Of a DNA stretch of 64,000 nt, positions 1 through 64,000 are shown in pieces. Position 1 is the first letter of the stretch; each line of letters begins with the position of its first letter. Both the position numbers and the translations under genes were made by a program. The stretch lies in NCBI GenBank assembly GCA_003696955.1, contig RFGU01000249.1:1-64000 (forward strand), read 5' to 3'. Origin of the DNA: Deltaproteobacteria bacterium (GTDB taxonomy: Bacteria > Myxococcota_A > Polyangia > Nannocystales > Nannocystaceae). The notes under the pieces were generated by a model, which worked only from the letters and a program-made list of their open reading frames with translations, was not told where the DNA came from and did no database searches.

Positions 1-139
1 AGGTCGCCAGGGATCCCGCCGCGGATGCCCCGACCGGGACGTGGCACCGCCCGCCGGTGATGCACCGTGCAACGATCGACGGACACACCGCCACCGCCCG
101 CGAGCCATCGCCGCGCGGCGCGCACGGGGGCTCCCGGCA
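1..139. other. Non-coding edge region
   Basis: No gene with recognisable protein content is seen here. It lies downstream of the SUFU-domain gene, which ends at 140 on the minus strand. A short GC palindrome at 109-120 (CGCCGCGCGGCG) may be part of a terminator, but its loop would be only about four bases, so the evidence is weak. Confidence 0.4.
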
Positions 140-844
140 TCAACCGTCGACGAGCACGCCGAGGCGGTAGCGCCGGAAGATCGGCTTCGTACGCGCATCC
201 TCCGCGAACGGCGGCCGGTCCGGGTCGGTGATGCACAGGGGGGACACTTCCCGCGCGAAGTGCACCTTGCGGGCGAGATCCCACTCGGCCACTGCATCCC
301 GCTCCTCGGCACGCAGGCCGAAGAGCTGCAGCACCAGGACCGAGCCGTTCGGCGTGTCGAGCTTGCCGAGCTGCGGGTCCGGGACGCACAGGCAGGCGCA
401 CAGCTCGGTCGGAGGCTCCGGCCGAATCGGGCCGCCGAGATCCACGACGTGCCCCGTGTCGAGGCGCGCCCCGCCGAAGAGCACGTGGTGCCCGACGGCC
501 TGCAACAGGGTCACGGCCCACGCCGGAGGGCGCTCGTCCTCGGGGGACCTGGGGATCCGGATCGACGGTTCGAAACCGAAACCGCTGACGTCGGGATGGG
601 GGCTCGTCTTGTCGAACAACTCGCTGCAGCCGTACCCCACCAGGTGCCAATGGGCGGGCTCGTCCGCCGCGAACGCCATCACCGCCGGCAGCGGATGAAG
701 AGAATCCTCCTCGTAGGGCGTACGGCTCGTGAATTGGTGCGGCACCTTGCCCGGGTGGATACGCCGCAGGGCGCGATCGAGGGCGGCCCAACCCGGCGCG
801 GCGACGGGATAGACCCGCGGATCGTCGTCCATGGGCGAACTCAT
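140..844 (-). CDS. Suppressor-of-fused (SUFU) domain protein
   Basis: A soluble protein of 234 residues with no signal peptide. The central part (from about residue 25) shows the bacterial SUFU-like pattern: an HxxxYGxSEL-like stretch (HLVGYGCSELF), a conserved GFGFEPSIRI strand and a C-terminal region ending in RRYRLGVLVDG. Bacterial SUFU-domain proteins often occur as immunity or regulatory proteins, but the exact role here is unknown. The ATG at 844 overlaps the serC stop codon (ATGA), so the two genes are probably translationally coupled and share a promoter. A longer reading frame upstream would run into serC and is not needed. No toxin gene is adjacent, so an immunity role cannot be argued from context. 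Confidence 0.75.
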   Translation of the reverse strand: MSSPMDDDPRVYPVAAPGWAALDRALRRIHPGKVPHQFTSRTPYEEDSLHPLPAVMAFAADEPAHWHLVGYGCSELFDKTSPHPDVSGFGFEPSIRIPRSPEDERPPAWAVTLLQAVGHHVLFGGARLDTGHVVDLGGPIRPEPPTELCACLCVPDPQLGKLDTPNGSVLVLQLFGLRAEERDAVAEWDLARKVHFAREVSPLCITDPDRPPFAEDARTKPIFRRYRLGVLVDG

Positions 845-1974
845 GCCCGTCGGGCGAACTCCCGCAGGAACTCCACGAAGGCGTCGACCCCCGCCTCCGG
901 AAACGCGTTGTAGATGGACGCGCGCACACCACCTACGGACCGATGCCCCTTGAGCCCCGAGAACCCGGCAGCCTCCGCCTCGGACAGGAACCGCGAGGTC
1001 CGTTCGGCCCGCTCGGCCTCGTCGGCCCCCGCGAGCCGGAACGTCACGTTCATCCACGACCGGTCCTCGGGACGGGCGTGGGGTTCGTACACGTCGTTGG
1101 CGTCGAGCACCTCGTAGATCTTACGCGCCTTGCGCTCGTTGCGCTCGCCCATGGCGCAGACGCCTCCTTCGTCCCGCACCCACTCGAGCACCGCCGCGAG
1201 CACCAGGATGCCGAAGGTGTTGGGCGTGTTGTAGAGGCCCCCCGCCTTCGCGAAGGTGCGGTAGCGCAGGTAGGCGGGAACGTCCGCAGGATCGCTTTCG
1301 TCCAAGAGCTCCCTGCGACCGAAGACCAGCGTCACCCCCGATGGCCCGAGGTTCTTTTGGGCCCCGGCGTAGCCGATGCCGAGCCGGTCGAGGGCCATGG
1401 GCCGCGACGCGATGTCGCTGGACAGGTCGGCGACGAGAGGAACGTCCGGCGGCACCTCGGGCAGCTCCCGATACTCCGTGCCGTAGATCGTGTTGTTGGT
1501 CGTGACGTGCAGATACGCGGCGTCGACCAGGTCCTCGGCAGACGGCGCGTCCGGGATCCGATCGAAGCCGGTCTCCTTGGAGGAGGCGACCACCCGGGTC
1601 GGACCGATGCGCTCGGACTCCGCGATGGCCTTCTTCGACCAGGCGCCCGTCTCGACGTAGCACGCCACCTTCCCCTCGCGCCGCAGGTTCATCGGCACCA
1701 TGCAGAACTGGAGGCTTGCGCCGCCCTGGAGGAACATCACCCGACGATCCCGCGGAACGCCGACGACCTCGTGCACCAGGTCGATGGCGTGTTCGTGGAT
1801 GGACGAAAATGCCGGGCCGCGATGGGAGATTTCGAGGATCGAAAGGTCCGACTCGATACCTTCGTTCCAGAAGTTCGCCGACCGAAGGTTGCCCACCGCG
1901 GCGGCGACGCGCTCGAGCACGGGCTCGGGCAAGATGGCGGGCCCGGCGGAGAAGTTCCAGGGGCGCTTGCTCAT
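841..1974 (-). CDS. serC: Phosphoserine aminotransferase SerC
   Basis: Catalyses transfer of an amino group from glutamate to 3-phosphohydroxypyruvate in serine biosynthesis (and the analogous step in pyridoxal phosphate synthesis); cytoplasmic and PLP-dependent. The 377-residue length is normal for the family. It opens with [11 protein letters not shown], the family N-terminal signature, has the LEISHRG and GGASLQF segments that bind substrate and cofactor, and [10 protein letters not shown] with the PLP-binding lysine at about residue 207. The start at ATG 1974 is fixed by the N-terminal signature and by an extended -10 box 8 bases upstream. No serA or serB is adjacent. The downstream SUFU gene overlaps its stop codon. 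Confidence 0.95.
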
Positions 1975-1982
1975 GGCGACCG

Positions 1983-1990
1983 AGAGTAGC
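1983..1990 (-). promoter_or_regulatory. Extended -10 box for serC
   Basis: On the minus strand this reads GCTACTCT and ends 8 bases before the serC ATG. No Shine-Dalgarno sequence lies in between, which suggests a leaderless transcript. It is back to back with the box for the cyclophilin gene. Confidence 0.5.
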
Positions 1991-2007
1991 TGCCGGCCCG
2001 AGGAGGT

Positions 2008-2015
2008 GGTAGCGT
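2008..2015 (+). promoter_or_regulatory. Extended -10 box for the cyclophilin gene
   Basis: Reads GGTAGCGT and ends 8 bases before the GTG start at 2024. The spacing fits a leaderless transcript. A purine-rich GAGGAGG lies further upstream at about 2000-2006, too far and on the wrong side of the box to act as a ribosome site. Confidence 0.5.
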
Positions 2016-2023
2016 CGCGCCCC

Positions 2024-2587
2024 GTGAGCCAGAAGACGTCGTTCCCATCCCCGTCCGAACTCGTCGCCGGCGAAGGCGAGCTTCGCGCGACCTTCGATAC
2101 GACCCTCGGGTCGTTCACGGTCCGCCTCTTCGAAGACGTCGCGCCGAACACCGTCGCCAACTTCGTGGGCCTCGCCACCGGCCGGATCCCCTGGACGGAT
2201 CCGCGCACCGGGCAGCAGCGCGAGGACCCGCTCTACGATGGTGTGATCTTCCACCGCGTGATCGACGGATTCATGATCCAGGGCGGAGATCCGACCGGCA
2301 CCGGCCGGGGCGGTCCCGGGTACCGTTTCGCCGACGAGACGAGCCCCAAGGCGCGCCACGACAAGGCGGGCATCCTGTCCATGGCCAACGCCGGGCCCAA
2401 CACCAACGGCAGCCAGTTCTTCGTCACCCTGGCCCCCACCCCTCACCTCGACGGCCGCCACACCGTCTTCGGCGAAGTGGTCGAAGGACTCGACGTCGTG
2501 CAGAAGATCGGCAAGACCCCCACCGACGCCCGCGATCGCCCCCGCACCGACGTCACCATTCGGACGATTCGGGTGTTCCGCGCCTGA
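2024..2587 (+). CDS. Cyclophilin-type peptidyl-prolyl cis-trans isomerase
   Basis: A 187-residue cytoplasmic cyclophilin that would catalyse proline isomerisation during folding. It shows the family order: a [19 protein letters not shown]-type strand, the active-site segment [19 protein letters not shown], the FADE turn, the [19 protein letters not shown] block with the conserved Gln and Phe, and [14 protein letters not shown]. There is no signal peptide, unlike PpiA-type exported enzymes. GTG 2024 was chosen because the conserved domain starts about 15 residues later and a TANNNT box lies 8 bases upstream; an ATG further upstream would overlap serC. It is divergent from serC. Confidence 0.93.
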
Positions 2588-2714
2588 CCGAGCACGGTAA
2601 CCGCCGCCGCCGGGGGGGCGGGGCCGCCGATGGCGGGGCCCATCCTTTGCTCCACGGCGCAGGCCTGGTCGTCGTGGTATCCTCGAACCTCGATCCGACG
2701 ATGGAGACCATGCC

Positions 2715-3608
2715 ATGAAACCTGACTTTCGCATTGCGACCACGGCCCTGCTGACGACGGTTCTTGCCCTGGCAAGCGCCTGCGGCGACGACGACACCGG
2801 CACGAGTGGAGGATCCGACGGCACCGCCGGCTCCACCGGCGCCACCGCCGGCTCCACCGGCGCCACGGTGGGGACGACCGACGGCACGAGCGTGGGAACC
2901 GCTTCGGCGAGCGGCGGTTCCACGTCCATGGGGTCGTCGGGGGGCACCGCGGGCACCACCGGGGGCGTCACCGAGGTCCTCCTCTACGGTGACGTGCGCG
3001 ACTACATCAGCGACCAGCCGATCCCGGGCGTGGACATCTACGCCTTCGACGACCCCAACTTGTCGACGACCGCCGACGACATGGGGATCTACCAGCTCGG
3101 CCCGTTCGCCCCGAACACCGATCACTTCATCGTCCTGCCCGACGACATGGACTACTGGGGAGCCATCATCCCGGTGAGCATCGGCAACGAGGCCATGCAG
3201 CAGCAGCCGCTGTCGAAGATCTCCCGCAGCTTCGTCCAATCCCAGCAGGATCTGCTCATGGACCAGATGCCGGCGCCCCACGACCCGACCACGGCGTTCC
3301 TGTTGGTCCGCGTCCTCCAGAACAGCGCCATCATGGAGGGCAACGTGACCATCGAGCTGTCACCGCCGCCCGCGCCGGACACGTACTATGCCCCCGATCC
3401 GGACGGCAAGCCGATCCTGAACTCCAACGAGGCGCAGTGGGGCCTGCTGCCCGTCGTGGTGTACTTCAACGTCGAGCCCATGGCCCCGGGCAGCTACACG
3501 ATCACCGCCACCCACCCCGTGCGTGACTGCACGGTCAAGTACCCCGATTTCCCGACCGTCGGCGCCCACATGACGCTCGTGGACGTCGATTGTCCGCCCC
3601 CCGGCTGA
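2715..3608 (+). CDS. Lipoprotein with Gly/Ser/Thr linker and carboxypeptidase-regulatory-like domain
   Basis: A 297-residue predicted lipoprotein. A short signal helix ends at LASAC, with the lipidated cysteine near residue 23. Then follows about 60 residues of Gly/Ser/Thr-rich linker containing two tandem 21-bp units. After that comes a folded domain whose opening (VLLYGDVRDYIS, PIPGVDIYAFD, and a TTADDMGIYQLGPF turn) looks like a carboxypeptidase regulatory-like beta-sandwich, which many secreted proteins use as an adhesive or structural module. No catalytic motif is visible. A GGAG element at 2703-2706 precedes the ATG at 2715. Function unknown; surface display is inferred from the linker. 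Confidence 0.85.
   Translation: MKPDFRIATTALLTTVLALASACGDDDTGTSGGSDGTAGSTGATAGSTGATVGTTDGTSVGTASASGGSTSMGSSGGTAGTTGGVTEVLLYGDVRDYISDQPIPGVDIYAFDDPNLSTTADDMGIYQLGPFAPNTDHFIVLPDDMDYWGAIIPVSIGNEAMQQQPLSKISRSFVQSQQDLLMDQMPAPHDPTTAFLLVRVLQNSAIMEGNVTIELSPPPAPDTYYAPDPDGKPILNSNEAQWGLLPVVVYFNVEPMAPGSYTITATHPVRDCTVKYPDFPTVGAHMTLVDVDCPPPG
2826..2867 (+). repeat. Two tandem 21-bp coding repeats
   Basis: Two nearly identical 21-bp units lie at 2826-2846 and 2847-2867 and encode two copies of an A-G-S-T-G-A-T heptapeptide in the lipoprotein linker. They probably expand and contract by slippage. Confidence 0.8.
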
Positions 3609-3620
3609 CCTCCCGGTCCC

Positions 3621-3682
3621 CCCGACGGGCCGCGCCCTCGATGCAGTGCCGGGTCCTGCGGGCTCGGCACTCGCACGTCGGG
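3621..3682. terminator. Nested inverted repeats at a convergent junction
   Basis: The outer arms are 3621-3627 (CCCGACG) and 3676-3682 (CGTCGGG). The inner arms are 3645-3651 (AGTGCCG) and 3665-3671 (CGGCACT). Both are perfect 7-bp stems with no T-tract. They lie between the converging lipoprotein and the 3691-4041 gene. Confidence 0.45.
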
Positions 3683-3690
3683 CCCCCGCG

Positions 3691-4041
3691 CTACGGTTCG
3701 ACGGAGCGCTCGATGTCGGCCGGATACCGCCCCGGCGCCTCCGCCGGTGCGCCGACCTTCTCGCGCTCCACGCCGCAGCGCCACGGCCCGACGAGCAGGT
3801 GCTCGCGGCGGCACTCGACGACCGCCGTGCCGAGGGAGGTCCGGAAGTCGTAGCGGTGGCGGAACGGGCCGCGTTCGATGCGAAGGGGGGTCGGCCGCTC
3901 CACCACGCACCCACTGCGGGGGCCACAAGCCGTCTCGCGGGCGTGGGCCTCGAGATCGGGGTCGGGCCGACGGTTGCGCACGCCGAGCCCGACGAGGACC
4001 AGTGCGGCGACGGGAAGGGTCCAGCCCGCGATCCGATTCAT
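3691..4041 (-). CDS. Small membrane-anchored protein of unknown function
   Basis: A 116-residue protein with one hydrophobic segment at residues 5-21 (GWTLPVAALVLVGLG), then a polar domain carrying three or four cysteines (ACGPRSGC, VVEC, WRCG) that could form disulfides in the periplasm. I do not recognise the family. Its ATG overlaps the stop codon of the amidohydrolase gene (ATGA), so it is probably co-translated and may act with that lipoprotein enzyme. Confidence 0.7.
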   Translation of the reverse strand: MNRIAGWTLPVAALVLVGLGVRNRRPDPDLEAHARETACGPRSGCVVERPTPLRIERGPFRHRYDFRTSLGTAVVECRREHLLVGPWRCGVEREKVGAPAEAPGRYPADIERSVEP

Positions 4042-5465
4042 GGCGTCGCCTCTCCCTGGGGTGAAAGACGGCCCGTGCGATCGACCACGAAGACCCCGTC
4101 CTTGACGACCGCCTCCGGCCGCTCGAGCACCGTGATGTCCTCGAGGGGATCTCCCTTCACCAACACGAGATCCGCGCGCATCCCGGCGACGATGCGGCCC
4201 ACGTCCGAAAGCCCCAGCAGCCGCGCCGCAGCCGACGTGCCCGCCACGATGGCATCCATCGGCTTCATGCCCAGTTCGACCATGGTCGTAAACTCCTTTC
4301 CGTTTCGGCCATGGGGAAACACGCCGGCGTCCGAGCCGAGGGCGATGGGCACCCCGGCTTCGTAGGCCATGCGAAAGCTGCGCTGCATCTTGGGCGCGAT
4401 CTCCTTGGCCTTGCGCGCCGAGTCCGGCGACAGCGCCCCGGCCTCCGCGCGCTCGACCACGTAGCGGCCCACGTAGGTCGTCGGCACGAGGAAGACGCCG
4501 CGACGCTTCATGGCCGCAATGGCCTCGTCGTCGAGGATGCTGCCGTGTTCGATGCTGTGCACCCCGGCCGCGATGGCCTCCTTGATCCCCTGATTGCCGT
4601 GGGCGTGAGCCGCCACCTTGCGTTCGGCCCGCACCGCCTCCTCCACGATGACGCGCATCTCCTCGACCGTAAGCTGCGGCGCCCCCACCCCGTCCCCTTG
4701 GGAGAGCACCCCGCCCGTAGCGCAGATCTTGATGACGTCGGCACCGTACTTGATCTGGTACCGCACCGCCTTGCGCAGTTCGTCGGGGCCGTCGCCGATC
4801 CCCTCGCGGAAGTCCGGGACCTCGCCGAACACCTCGGGACGAAGCGCATTGGTGTCGTCGCAATGCCCGCCGGTGGTCCCGATCGAGTGGTTTGCGACCA
4901 GCATCCGGGGGCCCGGCACGAGTCCGGCGTCGATGGCGTCGCGCAGGGCGCGGTCGGCCATCCCACCGCCCACGTTGCGCACCGTGGTGAATCCGGCCAA
5001 CAAGGTCGCACGTGCGTTGCGCACGCCACGAAGCGCCCGGTCGGCGTCCGTCTCGCGAACCTGGCGTTCGACCCCGGCGGCGTAGCTGTCGGGCGGGTCC
5101 ATCACCATGTGGGTGTGGGCATCGATGAAGCCGGGAAGCACCGTGTAGCCACGCGCATCCACCTCGGTCACGCCGTCCGGGACCTCGAGGTCCTTGCCCA
5201 CGCCCGCAATACGTCCATCCTGAACGAAGATATCCGTATCCGGTAGGGGTGCGCGGCCCGTCCCGTCGACGAGCACGGCATCTCTCAGGACGAACGCGCC
5301 GGCCGTGGCCGGCGACGAGGGATCGATGGCAAGGGCCGCCGACGGCGCCGCCGGATGCTCGGGTACCGGACAAACCGCATCGGGCACGGCCGACGCCGTG
5401 GACGACGTGCCCGACGCGTGGCACGCGGCGACGAACAAGAGGGAGGAGACGCCGAAACGCATCAT
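4038..5465 (-). CDS. Metal-dependent amidohydrolase lipoprotein (imidazolonepropionase/prolidase-like)
   Basis: A 475-residue enzyme of the amidohydrolase superfamily. The signal helix ends in a lipobox (LFVAAC, Cys about 15), so it should be exported and lipid-anchored. The catalytic core starts near residue 60: the metal motif DAHTHM (His 117 and 119), a lysine in GADVIKICATGG, histidines in AHAHGNQG and SIEHGS, and the catalytic aspartate in LGSDAG. This pattern is typical of the prolidase/Xaa-dipeptidase and imidazolonepropionase-like group that cleaves small amides such as N-acyl amino acids or dipeptides; the substrate cannot be told from sequence. ATG 5465 gives a clean signal peptide, and a relaxed CANNNT box ends 9 bases upstream. 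Confidence 0.88.
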   Translation of the reverse strand: MMRFGVSSLLFVAACHASGTSSTASAVPDAVCPVPEHPAAPSAALAIDPSSPATAGAFVLRDAVLVDGTGRAPLPDTDIFVQDGRIAGVGKDLEVPDGVTEVDARGYTVLPGFIDAHTHMVMDPPDSYAAGVERQVRETDADRALRGVRNARATLLAGFTTVRNVGGGMADRALRDAIDAGLVPGPRMLVANHSIGTTGGHCDDTNALRPEVFGEVPDFREGIGDGPDELRKAVRYQIKYGADVIKICATGGVLSQGDGVGAPQLTVEEMRVIVEEAVRAERKVAAHAHGNQGIKEAIAAGVHSIEHGSILDDEAIAAMKRRGVFLVPTTYVGRYVVERAEAGALSPDSARKAKEIAPKMQRSFRMAYEAGVPIALGSDAGVFPHGRNGKEFTTMVELGMKPMDAIVAGTSAAARLLGLSDVGRIVAGMRADLVLVKGDPLEDITVLERPEAVVKDGVFVVDRTGRLSPQGEATP

Positions 5466-5474
5466 GCACCGGCC

Positions 5475-5480
5475 ACGGTG
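5475..5480 (-). promoter_or_regulatory. Relaxed -10 box for the amidohydrolase gene
   Basis: Reads CACCGT on the minus strand, 9 bases before the ATG at 5465. It matches only the CANNNT variant seen before some other genes in the window, so support is modest. Confidence 0.25.
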
Positions 5481-5538
5481 CCCGATTCGGGGGCGGCCAC
5501 GCAAGGGGGGGCCGACCGGGCAGATCGAGACCGGCCCC

Positions 5539-6198
5539 CTACCTGCGGGCGCGCGCGAGGAAACGCCGGGCCCCCATCCGCATGCGGCGGCCCTGGCTCG
5601 GCGTGAAGGTCTGCCGTAGCCCGCGGCGACAACTGCACATGAGGTTCTCGACACCGGGACGGTGGGGCAGCCCGAAGGCGTGGCCGACCTCGTGGACGAA
5701 CGTCGTCACCGGCGCGTGCTTGGTGACCACGACGAACTCGCGCGTCGAGCCGCCGAGCCGCTGGAATCGCCAGTAGAGGCCGCGCACGACGTCGCGGCGA
5801 CGACCGAGACGCGGCCCCACGGCCACCTCGTCGACGACGAAGACGTGCAAGGTGCCGTCGGGCCGAGCGAGGCGCCCGAGGCGACGCCGATCCCGCGCCC
5901 TGCGCACGCGGCGATGTCCCTCGCCGGCGGGGACGACCCGCACCACCCGCACGGCCAGCCCATGGGGGGCGAGGGCCTCGTTGGCGCGCCGCACCCATGC
6001 GGTGATCCGCGCCGCCGACACCGGGGTCGCCACGTGCACCGTCACCGGGACCACCAGCGACCGTTGCCTCGGCTTCGCCGGTGCCGGGCGGGTTCGAATG
6101 TCGGGTCCGCGCCGTCCGGCCGCCCGTACGGCGGACGGCACCACCGCCGCTGCCACGAGCACCGCCACCATCACGGCGAACGTAGCGAAGCGGTGCAT
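5539..6198 (-). CDS. Exported metzincin-like metalloprotease
   Basis: A 219-residue protein with a hydrophobic signal segment at residues 5-28 and a basic mature part. Near residue 170 it carries VHEVGHAFGLPH, the zinc-binding HExxHxxGxxH motif of metzincin peptidases; a Met-containing segment (NLMCSC) follows about 8 residues later and could be the Met-turn. The rest is short for a matrixin or archaemetzincin, so it is a minimal catalytic domain. Substrate unknown; action in the periplasm or outside is inferred. The ATG at 6198 places the signal peptide at the N-terminus. It lies 73 bases upstream of the amidohydrolase gene on the same strand, so the two may be co-transcribed. Confidence 0.85.
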   Translation of the reverse strand: MHRFATFAVMVAVLVAAAVVPSAVRAAGRRGPDIRTRPAPAKPRQRSLVVPVTVHVATPVSAARITAWVRRANEALAPHGLAVRVVRVVPAGEGHRRVRRARDRRRLGRLARPDGTLHVFVVDEVAVGPRLGRRRDVVRGLYWRFQRLGGSTREFVVVTKHAPVTTFVHEVGHAFGLPHRPGVENLMCSCRRGLRQTFTPSQGRRMRMGARRFLARARR

Positions 6199-6304
6199 GT
6201 GGACGCGGGACACCGATCCAATTGTTCGGCCGCCCCGGCGGCGGCGCAACTGCGAACGCAGCGCCGCACCCCGAGCCCGCGCCGGACCACGGCCGGCCGC
6301 GTGC

Positions 6305-6312
6305 GGTATGCT
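6305..6312 (+). promoter_or_regulatory. Extended -10 box for the gene at 6319
   Basis: Reads GGTATGCT and ends 6 bases before the ATG at 6319. No Shine-Dalgarno sequence lies between, so transcription is expected to start at or next to the initiation codon. Confidence 0.55.
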
Positions 6313-6318
6313 GCGGCC

Positions 6319-7116
6319 ATGTTCGGACTCGAACGCCCCGTTTCCGTCGACTTCGTCCCCGACGAGGACGGACGGCGCTTCGTCGCCGAGACGTTCGCGC
6401 ACGTTGCGTCGGCCCTCGACGATGCCGCCCAGGCGACCTTCGTCGGCGGTGAGAAGATCCCGCCGCCACGGGATCTCGACGAACTCTTCGAGGTGGTGTG
6501 CGCAACCCAGGCCCGCATCGGCCAACAGGACGTGGAGTTCTCGATGGTGGAGATGCCCGAGCAGGGGCCACCGGTGCCACCGGGTTACGCCCCCCTCGGT
6601 AATCCCGAGGGGCAACTCCTGCACACCTTCGAAAAGGACGGCGCCTACCTCATGCTGCTCGTACCCGCGCTGTTTCGCGTGCCGCAGCTCGTCCTGGCCA
6701 GTGCAGCGCGGGAGCTCGGCCGACTCGCCCTGCATCATGCCGGCGCCGTCACCACCAAGGACCCCGACCTCGTGGAGGCCGAGGCCGAGATCGCCGCGAC
6801 AGCCCTCGGCCTCGGGACGTGGGTCGCCAACGGGGCCTACGTGTTCGAGAACGCCTGTTGCGGCGGGGGCTGCGGCGTCGACCTGTCGTCGATCCGCGCC
6901 GGACTGTCCATGCCCGAGGCCTGCTACGCCCTCGCCCTCTTCGCCCATCGGCGCGGGCTCGGCCGCCGCGCCGTCGCGCGGCCCCTCGCGCCCACCCAGA
7001 AGGCCGCCTTCAAGGCCTGCTATCGGCACGTCGCGAAGCACGGCCCACCCGCGGTACCCCCCGCGGGTCCGAGCGCGAGCACCGACGTCCCCGGCCAACG
7101 GTCACCCGCGGCGTAG
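6319..7116 (+). CDS. Unknown protein, possible inactive metalloprotease relative
   Basis: A 265-residue protein without signal peptide or clear membrane helix. I do not recognise a named family. The segment ARELGRLALHHAG (about residues 138-150), followed by EAEAEIAATALGLG, looks like the HELGHxxxH...EAEADxFAA layout of ImmA/IrrE or M48-type zinc peptidases, but both zinc-binding histidines of HExxH appear as arginine, so it would be catalytically dead. A CCGGGCG cluster follows. The C-terminal 25 residues are Pro/Ala-rich and probably disordered. The start is the ATG 6 bases after a GGTATGCT box. Divergent from the metzincin gene. Confidence 0.7.
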   Translation: MFGLERPVSVDFVPDEDGRRFVAETFAHVASALDDAAQATFVGGEKIPPPRDLDELFEVVCATQARIGQQDVEFSMVEMPEQGPPVPPGYAPLGNPEGQLLHTFEKDGAYLMLLVPALFRVPQLVLASAARELGRLALHHAGAVTTKDPDLVEAEAEIAATALGLGTWVANGAYVFENACCGGGCGVDLSSIRAGLSMPEACYALALFAHRRGLGRRAVARPLAPTQKAAFKACYRHVAKHGPPAVPPAGPSASTDVPGQRSPAA

Positions 7117-7140
7117 GGCACCGGCGCCTCTCCACGCGCC

Positions 7141-7172
7141 GGGCGCCGGCGCACGCGCGGGCGCCGGCGCCC
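7141..7172. terminator. Perfect 12-bp hairpin between convergent genes
   Basis: Arms at 7141-7152 (GGGCGCCGGCGC) and 7161-7172 are perfect reverse complements with an 8-base loop. It sits in the 72-base gap between two converging genes and has no T-tract on either side, so it is a candidate bidirectional terminator. Confidence 0.6.
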
Positions 7173-7188
7173 GTGCCGCGTGCGTCCG

Positions 7189-9267
7189 TCACCCTTCCGT
7201 CTTCGCCAGACGATCGGCCAATGGACGGTGGGGCACGCGCATCAACACGTAGTGTTCATTCTCGTAGACCTTCTCGACGTGGCGGCGCAGCGCCACGGGC
7301 AGGTGGCTCGACAGGCGCCCTGCGTGGGCCTGGATCGTGATGAACCAGGTGGCCGCCTCGGGCGCCTTGCGCGCCCGATCCTCGAGATAGGATGCGAGCT
7401 TGCGCCGGTCGGGCTCCTTCATCACCCAGATCCGCCCCTTCGTAAAGTAGGTCTCGCCGCGGTAGTAGAACCACCAACTGACGATGTCGTCGTCGGGTGT
7501 CCTTCGTTCGAAGTAGGTGCGAAACGCCGTGCGTTGCGACCAGTGTTCCGAGGCGGCCGGCAGATAGGCGTTGAGCAGAAGGTGCGTCACGAGCCCCGCC
7601 CCCACCACGAAGATCGCGGCCGACGCCCGCAGCCGTCCCGCGAGCCACGGCACGAGTCCGACGGCGAAGGCCACCGAGGCCCACGCGAAGTTCGTGGTCT
7701 CGGGCGCTCCGCGGCGCCACATCCCCGTGTACAAGTACGTCGTCAGATGGGCGAGGATCGCCGGCTCGTACGTGACGAGATGCAACGCCGCATAGAGGAG
7801 GCCGAGCCCCACCAGGGCGGAGAGCCCCCGTACCCCGAGACGATGCGCGCCGAGATCGCGCTCGATCAGGAAGATCGCCGTCAGGATCGCCGCCGGCGGC
7901 AGCACGGGTACGAGGTAGTGGTAGTACTTGGTGACGCTGGTGGAGATCGCCCACAGGGACACGAAGGTCCACAGGACGCACACGCGAACGAACACGTGGC
8001 GGGGCGTCGGCGCTTCGGCCACGCCCGCGCCATGCCGGCGCAAGACCCACCCGGCGGCCAGGCCGAACGCCACCGGAACGAAGGCGCTCCACGGCAGGGC
8101 CGCCGGCCCGAGGATCCGTAGGTAGTAGGTGAGGTCGCCGACGGCCTGGGCCTGCTCGCCGCTGCCGAAGCGCGCGAGGTTGTTGACCATGATCCACTCG
8201 TTGACCCACCGGTCTCCGCGGAAGATCCACATGGCGTGGTGCCACGGCAGGAGCACCAACGCGAGCCCGAGTACGCCGACCACGAGTTCGAGTTCCCGCA
8301 GCCGCGGCCTTCGTCGACCGGCGACCCACGCGTCGACGAGGCAGGTGGTCACCACGATGCCCGGCCCGATGAGCCCCTTGGCCATGGCCGAGACGCCCGC
8401 CGCGGGGAGAACCAGGGCCATGGCGGCCTGCCGCGACGTCCGCAACCGCAACAGACGCACGGCGAGGACCACGGCCACGACGGCGTAGATCCCGAACTGC
8501 CATCCGATGGCGCGCAGGGCGGCCACCGAGTATGGGCCGTCGGCACGCCCCGCCTTGGCGACACGAGCCGCCGTCCATGGATCGAGCACGTGGGCCCACA
8601 GGACTGCGAGCGGCACGACCCCGAAGATCAGGAGCAACGCCGCCGCCGGCAGGAGGCGAGCGTCCCATGTGATCTCGAAGCCGCGAAAGGTGCGTCGGTG
8701 CAGCGGACGCGCCGGGTGGGAGACGGCCACCGCATAGGCGCACACGCCGAACACCACGGGCGCAAGGGCGAAGACGTCGGTCAGGGCCTGCCGGGTGACA
8801 AGCGCCATCTGGGGCATGGTGGCCAGGACGAACGCGGCGAGGACGCCGGCTCGCCGGCTCACCATGCGCCCCACCACCACCCCGATGACGACGACGGTCG
8901 CCACGCCGAACACGAGGCTCGGCAGGCGCAAGGCGATCTCCGCCATGGGATGATGGACCATCTCCGCGGGATCGGCCCCGGTCCCCACCCCGAAGGCGGC
9001 CATGGAGAGCGCCATCGCCCAAAAGGCGAGGGGCGGCTTGGACCAGAACGTGGTTTCCGCCCGGCCGTGGGGACCGCCGCTGCCCGGCCGCCACCACAGG
9101 TCGAGGGGATCGTGACGCACGAGGATCTGCCGCGCGACCTCGCCGTAGTGGGTCTCCCACGGATCCCACGGTCCGCATGCGCGGATCGACGCCACGTAGA
9201 TCGCGACGAGGGCCAAGGACGCCGCGACGACGAGAACGGTCGTGGAGGTTGGCCGCGAGGCGCCCAT
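7189..9267 (-). CDS. GT39-family (ArnT/PMT-like) membrane glycosyltransferase
   Basis: A 692-residue polytopic membrane protein with roughly ten to twelve hydrophobic helices. The first periplasmic loop after helix 1 has the family pattern GPWDPWETHYGEVARQIL followed by WSKPPLAFWAM, which corresponds to the acidic catalytic loop and the KPPL motif of ArnT and related enzymes that move a sugar from a polyprenyl-phosphate donor to a lipid or protein. The acceptor is unknown. ATG 9267 puts helix 1 at the N-terminus, and a GGTAGCGT box lies 11 bases upstream. An alternative ATG at 9309 has a GGGAGG element and would add 14 residues. Confidence 0.88.
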   Translation of the reverse strand: MGASRPTSTTVLVVAASLALVAIYVASIRACGPWDPWETHYGEVARQILVRHDPLDLWWRPGSGGPHGRAETTFWSKPPLAFWAMALSMAAFGVGTGADPAEMVHHPMAEIALRLPSLVFGVATVVVIGVVVGRMVSRRAGVLAAFVLATMPQMALVTRQALTDVFALAPVVFGVCAYAVAVSHPARPLHRRTFRGFEITWDARLLPAAALLLIFGVVPLAVLWAHVLDPWTAARVAKAGRADGPYSVAALRAIGWQFGIYAVVAVVLAVRLLRLRTSRQAAMALVLPAAGVSAMAKGLIGPGIVVTTCLVDAWVAGRRRPRLRELELVVGVLGLALVLLPWHHAMWIFRGDRWVNEWIMVNNLARFGSGEQAQAVGDLTYYLRILGPAALPWSAFVPVAFGLAAGWVLRRHGAGVAEAPTPRHVFVRVCVLWTFVSLWAISTSVTKYYHYLVPVLPPAAILTAIFLIERDLGAHRLGVRGLSALVGLGLLYAALHLVTYEPAILAHLTTYLYTGMWRRGAPETTNFAWASVAFAVGLVPWLAGRLRASAAIFVVGAGLVTHLLLNAYLPAASEHWSQRTAFRTYFERRTPDDDIVSWWFYYRGETYFTKGRIWVMKEPDRRKLASYLEDRARKAPEAATWFITIQAHAGRLSSHLPVALRRHVEKVYENEHYVLMRVPHRPLADRLAKTEG

Positions 9268-9278
9268 GGGCGCGGGCG

Positions 9279-9286
9279 ACGCTACC
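9279..9286 (-). promoter_or_regulatory. Extended -10 box for the GT39 gene
   Basis: Reads GGTAGCGT on the minus strand and ends 11 bases before the ATG at 9267. It favours 9267 over the ATG at 9309, which lies upstream of the box. Confidence 0.45.
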
Positions 9287-9449
9287 CGAACGTCTCGCCC
9301 CGTGTCCATCGCCCACGGCCTCCCATCGGGGCGTTCGCGGGGTCCCGGGCGCCCCCTTCGGCTCGTGGGCACGCCGAGGGCCACGGCCGTCCTCGCCCGG
9401 TACGCATACGCCGCTGTCTGCGGTACCCTCGAGCCCAAGGTCGTCTACG

Positions 9450-10448
9450 ATGGAAGCGTCCGAGATCGATCTGCCGACGGTACGGGACGTGCGAGATGCG
9501 GCCCAGCGCATCGCCCCGTACGTCGTGCGCACGCCGACGATTCGGGCCTACCGGCTCGAACGACGCCTCGGCGGACCGCGCCTTTGGCTCAAGTGCGAGA
9601 ACCTGCAGCGCATTGGCGCCTTCAAGGCCCGCGGAGCCGTCCACGCCGTGTTGCGGCTCGTCGAACGAAGGCGACCTCGAGCCCTCGTGACCTACAGTTC
9701 CGGCAACCATGCCCAGGCCGTCGCCTACGCGGGCACCGTGACCGGGCTTCCGGTGATCGTCGCGATGCCCGAGGACGCCCCCGCCATCAAGGTCGCCGGC
9801 GTACGTGCCCTCGGCGCACGGGTGGTGTTCGCGGGCACGACGTCGGAGCATCGCCGCGTGGCGGCCGAGCGCATCGCCGCCGAGGAGGACGCCACCATCG
9901 TCCAGCCCTTCGACGATCCGGACATCATCGCCGGGCAGGCCACCGCCACCCTCGAACTCGACCAGGACGTGCACGAAGCCGTCGGAAGGTCCCCCGACGT
10001 CCTGTACGTGCCGGTGGGGGGCGGCGGCCTGGTGGCCGGCGCCGCCCTCGCCGCCGCCGACGGCACCCGGATCCACACGGTCGAGCCCGCGACCTGCGAC
10101 GCCATGGCGCGCAGCCTCGAGGCGGGGGAGCGGGTCGCGGTCGAACCGGGCCCCACCCTCGCCGACGGACTCAAACCGGTGAAGGTCGGCGTGCGCAACT
10201 TCGAGATCGTCCGGCGACGCGGTGCCACGCCGGTGCGCGTGGACGACGACGACATCGGCGCGGCCCTCGTGGCCCTCTTGCGCGACGAACACCTCCTCGT
10301 CGAGCCGTCGGCCGCGGCCGCCCTCGCCGCCGCATTCCGCGCCGAACCGGCCCCGGACGTCCAGGACGTGGCCGTCGTCCTGTCCGGCGGCAACGTGGCC
10401 CCGGAACTGGTCGGGGACCTCCTCGGGCGCTACGGTGGCGAGCCGTGA
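9450..10448 (+). CDS. PLP-dependent threonine/serine dehydratase
   Basis: A 332-residue fold-type II PLP enzyme. It has the Schiff-base lysine in GAFKARGA (about residue 59), the asparagine loop SSGNHAQA, and the glycine-rich phosphate loop VPVGGGGLVAG. The length and lack of a C-terminal ACT regulatory domain match catabolic threonine dehydratase (TdcB) or serine racemase/dehydratase rather than biosynthetic IlvA. The expected reaction is deamination of L-threonine to 2-oxobutanoate or serine to pyruvate; racemase activity cannot be excluded. The ATG at 9450 has AAGG about 9 bases upstream and a GGTACCCT box at 9422-9429. The GTG of the next gene overlaps its stop codon. Confidence 0.9.
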   Translation: MEASEIDLPTVRDVRDAAQRIAPYVVRTPTIRAYRLERRLGGPRLWLKCENLQRIGAFKARGAVHAVLRLVERRRPRALVTYSSGNHAQAVAYAGTVTGLPVIVAMPEDAPAIKVAGVRALGARVVFAGTTSEHRRVAAERIAAEEDATIVQPFDDPDIIAGQATATLELDQDVHEAVGRSPDVLYVPVGGGGLVAGAALAAADGTRIHTVEPATCDAMARSLEAGERVAVEPGPTLADGLKPVKVGVRNFEIVRRRGATPVRVDDDDIGAALVALLRDEHLLVEPSAAAALAAAFRAEPAPDVQDVAVVLSGGNVAPELVGDLLGRYGGEP

Positions 10449-11689
10449 AGCTCACGGTTTCGCGCCCCCTCCTGCCGACGGCGGTCGTAATCGTGCTGGC
10501 CGCGACCGCGTGTGCGTCGACCCGACCGGCCGACCGCGAAGCTCCGGCCAAGGTAGCCCGTACGGGGGAGACCACCGGCCCCGACGCCCCGAACGTCGCC
10601 GAGGAGGACGACGGCGACGTCCCCGATCCCCACCGGGTCGTGTTCGCCGACCGCATCGGTTACGCGTACCTGCTCGTCCTGCCGCCTTCGGGCCGCCCGC
10701 CGTCCATCGGCCGCGACGACATCGTCGCCATCGCCGACGCCGCGTTCGAGGAGTGGAAGACCATGCCGGAGGTCGCCGAGTTGCTCGAGATGGTGCGCAC
10801 GGACCCGGCATCGACGCGCATCGGTCCCACCCACGTCGGCGAGACCGACGAGGATCTCGCCCGCACCGCCGCCCTGCGCACGAAGGCGGTCCTCGGCCTT
10901 CACGTCGAGGTCCTGCCGCTGCACGCGCCCGGGGAGCCGCCCCTGGTGCCGGCCGAGCAGCTCCGGGATCCGCTGCTGGCCCGCGACCTGCCCGAACCCA
11001 TGCGCAATCGCTACGCCGCGGCGAGCCACGCCCTCCTGCTGCGGGCCGAATACCGAAACGTCCACCGGGTCCGCGGGCTGCGGCTCCTGCAGACCCTCGT
11101 CGACCACGTCTCGCGCCACTACGACGCCGTCATCTTCGACTTCGACACCAAGGAGACGGTCCGACCCGAGACGTTCCAGTCCAGGATGTTCCGGCAGGAC
11201 CTGTTCAACGTCGCCGACCAGCTCGCGGTCGTACCCCTTCCGGGATTGCCTTCGGACCCCCCGGGCACCGTTCGACTGTCCACGCGGGGCATGCGACGCT
11301 TCGGGGCACCCGATCTCGAACTGGCCGGACTTCCGAGGGATCCTGCGGTCCTGCAGGCGGGCACCCACCTGGTGAACGGCCTTGCGCGGATCCTGGCCGA
11401 GGCCGCCGAGATCGATCCCTCCGGGTTCGCCCGGGAGGCCGACGACGAGATCGAGATCCACTACCGAGACGTGGACGCCGCCTACGCCGGTCGCAGCGCC
11501 CACCTCGCCCACTGTGAGGGCTGCCCCGAGCGCGTACGCGTCCACCTGGTGCGCCGCCCGGAGGTGGACACCGATCCACGGGGCCACCCGGTCGTGCGCA
11601 TCGTGGCGCCGCGATCGATCTCGGGCGCCCCCGACTACGATCACGCAGCCTGGGTCCGCACGGCGCTGCGGGACCTGCTCGGCGCCTGA
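10445..11689 (+). CDS. Lipoprotein of unknown function
   Basis: A 414-residue predicted lipoprotein. A signal helix ends in AATAC (Cys about 23) and is followed by an acidic, disordered-looking stretch to about residue 60. The body is a mixed alpha/beta protein without recognisable catalytic motifs; a CEGCPERVRVHLVR strand near residue 360 is the most distinctive piece. I do not recognise the family. GTG 10445 overlaps the dehydratase stop codon (GTGA), so it is translated with that gene even though one product is cytoplasmic and the other exported. Confidence 0.75.
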   Translation: MKLTVSRPLLPTAVVIVLAATACASTRPADREAPAKVARTGETTGPDAPNVAEEDDGDVPDPHRVVFADRIGYAYLLVLPPSGRPPSIGRDDIVAIADAAFEEWKTMPEVAELLEMVRTDPASTRIGPTHVGETDEDLARTAALRTKAVLGLHVEVLPLHAPGEPPLVPAEQLRDPLLARDLPEPMRNRYAAASHALLLRAEYRNVHRVRGLRLLQTLVDHVSRHYDAVIFDFDTKETVRPETFQSRMFRQDLFNVADQLAVVPLPGLPSDPPGTVRLSTRGMRRFGAPDLELAGLPRDPAVLQAGTHLVNGLARILAEAAEIDPSGFAREADDEIEIHYRDVDAAYAGRSAHLAHCEGCPERVRVHLVRRPEVDTDPRGHPVVRIVAPRSISGAPDYDHAAWVRTALRDLLGA

Positions 11690-11740
11690 CGCTGGTCTCG
11701 GCGCCGGGCCGGAGCACGACGACGGGCGTAGGGCCCGTGG

Positions 11741-11748
11741 GCTACCAT
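11741..11748 (+). promoter_or_regulatory. Extended -10 box for the gene at 11758
   Basis: Reads GCTACCAT and ends 9 bases before the GTG at 11758. It supports that start over an upstream GTG at 11737, which lies before the box. Confidence 0.45.
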
Positions 11749-11757
11749 GCCGGGGCC

Positions 11758-13107
11758 GTGCGCCCGATGCTTCGCGCCCTCGCGGTCTTCGTGGCCGTCT
11801 TCGCCATCTATGCCGCGCTCTCGGGACCACGACTCCTACGGCCGAGTCCGGACAACCACTTCGTACACATGGCGTCGGCGTGGCTCCACGGTCGACTCGA
11901 CCTGCCGGGCAGGCCGCCCCATCGCAACGACTGGGGCAAGATCTCGACCTATGTCCTCGACGACGGCACGCAGGTCGTGGGGATCGTCTGCCGGACCGCC
12001 GCCTGTGCCGCCGCCACCGGCCGGGGCGAGATCGCCGTGCGCACCATGGACGGGGACGTGGTCGAAATTTCCCGCCGGCGTATCCGACGCACGACCCACC
12101 GCTACTACGTGACCTTTCCGCCAGGGCCGGCGGTGGTGCTGCTGCCCCTCGTGGCCCTCCTCGGGTTCGCGACCCCGGACACCCTGATCTGCGTGCTCGC
12201 AGGCGCCCTCGCCCCCGCCCTGCTCGTCCTGGGGCTCGACCGATTGTGGCCCCCGTCCTCGCCTACGGATCCGGCCCACCCCATCCTCGCCCTCGCCCTC
12301 GCGCTCGGCAGCCCGCTTTCGTTCGTGGCGCCGGCCGGCGGGGTGTGGTTTCTCGCCCAGGCCATCGCGGTGGCGTGTGCCATCGTCGCCATCGTGGGCG
12401 TCCTTGGGGCCTACCGCCCCATGATCGTCGGGCTGGCCCTGGCCCTGCTGCTCGCAACCCGCCCCACCGTCGCCCTCGGCGTGTACGCGTTCGTCGCCGT
12501 CCTGTGGGCCCGCAGGCGGCCGCGCCTACGAACGGCCCTCGCCGTCGTCGTTCCGTCCATCGTCGTCGGACTCGCCCTGGCCGCCCACAACTTTGCGCGA
12601 TTCGGGGACGTCTTCGAGTTCGGGCACCGGTTCCTCGACGTGGCATGGCAGCCCAGGATCCAGGAGCACGGCCTGTTCTCCCTGCGGTACCTGCCGCGCA
12701 ACCTCCACGCCATGTTCCTGCTCGCGCCGAAGATCGAAGACCACGGGCTGCGCGTGTCGATCCACGGCATGAGCCTTCTGCTCGCATCGCCCTGGGTCGC
12801 CGGCGTGCTGCGGCCGGGTGCCCCCTATGCGAGCCGGGCGGCGCTCGCCGTCGGGGCGATCACCGCGGCGGCCTTTCCCCTGCTCTACCAGAACACGGGG
12901 CAGGTCCAGTTCTCGCCGCGGTTCGCCCTCGACTTCCTGCCGTTCCTGCTCGTCCATCTGGCCGCCGCCGGCACGGCGCGCAGGCCGTGGTTTGCCATCC
13001 TCGTGGCCGTTGCGAGCGTGGTGGGCATCATCGGCGGAGCCCTCTTCGTCCGGGCCCCCGGCCGTCTCTTCGTGCCGTCCCTTTGGCCCTACGGGGCCGG
13101 CCCCTAG
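11758..13107 (+). CDS. Polytopic membrane protein, glycosyltransferase-like
   Basis: A 449-residue protein with about nine or ten hydrophobic helices. After helix 1 comes a polar loop with SPDNHFVHMASAWLHGRLDL, which resembles the first acidic periplasmic loop of GT-C/dolichyl-phosphate-mannose-type enzymes, although the aspartate pattern is not diagnostic. Later loops contain few charged residues apart from ARFGDVFEFGHRF. Function is inferred only as a possible lipid-linked-sugar transferase. Start choice: GTG 11758, 9 bases after a GCTACCAT box; GTG 11737 or ATG 11767 are possible alternatives and change only a few residues. Confidence 0.72.
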   Translation: MRPMLRALAVFVAVFAIYAALSGPRLLRPSPDNHFVHMASAWLHGRLDLPGRPPHRNDWGKISTYVLDDGTQVVGIVCRTAACAAATGRGEIAVRTMDGDVVEISRRRIRRTTHRYYVTFPPGPAVVLLPLVALLGFATPDTLICVLAGALAPALLVLGLDRLWPPSSPTDPAHPILALALALGSPLSFVAPAGGVWFLAQAIAVACAIVAIVGVLGAYRPMIVGLALALLLATRPTVALGVYAFVAVLWARRRPRLRTALAVVVPSIVVGLALAAHNFARFGDVFEFGHRFLDVAWQPRIQEHGLFSLRYLPRNLHAMFLLAPKIEDHGLRVSIHGMSLLLASPWVAGVLRPGAPYASRAALAVGAITAAAFPLLYQNTGQVQFSPRFALDFLPFLLVHLAAAGTARRPWFAILVAVASVVGIIGGALFVRAPGRLFVPSLWPYGAGP

Positions 13108-13151
13108 GAGCCCGCGTCGGCGGTCGCCGCCGCCCGAGCGACACCTAGGGG
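13101..13151. terminator. Stop-codon-spanning inverted repeat at a convergent junction
   Basis: Outer 8-bp arms at 13101-13108 (CCCCTAGG) and 13144-13151 (CCTAGGGG) contain both TAG stop codons. An inner perfect hairpin has arms 13118-13123 and 13127-13132 with a TCG loop. No T-tract is present. Confidence 0.5.
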
Positions 13152-14002
13152 ATCGTGATGGGTTCGTCGTCGCCGAGCACGGCCACCGGGAACTCCTCGC
13201 GCACCGCCGCATACGTGGCCACGAAGTTTCCCACCGAGACGTCGCCCGAGAAACGGTAGACGATGGCCGCCTTGTTGGGGTGGTGGCGATGGACGTCCTT
13301 GAGGATCGCCACGAGTTCCGGGACGCTCGTGGCCGACAAGGTCCGGCCGAAGCTCCGCGCGGCGGCCGTCACGACGAAACGCCCCGGTTCGATCGTGACG
13401 GTAAGGCCCAGCGCGGCCGAATTCGGCGGCAACGTAAGGCCCCCCGGACGCACCAGGTAGAAGGGGATCCCCCGCACGCCGGCGGGGCCACCGTGGGTCA
13501 GCAACATCAATCGGGGCGGCTGGATCGGCCGACTCTCCGACGCCGCATAGGCAATCTGCGTCAGCGTCTGGGCCGGAAGGTCTCGGTGGGCCCCGATGAG
13601 CACGACGTCCGGGACCTCCACGGCGTGGGTGCGACTTTCGACACCGAGTTCGAACCACCAGCGCCGAAACGTGTCGAAGAGGATCTTGGGACACTTGCTC
13701 GCGCACTCAGGCGACGGTTCGGGCGGGCTCACGCGGCCCGCCGACAGCGGCACCGCGAAACGGTCGAAGAGCTGCACGCGGCTCGGATCGGCCGTCACGA
13801 TGAGGCCGGGCGTCACCGGCGCGCCGACGAACGGCGGCAGGTGTTCCGTGCCGAGCGCGCGGTTCAGGTGGGTGACGAGCACCGTGGCGAAGCCGCGGAG
13901 TTGCTCGTAGCCGGCTGCCGTCGCCCGGGCCTGGGGATCGGGCGCACCGCTCGACAGGCCGACCGACACCGCAAGGAGGAAGGAGGCAAACGATGCGAAC
14001 AT
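13145..14002 (-). CDS. Exported protein with ExbD/TolR-like periplasmic domain
   Basis: A 285-residue protein with an N-terminal signal segment (about residues 1-19). The last 90 residues (LTVTIEPGRFVVTAA..., then ELVAILKDVHRHHPNKAAIVYRF and NFVATYAAVREEF) follow the strand-helix-strand-helix plan of ExbD/TolR C-terminal domains. The first half (VEVPDVVLIGAHRDLPAQTL...) looks like a second, more divergent copy. Unlike ExbD/TolR there is no short cytoplasmic tail plus membrane anchor with the proton-path aspartate. Role unknown. A strong GGAGGAG site lies 8 bases before the ATG, overlapping the end of the upstream gene, so both are one operon. Confidence 0.7.
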   Translation of the reverse strand: MFASFASFLLAVSVGLSSGAPDPQARATAAGYEQLRGFATVLVTHLNRALGTEHLPPFVGAPVTPGLIVTADPSRVQLFDRFAVPLSAGRVSPPEPSPECASKCPKILFDTFRRWWFELGVESRTHAVEVPDVVLIGAHRDLPAQTLTQIAYAASESRPIQPPRLMLLTHGGPAGVRGIPFYLVRPGGLTLPPNSAALGLTVTIEPGRFVVTAAARSFGRTLSATSVPELVAILKDVHRHHPNKAAIVYRFSGDVSVGNFVATYAAVREEFPVAVLGDDEPITIP

Positions 14003-14004
14003 GA

Positions 14005-14760
14005 CTAGAACTCCTCCATCGGAATCGGCAAATAGCGATCGACGGTGCCGTCCGGCACGGGGGCTGCGGCACCCGAGATCCCCAGACTCTTGGAGCGAAG
14101 CGCCTGGGCGGCGTCGATCTGTGCCTCGTCGCCGCCGAGGAATCGTGGAAGGTAGGGCATCAGCCCGATGGCCGAGTACCTCGGCCCCTCGGGCACCATG
14201 GCCAGGTAGAGCTGGTAAGGCTCCCGCTTGCACGACATCCGTACGAGGAAGGCTCCCTCGAGGCCTTCGGCGGCCTCCGCGGCCAGCCCCTCGACGACCC
14301 GCATCATGTCGGCCGACGCCATCCCGATGGCCTCGAGCCGGGCCTTCGTGGCCTGTGCGAGTTGGGTGACCATGGGCGCAAGCTCCTGGGCGCCCACCGG
14401 GGAGCACTCCGCGCCCCGCAGCGGCCCGGACAAGCGCTCGACCTCTCGCACGAACCGCCCTTGGACGGTTCTCGGATCGCTGTGGGCCACCAATTCGCGG
14501 GAGAGTGCGTCGAGGATGGCCACCGGAGAGCCGGTCGCCAACCAGCCCAGCAGGACGAACGCATCGAAGGCGCCGTGGGGCAGCCCCGTACGGATGCACG
14601 CCGCATTCCCGCCCTCGACGCAGTGGACGAATGCGGCTGCCGCCCGCTGGGCCGCATCCGCCGGATCGGGACGCGGGGGCGCGGGAGCCTCCTTGGGTTT
14701 GCACGCGGCGAGCCCGAGAACGGCTGCCCACACGGTGAGACGTACGAGGCGCGGCTGCAC
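14005..14760 (-). CDS. Lipoprotein of unknown function
   Basis: A 251-residue predicted lipoprotein. The signal segment VWAAVLGLAAC gives a lipidated Cys near residue 18, followed by a Pro-rich linker and a helical domain with FVHCVEGGNAACI. No known family is recognised. GTG 14760 gives the shortest reasonable signal peptide. Its stop codon lies 2 bases before the ATG of the ExbD/TolR-like gene, so the two proteins are made together and may form one envelope assembly. Confidence 0.72.
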   Translation of the reverse strand: MQPRLVRLTVWAAVLGLAACKPKEAPAPPRPDPADAAQRAAAAFVHCVEGGNAACIRTGLPHGAFDAFVLLGWLATGSPVAILDALSRELVAHSDPRTVQGRFVREVERLSGPLRGAECSPVGAQELAPMVTQLAQATKARLEAIGMASADMMRVVEGLAAEAAEGLEGAFLVRMSCKREPYQLYLAMVPEGPRYSAIGLMPYLPRFLGGDEAQIDAAQALRSKSLGISGAAAPVPDGTVDRYLPIPMEEF

Positions 14761-14890
14761 GATACGACCTGTTATCACCTTCGGGACGCAGGCGGCAACA
14801 TTTCGGGCACGAGCCCCGTGAGATCGGCACAGCGACGTACGTGCGTCCACCGAATCGGTGGAAAATTTTGGCAGTCCCCGCACGTCCCCC

Positions 14891-14896
14891 CATGGT
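14891..14896 (+). promoter_or_regulatory. Relaxed -10 box for the methyltransferase gene
   Basis: Reads CATGGT, 6 bases before the GTG at 14903. It is a weak match, used together with family length to prefer GTG 14903 over GTG 14858. Confidence 0.25.
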
Positions 14897-14902
14897 CCGG
14901 CC

Positions 14903-15766
14903 GTGCCCCGCGCGCTTTCGTCCACGCCGCCCGCCGTCGACCACCTCCACGCCGCGTCGGCCGACGGTCGCGTGCGCCTCTACTGCGGCGACGTCCTCGA
15001 GGTCCTCGGGCTTCTGCCCGACGGGTCCTTCGACATGGTGTTCGCCGATCCGCCGTACTTCCTGAGCAACGGGGGAACCACCTGCAAGGCGGGACGCCGC
15101 GCCAAGGTGGACAAGGGCGCGTGGGACGTGAGCGCCGGCGTCGAACACGACCACGACTTTCACCGCAAGTGGCTCGGCGAGTGCCGGCGATTGCTACGCA
15201 AGGACGGCACCATCTGGGTGTCGGGCACCCATCACGTCATCTATTCGGTGGGCTACGCCATGCAGTGCCTGGGCTTTCGGATCCTGAACGACGTCGTGTG
15301 GGAGAAGCCCAATCCCCCCCCGAACCTCTCGTGCCGCTACTTCACCCACTCCACCGAGATCCTGCTGTGGGCCGCCCGAGATCGTTCGAGCAAGCACTAC
15401 TTCGACTACGCGGCCATGCGCGCGGAGAACGGCGGCAAGCAGATGAAGACCGTGTGGCGGATGCCCGCCCCTGGAAAGTCGGAGAAGCGCCACGGTAAGC
15501 ACCCCACGCAAAAACCCCTGCGTCTGCTCGAACGGATCCTCAAGGCGGCCTGCCCGGAAGGGGGTGACGTCCTCGACCCGTTCAACGGCAGCGGCACGAC
15601 GGACGTGGCCGCCCTGCGTGCCGGGGCACGCTACGTCGGCGTGGATCTCGACCCCGCATTCCTCGACCTGACCGTGGCCCGCCTCGAGGACGAGGACGCG
15701 GATCTCTTCACCCCCCGAAAAGGCCGACGCAAGCGCCACCTCGGGGTGGCCGCCGCCGGTCGGTGA
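14903..15766 (+). CDS. DpnA/MboI-class DNA adenine methyltransferase (orphan)
   Basis: A 287-residue beta-class N6-adenine methyltransferase: the catalytic motif IV comes first, in VFADPPYFLSNGG (about residues 46-58), and the SAM motif later, in DPFNGSGTT (about 225-233). The stretches FLSNGG, NDVVWEKPNPPPNLSCRY, FTHSTE and HPTQKPLRLLERI match, from memory of the family, the second methyltransferase of DpnII/MboI-type systems (GATC), which can modify single-stranded as well as duplex DNA. No restriction endonuclease or second methylase is nearby, so it is an orphan. GTG 14903 is preferred; GTG 14858 would add 15 residues. Confidence 0.9.
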   Translation: MPRALSSTPPAVDHLHAASADGRVRLYCGDVLEVLGLLPDGSFDMVFADPPYFLSNGGTTCKAGRRAKVDKGAWDVSAGVEHDHDFHRKWLGECRRLLRKDGTIWVSGTHHVIYSVGYAMQCLGFRILNDVVWEKPNPPPNLSCRYFTHSTEILLWAARDRSSKHYFDYAAMRAENGGKQMKTVWRMPAPGKSEKRHGKHPTQKPLRLLERILKAACPEGGDVLDPFNGSGTTDVAALRAGARYVGVDLDPAFLDLTVARLEDEDADLFTPRKGRRKRHLGVAAAGR

Positions 15767-15782
15767 CGCCCCGGGATCACCG
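15761..15782. terminator. Short hairpin over both stop codons
   Basis: Arms 15761-15766 (CGGTGA) and 15777-15782 (TCACCG) contain the TGA stops of the two converging genes, with a 10-base loop. The stem is only 6 bp. Confidence 0.3.
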
Positions 15783-16712
15783 GCCGAATCGCAGGCCGAT
15801 GCCACGGTCGTCGAGGGCGGGTGCGACGGCGTAGCTCGCCTTGTACGCCTTGCGCTCGCGCTCGAACAGACCGCCGGCGATGACGAGCGGCAGCCCCACG
15901 AGCAAGAGGACGCCCCCGGTGACCGCCCCCGCGATCACGAGGCGATCCCCCAACGCGCCCTGCGCGAGAACCTCCCGTCGACGGTGGAGATCGGCCTCCG
16001 TCGTCAGGTCCGGCAACTCCGACGAGGCCGACCGAGCAAGACCGATTCCGGCACCCATCATGCCGAGAGCGCCGGCACCCAACACGGTCAGGGCGGCGCC
16101 GGCACCCAGCATGCCGACGTTGCGGCGCCGTTGCCTGCGGTCGAGCACCGGATCGAACTTGGGGCGCATGGCCTCGAGACGTTCCCGTTCGCGTCGGCGC
16201 GCCTCGGCCTCGGCCTCGGCGATCTTGCGGTCGATCTCCCGAAGCCGATTCTCCGTCGCGGCCCGCTGGGTCGGCACCTCGGCCTCGGGATAGATGGCCT
16301 CCACCTCCTCGAGGAACCGCTCGAGCGCGCGCTTGGCCCGACGCAGTCGCCGTGCGTCGTGGTCCACGTCGTACGCCCGTTCCTGCGCGCGGGCGATGTT
16401 GTAGACGAGTTCGGCCCGCACCTTGCGGTTCTCCGAGGTCCGCGGCACGAGGGACAGGGCCTCGTACCAGGCGTGGATCGCCTGATCGAACTCGGCCGCC
16501 TCGTAGTGGCTGACCCCCGTCTCGAACAATTGCTTGGCCGCGGCGAGCGCGGATTCGTCCCGACCTTCTGCCGGACACGGCGCGGAGCCCGTTTCGGCCG
16601 CGGGCACGGGCGACGGTGTCGCAGGCGGCGCCGGCGCCGATTCGGAGGGCGGTTGGACCGGCCCCAACGCCAAGGCGGCACTTACGGCTTGGGCGACGAA
16701 CGACGTCCACAT
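15777..16712 (-). CDS. TPR-type membrane protein
   Basis: A 311-residue protein. It begins with a signal-like segment and a Pro/Ala-rich linker to about residue 50. A TPR-like helical pair follows (LFETGVSHYEAAEFDQAIHAWYEALSL, split here), then long basic/acidic helices (about 110-180) likely to form a coiled coil. Two hydrophobic segments lie at about 195-220 and 255-280, and a short tail ends it. It resembles myxobacterial tetratricopeptide proteins in the envelope; the partner is unknown. The ATG at 16712 starts 2 bases after the stop of the FG-GAP lipoprotein, so they are one operon. Confidence 0.75.
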   Translation of the reverse strand: MWTSFVAQAVSAALALGPVQPPSESAPAPPATPSPVPAAETGSAPCPAEGRDESALAAAKQLFETGVSHYEAAEFDQAIHAWYEALSLVPRTSENRKVRAELVYNIARAQERAYDVDHDARRLRRAKRALERFLEEVEAIYPEAEVPTQRAATENRLREIDRKIAEAEAEARRRERERLEAMRPKFDPVLDRRQRRRNVGMLGAGAALTVLGAGALGMMGAGIGLARSASSELPDLTTEADLHRRREVLAQGALGDRLVIAGAVTGGVLLLVGLPLVIAGGLFERERKAYKASYAVAPALDDRGIGLRFGR

Positions 16713-16714
16713 GG

Positions 16715-17998
16715 TCAAAAGTCCGGGTAGATGATGGAGATCGTGCTCGAACCGTTGGCGACGATCATGTCGGCGGCACCATCCCCGTCGATGTCCTGCC
16801 GGATCATGAACAACGGTGCCGGCCCCACGTCGAGGTCCACCCGATCGGGAAAGGTACCACCTCGATTGAGGAACACGCCGACGCGATCCGTACCGTTCCC
16901 CGCGACGAAGATGTCGAGGGCGCCATCCTCGTTGCCGTCCGACAGCAGGAGGCCCGCCGGGAGCGACGGCGCCTCGAGTTCGATGAGGTCGGTCCCCACC
17001 ACCGTGCCGGCCACGTTCGGGGCAACGACCACGAGATCGAGTTGTACGACGGAGGCGACGACCTCCGGCAGTTCGTCGCCGTCCAGATCCCCCGCGGCAA
17101 TCGCCGCAGGCAACCCCGGCAGGGGGACCGTCGATGCCACATCGAAGTTGCGATCGCCTACGTTGCGAAGCACGGTCACCGAGCTTTCCAGCAGATTCGC
17201 CACGGCGAACTCCATACGCCCGTCGCCGTCGAAGTCGGCGCCCCGCGAAAGTCGCGCCCCAGCGCCCGCCGGGACCGGCTGCGCCGACGTGTAGGCCCCA
17301 CCGCCCATCCCCCAGAACATCTCCACCGGAGCCATCGGCGCACGCGAACCGGTGGCGAGGTCGAGGATGCCGTCGCCGTCGATATCCTCGATGAGCACGT
17401 CGACGACGGGGGCCGAGGTCTGGAGCACGATGGGATCGGGTGCGTCTGCGGCGTCGGCGAGGGCAAAGACGACAAGCAGCCCCGGTGCGTCCTCGAAGGC
17501 GATCACCGCGTCGAATCGCCCGTCGCCGTCGAGATCGGCCACGTCGAATGCGCTGACCCGTGCGTCGAACGTCGTGTCCGCGCCCGCGTCGATCACGGTG
17601 TATTCCCGCGGGCCCGAGGAGACGAGCAGCACGCTACGGAAACAGGGACCGAACTCGGTCGGCGACGTCGCACAAAAGTCGTTCGTCACGGCGGCGATGT
17701 CGAGGTCACCCTCGCCATCGAGATCCGCGGCGAATACCCCTGCGATCACGCCGGGCACCGCATAATCCCGTGACGGACCGAAGCAGAACTCCCCCGGGTC
17801 CACGCGACCGTTGCCGCAAAGACCGCACACGCCGTTGTCGCAGCTTTGCGCCGGATCGCAGTCATGGTCCTTCTCACACGCCGATCCGAGCGTCTCCGTG
17901 GCCTCGAAACAGCCGGAGGCCCCGGCAAGCGACACGAAGGGCGCGAGGGCCACGAGGCGGACGCAGAGGACGTGTCGTGGCACTGCGGCAAGGGCCAT
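16715..17998 (-). CDS. FG-GAP/VCBS-repeat lipoprotein
   Basis: A 427-residue predicted lipoprotein with a lipobox at LAGASGC. A small Cys-rich segment follows (CEKDHDCDPAQSCDNGVCGLC), then about seven repeats with the calcium-binding pattern DxDxDGxxD (for example FAADLDGEGDLDIAAV, ADLDGDGRFDAVIA, EDIDGDGILDLATG, RQDIDGDGAADMIVA). Such FG-GAP/VCBS repeats form a beta-propeller on the cell surface. The ligand is unknown. Start ATG 17998 lies 7 bases after a GCTAACCT box. It heads a two-gene operon with the TPR membrane protein. Confidence 0.9.
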   Translation of the reverse strand: MALAAVPRHVLCVRLVALAPFVSLAGASGCFEATETLGSACEKDHDCDPAQSCDNGVCGLCGNGRVDPGEFCFGPSRDYAVPGVIAGVFAADLDGEGDLDIAAVTNDFCATSPTEFGPCFRSVLLVSSGPREYTVIDAGADTTFDARVSAFDVADLDGDGRFDAVIAFEDAPGLLVVFALADAADAPDPIVLQTSAPVVDVLIEDIDGDGILDLATGSRAPMAPVEMFWGMGGGAYTSAQPVPAGAGARLSRGADFDGDGRMEFAVANLLESSVTVLRNVGDRNFDVASTVPLPGLPAAIAAGDLDGDELPEVVASVVQLDLVVVAPNVAGTVVGTDLIELEAPSLPAGLLLSDGNEDGALDIFVAGNGTDRVGVFLNRGGTFPDRVDLDVGPAPLFMIRQDIDGDGAADMIVANGSSTISIIYPDF

Positions 17999-18005
17999 GG
18001 CCGCG

Positions 18006-18013
18006 AGGTTAGC
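18006..18013 (-). promoter_or_regulatory. Extended -10 box for the FG-GAP lipoprotein operon
   Basis: Reads GCTAACCT on the minus strand and ends 7 bases before the ATG at 17998. No ribosome-binding site lies between box and start. Confidence 0.55.
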
Positions 18014-18116
18014 AGGAGCGAAGCACCCCCGCGGGCACCGACGGCATCGCCTCCCCCGGGCCCCGAGCCCTCCACCTGCGTTCACGGTGCAAATTCGGGC
18101 TCATGGGCCGGACGTT

Positions 18117-18124
18117 GCTAGAAT
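18117..18124 (+). promoter_or_regulatory. Extended -10 box for the PilZ gene at 18134
   Basis: Reads GCTAGAAT, close to the TATAAT consensus, and ends 9 bases before the ATG. Confidence 0.6.
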
Positions 18125-18133
18125 CCCCGGGCC

Positions 18134-18466
18134 ATGTCCGACGAACCCGACCGTCGAACGTCCCCCCGTGCCAGCCTCTTCGCTGGGATCCACGTGGTCC
18201 TGCCGGACGGCAACGAGATGGAGGCCACGGCCTTCGACATCGGGCGGCGGGGCATCTCCATCTGGGCCTCCGGCGTCCGTCCCGACGGGCTCGTTCGCCT
18301 GACGATTCCCCTCGACGAGAGCGAACCGCCGCTCGTCGTCGACGGCCGCGTGGTACGGGAATTCGAAAGCGACGGCGGTGCCGTGTGGGGCATCGAGTTC
18401 GTCGACCTTCCCGAAGCGGACGCGATGCGCCTCGCCCGCTTCGTCGAGGCCCGCAAGGAAGCCTAG
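18134..18466 (+). CDS. PilZ-domain protein
   Basis: A 110-residue single-domain protein. It has an N-terminal RRTSPR stretch that can serve as the RxxxR cyclic-di-GMP contact and a DIGRRGISI strand in the place of the (D/N)xSxxG motif, with Gly replacing Ser at the middle position, so nucleotide binding is likely but not certain. It probably acts as a c-di-GMP-responsive adaptor in the cytoplasm. It stands alone between a divergent lipoprotein operon and the convergent rpsB operon. Confidence 0.85.
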   Translation: MSDEPDRRTSPRASLFAGIHVVLPDGNEMEATAFDIGRRGISIWASGVRPDGLVRLTIPLDESEPPLVVDGRVVREFESDGGAVWGIEFVDLPEADAMRLARFVEARKEA

Positions 18467-18486
18467 GAACCGCAGGCAACCGCCGC

Positions 18487-18503
18487 CGAAGGCTCAGCCT
18501 TCG
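18487..18503. terminator. Hairpin at the end of the rpsB-frr operon
   Basis: Arms 18487-18493 (CGAAGGC) and 18497-18503 (GCCTTCG) form a perfect 7-bp stem; the 3-base loop is the frr stop codon. No T-tract follows on either strand. Confidence 0.4.
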
Positions 18504-19051
18504 AGGATCTCCGCCTCCCGCGCCGAGACCGCCGCGTCGACGTCGGCGACGAACCTGTCGGTGAGCTTCTGCACCGCGTTCTTGCCCCGCTCGAGGTCGT
18601 CCTCGGAGATCTCCTTGTCCTTGGCCGCCGACTTGAGCAACTCGTTGGCCTCCCGGCGGGCCTGGCGAATGGCGATCTTCGCCTCCTCACCGAGGTCATG
18701 GACCTGCTTGACCAGGGCCTTACGGCGCTCTTCCGTCAGCGCCGGCACGGGCACGCGAACGACCACACCGTCGTTTTGCGGGTTGAGGCCGAGCCCCGCC
18801 GCCCCGATGGCCTTCTCGATGGCCGGGATCGTATTGCGATCGAATGGCTTGACCACGAGGAGCCTGGCGTCGGCCACGGTGACCGTGGCGACCTGCTTGA
18901 GCGGCATCGTCGCCCCGTAGGCGTCCACCCGGACCTCGTCGAGCATTGCCGGGTTCGCCCGGCCGGTACGCACGCGGCCGAGTTCACGGCGCAGGCGGTC
19001 GAGGGCCTTTTCCATGCCTTCTTGGGCAAGCTCGGTAGCTTCGTCGATCAT
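18494..19051 (-). CDS. frr: Ribosome recycling factor
   Basis: A 185-residue protein of normal family length that, with EF-G, splits post-termination ribosomes. It has the family blocks [14 protein letters not shown]-like ([21 protein letters not shown]), [40 protein letters not shown] and a C-terminal helix pair. The ATG at 19051 overlaps the pyrH stop codon (ATGA), which fixes the start and implies coupling. It is the last gene of rpsB-tsf-pyrH-frr. Confidence 0.97.
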
Positions 19052-19815
19052 GGCGCGTTCCTCGTCGATGGATTGGCCGGGTCCCTCGCCGGGCCGACGA
19101 CGGTCCCGATGGGCTCGCCGCAGACCACGCGGCGAATGTTTCCCCGTGTCATCATGTCGAACACGATGATGGGAAGGTCGTTCTCCTTGCACAGCGAGAT
19201 CGCGGTGCTGTCCATCACCCGTAGGCCACGGGAGAGGACCTCGAGGTAATCGAGACGCTTGAACCGCCGCGCATCGGCGTGGCGCTGCGGATCCTTGTCG
19301 TAGATCCCATCCACCCGCGTGGCCTTGAGCAGAACGTCCGCGTGGATCTCCATGGCCCGCAGCGCCGCCGCCGTGTCGGTGGTGAAGTAGGGGTTGCCCG
19401 TCCCCGCCGCGAAGAGCACGACGCGCCCCTTCTCGAGGTGGCGGATCGCACGACGGCGGATGTACGGTTCGGCCAAAGCCTGCATGGAGATCGCCGACAG
19501 GACACGGGTGAAGACCCCCCGCCGCTCGAGGGCATCTTGAAGGGCCAGGGCGTTCATCACGGTGGCGAGCATGCCCATGTAGTCGGCGCTCGCGCGGTCC
19601 ATGCCGTCGGCGGCCGCCGAAAGGCCCCGGAAGATGTTGCCCCCCCCGATGACCAGGGCGAGTTCGACGCCGAGGCCGGCGATCTCCTCGAGTTCCTCCG
19701 CCAGACGGCCGAGGATGCCCGCGTCGATCCCGTAGCCCTGTTCCCCACACAACGCCTCCCCCGACAGCTTGAGGAGGACGCGACGATAATGGGGAACGGG
19801 GCCGTCTTCGCTCAT
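19048..19815 (-). CDS. pyrH: UMP kinase
   Basis: A 255-residue amino-acid-kinase-fold enzyme that makes UDP from UMP. Family features are LLKLSGEAL near the N-terminus, [43 protein letters not shown] and VDGIYDKDP. The length is typical of the bacterial hexameric enzyme. It lies in its classical place between tsf and frr. The ATG at 19815 has no good Shine-Dalgarno site but lies 37 bases after the tsf stop. Confidence 0.97.
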
Positions 19816-19852
19816 GGTCTTCGGGCGGTCGGAGGGGTGGGCGCCCGGAAGC

Positions 19853-20506
19853 CTACGCCCCGTGGACCTGCGCCGCCACCTCGGCGAGGAAGTCGTCTTG
19901 CTTCTTCTCGAGCCCCTCGCCGAGTTCGTAGCGCGCAAAGCGACGGATCTGCACGTTCTCCCCCACCTTGGCGATGAGTTCCTTGAGCAGATCCCCCACG
20001 GTCTTCTTGTTCTCCCGGATGAAGGCCTGCTCGAGCAGCACCCGCTCCGAGAGCCACTTCTCGATCTGCCCGTCGACGATCTTGTCGACGATCTTCTCGG
20101 GCTTGCCCTCGTTCAAGGCGCGCTCGCGCAGGATCCCGCGCTCCTTCTCGATGGCGGCGGGGTCCATGTCCTCGCGCCGGACCACGTCCGGATTCATCGC
20201 AGCGATCTGCATGGCGATGTCGTTGCAGAAGCGCTCGAAGTCCTCGGTCTTGGCGACGAAGTCGGTCTCGCAGTTGACCTCGACCATCACGCCGATGCGG
20301 CCGCCGTGGACGTACGTCGCGATGCGGCCTTCCGTCGTGGCTCGACCGGCCTTCTTGGCCGCCTTGGCGAGCCCCTTCTTGCGCAGCATCTCGGCCGCCT
20401 TGTCGAGGTCGCCGTCGGTCTCGCGCAGGGCGTTCTTGCAGTCGAGCATCCCGGCGCCGGTGCGTTCGCGCAGTTCCTTGACGAGTGCAGCAGTGACTTG
20501 AGCCAT
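19853..20506 (-). CDS. tsf: Elongation factor Ts, short form
   Basis: The guanine-nucleotide exchange factor for EF-Tu. The N-terminal UBA-like domain ([19 protein letters not shown]) and the [10 protein letters not shown] core motif are intact. At 217 residues it is clearly shorter than the roughly 280-residue enterobacterial protein and closer to the compact Thermus/cyanobacterial form, lacking one core subdomain. A GAGGAA ribosome site precedes ATG 20506. It is the second gene of the rpsB operon. Confidence 0.97.
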
Positions 20507-20564
20507 GGGTGATTCCTCGAATGGGTGGGTGTGGATCTCGCGGGGTGGTCGAACGGACGTCGGG

Positions 20565-21497
20565 TCAGGTGGCCTCGGGGGCCGGCGCCTTGGCGGCGGC
20601 CTGGGCTTCTTCGGCCTCGGGGCTCGCCGCAGCCTCGGGCGGCGGCAACTGGGTACGGCGCGAGACGAGTTCCACCTTCGGGCCGTCGCCTCCGGTGTGC
20701 ACCCGAATCGTCTCGGGAGCATCCTCCACCTCCGCTGCACTGGCGGCCACGGCCCGCTGCTTGCCGAGCCGCGCCCCTTCGATGCAGGCGTCGGCCATCC
20801 GCGTGCAGGCAAGCTTGATCGATCGGATGGCGTCGTCGTTGGCCGGAATGATGTAGTCGATGAGGTCGGGATCGGCGTTCGTGTCCGCGAGGGCCACGAC
20901 GGGGATCTCGAGCCGATTCGCCTCGGCCACGGCGATGTGCTCGTGGGTCGGGTCCACCACGAACACGGCACCGGGCAGGTCGGGCATGTCCTTGATACCG
21001 CCGAGGTTGCGCTCGAGCTTGGCGCGCTGTCGCTGGATCCGCAGGACCTCCTTCTTCGTCAACTTCTCGTAGGTGCCGTCCTCCTCCATCTTCTCGAGGC
21101 GGCGCAACTTGTCGATGGACTGGCGAATGGTCTTCCAGTTCGTGAGCGTCCCGCCCAGCCAGCGGAAGTTGACGAAGAACTGGCTGGCCCGGATCGCCTC
21201 GGCCATCACGATGTCCTGCGCCTGCTTCTTCGTGCCCACGAAGAGAATCGGCTTGCCCTCCATGGCGACGCTGCGAATGAAGGCGAAGGCCCGGCGGAAC
21301 AACACCGCCGTCTGCTGCAGATCGATGATGTGGATCCCGTTGCGGACGCCGAAGATGAACGGCCGCATCTTCGGGTTCCAACGATCGGTGCGGTGACCGA
21401 AGTGGGCCCCGGCCTCGAGCAGTTCGCGGATCGTAACGATCCTGGTGGGGGCGATGGATTCGGCACCGGCGGTCTCCGGTGCGGTCTCGGTGGTCAT
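20565..21497 (-). CDS. rpsB: 30S ribosomal protein S2
   Basis: A 310-residue small-subunit protein. It has [47 protein letters not shown] and PIVALADTN-like ([20 protein letters not shown]) blocks. It carries a 16-residue N-terminal extension and an acidic, Ala/Pro-rich C-terminal tail of about 60 residues beyond the usual S2 core. A good AGGAG site lies 6-10 bases before the ATG. First gene of the operon; its leader holds two mutually exclusive hairpins. Confidence 0.97.
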
Positions 21498-21536
21498 GAC
21501 GGTTTCTCCTGTCGGTTGGCGTTGCGCCTCTGTGCC

Positions 21537-21570
21537 GGTCTTCGGATGCGCCCAAGACCCCCTTCGGGGG
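21537..21570 (-). promoter_or_regulatory. rpsB leader with two mutually exclusive hairpins
   Basis: In the minus-strand transcript, hairpin A pairs 21566-21570 with 21558-21562 (C5/G5 around a GAA loop). Hairpin B pairs 21554-21559 with 21537-21542 (GGTCTT/AAGACC). They share bases 21558-21559, so only one can form fully. They lie about 40-75 bases before the rpsB ATG. A regulatory role is inferred. Confidence 0.4.
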
Positions 21571-21733
21571 CCACGCCAGGCGACCTCGCGGCACATGGGG
21601 TTTTCTGGTCGGGGCGCGGCTTCTACCACGCCGCGGGGAGGGCGACCAGCGCGCATGGCGCGCATTGCCGTTGCAACCCATCCCGGGCCGCCGAGCGCCG
21701 ATCCGGGGCTGCAGGCCGCCGGCGGGGTGGGCG

Positions 21734-22930
21734 ATGCCGCCGATGGTGGCCCAAGCCCCCTCGCGCACACCCGCCCCCCTCGTGACGGCCGCCCTGTGCC
21801 TTGCCTGCCTCGGCACGTTCGCCCACCTGCGGGCGACCGCCCCGGCCGAAGCCTCGGCGTACCTGTTGGCCCTGCTCGACCACGGAGCCAAGGACCCGGC
21901 GTTGGTCCTCGACCTCGGTGAAGGCTACCGGCTCTTTTCTTCTCACTTCGTCCATACATCGTGGACCCACCTGGGCTTCAACCTCGCGTTCCTCTTCCCG
22001 GTGGGGGCCGCGCTCGAACAGGTCGTCGGGCGGCGACGCTATCTCGGTCTGCTCGCGGTGTGCGCCATGGCCGCCAATGCAGCCAGCCTGCTTGCGACCC
22101 GGGGCGTCTCGGCCGGCGCTTCGGGCATCGTGTTCGGGCTGCTCGGCACGGCCATCACCCTCGGTCTGCGCTACGGGCCCAAGATGGCCCCGGCGGTGCG
22201 TGTCCACTTCGGCCTCTTTCCCCTGCCCTTCGCGGTGTTGACCCTCGGACTCGGGCTCTTCGATCCGCGCATCGACGTGGCCAGTCACGTGGCCGGATTC
22301 GTCGCCGGCCTGCTCGCCGGAACCATCGTCGCACCGCGGGGCTGGCCCATGGGCATCGTACCGCTGCCCCCGGAACTCGCCTGCGCGGGCAGACCGGCCA
22401 CGCGAGCGGCGCTCGTGTCGTGCACCTCGGTGGTGGTCCTCGCAGCGGGGGTCGTGCTCGCGGACGGTGAGCACGCCGCCCCACGACGACTGCCCCTCGG
22501 CGCCACGGCCCACGTCCCGGTGCCCCGCCACTTCGACGTAGGCTTCGGGCCCCTCGGCACCTACCGCGCCGAGGCAGCCGGCGGGCTCGTCGCGGTGGAG
22601 ACCGACGAGGCGCCCGGCGACGCCGACCTGCCCACCTGGTACACGCTGCACCGGATGGCGCCGCTTGCGCGGGCGTCGGGCGGCCGCGTGCAGGCGGTGG
22701 TCCCCACGCCCACGGGACTGAGGATCTCCTACGTGCGGGACGGCGTGGAGACGACGCGCACGGTCGACGTCGTGGACCACGGCCGCGTCCTCGGCCTCGT
22801 GGTCTGCGAGGCCCCGGCGAGGTGGCGCCGGACCCTGCGTGAAACCAGGCGCCGGGCCCTCGGGTCGGTGGAGGGCGTGTGGCCAAAGCCCCCCTACGCA
22901 TCCTTGCGGGCGGCCGCTACCCTCCGCTGA
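21734..22930 (+). CDS. Rhomboid-family intramembrane serine protease with C-terminal extension
   Basis: A 398-residue membrane protein. Six hydrophobic helices fill about residues 15-205. The rhomboid catalytic elements are present: HxxxN in [10 protein letters not shown] (His 79, Asn 83), the serine in [10 protein letters not shown] (Ser 130) and the histidine in [12 protein letters not shown] (His 185), so it should be active. After the rhomboid core comes one more hydrophobic segment (about 222-242) and a 150-residue soluble domain of unknown type that is not part of standard GlpG. ATG 21734 is preferred because an upstream TTG adds only a low-complexity stretch. First of five head-to-tail genes. 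Confidence 0.9.
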
Positions 22931-22938
22931 CCCGAACC

Positions 22939-23514
22939 ATGTCTCGCCGTCTCCTGCTCCTCGGGCTCGGCCTGCCCCTCGCCGTGGCCTGTTTCGTCGA
23001 CCGGGCCGCCCCTTCCACGTTTCGCAACACCTGCTCGGTGGACGACGACTGTCGGGCGGGACAGGCGTGCATCCGGGGCTTGTGCGAGGTTCCGTGCACC
23101 CAGCAGACCTCCGCGGAGGACTGCCCCTTCGACGACGGGTACGCGGGCTGCATCAATGGAGCCTGCGCGAGCGTCTGCCCCCTGCCCGAGGAGGGCGAGA
23201 AGGACCCCTGCCCCGCGCCCCAGACCTGCGTCGATCTCGGCATCGACGTCGGGGGCGGAGGCGGCAGCTTCTTCGGTGGCGGTTCGAGCGAGCCGACCGG
23301 GGTCTGTACCTCGCCCTGCGAGGGCGGCGACTGCCCGGACGGGGAGATCTGCCTCGAGGGCTTCTGCGCGGCGACGTGCACCACCGACGACGAGTGCACG
23401 AGCGGGCTCGTGTGCCTTGCGGGGATCTGTGCCCCCGACTTCGGAGGAACGGGCTCGACCGGGGCCGGGTCGGACACGGGCACGTCGGGCACTGCGACGG
23501 GAGGGATGCCATGA
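22939..23514 (+). CDS. Cysteine-rich lipoprotein
   Basis: A 191-residue predicted lipoprotein. The signal helix LLLLGLGLPLAVAC gives a lipidated Cys at about residue 18. The mature part has about 20 further cysteines in CxxDxDCxxGxxCxxGxC-type units (for example CSVDDDCRAGQACIRGLC and CTTDDECTSGLVCLAGIC), a small disulfide-stabilised repeat common in myxobacterial surface proteins. It ends in a Gly/Ser/Thr tail. It starts 8 bases after the rhomboid stop and overlaps the next gene (ATGA). Role unknown. Confidence 0.85.
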   Translation: MSRRLLLLGLGLPLAVACFVDRAAPSTFRNTCSVDDDCRAGQACIRGLCEVPCTQQTSAEDCPFDDGYAGCINGACASVCPLPEEGEKDPCPAPQTCVDLGIDVGGGGGSFFGGGSSEPTGVCTSPCEGGDCPDGEICLEGFCAATCTTDDECTSGLVCLAGICAPDFGGTGSTGAGSDTGTSGTATGGMP

Positions 23515-24083
23515 CCACGACCTCGCCTCGAAGGTCCCGCGGCCACGGGGCCGTCGCCCTGCTGCTTTCGGCGGGTTGCGCGACCTCGGCCGCCCCCATG
23601 CGCTCGCGTCCGGTCGCCCCGGCCCTCTACACCGCGTCCATGGCCGAGACGACGCGCTTCGAGCGGACGACGCGACGCCCGGGCCCGGACGATCCCCCGC
23701 GGCACCCGAAGGCCACGGTGGCCGTCTTCGCCACGAGCGCCACCGTCGGGATCGTCGGCGCCCTCGGGGCCCTCGGGTTCGGGATCGCCGGTGCGGCGCT
23801 CAACCCCAAGCTCGACGACGGCTTCGAGAAGGGCCTTTCGGTGGACGAGGAGGACCAGATCCGCAATCGGGGCGAACTCTACAACGACCTGGCCGTCGGA
23901 TTCGGCGTCGCGGGCCTCGTCGGCCTGGGGATCGCCGCCATCACCTACGGTGTGGACTATACGCGGTGCGGCCCGCTGGCCCCCAAGAAGCGTCGCTGCG
24001 ACGTCGTACGTGGGCAGGCGGAGGGACCGCCCCGGCCGCGGGCCACGGCCGCCCGCCGACCATCGTCGGCGCCGGTGCGCTAG
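23511..24083 (+). CDS. Small lipoprotein/membrane protein of unknown function
   Basis: A 190-residue protein. The N-terminus has a possible lipobox (LLSAGC, Cys about 23). Two hydrophobic, Gly/Ala-rich segments lie at about 72-98 and 125-148 with an acidic loop between them (LDDGFEKGLSVDEED). The tail is basic. The same layout (signal, two Gly/Ala-rich helices) appears in the C-terminal half of the TPR membrane protein at 15777-16712. No known family. Its ATG overlaps the stop of the Cys-rich lipoprotein gene. Confidence 0.7.
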   Translation: MTTTSPRRSRGHGAVALLLSAGCATSAAPMRSRPVAPALYTASMAETTRFERTTRRPGPDDPPRHPKATVAVFATSATVGIVGALGALGFGIAGAALNPKLDDGFEKGLSVDEEDQIRNRGELYNDLAVGFGVAGLVGLGIAAITYGVDYTRCGPLAPKKRRCDVVRGQAEGPPRPRATAARRPSSAPVR

Positions 24084-24086
24084 GCT
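24079..24086 (+). promoter_or_regulatory. Extended -10 box for the gene at 24096
   Basis: Reads GCTAGGCT, overlaps the end of the upstream gene, and ends 9 bases before GTG 24096. It suggests an internal leaderless promoter inside the rhomboid cluster. Confidence 0.45.
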
Positions 24087-24095
24087 GCCGCCGGC

Positions 24096-25991
24096 GTGTC
24101 CGCCCCGTCCGACCGTTGGTTCGCCGCGATCCTGGCCGTCCTGGTCGGCGTGACGTTCCTGCCCGTGGTCGGCTTCGACCTGGTCTACGACGACCACCTC
24201 GTCCTTACGGACAACGGCTACCTGCGCACCCGCGGCGACCTGTGGAAGCTCTTCGACGGCCGCGCGGTCGAAGAAGGCGTCCCGGACGCCCACCGGCCCG
24301 TCTCCGTGGTGTGGGACGTCGTCACGTACCGACTGTTCGGACTTTCGGCGGCCGCCCACCACGGACTCTCCCTGTTCCTCGCGGCCGCAGCGTCCGTGCT
24401 GGGCTTCGCTTGGTTGCGGCGGCGCGGTGAGCCGCCGTGGACAGCGTTCGTGGCCGGCGCGGTGTTCTCGGTCCTGGCGGTCCACGCCGAACCGGTCGCC
24501 GTGGTCAGCTTCCGCGAGGATCTGCTGGCATTCGTGCTCGCGGTGACGGCCGCCTGCCTCGTCGAACGCCGCGGCACGTGGCGCCCGCCGGTGGCTTCCG
24601 CGTGCTTCTTCGCCGCGTGCCAGACGAAGATGTCCGTCGCGCCCCTTGCCCTGATCGTCCCGGCGGCGCAGCTCGGGGGCGTCGGCCGCCGCGACCCGGC
24701 ACGGGCCCGCACGGCCGCAGCCGCCCTGGCCTTCGGCCTCGCGGTGGCCGTCCTCCACCGCATCGCGGTGCTCGGGGCGTTCTCCGGCCAGGGCGACGAC
24801 CCACGCAGCCTGGCCCATACCCACGGCTGGGACGTGGGCGTGGCCGCCGGGTTCGAGGCCGCCGCCATGGGGCTCGGGCGCCTTCTGCTCCCCGTCGGCC
24901 TCGCCCCGGACCACCCCGATCGGCCGGCAACCTGGGCCGATCCGGCGCCATGGCTCGTCGCCGCCGCCTTCGCGTTGGCCGCCGGGTGGTGCCTCGTCCG
25001 AAGTCTGCGCGGGCCCCTTCCCCGCGCGGCGTTCGTGGCCGGCGCCCTCGCGCTCTCCTTCGTGCCGGCACTCGGCTTCGTTCCCCTGCGCAACGTCGAA
25101 GCCGAACGTTACCTTTTCGTACCATCGTGGATCTTTTCCATCGGAGCCGCCGCCGGCCTCACCCTCGTCGCCCGGCGTCTGGCGCCGCGGGTCGGCGTCA
25201 TGGCCGCAGCCGCACCGGCATTTGCCCTGGTGGTCGTACAGGGCGCGGCGGCCCAGGCTCACGCCCGCGATTTTCGCAGCGAGTCACGGCTTTGGGAGGT
25301 GGCGGCCCGCCGCGCACCCGGATCGGCCCGCGCCCAGTCCCTGGCGGCGATCCAGCAGATCCGTCGCATCGAGACGTACCAGCGGGCCGAGCGCCCGGTC
25401 CCGCCGTGGATGTGGGCACGGGCACGCGCCGGGTGCCACAGCGCCGCCCGCCTCGACCCGCACGAGGCCCTCGCCGACATGTGCCAGGGACGCCTGGCCG
25501 TGGCCGAACGCAGGTGGGAGGCCGCCTTCGCCGCCTTCCTGCGCGCCTACGACAAGGGGCTCGGCCGGGCCGATCGGGCCCTCGCCGCGGCCGCCCACGT
25601 CGCCCTCGACCTCGGGGACGCGCAGCGCGACGAAGCCTTGGCGCAGATTGCGCAATTTCTGGCGAACCATCCCTACGCCGCCGGGTTGTGGGCCGCGCGG
25701 GGACGGATCCGCCACCGGCTGGGCGATCCCGACGGGGCCCTCTCCGACCTCCGCCGTGCAAGACGCCTCGCCCCCGAGCGTTGGGACGTCGTGATCTGGG
25801 GCCTGGAACTCGCCCTCGACCTCGGCGATGCTGCCGCCGCCCGCGACCTCCTCGCGTCGGTCCACGACGACCTCGTCGAGCGGGCACCGGCGCCGGATCG
25901 GGCGACCATCTGGCGTCGCATCCGACTTGCCCGTACCCTCGGCCTCGCCACGTCCGACCCTCGACTCGTCCACGGAGTCTTTCCACCATGA
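24096..25991 (+). CDS. Polytopic membrane protein with C-terminal TPR-like repeats (TMTC-like)
   Basis: A 631-residue protein with about ten or more hydrophobic helices to about residue 390, then a soluble helical region with TPR-like units (for example EALADMCQGRLAVAERRWEAA and YAAGLWAARGRIRHRLGDPD) to the end. The first loop carries DLVYDDHLVLTDN, resembling the acidic DD motif in TMTC-type and other GT-C membrane O-mannosyltransferases that use lipid-linked sugars. The substrate is unknown. GTG 24096 lies 9 bases after a GCTAGGCT box. Its stop overlaps the next ATG. Confidence 0.8.
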   Translation: MSAPSDRWFAAILAVLVGVTFLPVVGFDLVYDDHLVLTDNGYLRTRGDLWKLFDGRAVEEGVPDAHRPVSVVWDVVTYRLFGLSAAAHHGLSLFLAAAASVLGFAWLRRRGEPPWTAFVAGAVFSVLAVHAEPVAVVSFREDLLAFVLAVTAACLVERRGTWRPPVASACFFAACQTKMSVAPLALIVPAAQLGGVGRRDPARARTAAAALAFGLAVAVLHRIAVLGAFSGQGDDPRSLAHTHGWDVGVAAGFEAAAMGLGRLLLPVGLAPDHPDRPATWADPAPWLVAAAFALAAGWCLVRSLRGPLPRAAFVAGALALSFVPALGFVPLRNVEAERYLFVPSWIFSIGAAAGLTLVARRLAPRVGVMAAAAPAFALVVVQGAAAQAHARDFRSESRLWEVAARRAPGSARAQSLAAIQQIRRIETYQRAERPVPPWMWARARAGCHSAARLDPHEALADMCQGRLAVAERRWEAAFAAFLRAYDKGLGRADRALAAAAHVALDLGDAQRDEALAQIAQFLANHPYAAGLWAARGRIRHRLGDPDGALSDLRRARRLAPERWDVVIWGLELALDLGDAAAARDLLASVHDDLVERAPAPDRATIWRRIRLARTLGLATSDPRLVHGVFPP

Positions 25992-26131
25992 CCTCCTTCG
26001 CCCCCTCGAACGTCCGCCGACTCGTCCTCGCGCTCCTGCTCGCCGCCTTCGCCATCACGGCCGGCAACATGGCGTGCACCAACTCGATCAAGGAAGTGGA
26101 CCGCTCGGACGAGACCGACGGCGCCACCTGA
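25988..26131 (+). CDS. Very small lipoprotein
   Basis: A 47-residue predicted lipoprotein. The signal helix LVLALLLAAFAITAG leads to NMACTN, with the lipidated Cys at about residue 30, leaving a mature peptide of only about 18 acidic residues. The ATG overlaps the stop of the TMTC-like gene (ATGA), which supports it as real despite its size. Last gene of the five-gene cluster. Function unknown. Confidence 0.65.
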   Translation: MTSFAPSNVRRLVLALLLAAFAITAGNMACTNSIKEVDRSDETDGAT

Positions 26132-26136
26132 CGCGG

Positions 26137-26164
26137 CGTCGGCCTCGCGCGTCCCAGGCCGACG
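26137..26164. terminator. Perfect 9-bp hairpin at a convergent junction
   Basis: Arms 26137-26145 (CGTCGGCCT) and 26156-26164 (AGGCCGACG) with a 10-base loop, placed a few bases after the small lipoprotein stop. No T-tract follows. Confidence 0.55.
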
Positions 26165-26182
26165 TTGCCGAGCGCGGCCGAT

Positions 26183-27022
26183 TCAGCCCACGCCCTCGAA
26201 CAACCCGGGCCCCGAAAGCGGCACCGGGGCATGGGCCGGCGCCGTAGCGCACGAAAGCGGACACCCGCACGCATCGACGCGAAGGCCGTAGCCCTCGGCG
26301 ATGGTCGTCGCACGCATGTGGAGAGCCACGAACGCCCCCGAAGGCAGGCGTCGCGGCACCTCGCCGGGACCTTGGGCCGGATCGAACCCGTACGCGCGTC
26401 CCACGGCCCGCAGCGCGGCCGCGGACAGCACCTCTCCGAGAGCCGCGAAGCGCCGCGCCGACATGCGTCCTACGGTGGTGTGGACGTCGTGGATGTTGGC
26501 GGCGGCGACATGGGACGCCAGGGCGCGAAGTTCCGCCGCATCGGCAAGCCCACCGACCAGCGGTCCGAGCACGGCCGCAGTGGGGATCTCGAGGGCCTCC
26601 AAGTGTTGTGCCTGCAGGAGCAGGCCCGCCATGGGGCTCGCCCCGGGCCCGAGCAGCGCCCGCTGGAGGGCATCCCGACGGCCCCCCACTTCGAGCTGTA
26701 CGAGGGCGCGGGTATCGGCCACGGCCCGCAGCAGCGCCCGCGGCAGCACCGCCGGGGTCCGAAGCACGGCGCGCCGGCCGTGATCGGCGATCCAGCGCAG
26801 CGCCGCCGCCGCCCACGTCGCATCCTCGCGCCCGCCCACGCGCACGACGACGGCGTCCACCGGCGCCCCCCCACGCTCCTCCTCCTCGGACAGCAGCGCG
26901 AGCAACTCCAGGGTCGGGTCGCCCACCGCCCCCAAGGGGGGTGCCCCCGCCCTGGCGCCCACCACGCAGGCCGGGCCCGAGCAGGTGTCGAATCGATGGA
27001 GGATGCCGAGGGTCGCGGGCAT
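26183..27022 (-). CDS. Unknown protein, possible degenerate radical-SAM-type barrel
   Basis: A 279-residue soluble protein. It begins LGILHRFDTCSGPACVVG, where a CxxxxC pair sits at the place a CxxxCxxC cluster motif would have. The middle alternates strands and helices in a TIM-barrel rhythm, and LEIPTAAVLGPLVGGLADAAELRAL resembles the GIPV...PLLPGLND segment of SPL-like radical SAM proteins. A second Cys group, DACGCPLSC, lies near residue 255. Without the third cluster Cys a normal 4Fe-4S radical SAM centre is unlikely. The relationship is inferred. ATG 27022 is preferred over GTG 27037. Confidence 0.55.
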   Translation of the reverse strand: MPATLGILHRFDTCSGPACVVGARAGAPPLGAVGDPTLELLALLSEEEERGGAPVDAVVVRVGGREDATWAAAALRWIADHGRRAVLRTPAVLPRALLRAVADTRALVQLEVGGRRDALQRALLGPGASPMAGLLLQAQHLEALEIPTAAVLGPLVGGLADAAELRALASHVAAANIHDVHTTVGRMSARRFAALGEVLSAAALRAVGRAYGFDPAQGPGEVPRRLPSGAFVALHMRATTIAEGYGLRVDACGCPLSCATAPAHAPVPLSGPGLFEGVG

Positions 27023-27227
27023 GGGATACCTGTACACCTGTCAAGTAGTCTGGTTCGGATCGTCACGCACCGCAATGGCGGTATCCGCGCACATCTTGCG
27101 GGCGCGTCGCGTACCAACGGCCTCGGGATCCGAGCGAATCCGGCGGCTGCCGCCTTCCGGAGTGGGGACGGGGGGTTCGTGGTCCGCCCTCGACTATGGT
27201 AGGGGTGCGGGCGAGATCCCCGCCTCC

Positions 27228-28595
27228 ATGGTGCCGCAAGACCCCTCCGAGGACACGACGGTCGAGACCGAGCAGGACGGTGCAGATCGCGCAATCCTGC
27301 CCCTCGACCGCATCGACCACGACGCCGTCCGCGTGGTGCGACGCCTTCGCCGAGCGGGCCACGAAGCCTACCTCGTGGGCGGTTGTGTGCGCGACCTCTA
27401 TCTCGGGATCCGTCCGAAGGACTTCGACGTGGCGACCTCGGCCACGCCCGAGCAGATCCGCAAGCTCTTTCGCAACAGCCGGATCATCGGCCGGCGCTTC
27501 AGGATCGTCCACGTCTATTTCGGCCCCAAGATCATCGAGACCAGCACCTTCCGTGCCCCGCCGCGGGAGACCTCGGACTCCGACGATCCTCTGATCTTGC
27601 AGGACAACGAATGGGGCACCATCGAAGACGACGCCTACCGGCGCGACTTCACGATCAACGCCCTGTTCTTCGACGTGGAGACCCGCCGCATCGTCGACCT
27701 CGTGTCCGGGCTCGACGACCTCGACGCCAGGATCGTGCGGACCATCGGTGAGCCGGCCCTGCGCTTTCGCGAGGACCCCGTGCGAATGATGCGGGCGATC
27801 AAGTTCGCCGCACGGCTCGACTTCACCATCGACCCGGCCACGTGGGACGCCATCGTCGAGGTGGCCCCGGACATCGCCCGTTGCAGCCGGGCACGCTTGC
27901 TCGAAGAGATCTACAAGATCCTGCGTAGCGGTGCGTCGCGCCGGAGCTTCGAGCTCTTGGTCGAGTCCGGCCTCGCCCCCCATCTCCTCGGGCCCTACGC
28001 GGCCGCGTACCGAGAGCGAGGTGGGCTCGTCACCCCGTCGGAGGCGGCGCCCGGCTCTGCGGCCGACCTGCTCTACCGCCACCTCGAAGCCCTCGACGAC
28101 TACCACCGCAGCACCGGGCTCGTCGCCCCCAACAGCGTCCTCGTCGCCACGTTGTTCGCGCCGTTCCTCGGCGAACACCCCACGCAGATGCCCCGCCGCG
28201 AGGCGGGGGCGCTCCTCGACGGGATGCTCGCCGAGATCGGGGGCGAGCTCGGCATGGCACGGCGCGACCGCGAACACGCCCGCCAGATCCTGATGGGCAT
28301 CCACCGCATGATGGGCAAGCGGCGCCGCAAGCGTGCCTCCATCGTGCATCGGGACTACTTCCACGACGCCCTCATCTTCCTCGGCATCTCCGTGGGCGCC
28401 CTGCGGGAAGGCCAAGGCGAGCTCGAGTTCTGGCGAGCCCTCGCCGAGGCCCACCGACCCCGTCGCCGCGCCCCCCAGCCCGAGGCCAAGCCCAAGAAGA
28501 AACGCAAACGTCGCCCGCGCCGCCGCAAGGGGGGACGCAGCGGGGAACGATCCAAGGCCGTCGCCCAGGAGGAAGCGGCCGAGTCTTCGTCGTGA
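27228..28595 (+). CDS. pcnB: Poly(A) polymerase / CCA-type nucleotidyltransferase (PcnB)
   Basis: A 455-residue class II nucleotidyltransferase. It has the catalytic LVGGCVRDLYLG and DFDVATSA motifs (GGxxRD and DxD, about residues 35-60), RRDFTINALFFD, and the RIxEDPVRMMRA-like RNA-binding helix. A long C-terminal domain and a strongly basic tail (KPKKKRKRRPRRRKGG) match PcnB, which adds poly(A) to RNA to promote decay, better than CCA-adding enzymes. A TATGGT box at 27195-27200 lies 27 bases before ATG 27228. Its stop overlaps the GTG of the downstream methyltransferase. Confidence 0.9.
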   Translation: MVPQDPSEDTTVETEQDGADRAILPLDRIDHDAVRVVRRLRRAGHEAYLVGGCVRDLYLGIRPKDFDVATSATPEQIRKLFRNSRIIGRRFRIVHVYFGPKIIETSTFRAPPRETSDSDDPLILQDNEWGTIEDDAYRRDFTINALFFDVETRRIVDLVSGLDDLDARIVRTIGEPALRFREDPVRMMRAIKFAARLDFTIDPATWDAIVEVAPDIARCSRARLLEEIYKILRSGASRRSFELLVESGLAPHLLGPYAAAYRERGGLVTPSEAAPGSAADLLYRHLEALDDYHRSTGLVAPNSVLVATLFAPFLGEHPTQMPRREAGALLDGMLAEIGGELGMARRDREHARQILMGIHRMMGKRRRKRASIVHRDYFHDALIFLGISVGALREGQGELEFWRALAEAHRPRRRAPQPEAKPKKKRKRRPRRRKGGRSGERSKAVAQEEAAESSS

Positions 28596-29476
28596 CCCGG
28601 GCGCGTCCGACCGTGACGAAACCCGACGCGGCGGCGCCGCCCATCCCCGAGGATCTCGTCGCCGGGACCGAGGACCTCTATCGCGACCCGGTCCTCTACG
28701 ACTTCGAGTTTCGCGATCGCACGGCCGACGTGGCGTTCTACCGCCGCCTGACCGAGGAGACGGGGGCCGGCCGGATCGCGGAGCTCGGCGCGGGCTCGGG
28801 CCGCGTGACCGAGGCCCTGCTCGCCACCTCGGCCCACGTCCTCGCCGTGGACCGCATGCCCCCCATGCTCGCCGCCCTCGAAGCCCGGGCCGCAGCCAAG
28901 GGCGTCGCGGATCGACTTCGCACCGCGCACGCCGACTTGCGCGCCGTACCGGCACCGGATGCATCCTTCGACCTGGTCGTCTCGCCGTTCAACGTGCTCA
29001 TGCACCTCTACACCCACCGCGACCTGCGGGACGGGTTCGCCGAGGCACACCGACTGCTCGCACCCGGCGGACGCTTCGCGTTCGACGTGGAACTGCCCGA
29101 TCCCGAGTGGCTGTCGTGGGATCCCGACGTGCGCCATTCGATCACCCCGTTCGTGCATCCGGCCACCGGCGAGCGGCTCGTCTATTCGACGAACCACACC
29201 TACGACCCCGCCACCCAGATCTGCCACATCCGGATCTACTACGACCGCCCGGGGCGCGGTCACGGGCTCATCCATCCCCACCGTCCGCCGCGACGGCCCG
29301 TCGCCGTGTTCCATCTCGCCCATCGCATGATTCACCCTGAGGAGATCCGCCTCCTCGCGGAGATCACGGGCTTTGCCATCGAGCGGCACGACGGGGGATT
29401 CGACGGCGAACCCCTCGCATCCGGCTGCGCAAGCCAGGTCGTGGTCTGCCGCAAGGCCGGCGGCCGTAGGCCGTAG
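28592..29476 (+). CDS. Class I SAM-dependent methyltransferase
   Basis: A 294-residue soluble protein with the Rossmann motif I IAELGAGSGRVTEAL (about residues 65-79), an acidic residue ending strand 2 (VLAVDRMP), and SFDLVVSPFNVLMHL as motif IV. The substrate is unknown; it could be a small molecule or a ribosomal or RNA target. GTG 28592 overlaps the pcnB stop (GTGA), so it is translationally coupled to pcnB, which hints at an RNA-linked role but does not prove it. Confidence 0.85.
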   Translation: MTRARPTVTKPDAAAPPIPEDLVAGTEDLYRDPVLYDFEFRDRTADVAFYRRLTEETGAGRIAELGAGSGRVTEALLATSAHVLAVDRMPPMLAALEARAAAKGVADRLRTAHADLRAVPAPDASFDLVVSPFNVLMHLYTHRDLRDGFAEAHRLLAPGGRFAFDVELPDPEWLSWDPDVRHSITPFVHPATGERLVYSTNHTYDPATQICHIRIYYDRPGRGHGLIHPHRPPRRPVAVFHLAHRMIHPEEIRLLAEITGFAIERHDGGFDGEPLASGCASQVVVCRKAGGRRP

Positions 29477-29482
29477 GCCGCC
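29459..29482 (+). terminator. Hairpin at the methyltransferase stop
   Basis: Arms 29459-29465 (GGCGGCC) and 29476-29482 (GGCCGCC) with a 10-base loop that holds most of the TAG stop. A TTTT run follows about 12 bases later. It may end the pcnB unit before the acyl-CoA synthetase gene. Confidence 0.35.
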
Positions 29483-29627
29483 CCGTGAACCCCTTTTCCC
29501 CTTGTCGGACGGGGTGCGCGACGGGACGATGCCCGCCGTGGCCGTGCCCTCGTCTCGAGCGTGGGAAATCCCCGTACGATCCCCCATGGAATCGTCGACG
29601 CGATGAGGTCGACCATCGAGGTGCGCC

Positions 29628-31439
29628 ATGGACCACCGAACCATTCCCCACGCCTTCCTCGCCCAGGGCCGAAGCCGCCCCGACCGCCCAGGGGCGTTCG
29701 TCCGCCGCGACGGCCCCTTTCGCCCGATTCCCTGGCGCACCTATGCCGGGGATGCACGGCGGGCGGCAGCAGCGCTCGTCGCCCTCGGACACCGGCCCGG
29801 AGACATCGTCGCGATCTTGGGATTCAATCGCCCCCAATGGGTACAGGCGGCCATCGCGGCCATGGCGGCCCAAGGTGCGAGCGCCGGCATCTACACGACC
29901 TGCGCCCCCCGGGAGGTCGGATACATCCTCGAACACAGCGAAGCCCCGGTCGTCGTCGTCGAAGATCGCGCGCAACTCGAGAAGGTGTTTGCCGTACGGG
30001 ATCGGCTGCCCGCCCTGCGCCACGCCGTGCTCATGGACGACGACGCCGACACGGGCGACGAGGGCTTCGTCCTGACCTGGAGCGCGTTTCTCGAACGGGC
30101 CACGGATGCGGCCCTTCGCCAGGTGGACGCGCGCCTCGACGCCATCGAACCGGAGGACCTCGCCGGACTCATCTATACGTCGGGTACGACCGGCCCGCCC
30201 AAGGCCGTGATGCTCACCCACCGGAACCTCCTGTGGACGGCGACGACCGCCATGGCGACCCTCGGTGTGACGGCGGACGACTGCACGTTGTCGTACCTTC
30301 CGCTCGCCCACATCGCCGAGCAGATGTTCACGATCCACGGGCCGGCGGTGTCCGGGATGCCGGTCTACTTCGCCACGTCCATCGACGCCCTGCCCGACGA
30401 TCTGCGCGACGTCCAACCCACCTTGTTCTTCGGGGTTCCGCGGGTGTGGGAGAAGTTCCACGACCGGATCCGCGACCGCCTCGACCAAGCGACGGGCATG
30501 AAGCGAAGGCTCGTCGAGTGGGCCATGGCGACGGCACGCGCCTTCCACGACCACGGCAACCGGGGCAGCACGCCGCCGGTGGGTCTTGCCCTGCAGTACC
30601 GCCTGGCGAAGCGACTCGTGTTCGACAAGCTTCGGCCCGCCCTCGGCCTCGGGCGTGTCCGCCACTGCGTTAGCGGTGCGGCCCCCATCGCGCCCGAGAT
30701 CCTCGAATTCTTCATGGGATTGGACCTGCCCATCCGCGAGGTCTACGGCCAGTCCGAGGATTGTGGCCCCACCTCCCTGAACGTTCCGGGACGCACGCGC
30801 ATCGGTACCGTCGGCCCACCCTTCCCCGGCGTGGACGTGAGGATCGCGGACGACGGAGAGATCCTCGTGCGCGGGCCCAACGTCTTCGCCGGCTACTACA
30901 AGGACCCCGAGGCGACGGCGGCCGCCCTCGAGGACGGCTGGCTCCACTCGGGAGATCTCGGTGCCATCGACGAGGACGGCTTCTTGCGGATCACCGGCCG
31001 CAAGAAGGACATCATCATCACGGCGGGCGGCAAGAACATCACCCCCGCCGACATCGAAGCGGACCTGGCCCGGATCGAGGGGATCGCCGAAGCCGTCGTC
31101 GTCGGCGATCGGCGCAAGTTCCTGTCCGCCCTCCTCACCTTCGACCGGGCCGCGGCCGACGTCCTGCGCGAGCGCCTGGGGATCGAAGGCGACGTGTTCG
31201 ACCATCCCGCGTTCCTCGAGCACGTCCAGCGCGGCATCGACGCCGTCAACGCCGAGCGCGCTCGGGTCTGTCACATCCGACGCTTTCGGGTGCTCCCCGA
31301 GCCCTTCTCGGTCGAGCGCGGCGAACTTACGCCTACCATGAAGATCAAGCGCAACGTCGTGGCCGAACGCCATCGGGAGGTCATCGACGCCATGTATGCA
31401 GAGTCCACCCCCTCCGTCACCCCCCACGCATCGCCATGA
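29628..31439 (+). CDS. Long-chain acyl-CoA synthetase (AMP-forming)
   Basis: A 603-residue adenylate-forming enzyme that activates fatty acids to acyl-CoA for beta-oxidation or lipid synthesis. It has the AMP/ATP loop IYTSGTTGPPKAVMLTH (about residues 180-196), the VYGQSEDCGP motif, the TGDxG-like HSGDLGAIDEDG and GRKKDIIITAGGKNI. Length and motifs fit the FadD15/bubblegum type. A GAGGT element lies 5 bases before ATG 29628; a CGTACGAT box is further up at 29573-29580. Its stop codon overlaps the start of the lipoprotein hydrolase gene. Confidence 0.93.
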   Translation: MDHRTIPHAFLAQGRSRPDRPGAFVRRDGPFRPIPWRTYAGDARRAAAALVALGHRPGDIVAILGFNRPQWVQAAIAAMAAQGASAGIYTTCAPREVGYILEHSEAPVVVVEDRAQLEKVFAVRDRLPALRHAVLMDDDADTGDEGFVLTWSAFLERATDAALRQVDARLDAIEPEDLAGLIYTSGTTGPPKAVMLTHRNLLWTATTAMATLGVTADDCTLSYLPLAHIAEQMFTIHGPAVSGMPVYFATSIDALPDDLRDVQPTLFFGVPRVWEKFHDRIRDRLDQATGMKRRLVEWAMATARAFHDHGNRGSTPPVGLALQYRLAKRLVFDKLRPALGLGRVRHCVSGAAPIAPEILEFFMGLDLPIREVYGQSEDCGPTSLNVPGRTRIGTVGPPFPGVDVRIADDGEILVRGPNVFAGYYKDPEATAAALEDGWLHSGDLGAIDEDGFLRITGRKKDIIITAGGKNITPADIEADLARIEGIAEAVVVGDRRKFLSALLTFDRAAADVLRERLGIEGDVFDHPAFLEHVQRGIDAVNAERARVCHIRRFRVLPEPFSVERGELTPTMKIKRNVVAERHREVIDAMYAESTPSVTPHASP

Positions 31440-32686
31440 CCCAGCCACGCATCGCCCCCGTCCTCGTGCTCTCCCTCCTCTTGGCCGCTCCCGCATGCGG
31501 TGACGACGCCGACGCATCGGGAGCGTCGACGACCTCGACGTCCGACACCTCCGGCGGAACCGCCACCGGTCCCGGTACCACGGACGCGACGGGCGACCCC
31601 GGCACCACCTCGAACGGCGCAACCACCGGTGGGACCACCGGCGGCGAAGGTGTCGGGTGCAACGGCCAGTCCCTCCTGCCCCGGCCCGCCCCGGACCTTC
31701 CCGGACCGTGGCCGGTCGGCGTACGGACGGCATCCATCGGCCGGCTGACCGTAGAGGTCTGGTACCCCGCCTTGCCGGGTAGCGAAGCGGGAGCGAGCCC
31801 CGAGGTATACGACATTCGCAAGGCCCTACCGGAATCCGAGCAGGGCAAGATCCCCGACGACGACAACCCGTGGCAGACCTGCGCGTGCTACCGCGACCTG
31901 CCACCCGACGACGCCCACGGCCCCTATCCGGTCGTCTACTTCGTCCACGGGACGGCAGGCTTTCGCACCCAGTCCCTCAGCCAGATGACGCACTGGGCGA
32001 GCCGCGGCTTCGTCGTGTTGGCGGCCGATCACCCGGGGCTGTGGATGGCCGACATGCTCCTGTTCGACATGAGCGGACAGGATCTCCAAGGGGATCTCGA
32101 CGCCATGACCGCCGCCGTACTCGCGACCGACGGCGATCTCGCGTTCCTCGCCGGCCTCGTCGATCCCACCCGCACCGGCATGGCGGGACACAGCGCGGGC
32201 GGCAACGCCGTGGGTCCGCGGGGCGACGACGCCGAGGTGATCGTGCCCATGGCCGCAGGCGGCGTCTCGGACGGTGCGCGCCTGGCCAGCAGTCTCGTGC
32301 TCGGAGCCCAGTCCGACCAGGTCGTCGCCTACGCCCAGCAGGTCTCGGGGTACGAGAGCACGCCGGAGCCCAAGCGCCTCGTCGGCCTGGCCAACACGGG
32401 CCACCTCGCGTTCTCCGATCTATGCGCCCTGAAGAACGACCAAGGGCAGGACCTGGTCGAGATCGCGGTGGAGCACGGCGTCATGAACGCGAACCTCGCG
32501 GCCGGCTTCCTGTGGGATTGCGAGCCGAGCTACCTGCCACCCGAGGACACCACCCGCGTCGTGAACTTCGCGACCGCGGCCGTCTTCGAGGAGACCCTCA
32601 TGTGCGATGCCGCCGCGGGCGCAGCCCTCGACGGCATCATGGGATCGTTCCCGACGGAGGTCGGCGAGTTTCGCAAGGCGCCGTAG
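31436..32686 (+). CDS. Alpha/beta-hydrolase lipoprotein (PAF-acetylhydrolase-like)
   Basis: A 416-residue predicted lipoprotein with a lipobox at LLLAAPAC (Cys 21) and a Gly/Ser/Thr-rich linker to about residue 75. The catalytic domain has YPVVYFVHGTAGFRTQS as the oxyanion strand, the nucleophile in MAGHSAGGNA, an aspartate candidate in GAQSDQV and the histidine in ANTGHLAF. The pattern resembles chlorophyllase/PAF-acetylhydrolase-like esterases that cleave ester bonds in the envelope or outside; the substrate is unknown. ATG 31436 overlaps the acyl-CoA synthetase stop (ATGA), so an exported lipase feeding fatty acids to the synthetase is a plausible pairing. Confidence 0.87.
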   Translation: MTQPRIAPVLVLSLLLAAPACGDDADASGASTTSTSDTSGGTATGPGTTDATGDPGTTSNGATTGGTTGGEGVGCNGQSLLPRPAPDLPGPWPVGVRTASIGRLTVEVWYPALPGSEAGASPEVYDIRKALPESEQGKIPDDDNPWQTCACYRDLPPDDAHGPYPVVYFVHGTAGFRTQSLSQMTHWASRGFVVLAADHPGLWMADMLLFDMSGQDLQGDLDAMTAAVLATDGDLAFLAGLVDPTRTGMAGHSAGGNAVGPRGDDAEVIVPMAAGGVSDGARLASSLVLGAQSDQVVAYAQQVSGYESTPEPKRLVGLANTGHLAFSDLCALKNDQGQDLVEIAVEHGVMNANLAAGFLWDCEPSYLPPEDTTRVVNFATAAVFEETLMCDAAAGAALDGIMGSFPTEVGEFRKAP

Positions 32687-32689
32687 ACC

Positions 32690-32707
32690 GGCGCGCGGGC
32701 CCGTGCC
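32690..32707. terminator. Short hairpin at a convergent junction
   Basis: Arms 32690-32695 (GGCGCG) and 32702-32707 (CGTGCC) pair with one G-U, loop of 6. It is the weakest class of the junction hairpins. Confidence 0.25.
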
Positions 32708-32708
32708 C

Positions 32709-33428
32709 TCAGAAGCGGTACTCGAGGCCGAGCAACGTCTCGATCCCGAGCAGAAAGCCCCCCGTGCGGCGGGCGTCGCCGGAGACCGGAAGCTCCCGGT
32801 GGACGAGACCGCCGATGGGCACGACGACCTCGAAGCCGAGGCCGAGGTCGCTCGTCACGAACCACCGCAGGCCCCCGGCCGGATCGACGTGGATGGCCAC
32901 GGTGCCGGTGCGGATCTGTTCTCGGTTCCCATCCCCGCCCCGAAGGCGCGGTAGCTTCCACCAGCCGACGCCGAGGCCCGCCCGCACGAAGGGCACGAGG
33001 TGGGGACGCTCCGGCAGATAGAACTTGTGGGTGTAGCCGAGCACCACGTCGAAGCCGAGCACGCTCCCCGGCTCACAAAGCCCCGCGGGCAGACTGCCGT
33101 CGTCCTCCTCGAAGCCGCACCGGTCCATGCGGAAGTTGCGGAAGTCGCCCCGGTCGGCGAGGAACGCCGCCTGCAGGTGGAGCCAGTGCGCCTTTTCGAT
33201 CTGCCGGTCGTACTGCAGGCCCACGCGAGCCTTGGGCAGGTAGCCGACGATGCCGATCTGGAAGGGAAAGAGGGCGGAGACGGCGTTGCCACCGTAGACC
33301 ACCTCGGGCGGCTCCCACTCGACGCCTCCGGAACCCCCGGCTTCGGCCCGGGACACGGGCGCGGCAAGAACGACGATCCCGGCGAGCCACGCGGCGGCGA
33401 ACGAACGCAGCGAACCGATGGGCACCAT
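32709..33428 (-). CDS. Outer-membrane beta-barrel protein
   Basis: A 239-residue protein with a cleavable signal peptide (about residues 1-30, ending PVSRAEA). The mature part alternates in amphipathic strands (VVYGGNAVSALFPFQIGIVGYL, split by turns; LGFDVVLGYTHKFYL; PFVRAGLGVGWWKL) and ends in GLEYRF, a C-terminal aromatic residue typical of Bam-assembled barrels. About eight strands are expected. A possible disulfide pair lies in RCGFEEDD...GLCEPG. Function unknown. The ATG lies 9 bases after a GCTAGCGT box. Confidence 0.82.
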   Translation of the reverse strand: MVPIGSLRSFAAAWLAGIVVLAAPVSRAEAGGSGGVEWEPPEVVYGGNAVSALFPFQIGIVGYLPKARVGLQYDRQIEKAHWLHLQAAFLADRGDFRNFRMDRCGFEEDDGSLPAGLCEPGSVLGFDVVLGYTHKFYLPERPHLVPFVRAGLGVGWWKLPRLRGGDGNREQIRTGTVAIHVDPAGGLRWFVTSDLGLGFEVVVPIGGLVHRELPVSGDARRTGGFLLGIETLLGLEYRF

Positions 33429-33437
33429 GGGCCGGGG

Positions 33438-33445
33438 ACGCTAGC
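33438..33445 (-). promoter_or_regulatory. Extended -10 box for the beta-barrel gene
   Basis: Reads GCTAGCGT on the minus strand and ends 9 bases before ATG 33428. The intervening bases are C/G only, with no ribosome site. Confidence 0.55.
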
Positions 33446-33546
33446 ACCGCCCGCCGCGGCGTGCACCACCGACGCCCTTCGCCCCGTGCGCTAGCTCCCA
33501 CACCCCGGGTGTTTCCCCCGGCGAGCCCTTTGGGCAAGCTTGCCCC

Positions 33547-34734
33547 ATGGCCGAAGCACGCCCCTACCTGTTCGAGATCGACCACCTCCTCGACGAGGAC
33601 GAGCGCCTGACCTGGAAGGCGACGCGGGAGTTCTGCGAGCAGAAGGTGCGCCCCCTCGTGGCGAAGAGCTACGAGGATGGCACGTTTCCCCGGGAACTGG
33701 TGGGGGCCTTCGCCGAGATGGGCCTGCTCGGCGGTCCCCTCGAAGGCTACGGGTGCGCCGGCCAGAGCCAAGTGGCCTACGGCCTCACCATGCTCGAGCT
33801 CGAGCGACAGGACAGCGGCTTCCGGTCGTTCTGCTCGGTGCAGACGGCCCTTTGCATGTGGCCGATCCACGCCTACGGCACCGAGGAACAGAAGGAGCGC
33901 TTCCTGCCCGAGATGGCGGCGGGCCGTTGCATCGGCTGCTTCGGCCTGACCGAACCGAACTCGGGGTCCGACCCCGGCTCCATGCGGACCCACGCCCGGC
34001 AGGACGGCCCCGGCGGCGACTTCGTGCTCAGCGGCCAGAAGATGTGGATCACCAACAGCCCCATCGCCGACATCTGCATCGTGTGGGCCAAGACCCTCTT
34101 GCACGGCGAGGACGCGCCCAAGATCCGCGGATTCATCGTCGAGCGGGGGACGCCCGGGCTCTCCACGCCGGAGATCCACGGCAAGCTCAGCCTGCGCGCC
34201 TCGATCACGGGAGAGATCGTCCTCGACGAGATACGGGTGCCGGCGCGCAACCTGCTGCCGGGCGTCGAAGGCCTCAAGGGGCCGCTATCGTGCTTGACCC
34301 AGGCGCGCTACGGCATCGGATGGGGCGCGGTGGGGGCCGCCATGGCCTGCTACGAGCGCGCGCGTTCCTACGCCCTCGAACGCACCCAGTTCGGCAAGCC
34401 CCTCGCGGCCTTCCAGCTCACCCAGGCCAAGCTCGTGGAGATGCACGACGCCATCGTCCAGGGCCTTCTGCTCGCGCTCCAATTCGGGCGGGAGAAGCAG
34501 GCCGGGCGCCTTACGCCCCTGCACGTCTCCATGCTCAAGCGCAACAACGTCCGCATGGCCCGAAACGTCGCCGCCGAGGCCCGCACGATCCTCGGCGGCA
34601 ACGGCATCATGCTCGAGTTCGACGTGATGCGGCACATGTGCAACCTCGAGACGGTCTACACCTACGAGGGCACTCACGAGGTGCACACCCTGGCCATCGG
34701 ACGCGGCATCACGGGGCTGAACGCCTTCGCCTGA
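33547..34734 (+). CDS. gcdH: Glutaryl-CoA dehydrogenase
   Basis: A 395-residue acyl-CoA dehydrogenase. It has CFGLTEPNSGSDPGSM for FAD binding, KMWITNSPIADI, and the base glutamate in TYEGTHEVHTLAIGR, placed as in GCDH. The arginine in GFRSFCSVQ (Arg 93) sits where human GCDH has the glutarate-binding Arg 94, which separates this family from short-chain dehydrogenases. It would oxidise and decarboxylate glutaryl-CoA to crotonyl-CoA in lysine or tryptophan breakdown. It stands alone, with no ETF or transferase genes adjacent. Confidence 0.93.
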   Translation: MAEARPYLFEIDHLLDEDERLTWKATREFCEQKVRPLVAKSYEDGTFPRELVGAFAEMGLLGGPLEGYGCAGQSQVAYGLTMLELERQDSGFRSFCSVQTALCMWPIHAYGTEEQKERFLPEMAAGRCIGCFGLTEPNSGSDPGSMRTHARQDGPGGDFVLSGQKMWITNSPIADICIVWAKTLLHGEDAPKIRGFIVERGTPGLSTPEIHGKLSLRASITGEIVLDEIRVPARNLLPGVEGLKGPLSCLTQARYGIGWGAVGAAMACYERARSYALERTQFGKPLAAFQLTQAKLVEMHDAIVQGLLLALQFGREKQAGRLTPLHVSMLKRNNVRMARNVAAEARTILGGNGIMLEFDVMRHMCNLETVYTYEGTHEVHTLAIGRGITGLNAFA

Positions 34735-34827
34735 CCGTGAAGGCCGCAGCGCATCGGGCGGCGCATCGCGCGCAGGTGCCGGCGCGGCGGACCGGATGCT
34801 CCGATCTCGCCACGTGCGCGCGGGTGC

Positions 34828-34835
34828 GCTAGATT
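34828..34835 (+). promoter_or_regulatory. Extended -10 box for the SspB-like gene
   Basis: Reads GCTAGATT and ends 10 bases before GTG 34846. A TCGCCA element 17 bases upstream could act as a weak -35. Confidence 0.5.
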
Positions 34836-34845
34836 CGGCGAGCGC

Positions 34846-35388
34846 GTGGTCCATCCCGTCCAAAGCGTCATCGAGTCCCTCTATGCGGCCGGAAGGTGTC
34901 CGCGGATCCACGTCAACGCCCTGGCCGAGGGCGTCGTCTGCCCGGACTTCATCCGCGAGCAGTGGGGCGAACGGCTCATCATCGATCTCGACCCGAGCTA
35001 TCCGCTCGACCTTACGTTCACCGAGACGCACCTCGAGGCGGACCTTTCCTTCGGCGGTTACGTGAGCCGCTGCGTCTTCCCCTACGACGGGATCTACGTG
35101 GTGGCCGACCGCAACACCGGCCGGGGCATCGTGCTCGACCAGAACATGCCCGAGAGCGTCCGGCGCGGGCGCTACGTACCCCCCGCGGAGCGAAAGGAAG
35201 CTCCCAAGGCGCCGGTGCTGCGAACGGTGGAGGGCGAGGCCGAATCGCCCTCGAAGCCGGCCGAGGCCCCCGCGCCGGCCGAAACGGAGACCGACCAGGC
35301 CGAGGCCTCGACGGACACGCCGCCACCGGCCGAGGAGACGGCGCGCAAGCGCCGTGCCGCCTTCCGCGTCATCGACGGTGGGAGCTAG
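34846..35388 (+). CDS. sspB: SspB-like ClpXP adaptor
   Basis: A 180-residue protein. The N-terminal 110 residues follow the SspB fold pattern: IHVNALAEGVVCPDFI, IDLDPSYPLDL, LEADLSFGG, CVFPYDGIYVVADRNTGRGIVL. SspB delivers ssrA-tagged peptides to ClpXP. A 55-residue Pro/Ala/Glu-rich flexible linker follows, and the end (KRRAAFRVIDGG) looks like the short basic-hydrophobic ClpX-binding tail. Both parts expected for an adaptor are therefore present. GTG 34846 follows a GCTAGATT box by 10 bases. Confidence 0.88.
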   Translation: MVHPVQSVIESLYAAGRCPRIHVNALAEGVVCPDFIREQWGERLIIDLDPSYPLDLTFTETHLEADLSFGGYVSRCVFPYDGIYVVADRNTGRGIVLDQNMPESVRRGRYVPPAERKEAPKAPVLRTVEGEAESPSKPAEAPAPAETETDQAEASTDTPPPAEETARKRRAAFRVIDGGS

Positions 35389-35395
35389 GCCGACC

Positions 35396-35701
35396 GTGCT
35401 ACGACGCATACTCGTCCTTGCCGCGTTGGTATGCGCGGGCGCCCTCGTGGCGGGCGGGGTGCTCGTCTTCGGAGCCCCGGGTCCCGAGGAGGTCTGCGAT
35501 CACGTCATCGCGGTGACGGAGGCCGAGGCCGACCAATCGTCGCTCTCGGACGAGACGCGGGCGGCCCTCGTTTCGAGGCTGCGCGACGCTTGCATTCGCC
35601 ACAAGCGGGACAAACTCATGCTACGGGGGAGGATCGCCTACGCGCGATACGCCCGTTGCGTCATGGGGGCTTCGACCCTGGCCGAGATCGAGCGCTGCTG
35701 A
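35396..35701 (+). CDS. Small membrane-anchored protein with four cysteines
   Basis: A 101-residue protein with one hydrophobic helix at residues 5-25 (LVLAALVCAGALVAGGVLVF) and a helical domain outside with four spaced cysteines (VCDHV, DACIRH, ARCVMG, ERC at the end) that could form two disulfides. I do not recognise the family by name. GTG 35396 is 8 bases after the sspB stop with GGGAG about 12 bases upstream, so it is co-transcribed with sspB. Confidence 0.7.
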   Translation: MLRRILVLAALVCAGALVAGGVLVFGAPGPEEVCDHVIAVTEAEADQSSLSDETRAALVSRLRDACIRHKRDKLMLRGRIAYARYARCVMGASTLAEIERC

Positions 35702-35722
35702 GCGCAGGGTTCGCCCGGCGCG

Positions 35723-35751
35723 TTGCCAAACGGTGACGGTTTCGCGACAAT
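35723..35751 (+). promoter_or_regulatory. Promoter for the lipoprotein at 35760
   Basis: TTGCCA at 35723-35728, a 17-base spacer, then GACAAT at 35746-35751. The ATG follows after 8 bases, which fits a leaderless transcript. Confidence 0.55.
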
Positions 35752-35759
35752 CGGGCGCC

Positions 35760-36668
35760 ATGCCGTCCGTAGCCAGCCTCCGAACCTTCCTTGCCTCCCG
35801 TGGGGGCCTTGTGCTCCTTCTGCTCCCATGGCCGATCGTCGGCTGCGGAGACGACGGAGGCGGCGCAGGCACCGACGCGGCGACCGAGACCGAGGGGACT
35901 TCCGGGTCCGGGAGCGGCTCGACCGGGTCGAGCGCAGGCACCACGGCGGGTGGGACCACGGCCGCGACGACCGACGGCAGCAGCGGCACCACGACCACCT
36001 CCACCTCCACGTCCACCTCGACCACGGGGACGACCGGTGGCGGCACCGCGGGTGCCTGCTCGTCGGTGGTCGTCACGTACGACCTGACGGGGACGAAGAT
36101 CAACATCGATGCGATCCAGGACTTCGAGATTACCGTCCAGGAGCCCTACGACGACGACCACAACACGGGTCCGGGTACGATGAAGATCCGGTTCGTCGAC
36201 GACGGCGGCGGCAACCCGGCCCCCGGATCGGCGCAGATCGTCGAGTACAACCTGGTTCAGAACTTCGTCACGGGATCCCCGGGACTGGCCACGGTGACCA
36301 CCGACTTGGACACCTGGTCGGGGCCCGACGGTTGCGGTACGGCCGTGGGCGTCTACGGCGGCGACGTCCTGACCTGGGACGACCCGGCGCAGATGGATCC
36401 GTATTGCCGTGACGGAACCGTAAGCTGCACGGGGGCCTTCTGCGGCATGGCCGGATCTCCTCCCGAGAACATGCCGTTCGTCTTCGACAACGACTGCAGC
36501 GAGCCCCACCCGCTGAACCCCTTCACGTTCCAGAACGGCATCGACAGCTTCACGTCTTCTCCGGTGGTGGTCGCCATGGACAACAACCAGACGGTCACGG
36601 TGACCTTCACGGGTACGGCGATCGCCACCGAGGTCGACCCGAACACGCCCGCCTGCGCCTGCCCGTAG
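35760..36668 (+). CDS. Lipoprotein with Ser/Thr/Gly linker
   Basis: A 302-residue predicted lipoprotein with a lipobox at LPWPIVGC (Cys about 29). A roughly 70-residue Ser/Thr/Gly-rich linker follows, then a folded domain starting CSSVVVTYDLTGTKINI. The domain has paired cysteines (DGCGTAV, YCRDGTVSCTGAFCG, NDCSEP, ACACP) and beta-strand character; TYDLTGTKINI and the PFTFQNG turn suggest a carbohydrate-binding-like sandwich, but no family is recognised. Leaderless start with a TTGCCA/GACAAT promoter. Confidence 0.82.
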   Translation: MPSVASLRTFLASRGGLVLLLLPWPIVGCGDDGGGAGTDAATETEGTSGSGSGSTGSSAGTTAGGTTAATTDGSSGTTTTSTSTSTSTTGTTGGGTAGACSSVVVTYDLTGTKINIDAIQDFEITVQEPYDDDHNTGPGTMKIRFVDDGGGNPAPGSAQIVEYNLVQNFVTGSPGLATVTTDLDTWSGPDGCGTAVGVYGGDVLTWDDPAQMDPYCRDGTVSCTGAFCGMAGSPPENMPFVFDNDCSEPHPLNPFTFQNGIDSFTSSPVVVAMDNNQTVTVTFTGTAIATEVDPNTPACACP

Positions 36669-36672
36669 GGCA
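36660..36672. terminator. Short hairpin over a stop codon
   Basis: Arms 36660-36664 (TGCCC) and 36668-36672 (GGGCA), 3-base loop, overlapping the TAG stop at 36666. A second 5-bp hairpin with a TTCGGT loop lies at 36727-36742 in the same convergent gap. Confidence 0.3.
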
Positions 36673-36765
36673 CCTCGGTCGCCCTGCCCCCGGGTACGGC
36701 GACGAAGCGAGAACGGTTGCCGCGGCGGCCCTTCGGTGGGCCACGGCCATGGGCGGTTCGTTTCG

Positions 36766-38997
36766 TCAACGTGTCAGACGGTCCGCCACCAGGTTCCCCT
36801 CGAGGGTTCGATCCAACGCTTCCAGGAGTCGGTCCCCTACGCCGTCCGGAAGTCGTGCCGGATCCATGGGACTTTGCTCGTACGGATCGGCGGCACGGTC
36901 GAACCCCTCGGCCGCCCGCGTACGCTCGTCGCGTTGCAGCAGGTATCGTGACGTCCGAGCGGCTCGAAACGCGTAGTCCCGCAGGCGCGGGTTGTTGGGA
37001 ACGGCCGTGCAGGTGACGACGCGATCGGATTCGGCGCGTGCTCGAGCGAACGCATGGACGAGAAGGCTCGTTCCGTCGAGTTCCGCCACCTCGTGCCCCT
37101 GACCAATCGCTTCGAGAATGGTTGGAACCACGTCGACCAATGCCACCGTCGCATCGACGCGTCGTGGCTCGACGCCGGGGATCCGCACGACCAACGGTAC
37201 GTGTACGAGTTCCTCGTGGCACGACGCTCCGTGCTTGCGGCCCCCGTGTTCGCCGAATTCCTCTCCGTGGTCGGCGGTCACCACGACGATCGTCCGGTCC
37301 CACAGATCCTTTCGGTACCGCAGATAGTCCAGGAGAAACCCCACGTAGCGGTCGGCGAACGCCACTTCCCCCAGGTACGCCGTCTTCTCCTGGAGCACCT
37401 TTCCACGCATGGCCGGAATTCCGAACGCCTCCGCGTTCTTCCGCGTATGTCGCTCCGTCACGCAGAATCCCTCGTCGTGCCGATGGTACGGATGATGCGG
37501 GTCTTCGAAGTACGCCGTCAGGAAGAACGGGGTCGCCTCGTCGCGGCGCAGCACATCCTCGATGAAGGCGATCGAGAGGGTTGCGGCGATGGGGGAGCTG
37601 CGCGCATACCAAGGCCGCATCTTGCCGTCGAGCCAGAGATTCGCGCGATGCTCGTAGCCCTGGAACAACCCCTGGAAGTGGTCGAAGAAGTAGGTGTGGA
37701 CGACGATACCCGTGCGGTATCCGATTCGCGCGAGACGCTCCGCCAGCAGCGTTTCCTCCTCGGCCGGCGACATACGTCCCCCTTGGCGAACCCACCGCAT
37801 GCGCGCCGGGATCCTCCCGGTCAGCATGCTGGGGATCGAGATCATGGTCGCCGGTGCCTGGCTGTAGGCGTTCGTGAAGACCAGGGACTCCCGTGCGAGC
37901 CGAGCCAGGTAGGGCGTCGTGGGAAGATCGGGGTCGAGGAGCGTCGTGGCATCGGCGCGCACGGCGTCGACGATGATCCAAACGACGTTGTATTTGGCCA
38001 CCTTCTCCCGCGGGAACGCTCCCGAGGTACGTCCCTTTGCCTCCGCGGCATACGTCCCTACCGTCCGATCCTGCCCGTCGCAGTCCTCGTCGATACCGTT
38101 GTTCGGCACGTCGATGGCCGATGGGCCACGGTCGGCATCGAACGGAGCACAATCCCCATCCCCGAGGAAGGGAGATGCACCGTCGCGGTCCACGTCGGTC
38201 GCGACCCGCAAAGCGGCCACCGTCCAGCTTCCCAAGGGCGCTCGTCCCGACCGCCGAGCCAGGTTACCCGAGGCGAGCAGCGAGACGAGGACCGCAGCCG
38301 TGGTTCCACCGAGTGCACCGACCAGCAGACGATGCCCTCGCGGGCCCATCCGCATCGACAGCGCTCCGACGAGCGGACGACCGACCGCGAAGAACGACAC
38401 GTACGACACGAAGACGACCGGCGACGACAACGAGGACAGCGCATCCCCGAAACGGAACTCCATGACGACCACGGGAATCGCCACGAGCAGCGAGCCCACC
38501 GGCATCGCGAGGCGAACGGCGCGGAGCAGCCATCCGTTGCCCTGCCCCGCGCGCCATCGCGCAGACCACCTCACGAGGAGCCCCGCTCCGACCCACGCCG
38601 CAACGACCCACACCGCGACCAGCAACACCGTAAGGAAGGTTCCCGCCGCCGATGCAAGGTCGTCTTCGTGGATCGAACGCAACTTGGTCGCGACGACGTA
38701 GAGCGCGGCGACGATCGGGGCTCCCGAGACCACAGCGGCGACGGCGACGGCGCCTCCCCGCCGGATATCCGGGCAAGTTCCGTCAGCCACGATTCGGCGG
38801 CAGAGGCGGTACACGGCCCCGATGCCCAGTCCCGCCAAGAGACCGGGCACGAGCGATGCCCACGCACCTGCCAGTACGTCCATCGCATCCTTGTCGACGC
38901 CAAACGCCGCCGCGGCCAGTCCACCGGCCACGCCACCGGCCAACAGCCCGCCGAGCGCGTCGGCCACTGCGGTGCGGGAAATGGTGAACCGGAACAT
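36766..38997 (-). CDS. Membrane alkaline-phosphatase-superfamily transferase/sulfatase with MopE-type motif
   Basis: A 743-residue protein. Six or seven hydrophobic helices occupy residues 10-240. A D/N-rich segment at 268-310 (ATDVDRDGASPF..., ending NNGIDEDCDGQD) matches the MopE-type metal-binding motif. The catalytic domain runs from 335: metal site VDAVRADATT, nucleophile region APATMISIPSMLTGR, and TADHGEEFGEHG with ligands Asp/His. Aligning on LTGR puts a threonine (about 384) at the nucleophile place, as in phosphoglycerol or phosphoethanolamine transferases, not the Cys/Ser of formylglycine sulfatases. It may therefore modify an envelope lipid or glycan. ATG 38997 lies 12 bases after a GCTAAGGT box. 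Confidence 0.87.
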   Translation of the reverse strand: MFRFTISRTAVADALGGLLAGGVAGGLAAAAFGVDKDAMDVLAGAWASLVPGLLAGLGIGAVYRLCRRIVADGTCPDIRRGGAVAVAAVVSGAPIVAALYVVATKLRSIHEDDLASAAGTFLTVLLVAVWVVAAWVGAGLLVRWSARWRAGQGNGWLLRAVRLAMPVGSLLVAIPVVVMEFRFGDALSSLSSPVVFVSYVSFFAVGRPLVGALSMRMGPRGHRLLVGALGGTTAAVLVSLLASGNLARRSGRAPLGSWTVAALRVATDVDRDGASPFLGDGDCAPFDADRGPSAIDVPNNGIDEDCDGQDRTVGTYAAEAKGRTSGAFPREKVAKYNVVWIIVDAVRADATTLLDPDLPTTPYLARLARESLVFTNAYSQAPATMISIPSMLTGRIPARMRWVRQGGRMSPAEEETLLAERLARIGYRTGIVVHTYFFDHFQGLFQGYEHRANLWLDGKMRPWYARSSPIAATLSIAFIEDVLRRDEATPFFLTAYFEDPHHPYHRHDEGFCVTERHTRKNAEAFGIPAMRGKVLQEKTAYLGEVAFADRYVGFLLDYLRYRKDLWDRTIVVVTADHGEEFGEHGGRKHGASCHEELVHVPLVVRIPGVEPRRVDATVALVDVVPTILEAIGQGHEVAELDGTSLLVHAFARARAESDRVVTCTAVPNNPRLRDYAFRAARTSRYLLQRDERTRAAEGFDRAADPYEQSPMDPARLPDGVGDRLLEALDRTLEGNLVADRLTR

Positions 38998-39009
38998 GAC
39001 GGTTGCGGG

Positions 39010-39017
39010 ACCTTAGC
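39010..39017 (-). promoter_or_regulatory. Extended -10 box for the gene at 38997
   Basis: Reads GCTAAGGT on the minus strand and ends 12 bases before the ATG, giving at most a very short leader. Confidence 0.45.
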
Positions 39018-39088
39018 AACGGCCGCCCGAGGTCGGCAACGACGCAAACCTCGGATCGAGATGCCGATCGATGGACGCCGCGCCCCGT

Positions 39089-39634
39089 CTACGGCGCCTT
39101 GCCCTCGGCCGGGCCCGAGGCGAACTTCTCCTTGCACGCGAGCAGGATCTGGGCGAAGTCCTTCTTGAGTTCGGCCGGGGCGTTCGCGAGGGCATGGGCC
39201 TGGCAGGCGGCCACCTCGATGCTGCCCTCCTTGATGCACTGCTGGCGCGTCATTCCGAGTTGGGTGCCCTTGGCCATGTTCCAGCGTTCGAGGGTCTTGG
39301 GGTCGTCGGCGTAGTGCTTCTTCATGAAGGCGTCGTTGGCCTCGACCACCTGCTCACACGCGGTCTTGAGCTTCTTGGGCAGCTTGTCGGGGAGCTTGGT
39401 GATGGCGTCGATCTTGGCCTTCTTGTCGGCCTCGGCCTTGGCCTCCGCGGCCTCCTTGGCCTCGCGCTCCTTGCGGCGGCGTTCGAGGGCCTCGTCGCGG
39501 GCCTTGGCTTCCGCGGCCTTGGCCTTGGCCTCGGCTTCGGCGGCCTTTGGATCGGTTCCGGAAGTGGCGGTACCGCCACCGCAGGCGACGGAGACGATGA
39601 GAGCGAGGGCGAAGCAGGGAGGTCGGGCGAGCAT
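39089..39634 (-). CDS. Lipoprotein with coiled coil and four-cysteine helical domain
   Basis: A 181-residue predicted lipoprotein. The lipobox is LIVSVAC (Cys about 18). Residues 30-75 are almost only Ala/Lys/Glu/Arg (AEAKAKAAEAK..., REAKEAAEAKAEADKKAK) and should form a long charged helix. The C-terminal domain has four cysteines (TACEQVV, QCIKEG, AACQAH, LLACKEKF). It may bridge outer membrane and periplasm, but no partner is visible. A GGAAAG element precedes the ATG at 39634. It lies upstream of the membrane transferase gene on the same strand. Confidence 0.75.
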   Translation of the reverse strand: MLARPPCFALALIVSVACGGGTATSGTDPKAAEAEAKAKAAEAKARDEALERRRKEREAKEAAEAKAEADKKAKIDAITKLPDKLPKKLKTACEQVVEANDAFMKKHYADDPKTLERWNMAKGTQLGMTRQQCIKEGSIEVAACQAHALANAPAELKKDFAQILLACKEKFASGPAEGKAP

Positions 39635-39791
39635 CACGGCATGGGAGTCTTTCCGGGCCGGCGCCAGATTGCAAATGGAGCGGCCCCATCGGACATCTGC
39701 GCCGCGAAACGTCGTCTCGGCCCCCGGGGAGTCGGCGGCCGACGCGTCCATGCGCCCATGCAGCGCGATCCCACGGGCCTTTTGCACCGTT

Positions 39792-39799
39792 GCTAGGAT
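39792..39799 (+). promoter_or_regulatory. Extended -10 box for asd
   Basis: Reads GCTAGGAT and ends 9 bases before the asd ATG, with no ribosome site between. Confidence 0.6.
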
Positions 39800-39808
39800 G
39801 CCCCTGCC

Positions 39809-40843
39809 ATGCACATCTGCATCCTCGGAGCCACGGGCCTCGTCGGCCAGGAGACCTTCGCCCTGTGCCGCCGCGCCTTCCCTTCGGCGGACTACACCCT
39901 GCTCGCAAGCCGCGGCCGCGAGGCCGAGATCGCCGGCGAGCCGCGACGGGTGGAGGCCGCCAGCATCCTCGACGGGCCCGACGCGCCCCGCGGCGACCTG
40001 GCCTTCGTCGCCCTCGACGACGAGCACAGCAAACGTTACGTCCCCCGCTTGCTCGAACTCGGCTATCGCGTGGTCGACAAGTCGAACACCTACCGCATGG
40101 ATCCGAACGTCGTGCTCGGCGTCGCCGGCGTCAACGACGACCTCGTCACGGACGACGTCCGCCTGGTGGCGAACCCCAACTGCACGACGATCCCGGTGAC
40201 GCTGGCACTCGGCCCCCTGGACGCAGCCTTCGGCCTCGGGGGCTTCGCGGCCGCCACGTACCAGGCGATCAGCGGTGCCGGGCAGGCGACCCTCGATGCC
40301 TTCCTGGCCGGCTCGGGCGAGGCCTACGAGGCGCCCTCCCTGCTCGACGAAGGCCTCGACCCCAAGGGCTACGTGGCCAACGTGGTCCCGCACAACGGCA
40401 AGACGGACGCCTCCGGCTTCTCCTCGGAGGAACGCAAGCTCATGTTCGAGAGCCGCAAGATCCTACGCCGGCCCGAGCTTGCCACCAGCGCCCAGTGCTG
40501 CCGCGTGCCCGTGGCCGTGGGCCACTACGTCCAACTCTGGGCGACCTTCGCCCGACCGGTGGATCCGGGCGTGGCGGGCGACGTGCTCGCCAAGGCCCCG
40601 TTCGTCCGCTTCGTCGAAGGCCCCGAGGGCGACGGATTGTCGCCCTTGGCCGCCGTCCGCGACCGCGACCGCGCCCTGGTCGGCCGGCTCCGCCACGATC
40701 CGCGGGACCCGAGCGGCCGCACGCTCTGCCTGACGGTGGTCGCCGACAACCTGCGCCTGGGCGCCGCCACGAACGCGGTACGGCTCGCCTCCCGGTGGGC
40801 CCCGTCGAGTGACCCGGACCTCGCCGTCTTCGGAGCGCCGTGA
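39809..40843 (+). CDS. asd: Aspartate-semialdehyde dehydrogenase
   Basis: A 344-residue NADP-dependent dehydrogenase that makes aspartate semialdehyde from aspartyl phosphate, for lysine, threonine, methionine and diaminopimelate. It has ILGATGLVGQE for the cofactor, the catalytic cysteine in ANPNCTTIPV, QAISGAGQ, and the histidine in VPVAVGHYVQ. GKLMFESRKIL-like (ERKLMFESRKIL) is the substrate loop. Its stop overlaps the GTG of the phosphofructokinase gene. The start is 9 bases after a GCTAGGAT box. Confidence 0.95.
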   Translation: MHICILGATGLVGQETFALCRRAFPSADYTLLASRGREAEIAGEPRRVEAASILDGPDAPRGDLAFVALDDEHSKRYVPRLLELGYRVVDKSNTYRMDPNVVLGVAGVNDDLVTDDVRLVANPNCTTIPVTLALGPLDAAFGLGGFAAATYQAISGAGQATLDAFLAGSGEAYEAPSLLDEGLDPKGYVANVVPHNGKTDASGFSSEERKLMFESRKILRRPELATSAQCCRVPVAVGHYVQLWATFARPVDPGVAGDVLAKAPFVRFVEGPEGDGLSPLAAVRDRDRALVGRLRHDPRDPSGRTLCLTVVADNLRLGAATNAVRLASRWAPSSDPDLAVFGAP

Positions 40844-41934
40844 CACGCCGCATCGGGCTTACCACCGGCGGCGGCGACTGCCCCGGCCTCAACGCGGCGA
40901 TCCGCGCGGTCGTGCTGCGGGCCGCCGCCCGGGGCATGGAGGTCCTGGGCATCGAAGACGGCCTGCTCGGGCTGCTCGCGGGTACCGGCGCGGGCGTACG
41001 CCTCCTCCGACCGGACGACGTGGAGCCGATCCTGAACCGAGGCGGCACGATCCTGGGCACGACGAACCGGGGCAACCCCTTGGCGTTCCCCATGGCGGAC
41101 GGATCGGTCGTGGACCGCGGCGACGAGATCGTCGCGCGGGCCCGCGAACTCGATCTGGAGTGCATCGTCATGGCCGGTGGGGACGGCACCCAGTCCATCG
41201 GCCTGGAACTGGCCGCCCGTGGCCTCGCCGTCATCGGTCTGCCCAAGACCATCGACAACGATCTGAGTCACACCGAGGCGACCTTCGGCTTCGCCACGGC
41301 CGTGGGCGTCGCGGTCGAGGCCCTCGACCGGCTGCGCACGACGGCCGAATCCCACGAACGCGTGATGATCCTCGAGGTGATGGGGCGCGGCGCAGGGTGG
41401 ATCGCCCTCGAAGCGGGCATCGCCGGCGGCGCCCACGTCGTCCTGCTGCCCGAGATCCCCTACGACCCCGACGTCGTGGCCGACGCGATCCGCAGACGGC
41501 GCCGGGCCCCTCGCCCCTTCGCCCTGGTGGTCGTCGCCGAAGGCGCACACCCGCCGGGAGAGGCGCCGCCACGGCACGCCTGGCCGGGAACGCACGGAAG
41601 TACCGCGCTCGGGGGTGCCGGCATGCGCTGCGCGGAGCTGCTCGCCCAACGGGTCGCCGACTGCGAGATCCGTGTCACCGTCCTCGGTCACACCCAACGG
41701 GGCGGAACGCCCGTCCCCTTCGACCGTCTGCTGGCGACACGCCTGGGCACCGAAGCGGCCGACGCCGCCTACGAGCGCGACCACGGCGTGCTGATGGCGT
41801 GGGTCCCCCCCGACGTGCGCCGGATCCCCTTGGACCCCACGATCCGTACGCCCCGGCTCGTCGACCCCGCAAGCCAGGTCGTCCGCCATGCCGAGGCCTT
41901 GGGGATCTGCCTCGGGCGCATCCCGCCGGCCTAG
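40840..41934 (+). CDS. pfkA: 6-phosphofructokinase (group III, probably ATP-dependent)
   Basis: A 364-residue phosphofructokinase that would phosphorylate fructose 6-phosphate. It opens with LTTGGGDCPGLNAAIR, has MAGGDGTQS, the catalytic GLPKTIDNDL and MGRGAGWIALEAG. Two residues decide the phosphoryl donor: here Gly follows the Asp in GGDGT (Asp in PPi enzymes) and Lys stands in PKTIDND (Gly in classic ATP enzymes). This mix is known in actinobacterial-type ATP enzymes, so ATP is favoured but not proven. GTG 40840 overlaps the asd stop (GTGA). Confidence 0.92.
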   Translation: MTRRIGLTTGGGDCPGLNAAIRAVVLRAAARGMEVLGIEDGLLGLLAGTGAGVRLLRPDDVEPILNRGGTILGTTNRGNPLAFPMADGSVVDRGDEIVARARELDLECIVMAGGDGTQSIGLELAARGLAVIGLPKTIDNDLSHTEATFGFATAVGVAVEALDRLRTTAESHERVMILEVMGRGAGWIALEAGIAGGAHVVLLPEIPYDPDVVADAIRRRRRAPRPFALVVVAEGAHPPGEAPPRHAWPGTHGSTALGGAGMRCAELLAQRVADCEIRVTVLGHTQRGGTPVPFDRLLATRLGTEAADAAYERDHGVLMAWVPPDVRRIPLDPTIRTPRLVDPASQVVRHAEALGICLGRIPPA

Positions 41935-41959
41935 ATCCCCGCCCACGTGCAGGCCGGCG
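41924..41959. terminator. Perfect 9-bp hairpin at the pfk/recN junction
   Basis: Arms 41924-41932 (CGCCGGCCT) and 41951-41959 (AGGCCGGCG), 18-base loop. The pfk stop codon lies in the stem/loop edge and the recN stop starts 2 bases after the second arm. No T-tract. Confidence 0.5.
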
Positions 41960-41960
41960 A

Positions 41961-43634
41961 TCAGCGCGCTGCGATTAGGGCCTTGGCGTGACGCCGCGCC
42001 GTCTCCGTGATCCGTGCGCCGGCGAGCATCCGGGCGATCTCCTCGACCCGCGCCGCATCGTCGAGTGCCTCGACCCGCGTGACCGTTCGCTTGCCCTTGC
42101 GCACCTTCGCCACGCGATAGTGACGATCCGCAAGCGCCGCGATCTGGGGCAGATGCGTGATGCACAAGACCTGGTGCCCTTCGGCCGCCCGCTGCAGCTT
42201 GCGGCCGATGGCCTCGGCCACCGCCCCCCCCACGCCCGCGTCCACCTCGTCGAAGACGTAGGTTGCGACGCGAGCACCGCGGCGTTCGACCCCCTTGACG
42301 GCCAGCAGCAGGCGGGAGAGTTCGCCACCGGAGGCGACCTTGGTAAGCGGTGCGGGCGGCTCTCCGGGATTGGCGGAGAAGCGAAAGGTCACCGCATCCC
42401 CCCCGTACGGCCCCGGCGTCTCGTCCGCGCGAAACGCAACGTCCACCGAAAGGCGCGCACCGGCCATGTGCAGGTCGGCGAGCTCACGCTCGACCCCTCG
42501 CGCAAGGCGTGCCCCGGCCCTGCGCCGCGCCGTCGAAAGACGCCGAGCGGCGGCGACCAGGGCCTCGCGGGCGGCGGCCACCTGCCCGCGCAGTTCCGTG
42601 CGGGCCTCGTCGAGGCCTTCGAGCCGCGCCGCCTCGGTCCGAAGCGCCTCGAGCCGCTCCGAGAGTCCCTCGAAACCCGTCGCGAAGGAACGGCGCAGGG
42701 ACTCGAGTTCGAAGAGCCGTGCCTGGAGCCGCTCCATCTCGTCGGGATCGACCTCGACCTCGTCGACCACCCGTCGCGCCACGTCCGCGGCCTCCTCGCA
42801 CGCCGCCTCGATCCCGGCGAGCACCTCCTCGAGCCGTTCGAGCCGGGCCGCCCGCGGCAGTGCCGAGAGCACCCGCAAGAGCGCCCCCACCCGTTCCACG
42901 ACGGCGCCGTCGCCTTCGTAGAGGGCCTCGCGCACCTCGTGGGCCGCCGCCGCGATGCGATGCCCGTGTTCGAGCAGCCCGAGCCGTTCGCGCAGCCGCT
43001 CCTCCTCGCCCGGCTGGGGATCCACCCGTTCGATGCGCTCGATCTGATGTCGGACGAACTCGAGGCGATCCGGGCCGTCGGCCTCCATGGCTTCGAGTTC
43101 GGCCAGGCGGTCCGCCGCCTCCCTCCACGCGGCGTGGGCCCGGGCCACCTCGACCCGCAGGGCACCGAGTTCGCCGAACCGGTCGAGCACGTCGCGCTGC
43201 CCGTCGGCGCGGGCGAGGACGTGGTGCTCGTGCTGGCTGCAGACGTCGAGCAGGGGGCCTACGATCTCCGCCAAGGTCTTGCGATCGGCGAGTCCTCCCT
43301 GCACGAAGCACCGCGAACGCCCCTTGCGGGCCACCTCGCGCCGCACGATGAGCCCTTCGTCCCCGAGGGGGTCGAGTCCGCGACGTTCGAGGGCCGCCTC
43401 GACGATATCGGGGGCCTCGTCCGGAACCTCGAAGACCGCTTCGACGACCAACCGATCCTCTCCGGCGCGAACGAGCTGCGGTTGCCCGCGCCCCCCCCGT
43501 AACAGTACGAGGGCGTCGACCAGGATCGACTTGCCGGCGCCGGTTTCCCCGGTGAGCACGGTCAGGCCCGGACCGAAGACCAGGGATACGTCGTCGAGGA
43601 GGGCGAGCCCCCGAATGTGCAGCTCGGCCAGCAT
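41961..43634 (-). CDS. recN: DNA repair protein RecN
   Basis: A 557-residue SMC-like ATPase for double-strand break repair, normal in length. The Walker A motif is LTGETGAGKSILVDAL (about residues 30-45). The middle (about 150-350) is a coiled coil rich in Glu/Arg/Leu. The signature SGGELSRLLLAVKG and Walker B YVFDEVDAGVGG follow, then a THLPQIAALADRHY block. It lies 3 bases after nadK in the order response regulator-nadK-recN; the nadK-recN link is common in bacteria. Confidence 0.96.
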   Translation of the reverse strand: MLAELHIRGLALLDDVSLVFGPGLTVLTGETGAGKSILVDALVLLRGGRGQPQLVRAGEDRLVVEAVFEVPDEAPDIVEAALERRGLDPLGDEGLIVRREVARKGRSRCFVQGGLADRKTLAEIVGPLLDVCSQHEHHVLARADGQRDVLDRFGELGALRVEVARAHAAWREAADRLAELEAMEADGPDRLEFVRHQIERIERVDPQPGEEERLRERLGLLEHGHRIAAAAHEVREALYEGDGAVVERVGALLRVLSALPRAARLERLEEVLAGIEAACEEAADVARRVVDEVEVDPDEMERLQARLFELESLRRSFATGFEGLSERLEALRTEAARLEGLDEARTELRGQVAAAREALVAAARRLSTARRRAGARLARGVERELADLHMAGARLSVDVAFRADETPGPYGGDAVTFRFSANPGEPPAPLTKVASGGELSRLLLAVKGVERRGARVATYVFDEVDAGVGGAVAEAIGRKLQRAAEGHQVLCITHLPQIAALADRHYRVAKVRKGKRTVTRVEALDDAARVEEIARMLAGARITETARRHAKALIAAR

Positions 43635-43637
43635 GGG

Positions 43638-44585
43638 CTACGGGTTCGTCTCGCCGTTGGGATCGTCGAGCGTACGGGGAGGCGTCGACCAGCCGAGCTT
43701 GGCGGCCAGCACGTCGAAGACGGAGACGTCGGGCGGCACGAGACGCAAGGGGACGGCATCGAGGCCGATGACGACGCGATCGCCCCGCTGCAGCTCGATG
43801 GTCCACTGCCCGTCGACGGACAGGAGCGCCCGTTCCACCCGGGCCGGACCGCAGAAGGCGACCTCGATCTCCTTGCGCGCGGGACTTACGACCGGACGAT
43901 GGGTCAGGCTGTGGGAACAGATCGGCGTGATGGTGAAGGTTTCGGTGCCCGCGAGCACGATGGGCCCGCCCGCCGACAGGTTGTAGGCCGTCGAGCCCGT
44001 AGGCGTCGCGACGATCAGACCGTCCGCCCGGTACGTCGCCATGTACTCCCCCCCCACCTTGGTATCGAGATGGAGCATCCGGGGCAGGGCGCCGTGGCCG
44101 ACGTACACGTCGTTGCAGGCCACCTCCTCGCCGAGCACCTCGCCGTCCCGCAGCACCCGCAGCCGGATGCGCTGTCGGGGCTCCCATCGAAGGCGTCCAG
44201 CGACGGCATCTTCGAGGGCCTGCTCGAGTCGACTCGACGGATAGGCCGTGAGGAAGCCGAGGTCCCCGAGGTTGATCCCGAGCACGGGCACGCCGTGATC
44301 GGCCACCCACCGCCCGAGGCGCAAGAGGGTCCCGTCGCCCCCGAGAGCCACCGCCAGGTCGAACCGCAAGACGTTCCCCTCGAGGGTGACACGTTCGGCC
44401 GGCACCCTCTGCGAACCGAGATCGAGGTCCTTCGGAACGGCCACCGTGACGCCACGCTCCGTAAGTCGGCGCGCCGCCTCGACGAGGGCCGCGCACGCCT
44501 TCGACGAACCCGCATAGGGATAGAGCAACACGCGGGACACGGACCCGATGCGGCGGGCCTCGTCTACTCGATCTTGGAGATTCAT
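43638..44585 (-). CDS. nadK: NAD kinase
   Basis: A 315-residue ATP-NAD kinase that makes NADP. It has the phosphate-binding LGGDGTLLRLGRW (about residues 85-97), GINLGDLGFLTAY, the ADGLIVATPTGSTAYNLSAGGPI block and PICSHSLTHRPVV. About 20 extra residues precede the core. ATG 44585 overlaps the stop of the upstream response regulator (ATGA). Second gene of the operon ending in recN. Confidence 0.95.
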   Translation of the reverse strand: MNLQDRVDEARRIGSVSRVLLYPYAGSSKACAALVEAARRLTERGVTVAVPKDLDLGSQRVPAERVTLEGNVLRFDLAVALGGDGTLLRLGRWVADHGVPVLGINLGDLGFLTAYPSSRLEQALEDAVAGRLRWEPRQRIRLRVLRDGEVLGEEVACNDVYVGHGALPRMLHLDTKVGGEYMATYRADGLIVATPTGSTAYNLSAGGPIVLAGTETFTITPICSHSLTHRPVVSPARKEIEVAFCGPARVERALLSVDGQWTIELQRGDRVVIGLDAVPLRLVPPDVSVFDVLAAKLGWSTPPRTLDDPNGETNP

Positions 44586-45532
44586 CGCCCTGGTTCGACT
44601 TCGTCCGCCGGCTCCTCCGGCCGATAGAGGTACCCCTCGTGTTGATACAGGCAGATGTAGCCGGCGCCCTCCTCGCGCGCCCGCGCAAGGGCCCGATCGG
44701 TCAGGTCGAGCAGATCGGAGAACGCGTGCACGTCGCGGCTCGGGAAGAACGCGATGCCCACGGAAAGGTCCACGGGCTCCCCTACGCCGGGCAGGCGCCG
44801 GGCCCGTTGCACGATGCGCTCGGCCACGGACAGCGCCCCGGGGAAGTGGGTGTTGGGCAGGATCACCAGATAGGCGTGGGCACCGTAGCGGTGCACCAGA
44901 TCGATCTTGCGCACGCTGATCTCGACCGCGTCGCGCAGGGCGCGGGCCGCCTCCGCCGAGGTCCCCTCCGCCAGTTCGATCCGCAGGCACGCGAGGGGAT
45001 CGCTGTAGCGTCGCGCCCTGTCGAACTCCTCCTCGAAGCGCCGCATGAAACGCTCGTCCGTCGTCGCGCCGCCCGCCTCCCCACCGGAAGCGAAGGCGGC
45101 GTCGCCGCGACCGACCGGCGAGGACGCCGCGGTCGCGGCATGGCGGATCCGCAGCAGCGCCTCGATGCGCGCCCGAAGTTCCTCCTCGTCGTAGGGCTTT
45201 CCGAGGTAGTCGTCGGCCCCGCAGCGCAGCCCCTCGACCCGGGCCGCCGCGGAGTTGCGCGAACTCACCAGGATGATGGGCACGTAGTCGCCACGCGTCT
45301 GGGCCTTGAGGATCCGACACGCATCCAGCCCGGACAACCGCGGCATCACCACGTCGAGCATCACCAGGTCGGGCCGCTCCCTGGCGAACGCCTCGATGGC
45401 GCGCTGGCCGTCTTCGACCACCGAGACCCGGTAGCCCGCAAGCTCCAGCGCACGACGCGCGTGCTCACGCTCCGCGGTGGTGTCGTCGGCCACGAGGATC
45501 TTGGGCCGCGCCGATGGCGTCGGGATCGTCAC
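44582..45532 (-). CDS. Response regulator with degenerate GGDEF output domain
   Basis: A 316-residue two-domain protein. The receiver (residues 10-130) has the acidic pair VADD, the phospho-acceptor in LVMLDVVMP and the lysine in YLGKPY, so it should be phosphorylated. A linker follows, then a domain with diguanylate-cyclase layout (FMRRFEEEFDRARRYSDPLACLRIEL and VDLSVGIAFFPS). The active-site GGDEF loop is replaced by HRYGAHAYLVIL, so cyclase activity is unlikely; nucleotide binding or dimer signalling may remain. GTG 45532; a CATACT box at 45544-45549 lies 11 bases upstream. It heads the nadK-recN operon. Confidence 0.88.
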   Translation of the reverse strand: MTIPTPSARPKILVADDTTAEREHARRALELAGYRVSVVEDGQRAIEAFARERPDLVMLDVVMPRLSGLDACRILKAQTRGDYVPIILVSSRNSAAARVEGLRCGADDYLGKPYDEEELRARIEALLRIRHAATAASSPVGRGDAAFASGGEAGGATTDERFMRRFEEEFDRARRYSDPLACLRIELAEGTSAEAARALRDAVEISVRKIDLVHRYGAHAYLVILPNTHFPGALSVAERIVQRARRLPGVGEPVDLSVGIAFFPSRDVHAFSDLLDLTDRALARAREEGAGYICLYQHEGYLYRPEEPADEVEPGR

Positions 45533-45543
45533 GCGTCCCGCTC

Positions 45544-45549
45544 AGTATG
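45544..45549 (-). promoter_or_regulatory. Relaxed -10 box for the response regulator operon
   Basis: Reads CATACT on the minus strand, 11 bases before GTG 45532. It lacks the GC/GG prefix seen in the stronger boxes. Confidence 0.3.
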
Positions 45550-45647
45550 ACGGCTCGGCGGCGACGGGCCTAGGGCCGGTGGCCATTCGCACCGCGACGA
45601 GGGATTGCGCAAAGCGCGCACCCGTACCCTCCCGCCGCCGGTCCGGC

Positions 45648-45676
45648 TTGACACCCGAAAAACCCTCGCGTAAGCC
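45648..45676 (+). promoter_or_regulatory. Candidate promoter of rplM
   Basis: A perfect TTGACA at 45648-45653, a 17-base spacer and a weak -10 (TAAGCC, 45671-45676). The rplM ATG follows after 10 bases and has no Shine-Dalgarno sequence, so the mRNA may be leaderless or nearly so. Confidence 0.4.
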
Positions 45677-45686
45677 TCCCCGTCCC

Positions 45687-46124
45687 ATGGCGACGCCCTA
45701 TCCGAAGCCTCACGAAGTCGAGCGCAAGTGGCTCCTCGTCGACCTTTCGGGTCAGACGGTCGGCCGTGCCGCGTCGCAGATCGCAAGCATCCTGCGTGGC
45801 AAGCACAAGCCCACGTACATGCCCCACGCGGACGCCGGAGACTTCGTGGTCTGCATCAACGCCGACAAGGTGCGCTTTACGGGCCGCAAGCTCGACGCCA
45901 AGCAGTACCACCGATTCACCGGCCACATCGGCAACCTCAAGTCGCTTTCGGCGCGCGAGATGCTCGCCAAGAAGCCCGAGGAGATCATCAAGCAGGCCGT
46001 CCGTCGCATGCTGCCGCGCACGGCCCTCGGGCGTGCCCAATTCAAGAAGCTCAAGGTGTACGCGGGCGCCGAACATCCCCATGCCGCCCAGCGCCCCGAG
46101 CCCTACACCCTGCCCCACTCCTAG
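45687..46124 (+). CDS. rplM: 50S ribosomal protein L13
   Basis: A 145-residue large-subunit protein of standard length. Family segments are KWLLVDLSGQTVGRAASQIA, LRGKHKPTYMPHADAGDFV, NADKVRFTGRKLDAK and AVRRMLPRTALGRAQFKKLKVYAG. It is followed 33 bases later by rpsI, the usual L13-S9 operon. The ATG at 45687 has no clear ribosome site. Confidence 0.97.
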   Translation: MATPYPKPHEVERKWLLVDLSGQTVGRAASQIASILRGKHKPTYMPHADAGDFVVCINADKVRFTGRKLDAKQYHRFTGHIGNLKSLSAREMLAKKPEEIIKQAVRRMLPRTALGRAQFKKLKVYAGAEHPHAAQRPEPYTLPHS

Positions 46125-46157
46125 AGGTCTTCGAGACCGAGACGAACGGATTTCGCG

Positions 46158-46556
46158 ATGGCCAAGTCGAAGATGCGTTACTACGCCACTGGACGACGCA
46201 AGTCGGCGGTGGCCCGTGTTTGGTTGCTGGAAGGCGACGGCAACATCACGATCAATCGCCGCGACGCGAGCGAGTACCTGCGCCGCAAGACCAACCTACA
46301 GGTCGTGGAACAACCCCTGCAGGCGGTGGGCGGCAGCGACAAGTTCGACGTGTGGTGCACCGTCCGTGGTGGGGGACTGTCGGGTCAGGCCGGAGCGATT
46401 CGCCTCGGCATCGCCCGGGCCCTTCTGCGCGTCGACGAAGGCCACCGCGAGCCCCTCAAGCGGGCCGGCTTCCTGACGCGGGACGCCCGCGAGAAGGAAC
46501 GTAAGAAGTACGGCCGGAAGGGCGCCCGCGCGCGCTTCCAGTTCAGCAAGCGGTAG
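46158..46556 (+). CDS. rpsI: 30S ribosomal protein S9
   Basis: A 132-residue small-subunit protein. It has [16 protein letters not shown] near the start, [19 protein letters not shown] in the middle, and the basic C-terminal tail ending in [17 protein letters not shown], which reaches toward the P-site tRNA. The family length is normal and it follows rplM. Confidence 0.97.
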
Positions 46557-46661
46557 CGCTGGCCGGCGCCTTCACGTCGGTCGATACCGCTGCGGCCCGC
46601 ACCGTGGCCCTCGGGAGCATCGATTGGAAATCGCTGCGCTCGAGGTGTCCAAGGAGGGGAC

Positions 46662-47747
46662 ATGTCCTCGTTCGCGATCCGATCTACGCCTTTGGCCTTC
46701 GCCTGCCTCCTCCTCGCCGCGTGCGGTGGTGACGATGGAGCGAGCGGTTCGGCAAGCGCCACCGGCACGGCGACGGACGGCTCGACCGGTACGACGGTGA
46801 CCGCCTCGGCCACGGGCTCGGGCACGGGCCCGACGACCGAGGGGAGCGCCTCGGCCACCGGGACGACGGCGACGACGAGCGCAACCTCCACGGGCACGGC
46901 CACCGCGAGCGGGACGGCCGGGTCGGACACGGGCACCGCAGGCTCGGACACGGGCACCGCGGGCTCGGACACGGGCACCGGCGGCACGGGCGGTTCGACG
47001 GGGACGACCGGCGGCGCGACGGCGGGCACCCAGGGGGGCTCCACCGGCGGTGCCTCGACGGGGGGCACGACGGGCGGCAGCCTGCCCTGCGGGACGATCC
47101 CCGTCACGTACCGTGACTTCAAGCCGGATCACGTGGACTTCGGCTGCCACTACGGTGCCAACATGGAGTATCCGGGGCTGGTCCTTTCGGCCCTCGGCGT
47201 CGATCAGAAGCCCCAGTACAACCCGAACCCGCCACCGCCGCCGGCGGGCTGGTCGGGAACCGCGACCCAGATCACCTCGGCCGCCTCGTTCTCCGAGTGG
47301 TACAACACCACGCCGGGCGTGAACATGGAGATCGCCGGGACGATCACGCTGACCGAGATCATGCCCGGCCTGTGGTCGTTCAGCAGCAACAGCTTCTATC
47401 CCCTGACGGACATGGGGTTCGGCAACAACGTGGACCCCAACTGGGCCGGAAACACCTACCCCGATCGCAACGGCTCGTTCACCACGGAGATCCACGTCCA
47501 GTTCGTCTACCAACCCGGACAGACGTTCACCTTCACCGGGGACGACGACGTGTGGGTCTTCATCGACGGGCAGCTCGCCCTCGACCTCGGCGGGATGCAC
47601 CCGCAGCGCAGCGGTACCATCGACCTCGACACCCTTGGGCTCACGCCCGGTGTCATCTACGACATGGACGTCTTCCACGCCGAGCGGTGCGAGTCGGGCT
47701 CGAACTTCCGCATCGACACGTCCATCGCGTGTTTTACGCCGCAGTGA
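46662..47747 (+). CDS. Fibro-slime domain lipoprotein
   Basis: A 361-residue predicted lipoprotein. The lipobox is ACLLLAAC (Cys 21), then a 120-residue Gly/Ser/Thr-rich linker with three 21-bp repeats. The domain from about residue 145 shows fibro-slime features: [15 protein letters not shown], the [10 protein letters not shown] block, and [25 protein letters not shown], ending [22 protein letters not shown]. Fibro-slime/PA14-like domains are carbohydrate-binding modules first noted in slime-mould and fibrobacter proteins. A surface adhesin or matrix role is inferred. A strong AAGGAGG site precedes the ATG. Confidence 0.92.
46920..46982 (+). repeat. Three tandem 21-bp coding repeats
   Basis: Units at 46920-46940, 46941-46961 and 46962-46982 differ at only a few bases and encode three G-S-D-T-G-T-A/G heptapeptides in the lipoprotein linker. 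Confidence 0.85.
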
Positions 47748-47773
47748 CCCGCACGGCGCCGGGGCCGTGGGTC
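47746..47773. terminator. Bulged 11-bp hairpin at a convergent junction
   Basis: GACCC plus CACGGC (47746-47750 and 47752-47757, single bulged G at 47751) pairs with 47764-47773 (GCCGTGGGTC); loop of 6. It begins inside the TGA stop of the fibro-slime gene. Confidence 0.5.
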
Positions 47774-47783
47774 CTGCGCGGAC

Positions 47784-48521
47784 TCACCCCGGTGGAGGCA
47801 CCTGGGTGTGCGCCCACGCGAGCCGCTCGGGGTCGTTGATCCCGAAGACCTCGCGCTCGGGAGCCTCGACGCAGACCACGCGCCCTTCGGCGGCCGCGCG
47901 CGCGACCACGTCGGTCAGGTAGATCTCGCCGCGGGCATTGTCGTCGCCGATGCCCCGCAGCCAGCGGGCGAGGTCGTCTCCCCGGGCGGCGTAGATCCCG
48001 GCGTTGCACCAGCGGATCCCGCGCTCGGCCTCGCTTGCGTCCGCGTCTTCGACGATACGCAGCGCCCCACCGTCCGGCCCCCGCACGACGCGGCCATAGC
48101 CGGTCGGGTCCTCCGGTCGGAACACGACGAGCCCGAGCCGCACGTCACCCGCGAGACGCTCGGCGAGCCCCGCCAGGGTCTTGGGCTCGACGGCCGGCAC
48201 GTCACCCGGGACGATCACGACCGGGGCATCGTGACGGCGCAGGCTCGAAAGCCCCACCCGCACCGCGTCGCCCGTGCCGCGCTGGGAGGCCTGCAACGCG
48301 AACGAAACGTCGAGCCCGAGGGTTCGGGCGTCCTCGCTCGCACGGGCCTCTACGGCCTTCGCTTCGTGTCCCACCACGACGACCACGTGCTCCGCCCCCG
48401 CGTCGTGCAGGGCCCGTAGCGACCAACCCACGAGGGGCCGGCCGTGCAGCGGATGGAGCACCTTGGGCAGCGCAGACCGCATCCGCGTGCCCTTGCCGGC
48501 CGCGAGGACGATGGCTTCCAT
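47784..48521 (-). CDS. GlmU-like nucleotidyltransferase, pyrophosphorylase domain only
   Basis: A 245-residue protein matching only the N-terminal half of GlmU, which makes UDP-GlcNAc from UTP and GlcNAc-1-phosphate. It has VLAAGKGTRMRSALPKVLHPL for nucleotide and metal binding, QRGTGDAV, VPGDVPAVEP (the acidic metal residue), GYGRVVRG, NAGIYAA and NDNARGEIYLTD-like (DDNARGEIYLTDVVA). The left-handed beta-helix acetyltransferase half is absent, so another enzyme must supply GlcN-1-P acetylation, or this protein uses a different sugar phosphate. ATG 48521 follows a GCTAGATT box by 8 bases. Confidence 0.9.
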   Translation of the reverse strand: MEAIVLAAGKGTRMRSALPKVLHPLHGRPLVGWSLRALHDAGAEHVVVVVGHEAKAVEARASEDARTLGLDVSFALQASQRGTGDAVRVGLSSLRRHDAPVVIVPGDVPAVEPKTLAGLAERLAGDVRLGLVVFRPEDPTGYGRVVRGPDGGALRIVEDADASEAERGIRWCNAGIYAARGDDLARWLRGIGDDNARGEIYLTDVVARAAAEGRVVCVEAPEREVFGINDPERLAWAHTQVPPPG

Positions 48522-48529
48522 GGGCCGCG

Positions 48530-48537
48530 AATCTAGC
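48530..48537 (-). promoter_or_regulatory. Extended -10 box for the GlmU-like gene
   Basis: Reads GCTAGATT on the minus strand and ends 8 bases before ATG 48521. The same octamer stands before the SspB-like gene. Confidence 0.6.
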
Positions 48538-48599
48538 AGGCCTCCCCTTCGCCGTCGGCGTCCGACCGGCGCAAGGCTTCACACCGCCTTCGGACGTGC

Positions 48600-48605
48600 C
48601 ACCCT
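48600..48605 (+). promoter_or_regulatory. Relaxed -10 box for glnE
   Basis: Reads CACCCT (GCCACCCT with flank), 9 bases before GTG 48615. It is a CANNNT variant. Confidence 0.3.
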
Positions 48606-48614
48606 TGGGGCGCG

Positions 48615-51563
48615 GTGAACGACCCGACCCTGCGCGCGGCCCTGCGCAAGGCCGCCGAAGATCCGGCCCGCGCACGCCTACCCCGCAGCGCGCCCACGGC
48701 GGAGGTCGAGGATCTCTTGCTCGAAGGCCCCGATCCGTCCGGCGCCCTGCGGCGCCTGGCCGACCTTCCTGACCCGTGGTTCGAACGCCCGATTCCGCCG
48801 GCCGCAGCACGGCTGCTGCACGAAGGCACGTACCCGGCCCGCCTGCTCGCCGCATGCCCCGACGCGTACGCGGAACTGGCGACGCCGAACCCGGCCGTAC
48901 CCGACCATACCGCCCTCGAAGCCATGTTCGACGCCGCGCGCGGACGGCACCCTCCACCGGCCGCCCTCGCCGCCGTTCGCCACCGCGTCTACCTGCTCGC
49001 AGCCCGCCTGGAGCTGGAAGGTGCCCCCTGCGAGACCGTCGGCGCCCTCTTGTCCGACCTCGCCGGATTCGTGGTCGAGCGCACCCTCGGACCAGGGATC
49101 GGCGACGAGGTCGTGGTGTTCGGCATGGGCAAGCTCGGCGGCCGCGAACTCAATTTCCTCAGCGACATCGATCTCGTGTTCGTCCACGACGAAGGCGTCG
49201 ATCCCGAGCGGACCCATGCCGCGCTCCGGCGCGCCGTCGCCGAGATCGAAGCCGAGACGGGGGCCGGCCCCATGTTCCACGTGGATCTGCGCCTTCGTCC
49301 CTTCGGCCGCCGCGGCCCCCTTTCGCTTTCGGTCCAGTCCACCCTCGACTATTACGAGCGTCACGGTCAGCCGTGGGAACGCCAGGCTTGGCTGAGGGCG
49401 CGCGCCGTCGCGGGACGATCCGATCTCGGCCAACGGGTCTTGCAGGGGCTTTCGCCGTTCGTCTACCGCAGGACCGTATCGCCGGAGATCTTCGCGGAGA
49501 TCGAAGAACTCATGGCCGTCGCCCGTCGGGACGCCCACGGCCGAGCGGCCGGACGCGTCCCCGACCTCGACGTCAAGCACGACCGGGGGGGGATCCGCGA
49601 GATCGAGTTCTTCGTGCAGGGGCTGTTGCTGCTCCATGCGGGACGGGCGCCGGAACTGCGGACGCCGTCGACGTTCGAGGCCTTGGACCGCCTGGCGGCG
49701 ACCGGGCGGATCTCGGGTCAGGAACACGCGACGTTGTCCGAGGCATACCGTTTCCTGCGACGCGTCGAACACCGCGTCCAACTCCATGCAGGACGCCCGA
49801 CCCACCGTCTGCCCATCGATCCGGACGCCCGCACCGCGCTGGCTCGAAGCCTCATGGGGAGTTCGGACGACCCCGTGGCCGAGCTCGAACGCGCCCTGCG
49901 CTCCCAGATGGCCGCTGCCACGGACGTCGCAGCCACGTTGTGGTCCTCCGAGGGCGAACCGAGCGAGCAGGAGCGCGCCGTGGCCACCGTCACCGACCCC
50001 GCCGCGCCGCCGGAACGCCGCACGCGAGCCCTCGCCGCCCTCGACCTGCGCGCGCCCGACGAGGCGGCGGAACTCCTCGAGGCCGTGTTGGCCCGGGCCC
50101 GGTCCCCGTTTCGTGCCCCCGACCTGCGACGCCGGGGCGCGACGCGGCTACTCGCCGCGGTCCTTTCGAGTTCCGATCCGGACACGGCCCTCTTCCGCTT
50201 CGAAGCCTTCGTGCGGCGCCGCGGTGCCGTCGATCCCCTGTGGACCTTCCTCGCGCGGCCCGAGACGGCCCCCGACGAGGCGATCCAGGTGATGGCGGAG
50301 ATCCTGGCCACGAGCGAGTCGCTCGCCCGATCGTTCGCCGAACCGCCGCCCGGCCCGTGGGCGAGGATCCTCGGCGACTCGTTCGAGTTGTTGCTCGACG
50401 CCCTCGCCCACCCCCGACTCCCGAGCCGCCCGGACGTGGAGGCGATGGCGGACCGCCTCGAGGCGAAGGTGAGCGAGCCCTACGTGCGATCGTTTCGGCT
50501 CAAGCAACGCTTCGTGCTGCAGACGGCCCTCTTCGATCTCGCGTTCCACCCCGATCCCGACGCCATCGGCGCGGCCCTTACGGACGTCGCCGACGTGGTG
50601 ATCGAGCGCTCGGCCATCGCGCACCCGTGCCCTGCGCCGGTACGACTCGCGATCTTCGGCCTCGGCAAACTCGGGGACCGAGCGATGGACTACGGATCCG
50701 ACCTCGATCTGGTGTTCGTCTACGATGGCGGCACGGCTCCGCCGGAAGATACGCGCAGCGCCGCGACGCGTTGGGCACGCAGCCTCGTTCGGCACCTCGA
50801 AGATGCACGGCTCGGCGCGCCGCTCTACCGTACCGACCTGCGGTTGCGACCATCGGGCCGCAGCGGCCTGTTGGTGACGAGTCTCGAGGCCTTCGCCCGA
50901 CACCACGCGCACGGCCGCCCCCTGTGGGAACGGATCCCCCTGTTACACCTGCGCCCGGTGGTGGAGATCTGCGCTCATCGCGCAGGCCTGCCCGAAGTCG
51001 TCGCCCGCAACCGGCGGCTCCTCGTCCCCCGAATCGTCGAGGACGTGGTCCCACGAGCCCTGTGGAACCACCCCATCGACCCGGACCAAGCCATAGCGGA
51101 TCTTGCGCACCTCCTGCGGCGGATTTGGAGCGAAATCGCCCAGGAAAACCGTCACCGCATCCACGTCAAGGCCGGCCGTGGCGGCCTCGTGCACCTCGAA
51201 CTGGCCGTCGACACCATGACCCTCGTCCACGGTATCTCCGGCCTGCGCGCCCCCTCGACCATGTCGGACCGATTGGCCGCGCTCGAAGCGGCCCGCGTCC
51301 TCGAGCCAGCCGAGGCCCGGGCCCTGCGCGCATCCTACGATTTCCTAAGGCGCGTGCAGACGCGGCTACGGCTGGGTCGTGCGAGCGGCCTGCGCGACCC
51401 CGAGGCGCTCGACCTGCGCAGTCCCATCCTGTCCATCGTCGCCCGGCGGATGGGACATGCCACCGTGGAGCCGTTCGTGCGGCGATTGCACCAGGAACGC
51501 GATACCATCGCCGGCATCGTCGAGCGTCTCCTGCGTCGCCGTCTTCCCCCTTCACGATCATGA
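48615..51563 (+). CDS. glnE: Glutamine synthetase adenylyltransferase/deadenylylase
   Basis: A 982-residue two-domain enzyme that adds and removes AMP on glutamine synthetase in response to nitrogen state. Each half has its nucleotidyltransferase motif: VFGMGKLGGRELNFLSDIDL (about 165-185, the deadenylylase half) and IFGLGKLGDRAMDYGSDLDL (about 678-698, the adenylylase half), both with the DxD metal aspartates. The length is normal for GlnE. No PII or glnA gene is adjacent. GTG 48615 is the likely start. Its stop codon overlaps the DUF4388 gene (ATGA). Confidence 0.94.
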   Translation: MNDPTLRAALRKAAEDPARARLPRSAPTAEVEDLLLEGPDPSGALRRLADLPDPWFERPIPPAAARLLHEGTYPARLLAACPDAYAELATPNPAVPDHTALEAMFDAARGRHPPPAALAAVRHRVYLLAARLELEGAPCETVGALLSDLAGFVVERTLGPGIGDEVVVFGMGKLGGRELNFLSDIDLVFVHDEGVDPERTHAALRRAVAEIEAETGAGPMFHVDLRLRPFGRRGPLSLSVQSTLDYYERHGQPWERQAWLRARAVAGRSDLGQRVLQGLSPFVYRRTVSPEIFAEIEELMAVARRDAHGRAAGRVPDLDVKHDRGGIREIEFFVQGLLLLHAGRAPELRTPSTFEALDRLAATGRISGQEHATLSEAYRFLRRVEHRVQLHAGRPTHRLPIDPDARTALARSLMGSSDDPVAELERALRSQMAAATDVAATLWSSEGEPSEQERAVATVTDPAAPPERRTRALAALDLRAPDEAAELLEAVLARARSPFRAPDLRRRGATRLLAAVLSSSDPDTALFRFEAFVRRRGAVDPLWTFLARPETAPDEAIQVMAEILATSESLARSFAEPPPGPWARILGDSFELLLDALAHPRLPSRPDVEAMADRLEAKVSEPYVRSFRLKQRFVLQTALFDLAFHPDPDAIGAALTDVADVVIERSAIAHPCPAPVRLAIFGLGKLGDRAMDYGSDLDLVFVYDGGTAPPEDTRSAATRWARSLVRHLEDARLGAPLYRTDLRLRPSGRSGLLVTSLEAFARHHAHGRPLWERIPLLHLRPVVEICAHRAGLPEVVARNRRLLVPRIVEDVVPRALWNHPIDPDQAIADLAHLLRRIWSEIAQENRHRIHVKAGRGGLVHLELAVDTMTLVHGISGLRAPSTMSDRLAALEAARVLEPAEARALRASYDFLRRVQTRLRLGRASGLRDPEALDLRSPILSIVARRMGHATVEPFVRRLHQERDTIAGIVERLLRRRLPPSRS

Positions 51564-53179
51564 CAACCTCCGTCGAACTGGACGTCCCTCCCAAAGGCTC
51601 CCTGGAGAAGACGGGCTTTGCCCGGATCATGCGCGCCGTCGCCAAGGCCAAGGCCACGGGCAGCCTGTATCTCTTGTCGGGCAAGACGAAGAAGGTCGTC
51701 TTCTTCGAGGAAGGTCAGCCGGTCTTCGTGCGGTCGAACGTGTTGGCCGAATGTCTCGGGCAGGTGCTCGTCCAGGAGCGACTCATCACCGAGGAGCAGT
51801 GCAACCAGACCCTCGAGGCGATCCGTCGCACCGGGAAGAAGCAGGGCGAGTTGTTGGTCGAGATGGGGGTCTTGTCGGAGGGCAACCTGCGCTACGGCCT
51901 CGAGACCCAGCTTCGCACCAAGCTCTTCGACGTCTTCGCCTGGGAGTCGGGGCGCTACCAGTTCAAGCCGGGCCCCTCGAAGGAGGGGTTTCGCATTCGT
52001 CTCGACCGGTCGGCCGAGAGCGTCATCGTGGAGGGGATCCTCGAACGGGTGAGCGAGACCCGGGCGAAGGCTGCCCTCGCTGCGTCCATGGACGCCTTTC
52101 CCCGGCGGGACCGCAACGCACCGCGGGTGAACCTCTTGCCCGAGGAACGGCACTTCCTACGGTGCCTCGACGGTAGCCAGAGCGTCGCGGAGATCCTCGA
52201 CGACCCGCCGAACGATCTCGTCCCGCGACCGGCGACCCTTCTCTACGCCCTCTTGCAATCGGGGTCGGCACGCCTCGAGTCCCGCCGCGCCGACGCGACC
52301 CGACGTCCGCCACCGCCGGATCTCACGCCCAAGGATCTTCCCCTCGACGAACTCGCCCTGTCCCTACCGGCCACGTCGACGCGGACGGAGTTCGAGGACA
52401 CCCCGCCGCCCGGCCCCCTGCCCACGGACCCGGACCTGATGGGGGACGACGACTTCGACATCGAGGACATGGACGCCTCCACGGTGGCCGACCGTTCCGC
52501 CATCGAAGATCTGCTGGCGGCCGAGCCCGAGCTCGAGGAGGAGGTGTTCGACGACGAGGACGTGGAACTGCTCGACGAAGACGCCATCGAAGTCCTCGAG
52601 GAGGACGAGGAGGTGGCGTACGAGGCGGTGGAGGAAGCGGCCGAGACCTACGACGAGGACTGGTCGGCCGCGGAGGACCTCGCGCGGGAAGCCGGGGCGG
52701 ACCCCGACGACCTCCTTGCCCTCGACGAGCTCGAATTCGTCGATCTCGGCGCCGGTTTCTCGGCCCCGCCACCCGCCACCTCGACCCCGGCGCACGAGGA
52801 GGCCAGCGATCCGGAGATGGCCGGTGCCATGCACTTCTCGGCCGGGGAGCAGGCCCTTTCGGCCGGCGACTACGAAACGGCCGTCGCCGAGCTCGAGGCC
52901 GCCTTCGAACTCGGCGTGGACGTGCCGGAACTCCACGCCATGCTGGCCTACGCGCGCTTCCAAACGGCTCCCGACGACCCGGCCATGCAGGCCCACGCCC
53001 TCGAGCTGCTCGACTACGCCGAAGAACTGAACCCGGACCTCGACCTGGTGCACGCCTACCGGGGCGCGATCCTGCGAGCGATGGGCGATCCCGCCAATGC
53101 GCGCCTTTCCCTCGAGCGTGCCCTCGAGATCAACCCCTACTGCGAGGTCGCCATGCAGCTCATGGACTCCATGAGCTGA
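51560..53179 (+). CDS. DUF4388 (PATAN-type) protein with acidic linker and TPR tail
   Basis: A 539-residue cytoplasmic protein. Residues 1-140 form a DUF4388 domain (GFARIMRAVAKAKATGSLYL, KKVVFFEEGQPVFVRSN, LGQVLVQERLITEEQ, LLVEMGVLSEGNLRYGLE), a module linked to gliding and two-component signalling in myxobacteria. A middle winged-helix-like part reaches about 240. A very acidic region follows (about 280-390, long runs of Asp/Glu), then three TPR-like units (for example FSAGEQALSAGDYETAVAEL). ATG 51560 overlaps the glnE stop, so it is co-translated with glnE. Role unknown. Confidence 0.87.
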   Translation: MTTSVELDVPPKGSLEKTGFARIMRAVAKAKATGSLYLLSGKTKKVVFFEEGQPVFVRSNVLAECLGQVLVQERLITEEQCNQTLEAIRRTGKKQGELLVEMGVLSEGNLRYGLETQLRTKLFDVFAWESGRYQFKPGPSKEGFRIRLDRSAESVIVEGILERVSETRAKAALAASMDAFPRRDRNAPRVNLLPEERHFLRCLDGSQSVAEILDDPPNDLVPRPATLLYALLQSGSARLESRRADATRRPPPPDLTPKDLPLDELALSLPATSTRTEFEDTPPPGPLPTDPDLMGDDDFDIEDMDASTVADRSAIEDLLAAEPELEEEVFDDEDVELLDEDAIEVLEEDEEVAYEAVEEAAETYDEDWSAAEDLAREAGADPDDLLALDELEFVDLGAGFSAPPPATSTPAHEEASDPEMAGAMHFSAGEQALSAGDYETAVAELEAAFELGVDVPELHAMLAYARFQTAPDDPAMQAHALELLDYAEELNPDLDLVHAYRGAILRAMGDPANARLSLERALEINPYCEVAMQLMDSMS

Positions 53180-53184
53180 CGTGA

Positions 53185-53199
53185 CCGCGGGCTACGCGG
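53185..53199. terminator. Short hairpin at a convergent junction
   Basis: Arms 53185-53189 (CCGCG) and 53195-53199 (CGCGG) with a GGCTA loop in the 12-base gap region. Weak. Confidence 0.25.
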
Positions 53200-54100
53200 C
53201 TTCGTTCTCGACGAGCCTGGGCCGCGGTCGCCATTTGAGCTTGTCGCGCTGGTCCACCTCGATGGGGAGAATCGCCTCCGACTTGTACGTCAGCGCCTTG
53301 GCGACGTTGCGGATGTCCCGTGCCAGGCGTCGCATCCCGTCGGGTTCGAGGGAGGCGGCGTGATCCGTCCCCTTCCACGCCCGGTTGAGGGTGAAGTGAC
53401 GCTCCACCCACGAGGCTCCGAGCGTAATCGCCGCGATGTCGGGCGCAATGCCCAGATGATGCCCGGAGAAGCCGATGGCTCCAACCTCGTGGCCGTAGGC
53501 CCCGCGCAGGCGAGTGATCTCGCGCAGGCAGATGTCCTCGGGCGGCACGGGATACCCGGACGTGCACGCGTAGAGCACCAGGTCCTCGGTGCGGCCCCGG
53601 GCGCGGAAGAACTCGACGATGCGCTCCTCCTCCTTGCGCGTGGTCATCCCCAGGCTGACGTGCAAGGGGCCTTCGTAGTGATCGAGCAGCCAGCCCAACA
53701 TCTCGAAGTGGGTGTTGCAGGCGCTCGGAATCTTGATGTAGGCGGGGCCTAGGCTCGCGATCTCCCGCGCGCTCGTCAGATCCCACACGCTGCACGCGTA
53801 CGTCACCCCCACTTCGTCGCAGACGGCGGCGAGTTGCCGGTGCACCTCCACGTCGAATTCCAGCGCCTCACGGTGTTCACCGTAGGTCCGCCCATAGCTG
53901 TTGGCGGGCACGGGATGAGGGGCCGCGTACTGCTCCGGGGTGAGCAACTCCTTGGGGCAGCGCTTCTGGAACTTCACCACGTCGACGCCGCAGAACCGTG
54001 CGGCCACCTCGATCATCTCCTTGGCCGTCTCCACCTCGCCGCGGTGGTTGCATCCGATCTCGGCAACGATGCGCGGAACGTTCTCGGGTCCGATCTCCAT
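53192..54100 (-). CDS. NeuB-like sialic-acid synthase barrel without SAF domain
   Basis: A 302-residue TIM-barrel protein of the NeuB/SpsE family, which condenses phosphoenolpyruvate with an N-acetyl-mannosamine-type sugar. It has IVAEIGCNHRGEVETAKEMI, VVKFQKR, YIKIPSACNTHFEML, VSLGMTT, YACTSGYPVPPEDICL and GFSGHHLG, and ends with VERHFTLNR...GTDHAASLEP. The usual C-terminal antifreeze-like SAF domain (about 60 residues) that closes the active site is missing. It may still be active or may act on another substrate. No sugar-activating or transferase gene is adjacent. Confidence 0.9.
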   Translation of the reverse strand: MEIGPENVPRIVAEIGCNHRGEVETAKEMIEVAARFCGVDVVKFQKRCPKELLTPEQYAAPHPVPANSYGRTYGEHREALEFDVEVHRQLAAVCDEVGVTYACSVWDLTSAREIASLGPAYIKIPSACNTHFEMLGWLLDHYEGPLHVSLGMTTRKEEERIVEFFRARGRTEDLVLYACTSGYPVPPEDICLREITRLRGAYGHEVGAIGFSGHHLGIAPDIAAITLGASWVERHFTLNRAWKGTDHAASLEPDGMRRLARDIRNVAKALTYKSEAILPIEVDQRDKLKWRPRPRLVENEAA

Positions 54101-54229
54101 GCTACGGCTATGCCGCCGCCTCGCGGCCGGGCAAGGCCGCGGCCCAACTCGAACCGACGGAGGGGCGCCAGGTGTCCTTCTGCGACACTCGGCGTCCCGA
54201 TTCGGCCAAGGGCGCGCTCCGCCCGCCCT

Positions 54230-56542
54230 TCAGCCAGCCTTGGGCGGCGCCTTTGCGTCGATGGACGGCTCCACCCCCATCTCCTCGAGCAGGTGATCCC
54301 CGTGGTCCACCGCGTCGAGGATCCACAGGATCGCGCGAACGTCCACGTGGATGCTGCGCGTAACCTCCGGGACGAAGAGCCAATCGCTCGCGATGGACTC
54401 GTAATTGCCGTCGAAGGCCAACCCGACGAGTTCGCCGGCCGCGTTCAAGGTCGCCGATCCGGAGTTGCCCCCGGTGATGTCGAGGTCGGCCAGGAAGTCG
54501 AGCGGCACTTCACCGAGTTCCGGCGCGGCGTACGGGCCCCACGTGCCGCGCTCGATGGCGGCGAGCAACGCATCCGGCGCAGCGAAGGGCTCCTTGCCCG
54601 TGTGCTTGGCTGCGAGCTGCCGGAACGTCGTGAACGGTTCGTACACGTCGGCATCCGGTGCCGGGCGATAGCCGCGCACCGTACCGAAGGTGATCCGCAG
54701 GGTGCCGTTGGCATCCGGCGCCACCTCCTTGCCGGCGTGGGCACGCAGCGCGGCGATGTATCGTGGACGCAGTCGGTCGAGGGCGCCCGAGAAGGCCTCG
54801 TCCTCCGCGCGCCGCGCCTCTCGCAGATCCCGCAGGGACATGGCGATGCGCACGAAGGGATCCTTGCTGCGCCGCAGGCGCGCCGGACGAGCCGTACGGA
54901 ACAGCTTCTTGCGGGTCTTGGCGTCCTCGAGTTGGGTCCGCTCGAAGAGCGCCGCGATCCGCCGACGAACGGCGGCCGCGTCGAGCCCTTCGTAGTCCTT
55001 GCCGAGCAGCGCCTCGAGCACCTCCGTGGGCCGGTCCTCGGGCGGAAGACGGCGCGCCCTGTCGACGAAGAGTTCGAGCATGGCGGCGTCCACGCGGCGG
55101 TCGTAGGTGCGCTCGAGGGCATCGAGCCACCGCTCGAGGTTGGGGAGATTCCGATCCTGGTAGGACGGGCGTCGCTCCGCGTCCGGCTTGGCCCGTTCGT
55201 ACGCCGCGTCCACGATGGTCGTCGCAACGTCGAGGAGATCCGATGCCCCGAGAAGTTCGCGCTCCGCAGTCCGGCGCATGCGGGTCTTCTCGCGCGCTTC
55301 GAAGAGCGCGGCAAGCTCGTCCAGCACCGAACCATAGGTCTTGGTACGGTCGGGATCGGCCGCAATCCATGCTGCGAGGTTCTGCTCGAGGGCCGCCTTG
55401 GCCTCGGCGAGCCCGCCCTTTTCGAGGCCATCGAGCATACCCTGGAAGTTGGTGCGGTAGTTGTGCAGCCCCCGCAGGCGACTGGCCACCTTGATCCCGA
55501 CCTCCGGATCCTGTTTCGCCAGTTCTTCGAGCGTGGCGATCTGCGCGTCGAACGACTCGATGAGATGGGGATAGTGGAACTCCACCGCCTCCCGCACCTC
55601 GTGGGCCGTCTTGAGACGATAGGTACGCCCGGGATAGCCCGCGACGAACACCGGATCGCCGGCCGCAAGGGGCGCTTTCGCCACCTTCAGATGATGGGGA
55701 GGACGATAGGGGACGTTGTCGGCGGCGTGTTCCGCTGGCTTGCCGTCCGGTCCTACGTAGGCCCGCAGAAACGCGAAGTCCCCGGTGTGACGGGGCCATC
55801 GCCAGTTGTCCACCTCGCCGCCGAAGACGCCGATGCCGGCGTGGGGGGCATAGACCAGGCGCACGTCGCGGATCTCGAGCTGTTCGACCAAGTGGTATTC
55901 GGCGCCTTCGAAGAAGGGGCGCACGGTGCAACGGATCTCCGGCCGGCCGCGTTCGCACGCTGCGACGAGATCCTTGACGCGCCGCTCGATGGCGCGGGCG
56001 CGCTCCCGGGGATCGACGTCCTCGGCCAGATCGCCCCGGACCTGCTCGGTCACGTCCTCCATACGTTGGGTGACGTAGACACGCGCGCGCGGCCCCGCCC
56101 ACAGTTCTTCGCTGCGGGTGCGGGCGAGGTAGCCATCGTGGAGCAGGTTGCGGTCCTTCGAACTGTTGTGCTGCAGTGCCCCCGTCACGCAGTGATGGTT
56201 CGTGATCACGAGCCCCTCGGGCGACACGAAGAATGCAGAACACCCGCCCAACGAGACGATGGCGCCCAGGGGAAAGCGTGTCGGATCTGCCAGATCCCCG
56301 GCGGCGATGCGAAACCCCATGGCCTCGAACGTGTCGGCGAAGGCCGGCATCTGACTGGGCATCCACATCCCGCCCGGTTCGTAGGCGAGGGCAGGTTCCG
56401 CGTCGGAGGTGTCTTGCGGGGCGTCCTGCGGCGTCGCCGAATCGCCTACCGGCGCGCGACCGCAGGCGATGGCGATCGTGAACATCGAAAGGAGCGACGC
56501 ACCGCGACGATAGCGGGGGGACAGGTTCGGCATGGGGCCCAT
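54230..56542 (-). CDS. S46-family dipeptidyl-peptidase (DPP7/DPP11-like), exported
   Basis: A 770-residue peptidase. The N-terminus has a signal helix and a lipobox-like ending (MFTIAIAC, Cys 27), so it may be lipid-anchored. After PGGMWMPSQM (family GGMW motif) the chymotrypsin-like triad appears: ITNHHCVTGAL (His about 116), EVDNWRWPRHTGDFAF (Asp) and DITGGNSGSATLN (Ser near residue 690). The helical insert between them makes S46 enzymes bind the free N-terminus of peptides and release dipeptides. The specificity residue cannot be assigned with confidence. Two in-frame ATGs (56542, 56533) are possible. Confidence 0.93.
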   Translation of the reverse strand: MGPMPNLSPRYRRGASLLSMFTIAIACGRAPVGDSATPQDAPQDTSDAEPALAYEPGGMWMPSQMPAFADTFEAMGFRIAAGDLADPTRFPLGAIVSLGGCSAFFVSPEGLVITNHHCVTGALQHNSSKDRNLLHDGYLARTRSEELWAGPRARVYVTQRMEDVTEQVRGDLAEDVDPRERARAIERRVKDLVAACERGRPEIRCTVRPFFEGAEYHLVEQLEIRDVRLVYAPHAGIGVFGGEVDNWRWPRHTGDFAFLRAYVGPDGKPAEHAADNVPYRPPHHLKVAKAPLAAGDPVFVAGYPGRTYRLKTAHEVREAVEFHYPHLIESFDAQIATLEELAKQDPEVGIKVASRLRGLHNYRTNFQGMLDGLEKGGLAEAKAALEQNLAAWIAADPDRTKTYGSVLDELAALFEAREKTRMRRTAERELLGASDLLDVATTIVDAAYERAKPDAERRPSYQDRNLPNLERWLDALERTYDRRVDAAMLELFVDRARRLPPEDRPTEVLEALLGKDYEGLDAAAVRRRIAALFERTQLEDAKTRKKLFRTARPARLRRSKDPFVRIAMSLRDLREARRAEDEAFSGALDRLRPRYIAALRAHAGKEVAPDANGTLRITFGTVRGYRPAPDADVYEPFTTFRQLAAKHTGKEPFAAPDALLAAIERGTWGPYAAPELGEVPLDFLADLDITGGNSGSATLNAAGELVGLAFDGNYESIASDWLFVPEVTRSIHVDVRAILWILDAVDHGDHLLEEMGVEPSIDAKAPPKAG

Positions 56543-56627
56543 CGTGCCGGTCGGCCGTAGGACCGCGCAAGGGCGACGGCCGTCTTCGGTGAGCACGCGA
56601 CCTGGCCCCCACGGGCAGCGAAACGTT

Positions 56628-56635
56628 GGTACCGT
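56628..56635 (+). promoter_or_regulatory. Extended -10 box for the lipid-kinase-like gene
   Basis: Reads GGTACCGT and ends 6 bases before GTG 56642. Confidence 0.55.
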
Positions 56636-56641
56636 GGCGCC

Positions 56642-57688
56642 GTGGCGCCACCTACGCGCACCCTGCTCGTCGCCAACCCCACCGCGCGCACGGGCCGCGC
56701 CGCACGGGCCATCGAGCGCGCCATGCAGGCGCTCGAGCGGGCCCATCTCGACCCGGAGTTCCTGCCGACCCGCCCCGAGGGCGCCACGGTTCCGGCCATC
56801 GCCGACCGCATCGAACAGGGCGATGTGGCCCGCGTGGTCTACCTCGGCGGTGACGGTACCTTCGCGGAGGCAGCCAAGGGCATCATCCTCGCCCGCGAAC
56901 GCTCGGGCATCGACGTCCCCCTCGGCATGCTGCCCATGGGCACGGCCAACGACCAGGGCCGGTCCTTCGGGATCCCCGCCGGAGAACGCAACATCGAGAA
57001 GAACGTGGAGATCGTCCGGCGGGGGATCGAACAGTGGATGGACGTCGGCCGCATCTTCGCCTTCGATGCCGAGGGCACCTGCATCGCCCAGGATCTTTGG
57101 TTCGACAACTGCGGCGTGGGCCTTTCGGCCCAGATCCTCGCGGCGCGAAACCGGGACCGGGATCTCGTGGGCCGCGTGCCGCTGCTCCGCCGCATCTACC
57201 GCGACAAGATCATCTACACGTTCGCGGCCCTACGCTCCCTCTTCGCGGGCATGATGACCGGTGGCCGGCGATTCGCGGTGCAACTTACGGTCGACGACGA
57301 ACAGCACCGTTTCGACAACGTGACCGACATCGTCTTGCTCGACACGATCCTCTACGCCGGCGACTGGGTCTTCGACCCGCGGACGCGAGCCGACGATGGC
57401 CTTTTCGAGATCGTGGTCGTGCGCGGGCACGCCGATTGGGCGGCTGCGGCCATCTCGGGACACAAGCACAATCCGGTCACCGAGGACGACCTCGCCGTCC
57501 TCGGCATCCCGAGCCGGCAGGTGCTTCGCGGTCGCACCATCGAAATCGACCTCGAACGCGCCGAGGACACCGGACGCATCTTCGCCCAGATCGACGGCGA
57601 GGAGTGGATCGTGGCCGACCGGTACCGCGTCGAGAATCTGTTCCATCACCTGCGCATCATCGTGCCCGAGGACGCCCACTTCATCTGA
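56642..57688 (+). CDS. Diacylglycerol-kinase-family lipid kinase
   Basis: A 348-residue protein of the DagK/YegS/sphingosine-kinase family, which phosphorylates a lipid alcohol with ATP. It has LLVANPTARTGRA at the start, VVYLGGDGTFAEAAKG (the nucleotide loop, about 65-80), GMLPMGTANDQGRS and, in the C-terminal sandwich, DDGLFEIVVV. The conserved asparagine that follows the GT in the catalytic MGTAND motif is present. The lipid is unknown. GTG 56642 lies 6 bases after a GGTACCGT box. Divergent from the S46 peptidase. Confidence 0.9.
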   Translation: MAPPTRTLLVANPTARTGRAARAIERAMQALERAHLDPEFLPTRPEGATVPAIADRIEQGDVARVVYLGGDGTFAEAAKGIILARERSGIDVPLGMLPMGTANDQGRSFGIPAGERNIEKNVEIVRRGIEQWMDVGRIFAFDAEGTCIAQDLWFDNCGVGLSAQILAARNRDRDLVGRVPLLRRIYRDKIIYTFAALRSLFAGMMTGGRRFAVQLTVDDEQHRFDNVTDIVLLDTILYAGDWVFDPRTRADDGLFEIVVVRGHADWAAAAISGHKHNPVTEDDLAVLGIPSRQVLRGRTIEIDLERAEDTGRIFAQIDGEEWIVADRYRVENLFHHLRIIVPEDAHFI

Positions 57689-57720
57689 GACCGCGGCGCG
57701 AAGAAGGCGTGGGGTCTCAG
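57685..57720. terminator. 8-bp inverted repeat containing both stop codons
   Basis: Arms 57685-57692 (CTGAGACC) and 57713-57720 (GGTCTCAG), 20-base loop. The TGA of the lipid kinase gene and that of the Mpl fusion gene are both inside the arms. No T-tract. Confidence 0.5.
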
Positions 57721-59627
57721 GTTCGCGGCGGCAGGATCGCCCCCTCGGTGGGCAACTCGAACACCATGCAGACGGCACCTTCGAGGGCGGCCGTCGCCTC
57801 GAAGTTCGGGGAGCCGACCACCCGGGGGTCGACCACCTCGCGGGGGACTTCGGTGAAGCCGAGCTTCGTGGCGAAGAAGTTCGATGCCGTGGCCGTCACG
57901 AGGTAGATGCGCCGAACCCCCTGGGTCCGCGCGTGGCGCATGATGCAGTCCCCGAGCACCCAACCGAGCCCCTCGCCGCGCCGCTCGGGGGTCACGGCCA
58001 GGCCGAAGAGGAACGCCGCATCGCCCCGCACGTCCAGGCTCACGCAGGCGACCACGTCCTCCCCGCCCCGGATCACGAGTGTGTCGACGGTGGGCTCCCA
58101 GACCACGGCCGGCAGCCCGTAACCGGCGAGCAACGCATCCACCTGCGGACGATCGCGCGTCTGGGCGAAGACCACCGGATCACCGAGCCGCTGCAGGATT
58201 CGCGTGCCGAGATCGTCGAAGCTGCCACTCGACAGCACGAGGACCGTATCCCCCGGTGCGACGGCCGAGATGACGTCCTCGAGGAGCACGTCGGTTCGCT
58301 CGAACGCGCGTGCCGGCACGCCCCGTGCACCGATGGCCCGGGCAAGCTCGACCGGGTCGAGACGCTCGTTCGCGGGGACCTTCTCCGGACGGTACAAGGG
58401 ACCTATCCGCACGCTCGATGCCGCATCGAATGCCGACGCATAGGCCTGTTGGAACACCCGCCGACGGGACGATGCCGAGCGGGGTTCGAAACACACGTGC
58501 AGCGCGTGTTCCGGATACCTGCGGCGCAGGGCCGACACCGTCATCGCCACGGCCGTGGGGTGGTGGGCGAAGTCGTCGATGACCCGCACCCCCTGGGCGA
58601 CGCCGAGCAGCTCCTGGCGCCTGCGCACGCCACGAAAGGTCTGGATCCCCCGCGCGACGACCTCGGGATCGCACCCGTGCAGCCGGCACAACCCGATCAC
58701 CGCCAGGAGGTTGGCCACGTTGTGCTGGCCCACGAGCTGCGTGGAGAAGGTGCCCAACGGCGTCCCACGTTCGTACACGTCGAAGACCGTTCGCCGCGCT
58801 CCGGGCCGGCTGCGCACCACGGCGGCATAGTCCCGCTCCCCGACGCTCGCCTCGTCGGGCACGACGCCATAGGTGTGGATCCTGCCCTCGCAGGCGGCCG
58901 CACACCCGAGGGCTTCGGGGTCGTCACCGCAGACGAGGAGATCACCATCGGCCGGGATCAGGGCTGCAAACGCCCGAAACGTCCGGCGCACCTCGTCGAG
59001 GTCCGCGAAGATGTCCGCGTGATCGAACTCCACGGACGTCAAGATGGCCCGCTTGGGACGATAGTGGAGGAACTTCGAGCGCTTGTCGAAGAACGCCGTG
59101 TCGTATTCGTCACCCTCGACGACGAACGTGTCGCCGCTGCCGAGGTGGTAGCCCCGGCCGAGGTTCTGCGGCACGCCCCCGATCAGATAGGAAGGATCGG
59201 CTCCAGCCACGACCAGGCACCACGCCAGGGCACTGGCCGTCGTCGTCTTGCCGTGGGTGCCCACGACCACGTACGGGTCACGGCCTTCGAGCAAGGCCGA
59301 AGCGAGCATGGAGGGAAAGCTCTCGAGCGCGATCCCCCGTTCCTTGGCGGCCACCACCTCCGGGTGGTCCGCGCTGCAGACGTTGCCCACCACGACCCGG
59401 TCCGGCCCCCAGGCGAGGTTCGCCGGATCGAAGCCCTCGAACACGTCGATCCCCGCCTCCTCGAGCTGGGTGCTCATGGGCGGGTAGATGGCGGCATCCG
59501 AGCCGCGGACGTCGTGGCCGGCTTCCCGCATGAGGCCGGCGAGGGCTCCCATGCCGGTCCCGGCGATGCCGATGAAATGGACCTTCAGGGCCCTTCCATC
59601 TTCGGCGGCGAGGCCCTCCTGGGTCAA
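57717..59627 (-). CDS. mpl: Mpl murein-peptide ligase fused to a GNAT acetyltransferase domain
   Basis: A 636-residue fusion. Residues 15-480 are Mpl, which reattaches the recycled tripeptide L-Ala-gamma-D-Glu-meso-Dap to UDP-MurNAc: IGIAGTGMGALA, the ATP loop VVGTHGKTTTAS (about 122-133), the Mpl-typical EGDEYDTAFFDKRSKFLHY, VGQHNVANLLAV, and DDFAHHPTAV. Residues 485-600 have a GNAT acetyl-CoA fold: LFGLAVTPERRGEGLGWVLG (motif A with RRxGxG/A) and TASNFFATKLGFTEV (motif B). The end (about 600-636) is extra. The start is uncertain: TTG 59627 has a GAGGGG element about 9 bases up; GTG 59648 or CTG 59588 are alternatives. Confidence 0.9.
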   Translation of the reverse strand: MTQEGLAAEDGRALKVHFIGIAGTGMGALAGLMREAGHDVRGSDAAIYPPMSTQLEEAGIDVFEGFDPANLAWGPDRVVVGNVCSADHPEVVAAKERGIALESFPSMLASALLEGRDPYVVVGTHGKTTTASALAWCLVVAGADPSYLIGGVPQNLGRGYHLGSGDTFVVEGDEYDTAFFDKRSKFLHYRPKRAILTSVEFDHADIFADLDEVRRTFRAFAALIPADGDLLVCGDDPEALGCAAACEGRIHTYGVVPDEASVGERDYAAVVRSRPGARRTVFDVYERGTPLGTFSTQLVGQHNVANLLAVIGLCRLHGCDPEVVARGIQTFRGVRRRQELLGVAQGVRVIDDFAHHPTAVAMTVSALRRRYPEHALHVCFEPRSASSRRRVFQQAYASAFDAASSVRIGPLYRPEKVPANERLDPVELARAIGARGVPARAFERTDVLLEDVISAVAPGDTVLVLSSGSFDDLGTRILQRLGDPVVFAQTRDRPQVDALLAGYGLPAVVWEPTVDTLVIRGGEDVVACVSLDVRGDAAFLFGLAVTPERRGEGLGWVLGDCIMRHARTQGVRRIYLVTATASNFFATKLGFTEVPREVVDPRVVGSPNFEATAALEGAVCMVFELPTEGAILPPRT

Positions 59628-59904
59628 GGCGCGGGGCCCCTCGCGCACCTGCGTAGACCCGTTCGCGGCCAGATTTCGCCGCCCGGTACGCCGTCGGCGT
59701 CCTCCGCGGCGCACGGCGCGAACGAGGCACTGGAGCTTTCGAGAGCACCGCTGCGCACACGACGCGGCCGCGCGCGCGTGCCGGCCGGGGTCGGCGCGGT
59801 CCGGCCGCATGACGCGAACGTCCGGGCAAAATTGACCCCGTGGGGCTATTTCGAACACCGTCGTGGCTTGGTATTCGGATCCACGCATGGAAGGGACGCT
59901 CCTC

Positions 59905-60240
59905 ATGGACAACGATCGCCGCTCCCGCAAGCGGGTACCCATCTCCGTCGAGCTCAAGCTTCATGCCCCGTCGCTGCATTTCGTCCTGCTCTCCCGAACG
60001 GTGGACATGTCGACCCGTGGCGCATTCGTGCGCTCGAACCGTCCCCTACCCGTCGGGGCCCCGGTGACGGTCGAGTTCGACCGTGGACGGGCCAAGAATC
60101 CGCTTCGTGTATCCGCCGAGGTCGTGCGCGTGGGATCGGTGGAGGAGGGCCGCGCGGCCGGGATCGCCCTGCGCTTCACCGACGTGACCGAGCTCGACGA
60201 GGCCCTGATCGACGACCTCATCCGCACCGCGAAGGCCTGA
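59905..60240 (+). CDS. PilZ-domain protein
   Basis: A 111-residue single-domain protein. It has RRSRKRVPISVEL (RxxxR contact near the N-terminus) and TVDMSTRGAFVRS, the DxSxxG motif in the full form, so cyclic-di-GMP binding is likely. A GGAAGGGA ribosome site lies 8 bases before ATG 59905; earlier in-frame starts at 59887 and 59863 exist. It is divergent from the Mpl fusion. The 277-base gap between them holds no other gene I can support. Confidence 0.87.
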   Translation: MDNDRRSRKRVPISVELKLHAPSLHFVLLSRTVDMSTRGAFVRSNRPLPVGAPVTVEFDRGRAKNPLRVSAEVVRVGSVEEGRAAGIALRFTDVTELDEALIDDLIRTAKA

Positions 60241-60373
60241 CCCCGGTGTTCGCAGCCGCGGGCCCCTCGTCGGACGGGCAGCGAACCGCACCGCAGCCGT
60301 CTGCGGCTTCGGCACCGGCCTCCCCGCGGACGACCACGGGTCGCGCGCCATCGGCGCACGGGCGATTTTTCGA

Positions 60374-60403
60374 TTGAGCCGCTCGCCACGACCGGTCTAC
60401 GAT
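60374..60403 (+). promoter_or_regulatory. Promoter of the beta-propeller lipoprotein
   Basis: TTGAGC at 60374-60379, an 18-base spacer and TACGAT at 60398-60403. The ATG at 60411 follows after 7 bases, so the transcript is probably leaderless. Confidence 0.6.
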
Positions 60404-60410
60404 CCGGTCC

Positions 60411-61859
60411 ATGTACCGTACGTGTCGTGCCCCACATCTCGGCGACGTCGTGGCGATGGCAGGGTGTCTCCTCGCCCTGGCCACGGCGTGTGGACCCGGA
60501 GATACCTCCACCACCACCGGGGACTTCTCCGGGGGTGGGACCGACGCCACCTCCTCGTCCGGTGCCTCGGCGGGCCCGGCCAGTGCGACGGCCGGGGGGG
60601 CCACGAGCGACGGCTCGACCTCCACTACGGGCTCCGACGCCACGTCGTCGTCCACCACGTCGTCGGGCTCCGCCACGGCGACGACCACGGGAACGCCCCC
60701 CAAGTTCGACGTCGGGAACACCGCGGACGTGGGGCCGGTCGAGTGCGGCTGCGGCAACAGCGAGTGGAGCTACATCTGGATCGCGAACAGCCCCGAGCAC
60801 ACCGTCTCCAAGATCAACACGCGGACCATGACCGAGGAAGGCCGGTACCGGACCCGGCCCGACGGCTCGGGCAACCCGTCCCGCACGTCCGTGAGCATCG
60901 ACGGCCGGGCCGTCGTGGTGGCCAACCGGATGGGCGGCGTCACCAAGATTTGGGCGCGGCCCGAGTACTGCGAGGACAAGAACAACGACAACGTCATCAC
61001 GACCTCGACGGGCCCCAACGACGTGCTCCCATTCGACCAGGAGGAGTGTATCGCCTGGCACACCTTCGTGCCCGAGACCACGGTTCAACGGCCCGTGGCG
61101 TGGACCTCCGGGGAGCTGAACCCCCAGACCTGCGAGTACGAGAACCAGAAGGTCTGGACGACCACCGGCCGCAACGCGCCGCCCGACAAGGGCCCCAACT
61201 ATTGCGGCGCGGGCGGCAACTGGGTCCATCTGCTCAACGGGGATACCGGTGAGGTGGAGCAGACCGTCTTCATCCCGGAATCCGAGGTTCCCTGCGCGGC
61301 CTGGGGCGACTGGGGGTTCGGGTTCTACGGCGCCGCGGTGGATCCGGACAACAACCTGTGGCTTTCGACCTTCGGAGCGGGCAAGTTCGTCAAGGTCGAC
61401 TACCAGACCCTCGACTACACGGTCTACAGCGGGTCGAGCTACGGGATCACCGTCGACTCCCTGGGCCGTCCCTGGGTGGGCGACAATCCCCGCCGCTTCG
61501 ACGAGGCCACCCAGACGTGGCAAAGCTCCGGGCTTCCCGGCGCCGGAGGCTCCGGGATCGCCGAGGACCTGCAAGGACGCATCTGGGCGGCCACGCAAGG
61601 CGGGGTCGGGTGGGTCGACCGCGACACCCTGGCCGTGGGCGACACCGTGACCCTGCCGTTCCAGGGCATCTACCGCGGCATCAGTGTCGACATCGACGGT
61701 TACATCTGGGCCGTGCGCCTCGGCGGCAACGAGGCGTTCCGGATCGATCCCGACGACTACAGCTTCGAGATGGTCGGGGGCTTGAACGGCCCCTACACCT
61801 ACTCGGACATGAGCGGCGGCCAGCTTTCGGCCGTGACGTGCGGGACACCCGCCGGTTGA
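60411..61859 (+). CDS. Beta-propeller lipoprotein (virginiamycin-B-lyase/NHL-like)
   Basis: A 482-residue predicted lipoprotein. The lipobox is LLALATAC (Cys about 27), then a 65-residue Ser/Thr/Gly-rich linker. The body is a repeated four-stranded-blade pattern with WSYIWIANSPEHTVSKINTRT, FYGAAVDPDNNLWLSTFGAGKFVKVD, YGITVDSLGRPWVGDN and GISVDIDGYIWAVRLGGN, typical of Vgb-like or NHL propellers. Several Cys pairs are present. Such propellers bind ligands or lyse cyclic depsipeptides; no active site can be asserted. The start is the ATG 7 bases after a TACGAT box. Confidence 0.86.
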   Translation: MYRTCRAPHLGDVVAMAGCLLALATACGPGDTSTTTGDFSGGGTDATSSSGASAGPASATAGGATSDGSTSTTGSDATSSSTTSSGSATATTTGTPPKFDVGNTADVGPVECGCGNSEWSYIWIANSPEHTVSKINTRTMTEEGRYRTRPDGSGNPSRTSVSIDGRAVVVANRMGGVTKIWARPEYCEDKNNDNVITTSTGPNDVLPFDQEECIAWHTFVPETTVQRPVAWTSGELNPQTCEYENQKVWTTTGRNAPPDKGPNYCGAGGNWVHLLNGDTGEVEQTVFIPESEVPCAAWGDWGFGFYGAAVDPDNNLWLSTFGAGKFVKVDYQTLDYTVYSGSSYGITVDSLGRPWVGDNPRRFDEATQTWQSSGLPGAGGSGIAEDLQGRIWAATQGGVGWVDRDTLAVGDTVTLPFQGIYRGISVDIDGYIWAVRLGGNEAFRIDPDDYSFEMVGGLNGPYTYSDMSGGQLSAVTCGTPAG

Positions 61860-61914
61860 GGCCACGCGCTGAGGCCTTGCGAGGCGAACGGTTGCAGGCC
61901 GCGATCGCGCCCTC

Positions 61915-61920
61915 CACGAT
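61915..61920 (+). promoter_or_regulatory. Relaxed -10 box for cinA
   Basis: Reads CACGAT and ends 6 bases before GTG 61927. Confidence 0.35.
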
Positions 61921-61926
61921 GGCCCC

Positions 61927-63255
61927 GTGACCGGACCGTCGAGCCCCACTGCGTCGCCGACCGCCGTCGTCGTCACCATCGGTGACGAACTTCTGGCCGG
62001 CGAGACCGTCGACACCAACAAGGCGACCCTCGCTGCCTTCGCCACGGCCCACGGATTTTCGGTAACGGCCGCCCATACCCTTCCCGACGATCTCGAGGCC
62101 ATTGCGCGGCTCCTTTCCGACCTGATCGGACGTTGTCGCCTGTGCCTCGTCTGCGGGGGGCTCGGCCCCACGTCCGACGACGTGACCCGACACGCCGTGG
62201 CGCGTGCCTGCGGGCGCCCCCTTCGGCGAAACCCTGCGTTGGTCGAGGACCTCGAAGCCAAGTTCGCCCGCCTCGGCCGTTCCATGCCCGAGGCCAACCT
62301 CGTCCAAGCGGACGTCCCCGAAGGGGCGGAGATCCTCGCAAACCCCATCGGAACCGCTGCGGGTTTCGTCGTCGGCGACGCCACCACCTTCGCCGTGCTG
62401 CCCGGCCCACCGCGCGAGCTTGCGCGCATGTTGCACCATGAACTTGCGCCGCGCATGTCGGCCCTCGGGGGCGGGCCGCCCCGACCGACCCGCCGGTACC
62501 GCTGCCTCGGATTCGGCGAGTCCAGCCTCGCGGCGCGTCTCGAACCCCGGCTGCCGGAACTCGAGGGCCTGCTCGAATCGGGTGGAGTACGCGTCCGCTA
62601 CCGCGCTGCAATGCCCCTGGTGGACGTCACGTTCGTCCTCGATGCGCGACCTTCGGGCGAGGTTCTCGACGCGATGGACCGCATCGTCGCCGAGGCCCTC
62701 GCCCCGGCCCTCTACGGCATCGGGATGGCCGACCTCCCGACGAGGGTGCTGGCCGCCCTCCGCCAACACGGCCACACCCTCGCCACGGCGGAATCGTGCA
62801 CGGGCGGGCGCGTGGCCGCGCAGATCACCGCCGTCCCGGGCGCGAGTTCGGTGTTCGCCGGCGGCGTCGTCGCCTACGCAAACCGCATCAAGACGGCGCT
62901 ACTCGGGGTGTCCGAGGAAGACCTGGCCCGGCACGGCGCCGTCTCCGAGCAGGTGGCCCGCGCCATGGCCGATGGCGCGCGCGCATGCCTTCGCACCGAC
63001 TTCGCCATCTCCACCACCGGCATCGCAGGCCCCGCGGGCGGCAGCCCCGAAAAGCCCGTCGGCACCGTCTGGGTCGGCATCGCCACCCCGGACGGCACCG
63101 ATGCGAAGCGGCTGTCCCTGCGCGGCGAGCGGCAACGGATCCAGCATGCGGCGGCCTTGTGGGGCCTCAAGCTCCTGTGGGATCGCCTCGTCGCGATGGA
63201 CCTTGCACGCGTGGAGGTCCTCGACGGACAGCCGGCACCGGCGCCGCCCCTGTGA
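61927..63255 (+). CDS. cinA: CinA: nicotinamide-nucleotide amidohydrolase with CinA N-terminal domain
   Basis: A 442-residue full-length CinA. The N-terminal COG1058-type domain has VTIGDELLAGETVDTN and CGGLGPTSDDVT, associated with ADP-ribose pyrophosphatase activity. The C-terminal PncC domain (from about 275) has TAESCTGGRVAAQIT and STTGIAGPAGGSPEKPVGTVW and deamidates nicotinamide mononucleotide in NAD salvage. Both motif sets look intact. It is not next to recA, unlike in many bacteria. GTG 61927 follows a CACGAT box by 6 bases. Confidence 0.95.
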   Translation: MTGPSSPTASPTAVVVTIGDELLAGETVDTNKATLAAFATAHGFSVTAAHTLPDDLEAIARLLSDLIGRCRLCLVCGGLGPTSDDVTRHAVARACGRPLRRNPALVEDLEAKFARLGRSMPEANLVQADVPEGAEILANPIGTAAGFVVGDATTFAVLPGPPRELARMLHHELAPRMSALGGGPPRPTRRYRCLGFGESSLAARLEPRLPELEGLLESGGVRVRYRAAMPLVDVTFVLDARPSGEVLDAMDRIVAEALAPALYGIGMADLPTRVLAALRQHGHTLATAESCTGGRVAAQITAVPGASSVFAGGVVAYANRIKTALLGVSEEDLARHGAVSEQVARAMADGARACLRTDFAISTTGIAGPAGGSPEKPVGTVWVGIATPDGTDAKRLSLRGERQRIQHAAALWGLKLLWDRLVAMDLARVEVLDGQPAPAPPL

Positions 63256-63273
63256 ACCCGGAGGTCCGGCGCC

Positions 63274-63290
63274 CCGTCCACTGCGGACGG
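63274..63290. terminator. Hairpin downstream of cinA
   Basis: Arms 63274-63279 (CCGTCC) and 63285-63290 (GGACGG), 5-base loop, in the convergent gap between cinA and the 63335 gene. No T-tract. Confidence 0.35.
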
Positions 63291-63334
63291 ACGGCCGCCC
63301 GGGAGCGCAGGGCCCGCCCCCGCGCGACGGCACC

Positions 63335-63658
63335 TCACGAGGCTGCCAGCAAGCGCGCCAGGCTCCATCCGAGCCCGACGAGCACGACCGAACTTCCCGC
63401 GATGGCCATGGACACGAGCGCCCGCGCCGGACGCAACTCGAACGGCCGTTCGGCGGCGTCCACGATCTCCGTTGGCGCCTCGACCTTCGCCACCTCGTCG
63501 CCCGAGGCCAGCGGATCGTCCTGCTCGTCTCGGATCCGACGCCGAACCACGTGCCAGTTGCGGGCCAGGAGCTTGGCGCCGGGAGACATCTCGTCGCGCA
63601 GGGCCTCGAGAGGCGCGACCCCCCGTCCTTCCCGCATGTGGGCGTCGACCGGCATCAC
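63335..63658 (-). CDS. Small membrane protein coupled to a sigma factor gene
   Basis: A 107-residue protein. Its N-terminal 75 residues are soluble and charged (LARNWHVVRRRIRDEQDD), and a single hydrophobic helix lies near the C-terminus (ALVSMAIAGSSVVLVGLGWSLARLL). The topology (cytoplasmic domain then one helix) and its position directly after a sigma factor gene, with overlapping start and stop (GTGATG), suggest a sigma-controlling or membrane-sensing partner, but there is no recognisable zinc anti-sigma motif. GTG 63658 or ATG 63655 is the start. Confidence 0.7.
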   Translation of the reverse strand: MMPVDAHMREGRGVAPLEALRDEMSPGAKLLARNWHVVRRRIRDEQDDPLASGDEVAKVEAPTEIVDAAERPFELRPARALVSMAIAGSSVVLVGLGWSLARLLAAS

Positions 63659-64000
63659 GACGGCTCAGGTTCCTTTCCGCTCGAATCGCCGAGCAGTCGC
63701 CGAAACCGGAGGCGTGCCGCACGGATCCGGGCATAGATGGTGTTGACGTTCGCCCCCTCTGCGCGGGCGATCTCCGGCGCCGTCATCCCCTCGACCTCGG
63801 TGAGCAGGAAGGCACGGCGCTTGTCCGCGTCGAGTTCGTCGAGCAGGCGCCGTGCCGTCATGGCCGCGACGACCCGCGCGTCCGTCGCCGGCCGGGGATC
63901 GACCCGTGCATCGGCATCGTGAACCAGCACCATCCGTCGGCCGCGACGTCGCACGCCACGGCGGTATTGGCTGGCGACCTTGCGCGCGATGCCGTAGAGC
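63655..64000 (-). CDS. Sigma-70 family (ECF-type) RNA polymerase sigma factor, partial
   Basis: The 5' part lies beyond the window; the reading frame stays open to the last complete codon at 63999. The visible 114 residues start with LYGIARKVASQYRR, the end of sigma region 2, then a linker and region 4: DELDADKRRAFLLTEVEGMTAPEIARAEGANVNTIYARIRAARLRFRRLL, split here into TEVEGMTAPEIA and NTIYARIRAARLRF as the -35-binding helix-turn-helix. The layout is that of an ECF sigma factor. It overlaps the small membrane protein gene, its probable regulator. Confidence 0.88.
   Translation of the reverse strand, partial: LYGIARKVASQYRRGVRRRGRRMVLVHDADARVDPRPATDARVVAAMTARRLLDELDADKRRAFLLTEVEGMTAPEIARAEGANVNTIYARIRAARLRFRRLLGDSSGKEPEPS

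Follow-up and report, generated by a model that had tools for sequence, protein, structure and literature searches.

The window analysed here is a stretch of 64,000 nucleotides from a member of the Nannocystaceae (contig RFGU01000249.1), and the minus strand of positions 57717-59627 forms a single open frame, the translation of which runs for 636 residues without a stop. The frame is read from a TTG at 59627, which lies within a block conserved in the sister genome G001 and is taken as the putative start codon, and it ends with a stop codon at 57717-57719; the plus strand of this interval is also open but encodes no recognisable product. In the one frame, Pfam recognises Mur_ligase, Mur_ligase_M and Mur_ligase_C (PF01225, PF08245 and PF02875; residues 15-468) together with Acetyltransf_1 (residues 516-591, E 2.7e-9). 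The Mpl part spans approximately residues 14-484, and the GNAT part (residues 485-636) begins about three residues after the last Mpl helix. The original prediction that an Mpl ligase continues in frame into a GNAT domain is therefore borne out by the translation and the Pfam domains, and the two strings that it singled out, ERRGEGLG and GFTEVPREVVD, are both found in the minus-strand translation. The features of the locus are as follows.

57717..59627, minus strand: Mpl-GNAT fusion, whole gene (636 residues plus stop; putative TTG start at 59627)
58185..59585, minus strand: Mpl ligase part with three Mur-ligase domains, residues 15-481 (Pfam, TIGR01081, PDB 3hn7/3eag)
59238..59261, minus strand: ATP-binding P-loop GTHGKTTT, residues 123-130 (no variation among the 29 fused proteins aligned)
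59082..59105, minus strand: Mpl-specific loop YDTAFFDK, residues 175-182 (matches the PaMpl loop, PMC3060825; mostly invariant)
58176..58184, minus strand: Mpl/GNAT junction, from helix 470-481 to strand 485-487 (AlphaFold2 model)
57720..58175, minus strand: GNAT domain of ArsN2/NAGS type, residues 485-636 (PF00583; NF040501, 73 bits; NAGS fold matches)
57960..57983, minus strand: acetyl-CoA pyrophosphate loop RRGEGLGW, residues 549-556 (G553 invariant; R550, G551 and G555 near-constant)
57855..57896, minus strand: T-x-x-A-x-x-FF-x-x-K-x-GF motif, residues 578-591 (in most fused proteins; not in families f15 and f21)

The fusion gene of the window is flanked by a convergent gene of the diacylglycerol-kinase family and a divergent PilZ gene. 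A PilZ-domain gene upstream of Mpl-GNAT and in the opposite orientation recurs in several Nannocystaceae (window 59905-60240; L067:4865-5161; L068:5636-5998; L069:5621-5968), its identity resting on Pfam in the window and on inspection by eye at L067, L068 and L069. In families f3, f12 and f15, a gene of the inositol-monophosphatase family directly follows Mpl-GNAT (L071:5134-5946, L072:8045-8878 and L079:5003-5848) and may belong to the same operon, acting as a phosphatase. Neighbours differ between families, and no operon partner is conserved across them; no ars-type genes were seen around ten fused loci, as judged by eye from ORF starts.

The fusion is widely distributed in one class of myxobacteria. 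The sister genome G001 carries a one-frame fused homologue with 76% identity over residues 1-634, and fused homologues are present in 27 of the 28 same-family genomes examined in detail, the 28th being 54% complete. Among the first 98 relatives, the one-frame fusion was also found in ten further families, at 41-53% identity. The same domain pair, which the original prediction proposed to seek in other genomes, is present in 92 of 318 Polyangia genomes and in 13 families, a fused-type match being one with an E of 1.4e-39 or better in the GNAT-part profile; the named carriers include Nannocystis exedens, N. pusilla, Nannocystis NZ_CP114040 (a complete chromosome) and Paraliomyxa miuraensis. Elsewhere in the phylum, within the genomes sampled, Mpl stops at residue ~470; the matches listed for other classes in the 379-genome phylum sample end at approximately profile position 460-500, without a GNAT. 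A contig scan across 84,980 species yielded just 32 loci, although it used one peptide pattern and could therefore miss distant fusions elsewhere; these loci are labelled Myxococcota, Myxococcales, Polyangia, Nannocystaceae, Polyangiaceae, Kofleriaceae, Deltaproteobacteria or unclassified MAGs, or bear the names of species. The window's genome is a draft of 268 contigs, but as 92 genomes show both domains in one frame, among them a Nannocystis with a complete chromosome, it is extremely improbable that two separate genes were joined by a sequencing or assembly error. A frameshift or misassembly, and equally a fusion unique to one genome, against which the original prediction had been staked, are excluded by the one-frame homologues in independent genomes. 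No prior description of an Mpl-GNAT fusion was found in the literature searched, which covers few subscription journals; the protein is a new domain architecture built from known parts.

The N-terminal three quarters of the protein would be an intact Mpl, joining recycled L-Ala-gamma-D-Glu-meso-DAP to UDP-MurNAc, as its family and conserved residues suggest. The TIGR01081 (mpl) model scores 361.9 bits over residues 15-481, under its equivalog cut-off of 388.7, and the murC model scores 292.9 bits; it is on its residues, and not on the cut-off, that we call the ligase Mpl-type. The nearest solved structures by sequence, 3hn7 and 3eag, are both Mpl, and 3hn7 is also the top fold match. Like known Mpl (PDB 3hn7, PMC3060825), the ligase half has three Mur-ligase domains, GTHGKTTT, YDTAFFDK, FAHHPTA and EPRS. 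In PaMpl, the Mpl-specific loop (S/T)AFFDK follows Tyr182, and the Mpl-specific residues of the C-terminal domain are RR, FAHH, EPRSNT and SNG (PMC3060825). RR, FAHH and EPRS are kept in the window, whereas NT is replaced by AS and SNG by SSG, such that N406/T407 and N484 of PaMpl become Ala/Ser and Ser. Unlike known Mpl, the window protein runs on into a GNAT domain and remains under the equivalog cut-off. A MurC identity was considered for the fused ligase and rejected, as the mpl model outscores murC and a separate MurC-type ORF exists. This ORF of 462 aa, with GSHGKTTT and DDYGHHPTE, is followed by a MurB-like ORF (motifs recognised by eye), and the fused ligase is therefore not the sole MurC-like enzyme of the genome.

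The C-terminal quarter would be an acetyl-CoA-dependent N-acetyltransferase derived from an ArsN2/NAGS-type ancestor and fused once; acetyl-CoA binding is expected from its family. Its R550-G-E-G-L-G555 fits the (R/Q)xxGx(G/A) loop, PF00583 matches it, and its top structure matches are GNAT folds. The closest curated family is ArsN2 (NF040501), with 73.2 bits for the window, 111.2 and 120.9 for f3 members and 102.5 for f12, all below the cut-off of 125 bits, compared with 136-144 bits for true ArsN2 controls from the same class. NAGS models score lower (30-58 bits). In the fold search, M. tuberculosis ArgA and N. gonorrhoeae NAGS account for the first five solved matches, and the profile search agrees in placing NAGS structures at the top; the best solved-structure matches are thus short NAGS (M. 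tuberculosis ArgA, PDB 5yo2/5yge) and the NAT domain of classical NAGS (PDB 2r8v). The two families are related, ArsN2 being grouped nearer to N-acetylglutamate synthases than to phosphinothricin acetyltransferases by Nadar et al. (PMC6465285).

The fused GNAT shares with ArsN2 the LP loop, the acetyl-CoA loop, the T..A..FF..GF motif and the C-terminal CM region. It differs in scoring under the cut-off, in one extra residue after FF, in the C-terminal Cys-Pro of ArsN2, which the alignment shows as conserved in no fused group, and in lying outside ars operons, and the Nannocystaceae have Phe in place of Arg541. The closest standalone relatives of the GNAT half in the class lie within ars operons, several of them fused to ArsC, so that in Polyangia ArsN2 is likewise a C-terminal fusion partner. 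Such fusions of an ArsC-type arsenate reductase to an ArsN2-like acetyltransferase were seen in ars operons at L162:4543-5409, L163:4780-5604, L166, L167, L170 and L171; both the ArsN2 and the ArsC models match in L162, and the other loci were judged by eye.

The two sides of the GNAT domain are conserved to different degrees. The RRxGxG-type acetyl-CoA loop named in the original prediction is intact: no fused protein departs from G553, and R550, G551 and G555 are retained in almost every one of them. At position 541, 10/10 ArsN2 and 88% of the other fused proteins carry Arg, 28/28 Nannocystaceae carry Phe, and f15 and f21 carry Lys. Position 532 is occupied by Glu in ArsN2 and in the majority of fused families and varies among the Nannocystaceae, the window protein having Asp. 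A separate conserved pattern (N608-F609, C620-M621 and D583-F584-F585) distinguishes the Nannocystaceae, and T578, A581, F584, F585 and K588 are lost in f15 and f21.

AlphaFold2, run on 29 aligned fused proteins, gave a mean pLDDT of 89.7 (92.7 for the GNAT domain modelled alone) and a pTM of 0.89, and only three residues separate the last Mpl helix (470-481) from the first GNAT strand (485-487). The short junction and the confident model suggest a fixed arrangement of the two domains rather than a loose tether. In the tree of the ligase part, the fused Mpls form one clade with a support of 0.978, the Nannocystaceae forming a clade of their own; the unfused Mpls of f10 and f13 are nested among them with a support of 0.023, which is negligible, so that either the GNAT part was lost in these families or their placement is wrong. 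In the tree of the GNAT part, for which only two ArgA sequences served as the outgroup, the fused GNATs also form one clade (0.949), adjoining ArsN2 (0.879). The simplest reading of both trees is one old fusion, in an ancestor shared by much of the Polyangia. Between the window's genome (G000) and G001, dN/dS is 0.149 for the Mpl part and 0.158 for the GNAT part, and it is low in both parts in most other close pairs; the exceptions for the GNAT part are 0.35 and 0.61 in Nannocystis pairs with few differences and 0.57 in an f16 pair. These ratios are rough because the widest pairs, with synonymous differences of up to 0.6-0.7, come close to saturation. By this measure, the GNAT domain is under purifying selection, as the ligase is.

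We propose, with a probability of about 0.4, that the fusion is a bifunctional salvage protein, in which Mpl is joined to a GNAT that acetylates a small alpha-amine, probably that of a peptidoglycan-derived amino acid or peptide. The GNAT half might transfer the acetyl group to the alpha-amine of a small molecule that Mpl meets or that is released in salvage, and the candidate acceptors would be L-Ala-gamma-D-Glu-DAP, L-Ala-D-Glu and free Glu. Acetylation could then redirect or shield some of the salvaged material, and the acceptor pocket would be adjusted by lineage. Whereas the fusion, its homology, its conservation and the purifying selection on it are observed, catalysis and substrate are what we infer from them, and there is no conserved gene partner that points to a substrate, which counts against this reading. 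A muropeptide common to all carriers is disfavoured as the acceptor because the acceptor side should then be conserved, yet position 541 and the FF pair vary. For the same reason, and because the NAGS residues considered below are absent, we advance the acetylation of a muropeptide or of glutamate tentatively.

The main rival reading, to which we give less weight, is that the GNAT domain has ceased to need an acceptor: by binding acetyl-CoA or CoA, it may regulate or stabilise Mpl and link salvage to carbon status. What speaks most against a universal substrate and for such a sensor is the variation of acceptor-side residues between lineages; no part of the domain is more constant than the acetyl-CoA loop. 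Families f15 and f21 have lost T578, A581, F584, F585 and K588, yet dN/dS of the f21 GNAT is 0.124 despite the loss of the T..A..FF..K motif. The short junction and the confident packing in the model are also in keeping with regulation. Nevertheless, most fused proteins, including that of the window, have a coherent TxxAxxFF..K.GF pocket, and the Nannocystaceae keep NF...AVCM, both as expected for an enzyme. Our preferred reading of a bifunctional salvage protein could be taken further to a branch point, at which the GNAT half N-acetylates recycled peptide or amino acids when acetyl-CoA is plentiful and one protein decides between reuse and an acetylated fate; in this specific form we regard the proposal as rather doubtful.

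A further and less probable reading is that the GNAT domain supplies N-acetylglutamate for arginine synthesis as a synthase that happens to be attached to Mpl, in the way that S-NAGS is attached to ArgH in marine gammaproteobacteria. The reaction of NAGS is the acetylation of glutamate at its alpha-amine (PMC4490483). The GNAT half is akin to NAGS in fold and sequence, and there is a precedent in ArgH-NAGS (H-NAGS) of the Alteromonas-Vibrio group (PMC4490483, PMC3827942), in which a NAGS-type GNAT is likewise fused C-terminally to a larger enzyme of metabolism. However, the ArgH partner belongs to the arginine pathway and the Mpl partner to peptidoglycan recycling. Unlike NAGS, moreover, the fused GNAT has no amino-acid-kinase domain, and it lacks counterparts of the glutamate-binding Arg316 and the base Glu353 of N. 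gonorrhoeae NAGS (PMC4490483): in the profile alignment, Arg316 stands opposite a gap, and the residue opposite Glu353 is F539 in the window protein and Leu, Ile or Val in other families. In the region of NAGS Arg425/Ser427, f4 has R-S-K, in a C-terminal stretch that aligns poorly. The NAGS-type kinship that the original prediction read from an argA-like ending therefore holds at the level of fold and profile, with ArsN2 nearest, and does not extend to these two residues.

The distribution of arginine genes was followed with the ArgJ, ArgB, S-NAGS, ArgA and NAGS-K models in 98 relatives, and with ArgB in all 318 Polyangia. The f3 genomes G038 and G062 have an arginine cluster without detected ArgJ, ArgA or NAGS-K; argC, argD, N-acetylornithine carbamoyltransferase, argB and argH were identified in G038 (L111), and argH and an ArgE-like deacylase in a similarly laid-out cluster in G062 (L117). 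ArgJ, ArgA and NAGS-K were likewise not found in the f1 genomes G002, G007 and G010, and in the f7, f18 and f19 genomes and nearly all f8 genomes the fusion and ArgB are both missing; these observations speak for a NAGS role. That NAGS activity is the only role was considered on an early correlation, in which families without ArgB lack the fusion or show an altered motif, and was rejected. The correlation was weakened by G346, G050, G078 and G083, which keep the domain without detected ArgB (the motif being altered in G050, G078 and G083), and by G324, which has ArgB and an altered motif; other NAGS candidates in many carriers weakened the proposal further. These candidates (PF04768) occur in f4, f6, f9, f16 and f20, in most f12 genomes and in Nannocystis, and the window's genome has ArgJ; a review of NAGS also describes an ArgC-NAGS fusion in Haliangium (PMC4490483). 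G346 (L172) is a Polyangia genome of 1.6 Mb, estimated to be 98% complete, and its retention of Mpl-GNAT without detected ArgB suggests a role tied to Mpl. As many carriers have another NAGS candidate or ArgJ, as some lack detected ArgB and as the NAGS residues are missing, NAGS is a poor general explanation; arginine synthesis is unlikely to be the main role of the domain, although a NAGS role is possible for f3 members. A separate observation concerns ArgJ itself, which on contig C55 of G000 (L109:5489-8848, minus strand) runs in frame into an apparent amino-acid-kinase region (ArgB/ArgA-like); in several same-family genomes, a partial match to the ArgA model adjoins ArgJ.

It is very unlikely that the GNAT half retains an ArsN2-like function in which an arsenic-containing or other glutamate-like toxin is acetylated, its attachment to Mpl being fortuitous. 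ArsN2 is indeed the nearest family model (111-121 bits for the f3 type and 73 for the window, against 125), and within the class it is ars operons that contain the closest standalone relatives, several of them fused to ArsC. Nevertheless, Cys-Pro is conserved in no fused group, the Nannocystaceae have lost Arg541, and ars genes were not seen beside the fusion at the ten loci.

In summary, peptidoglycan recycling beyond the gammaproteobacteria is poorly known, and the question raised here is directly testable because the fusion is one polypeptide and occurs in Nannocystis, which is in culture. It provides a handle on the ArsN2/NAGS-type acetyltransferases, the ArsN2 branch of which is without a named substrate in the published account consulted. 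An ancient and selected fusion, confined to one myxobacterial class as far as searched, may point to an undescribed acetylation or acetyl-CoA-sensing step in the salvage of the cell wall.
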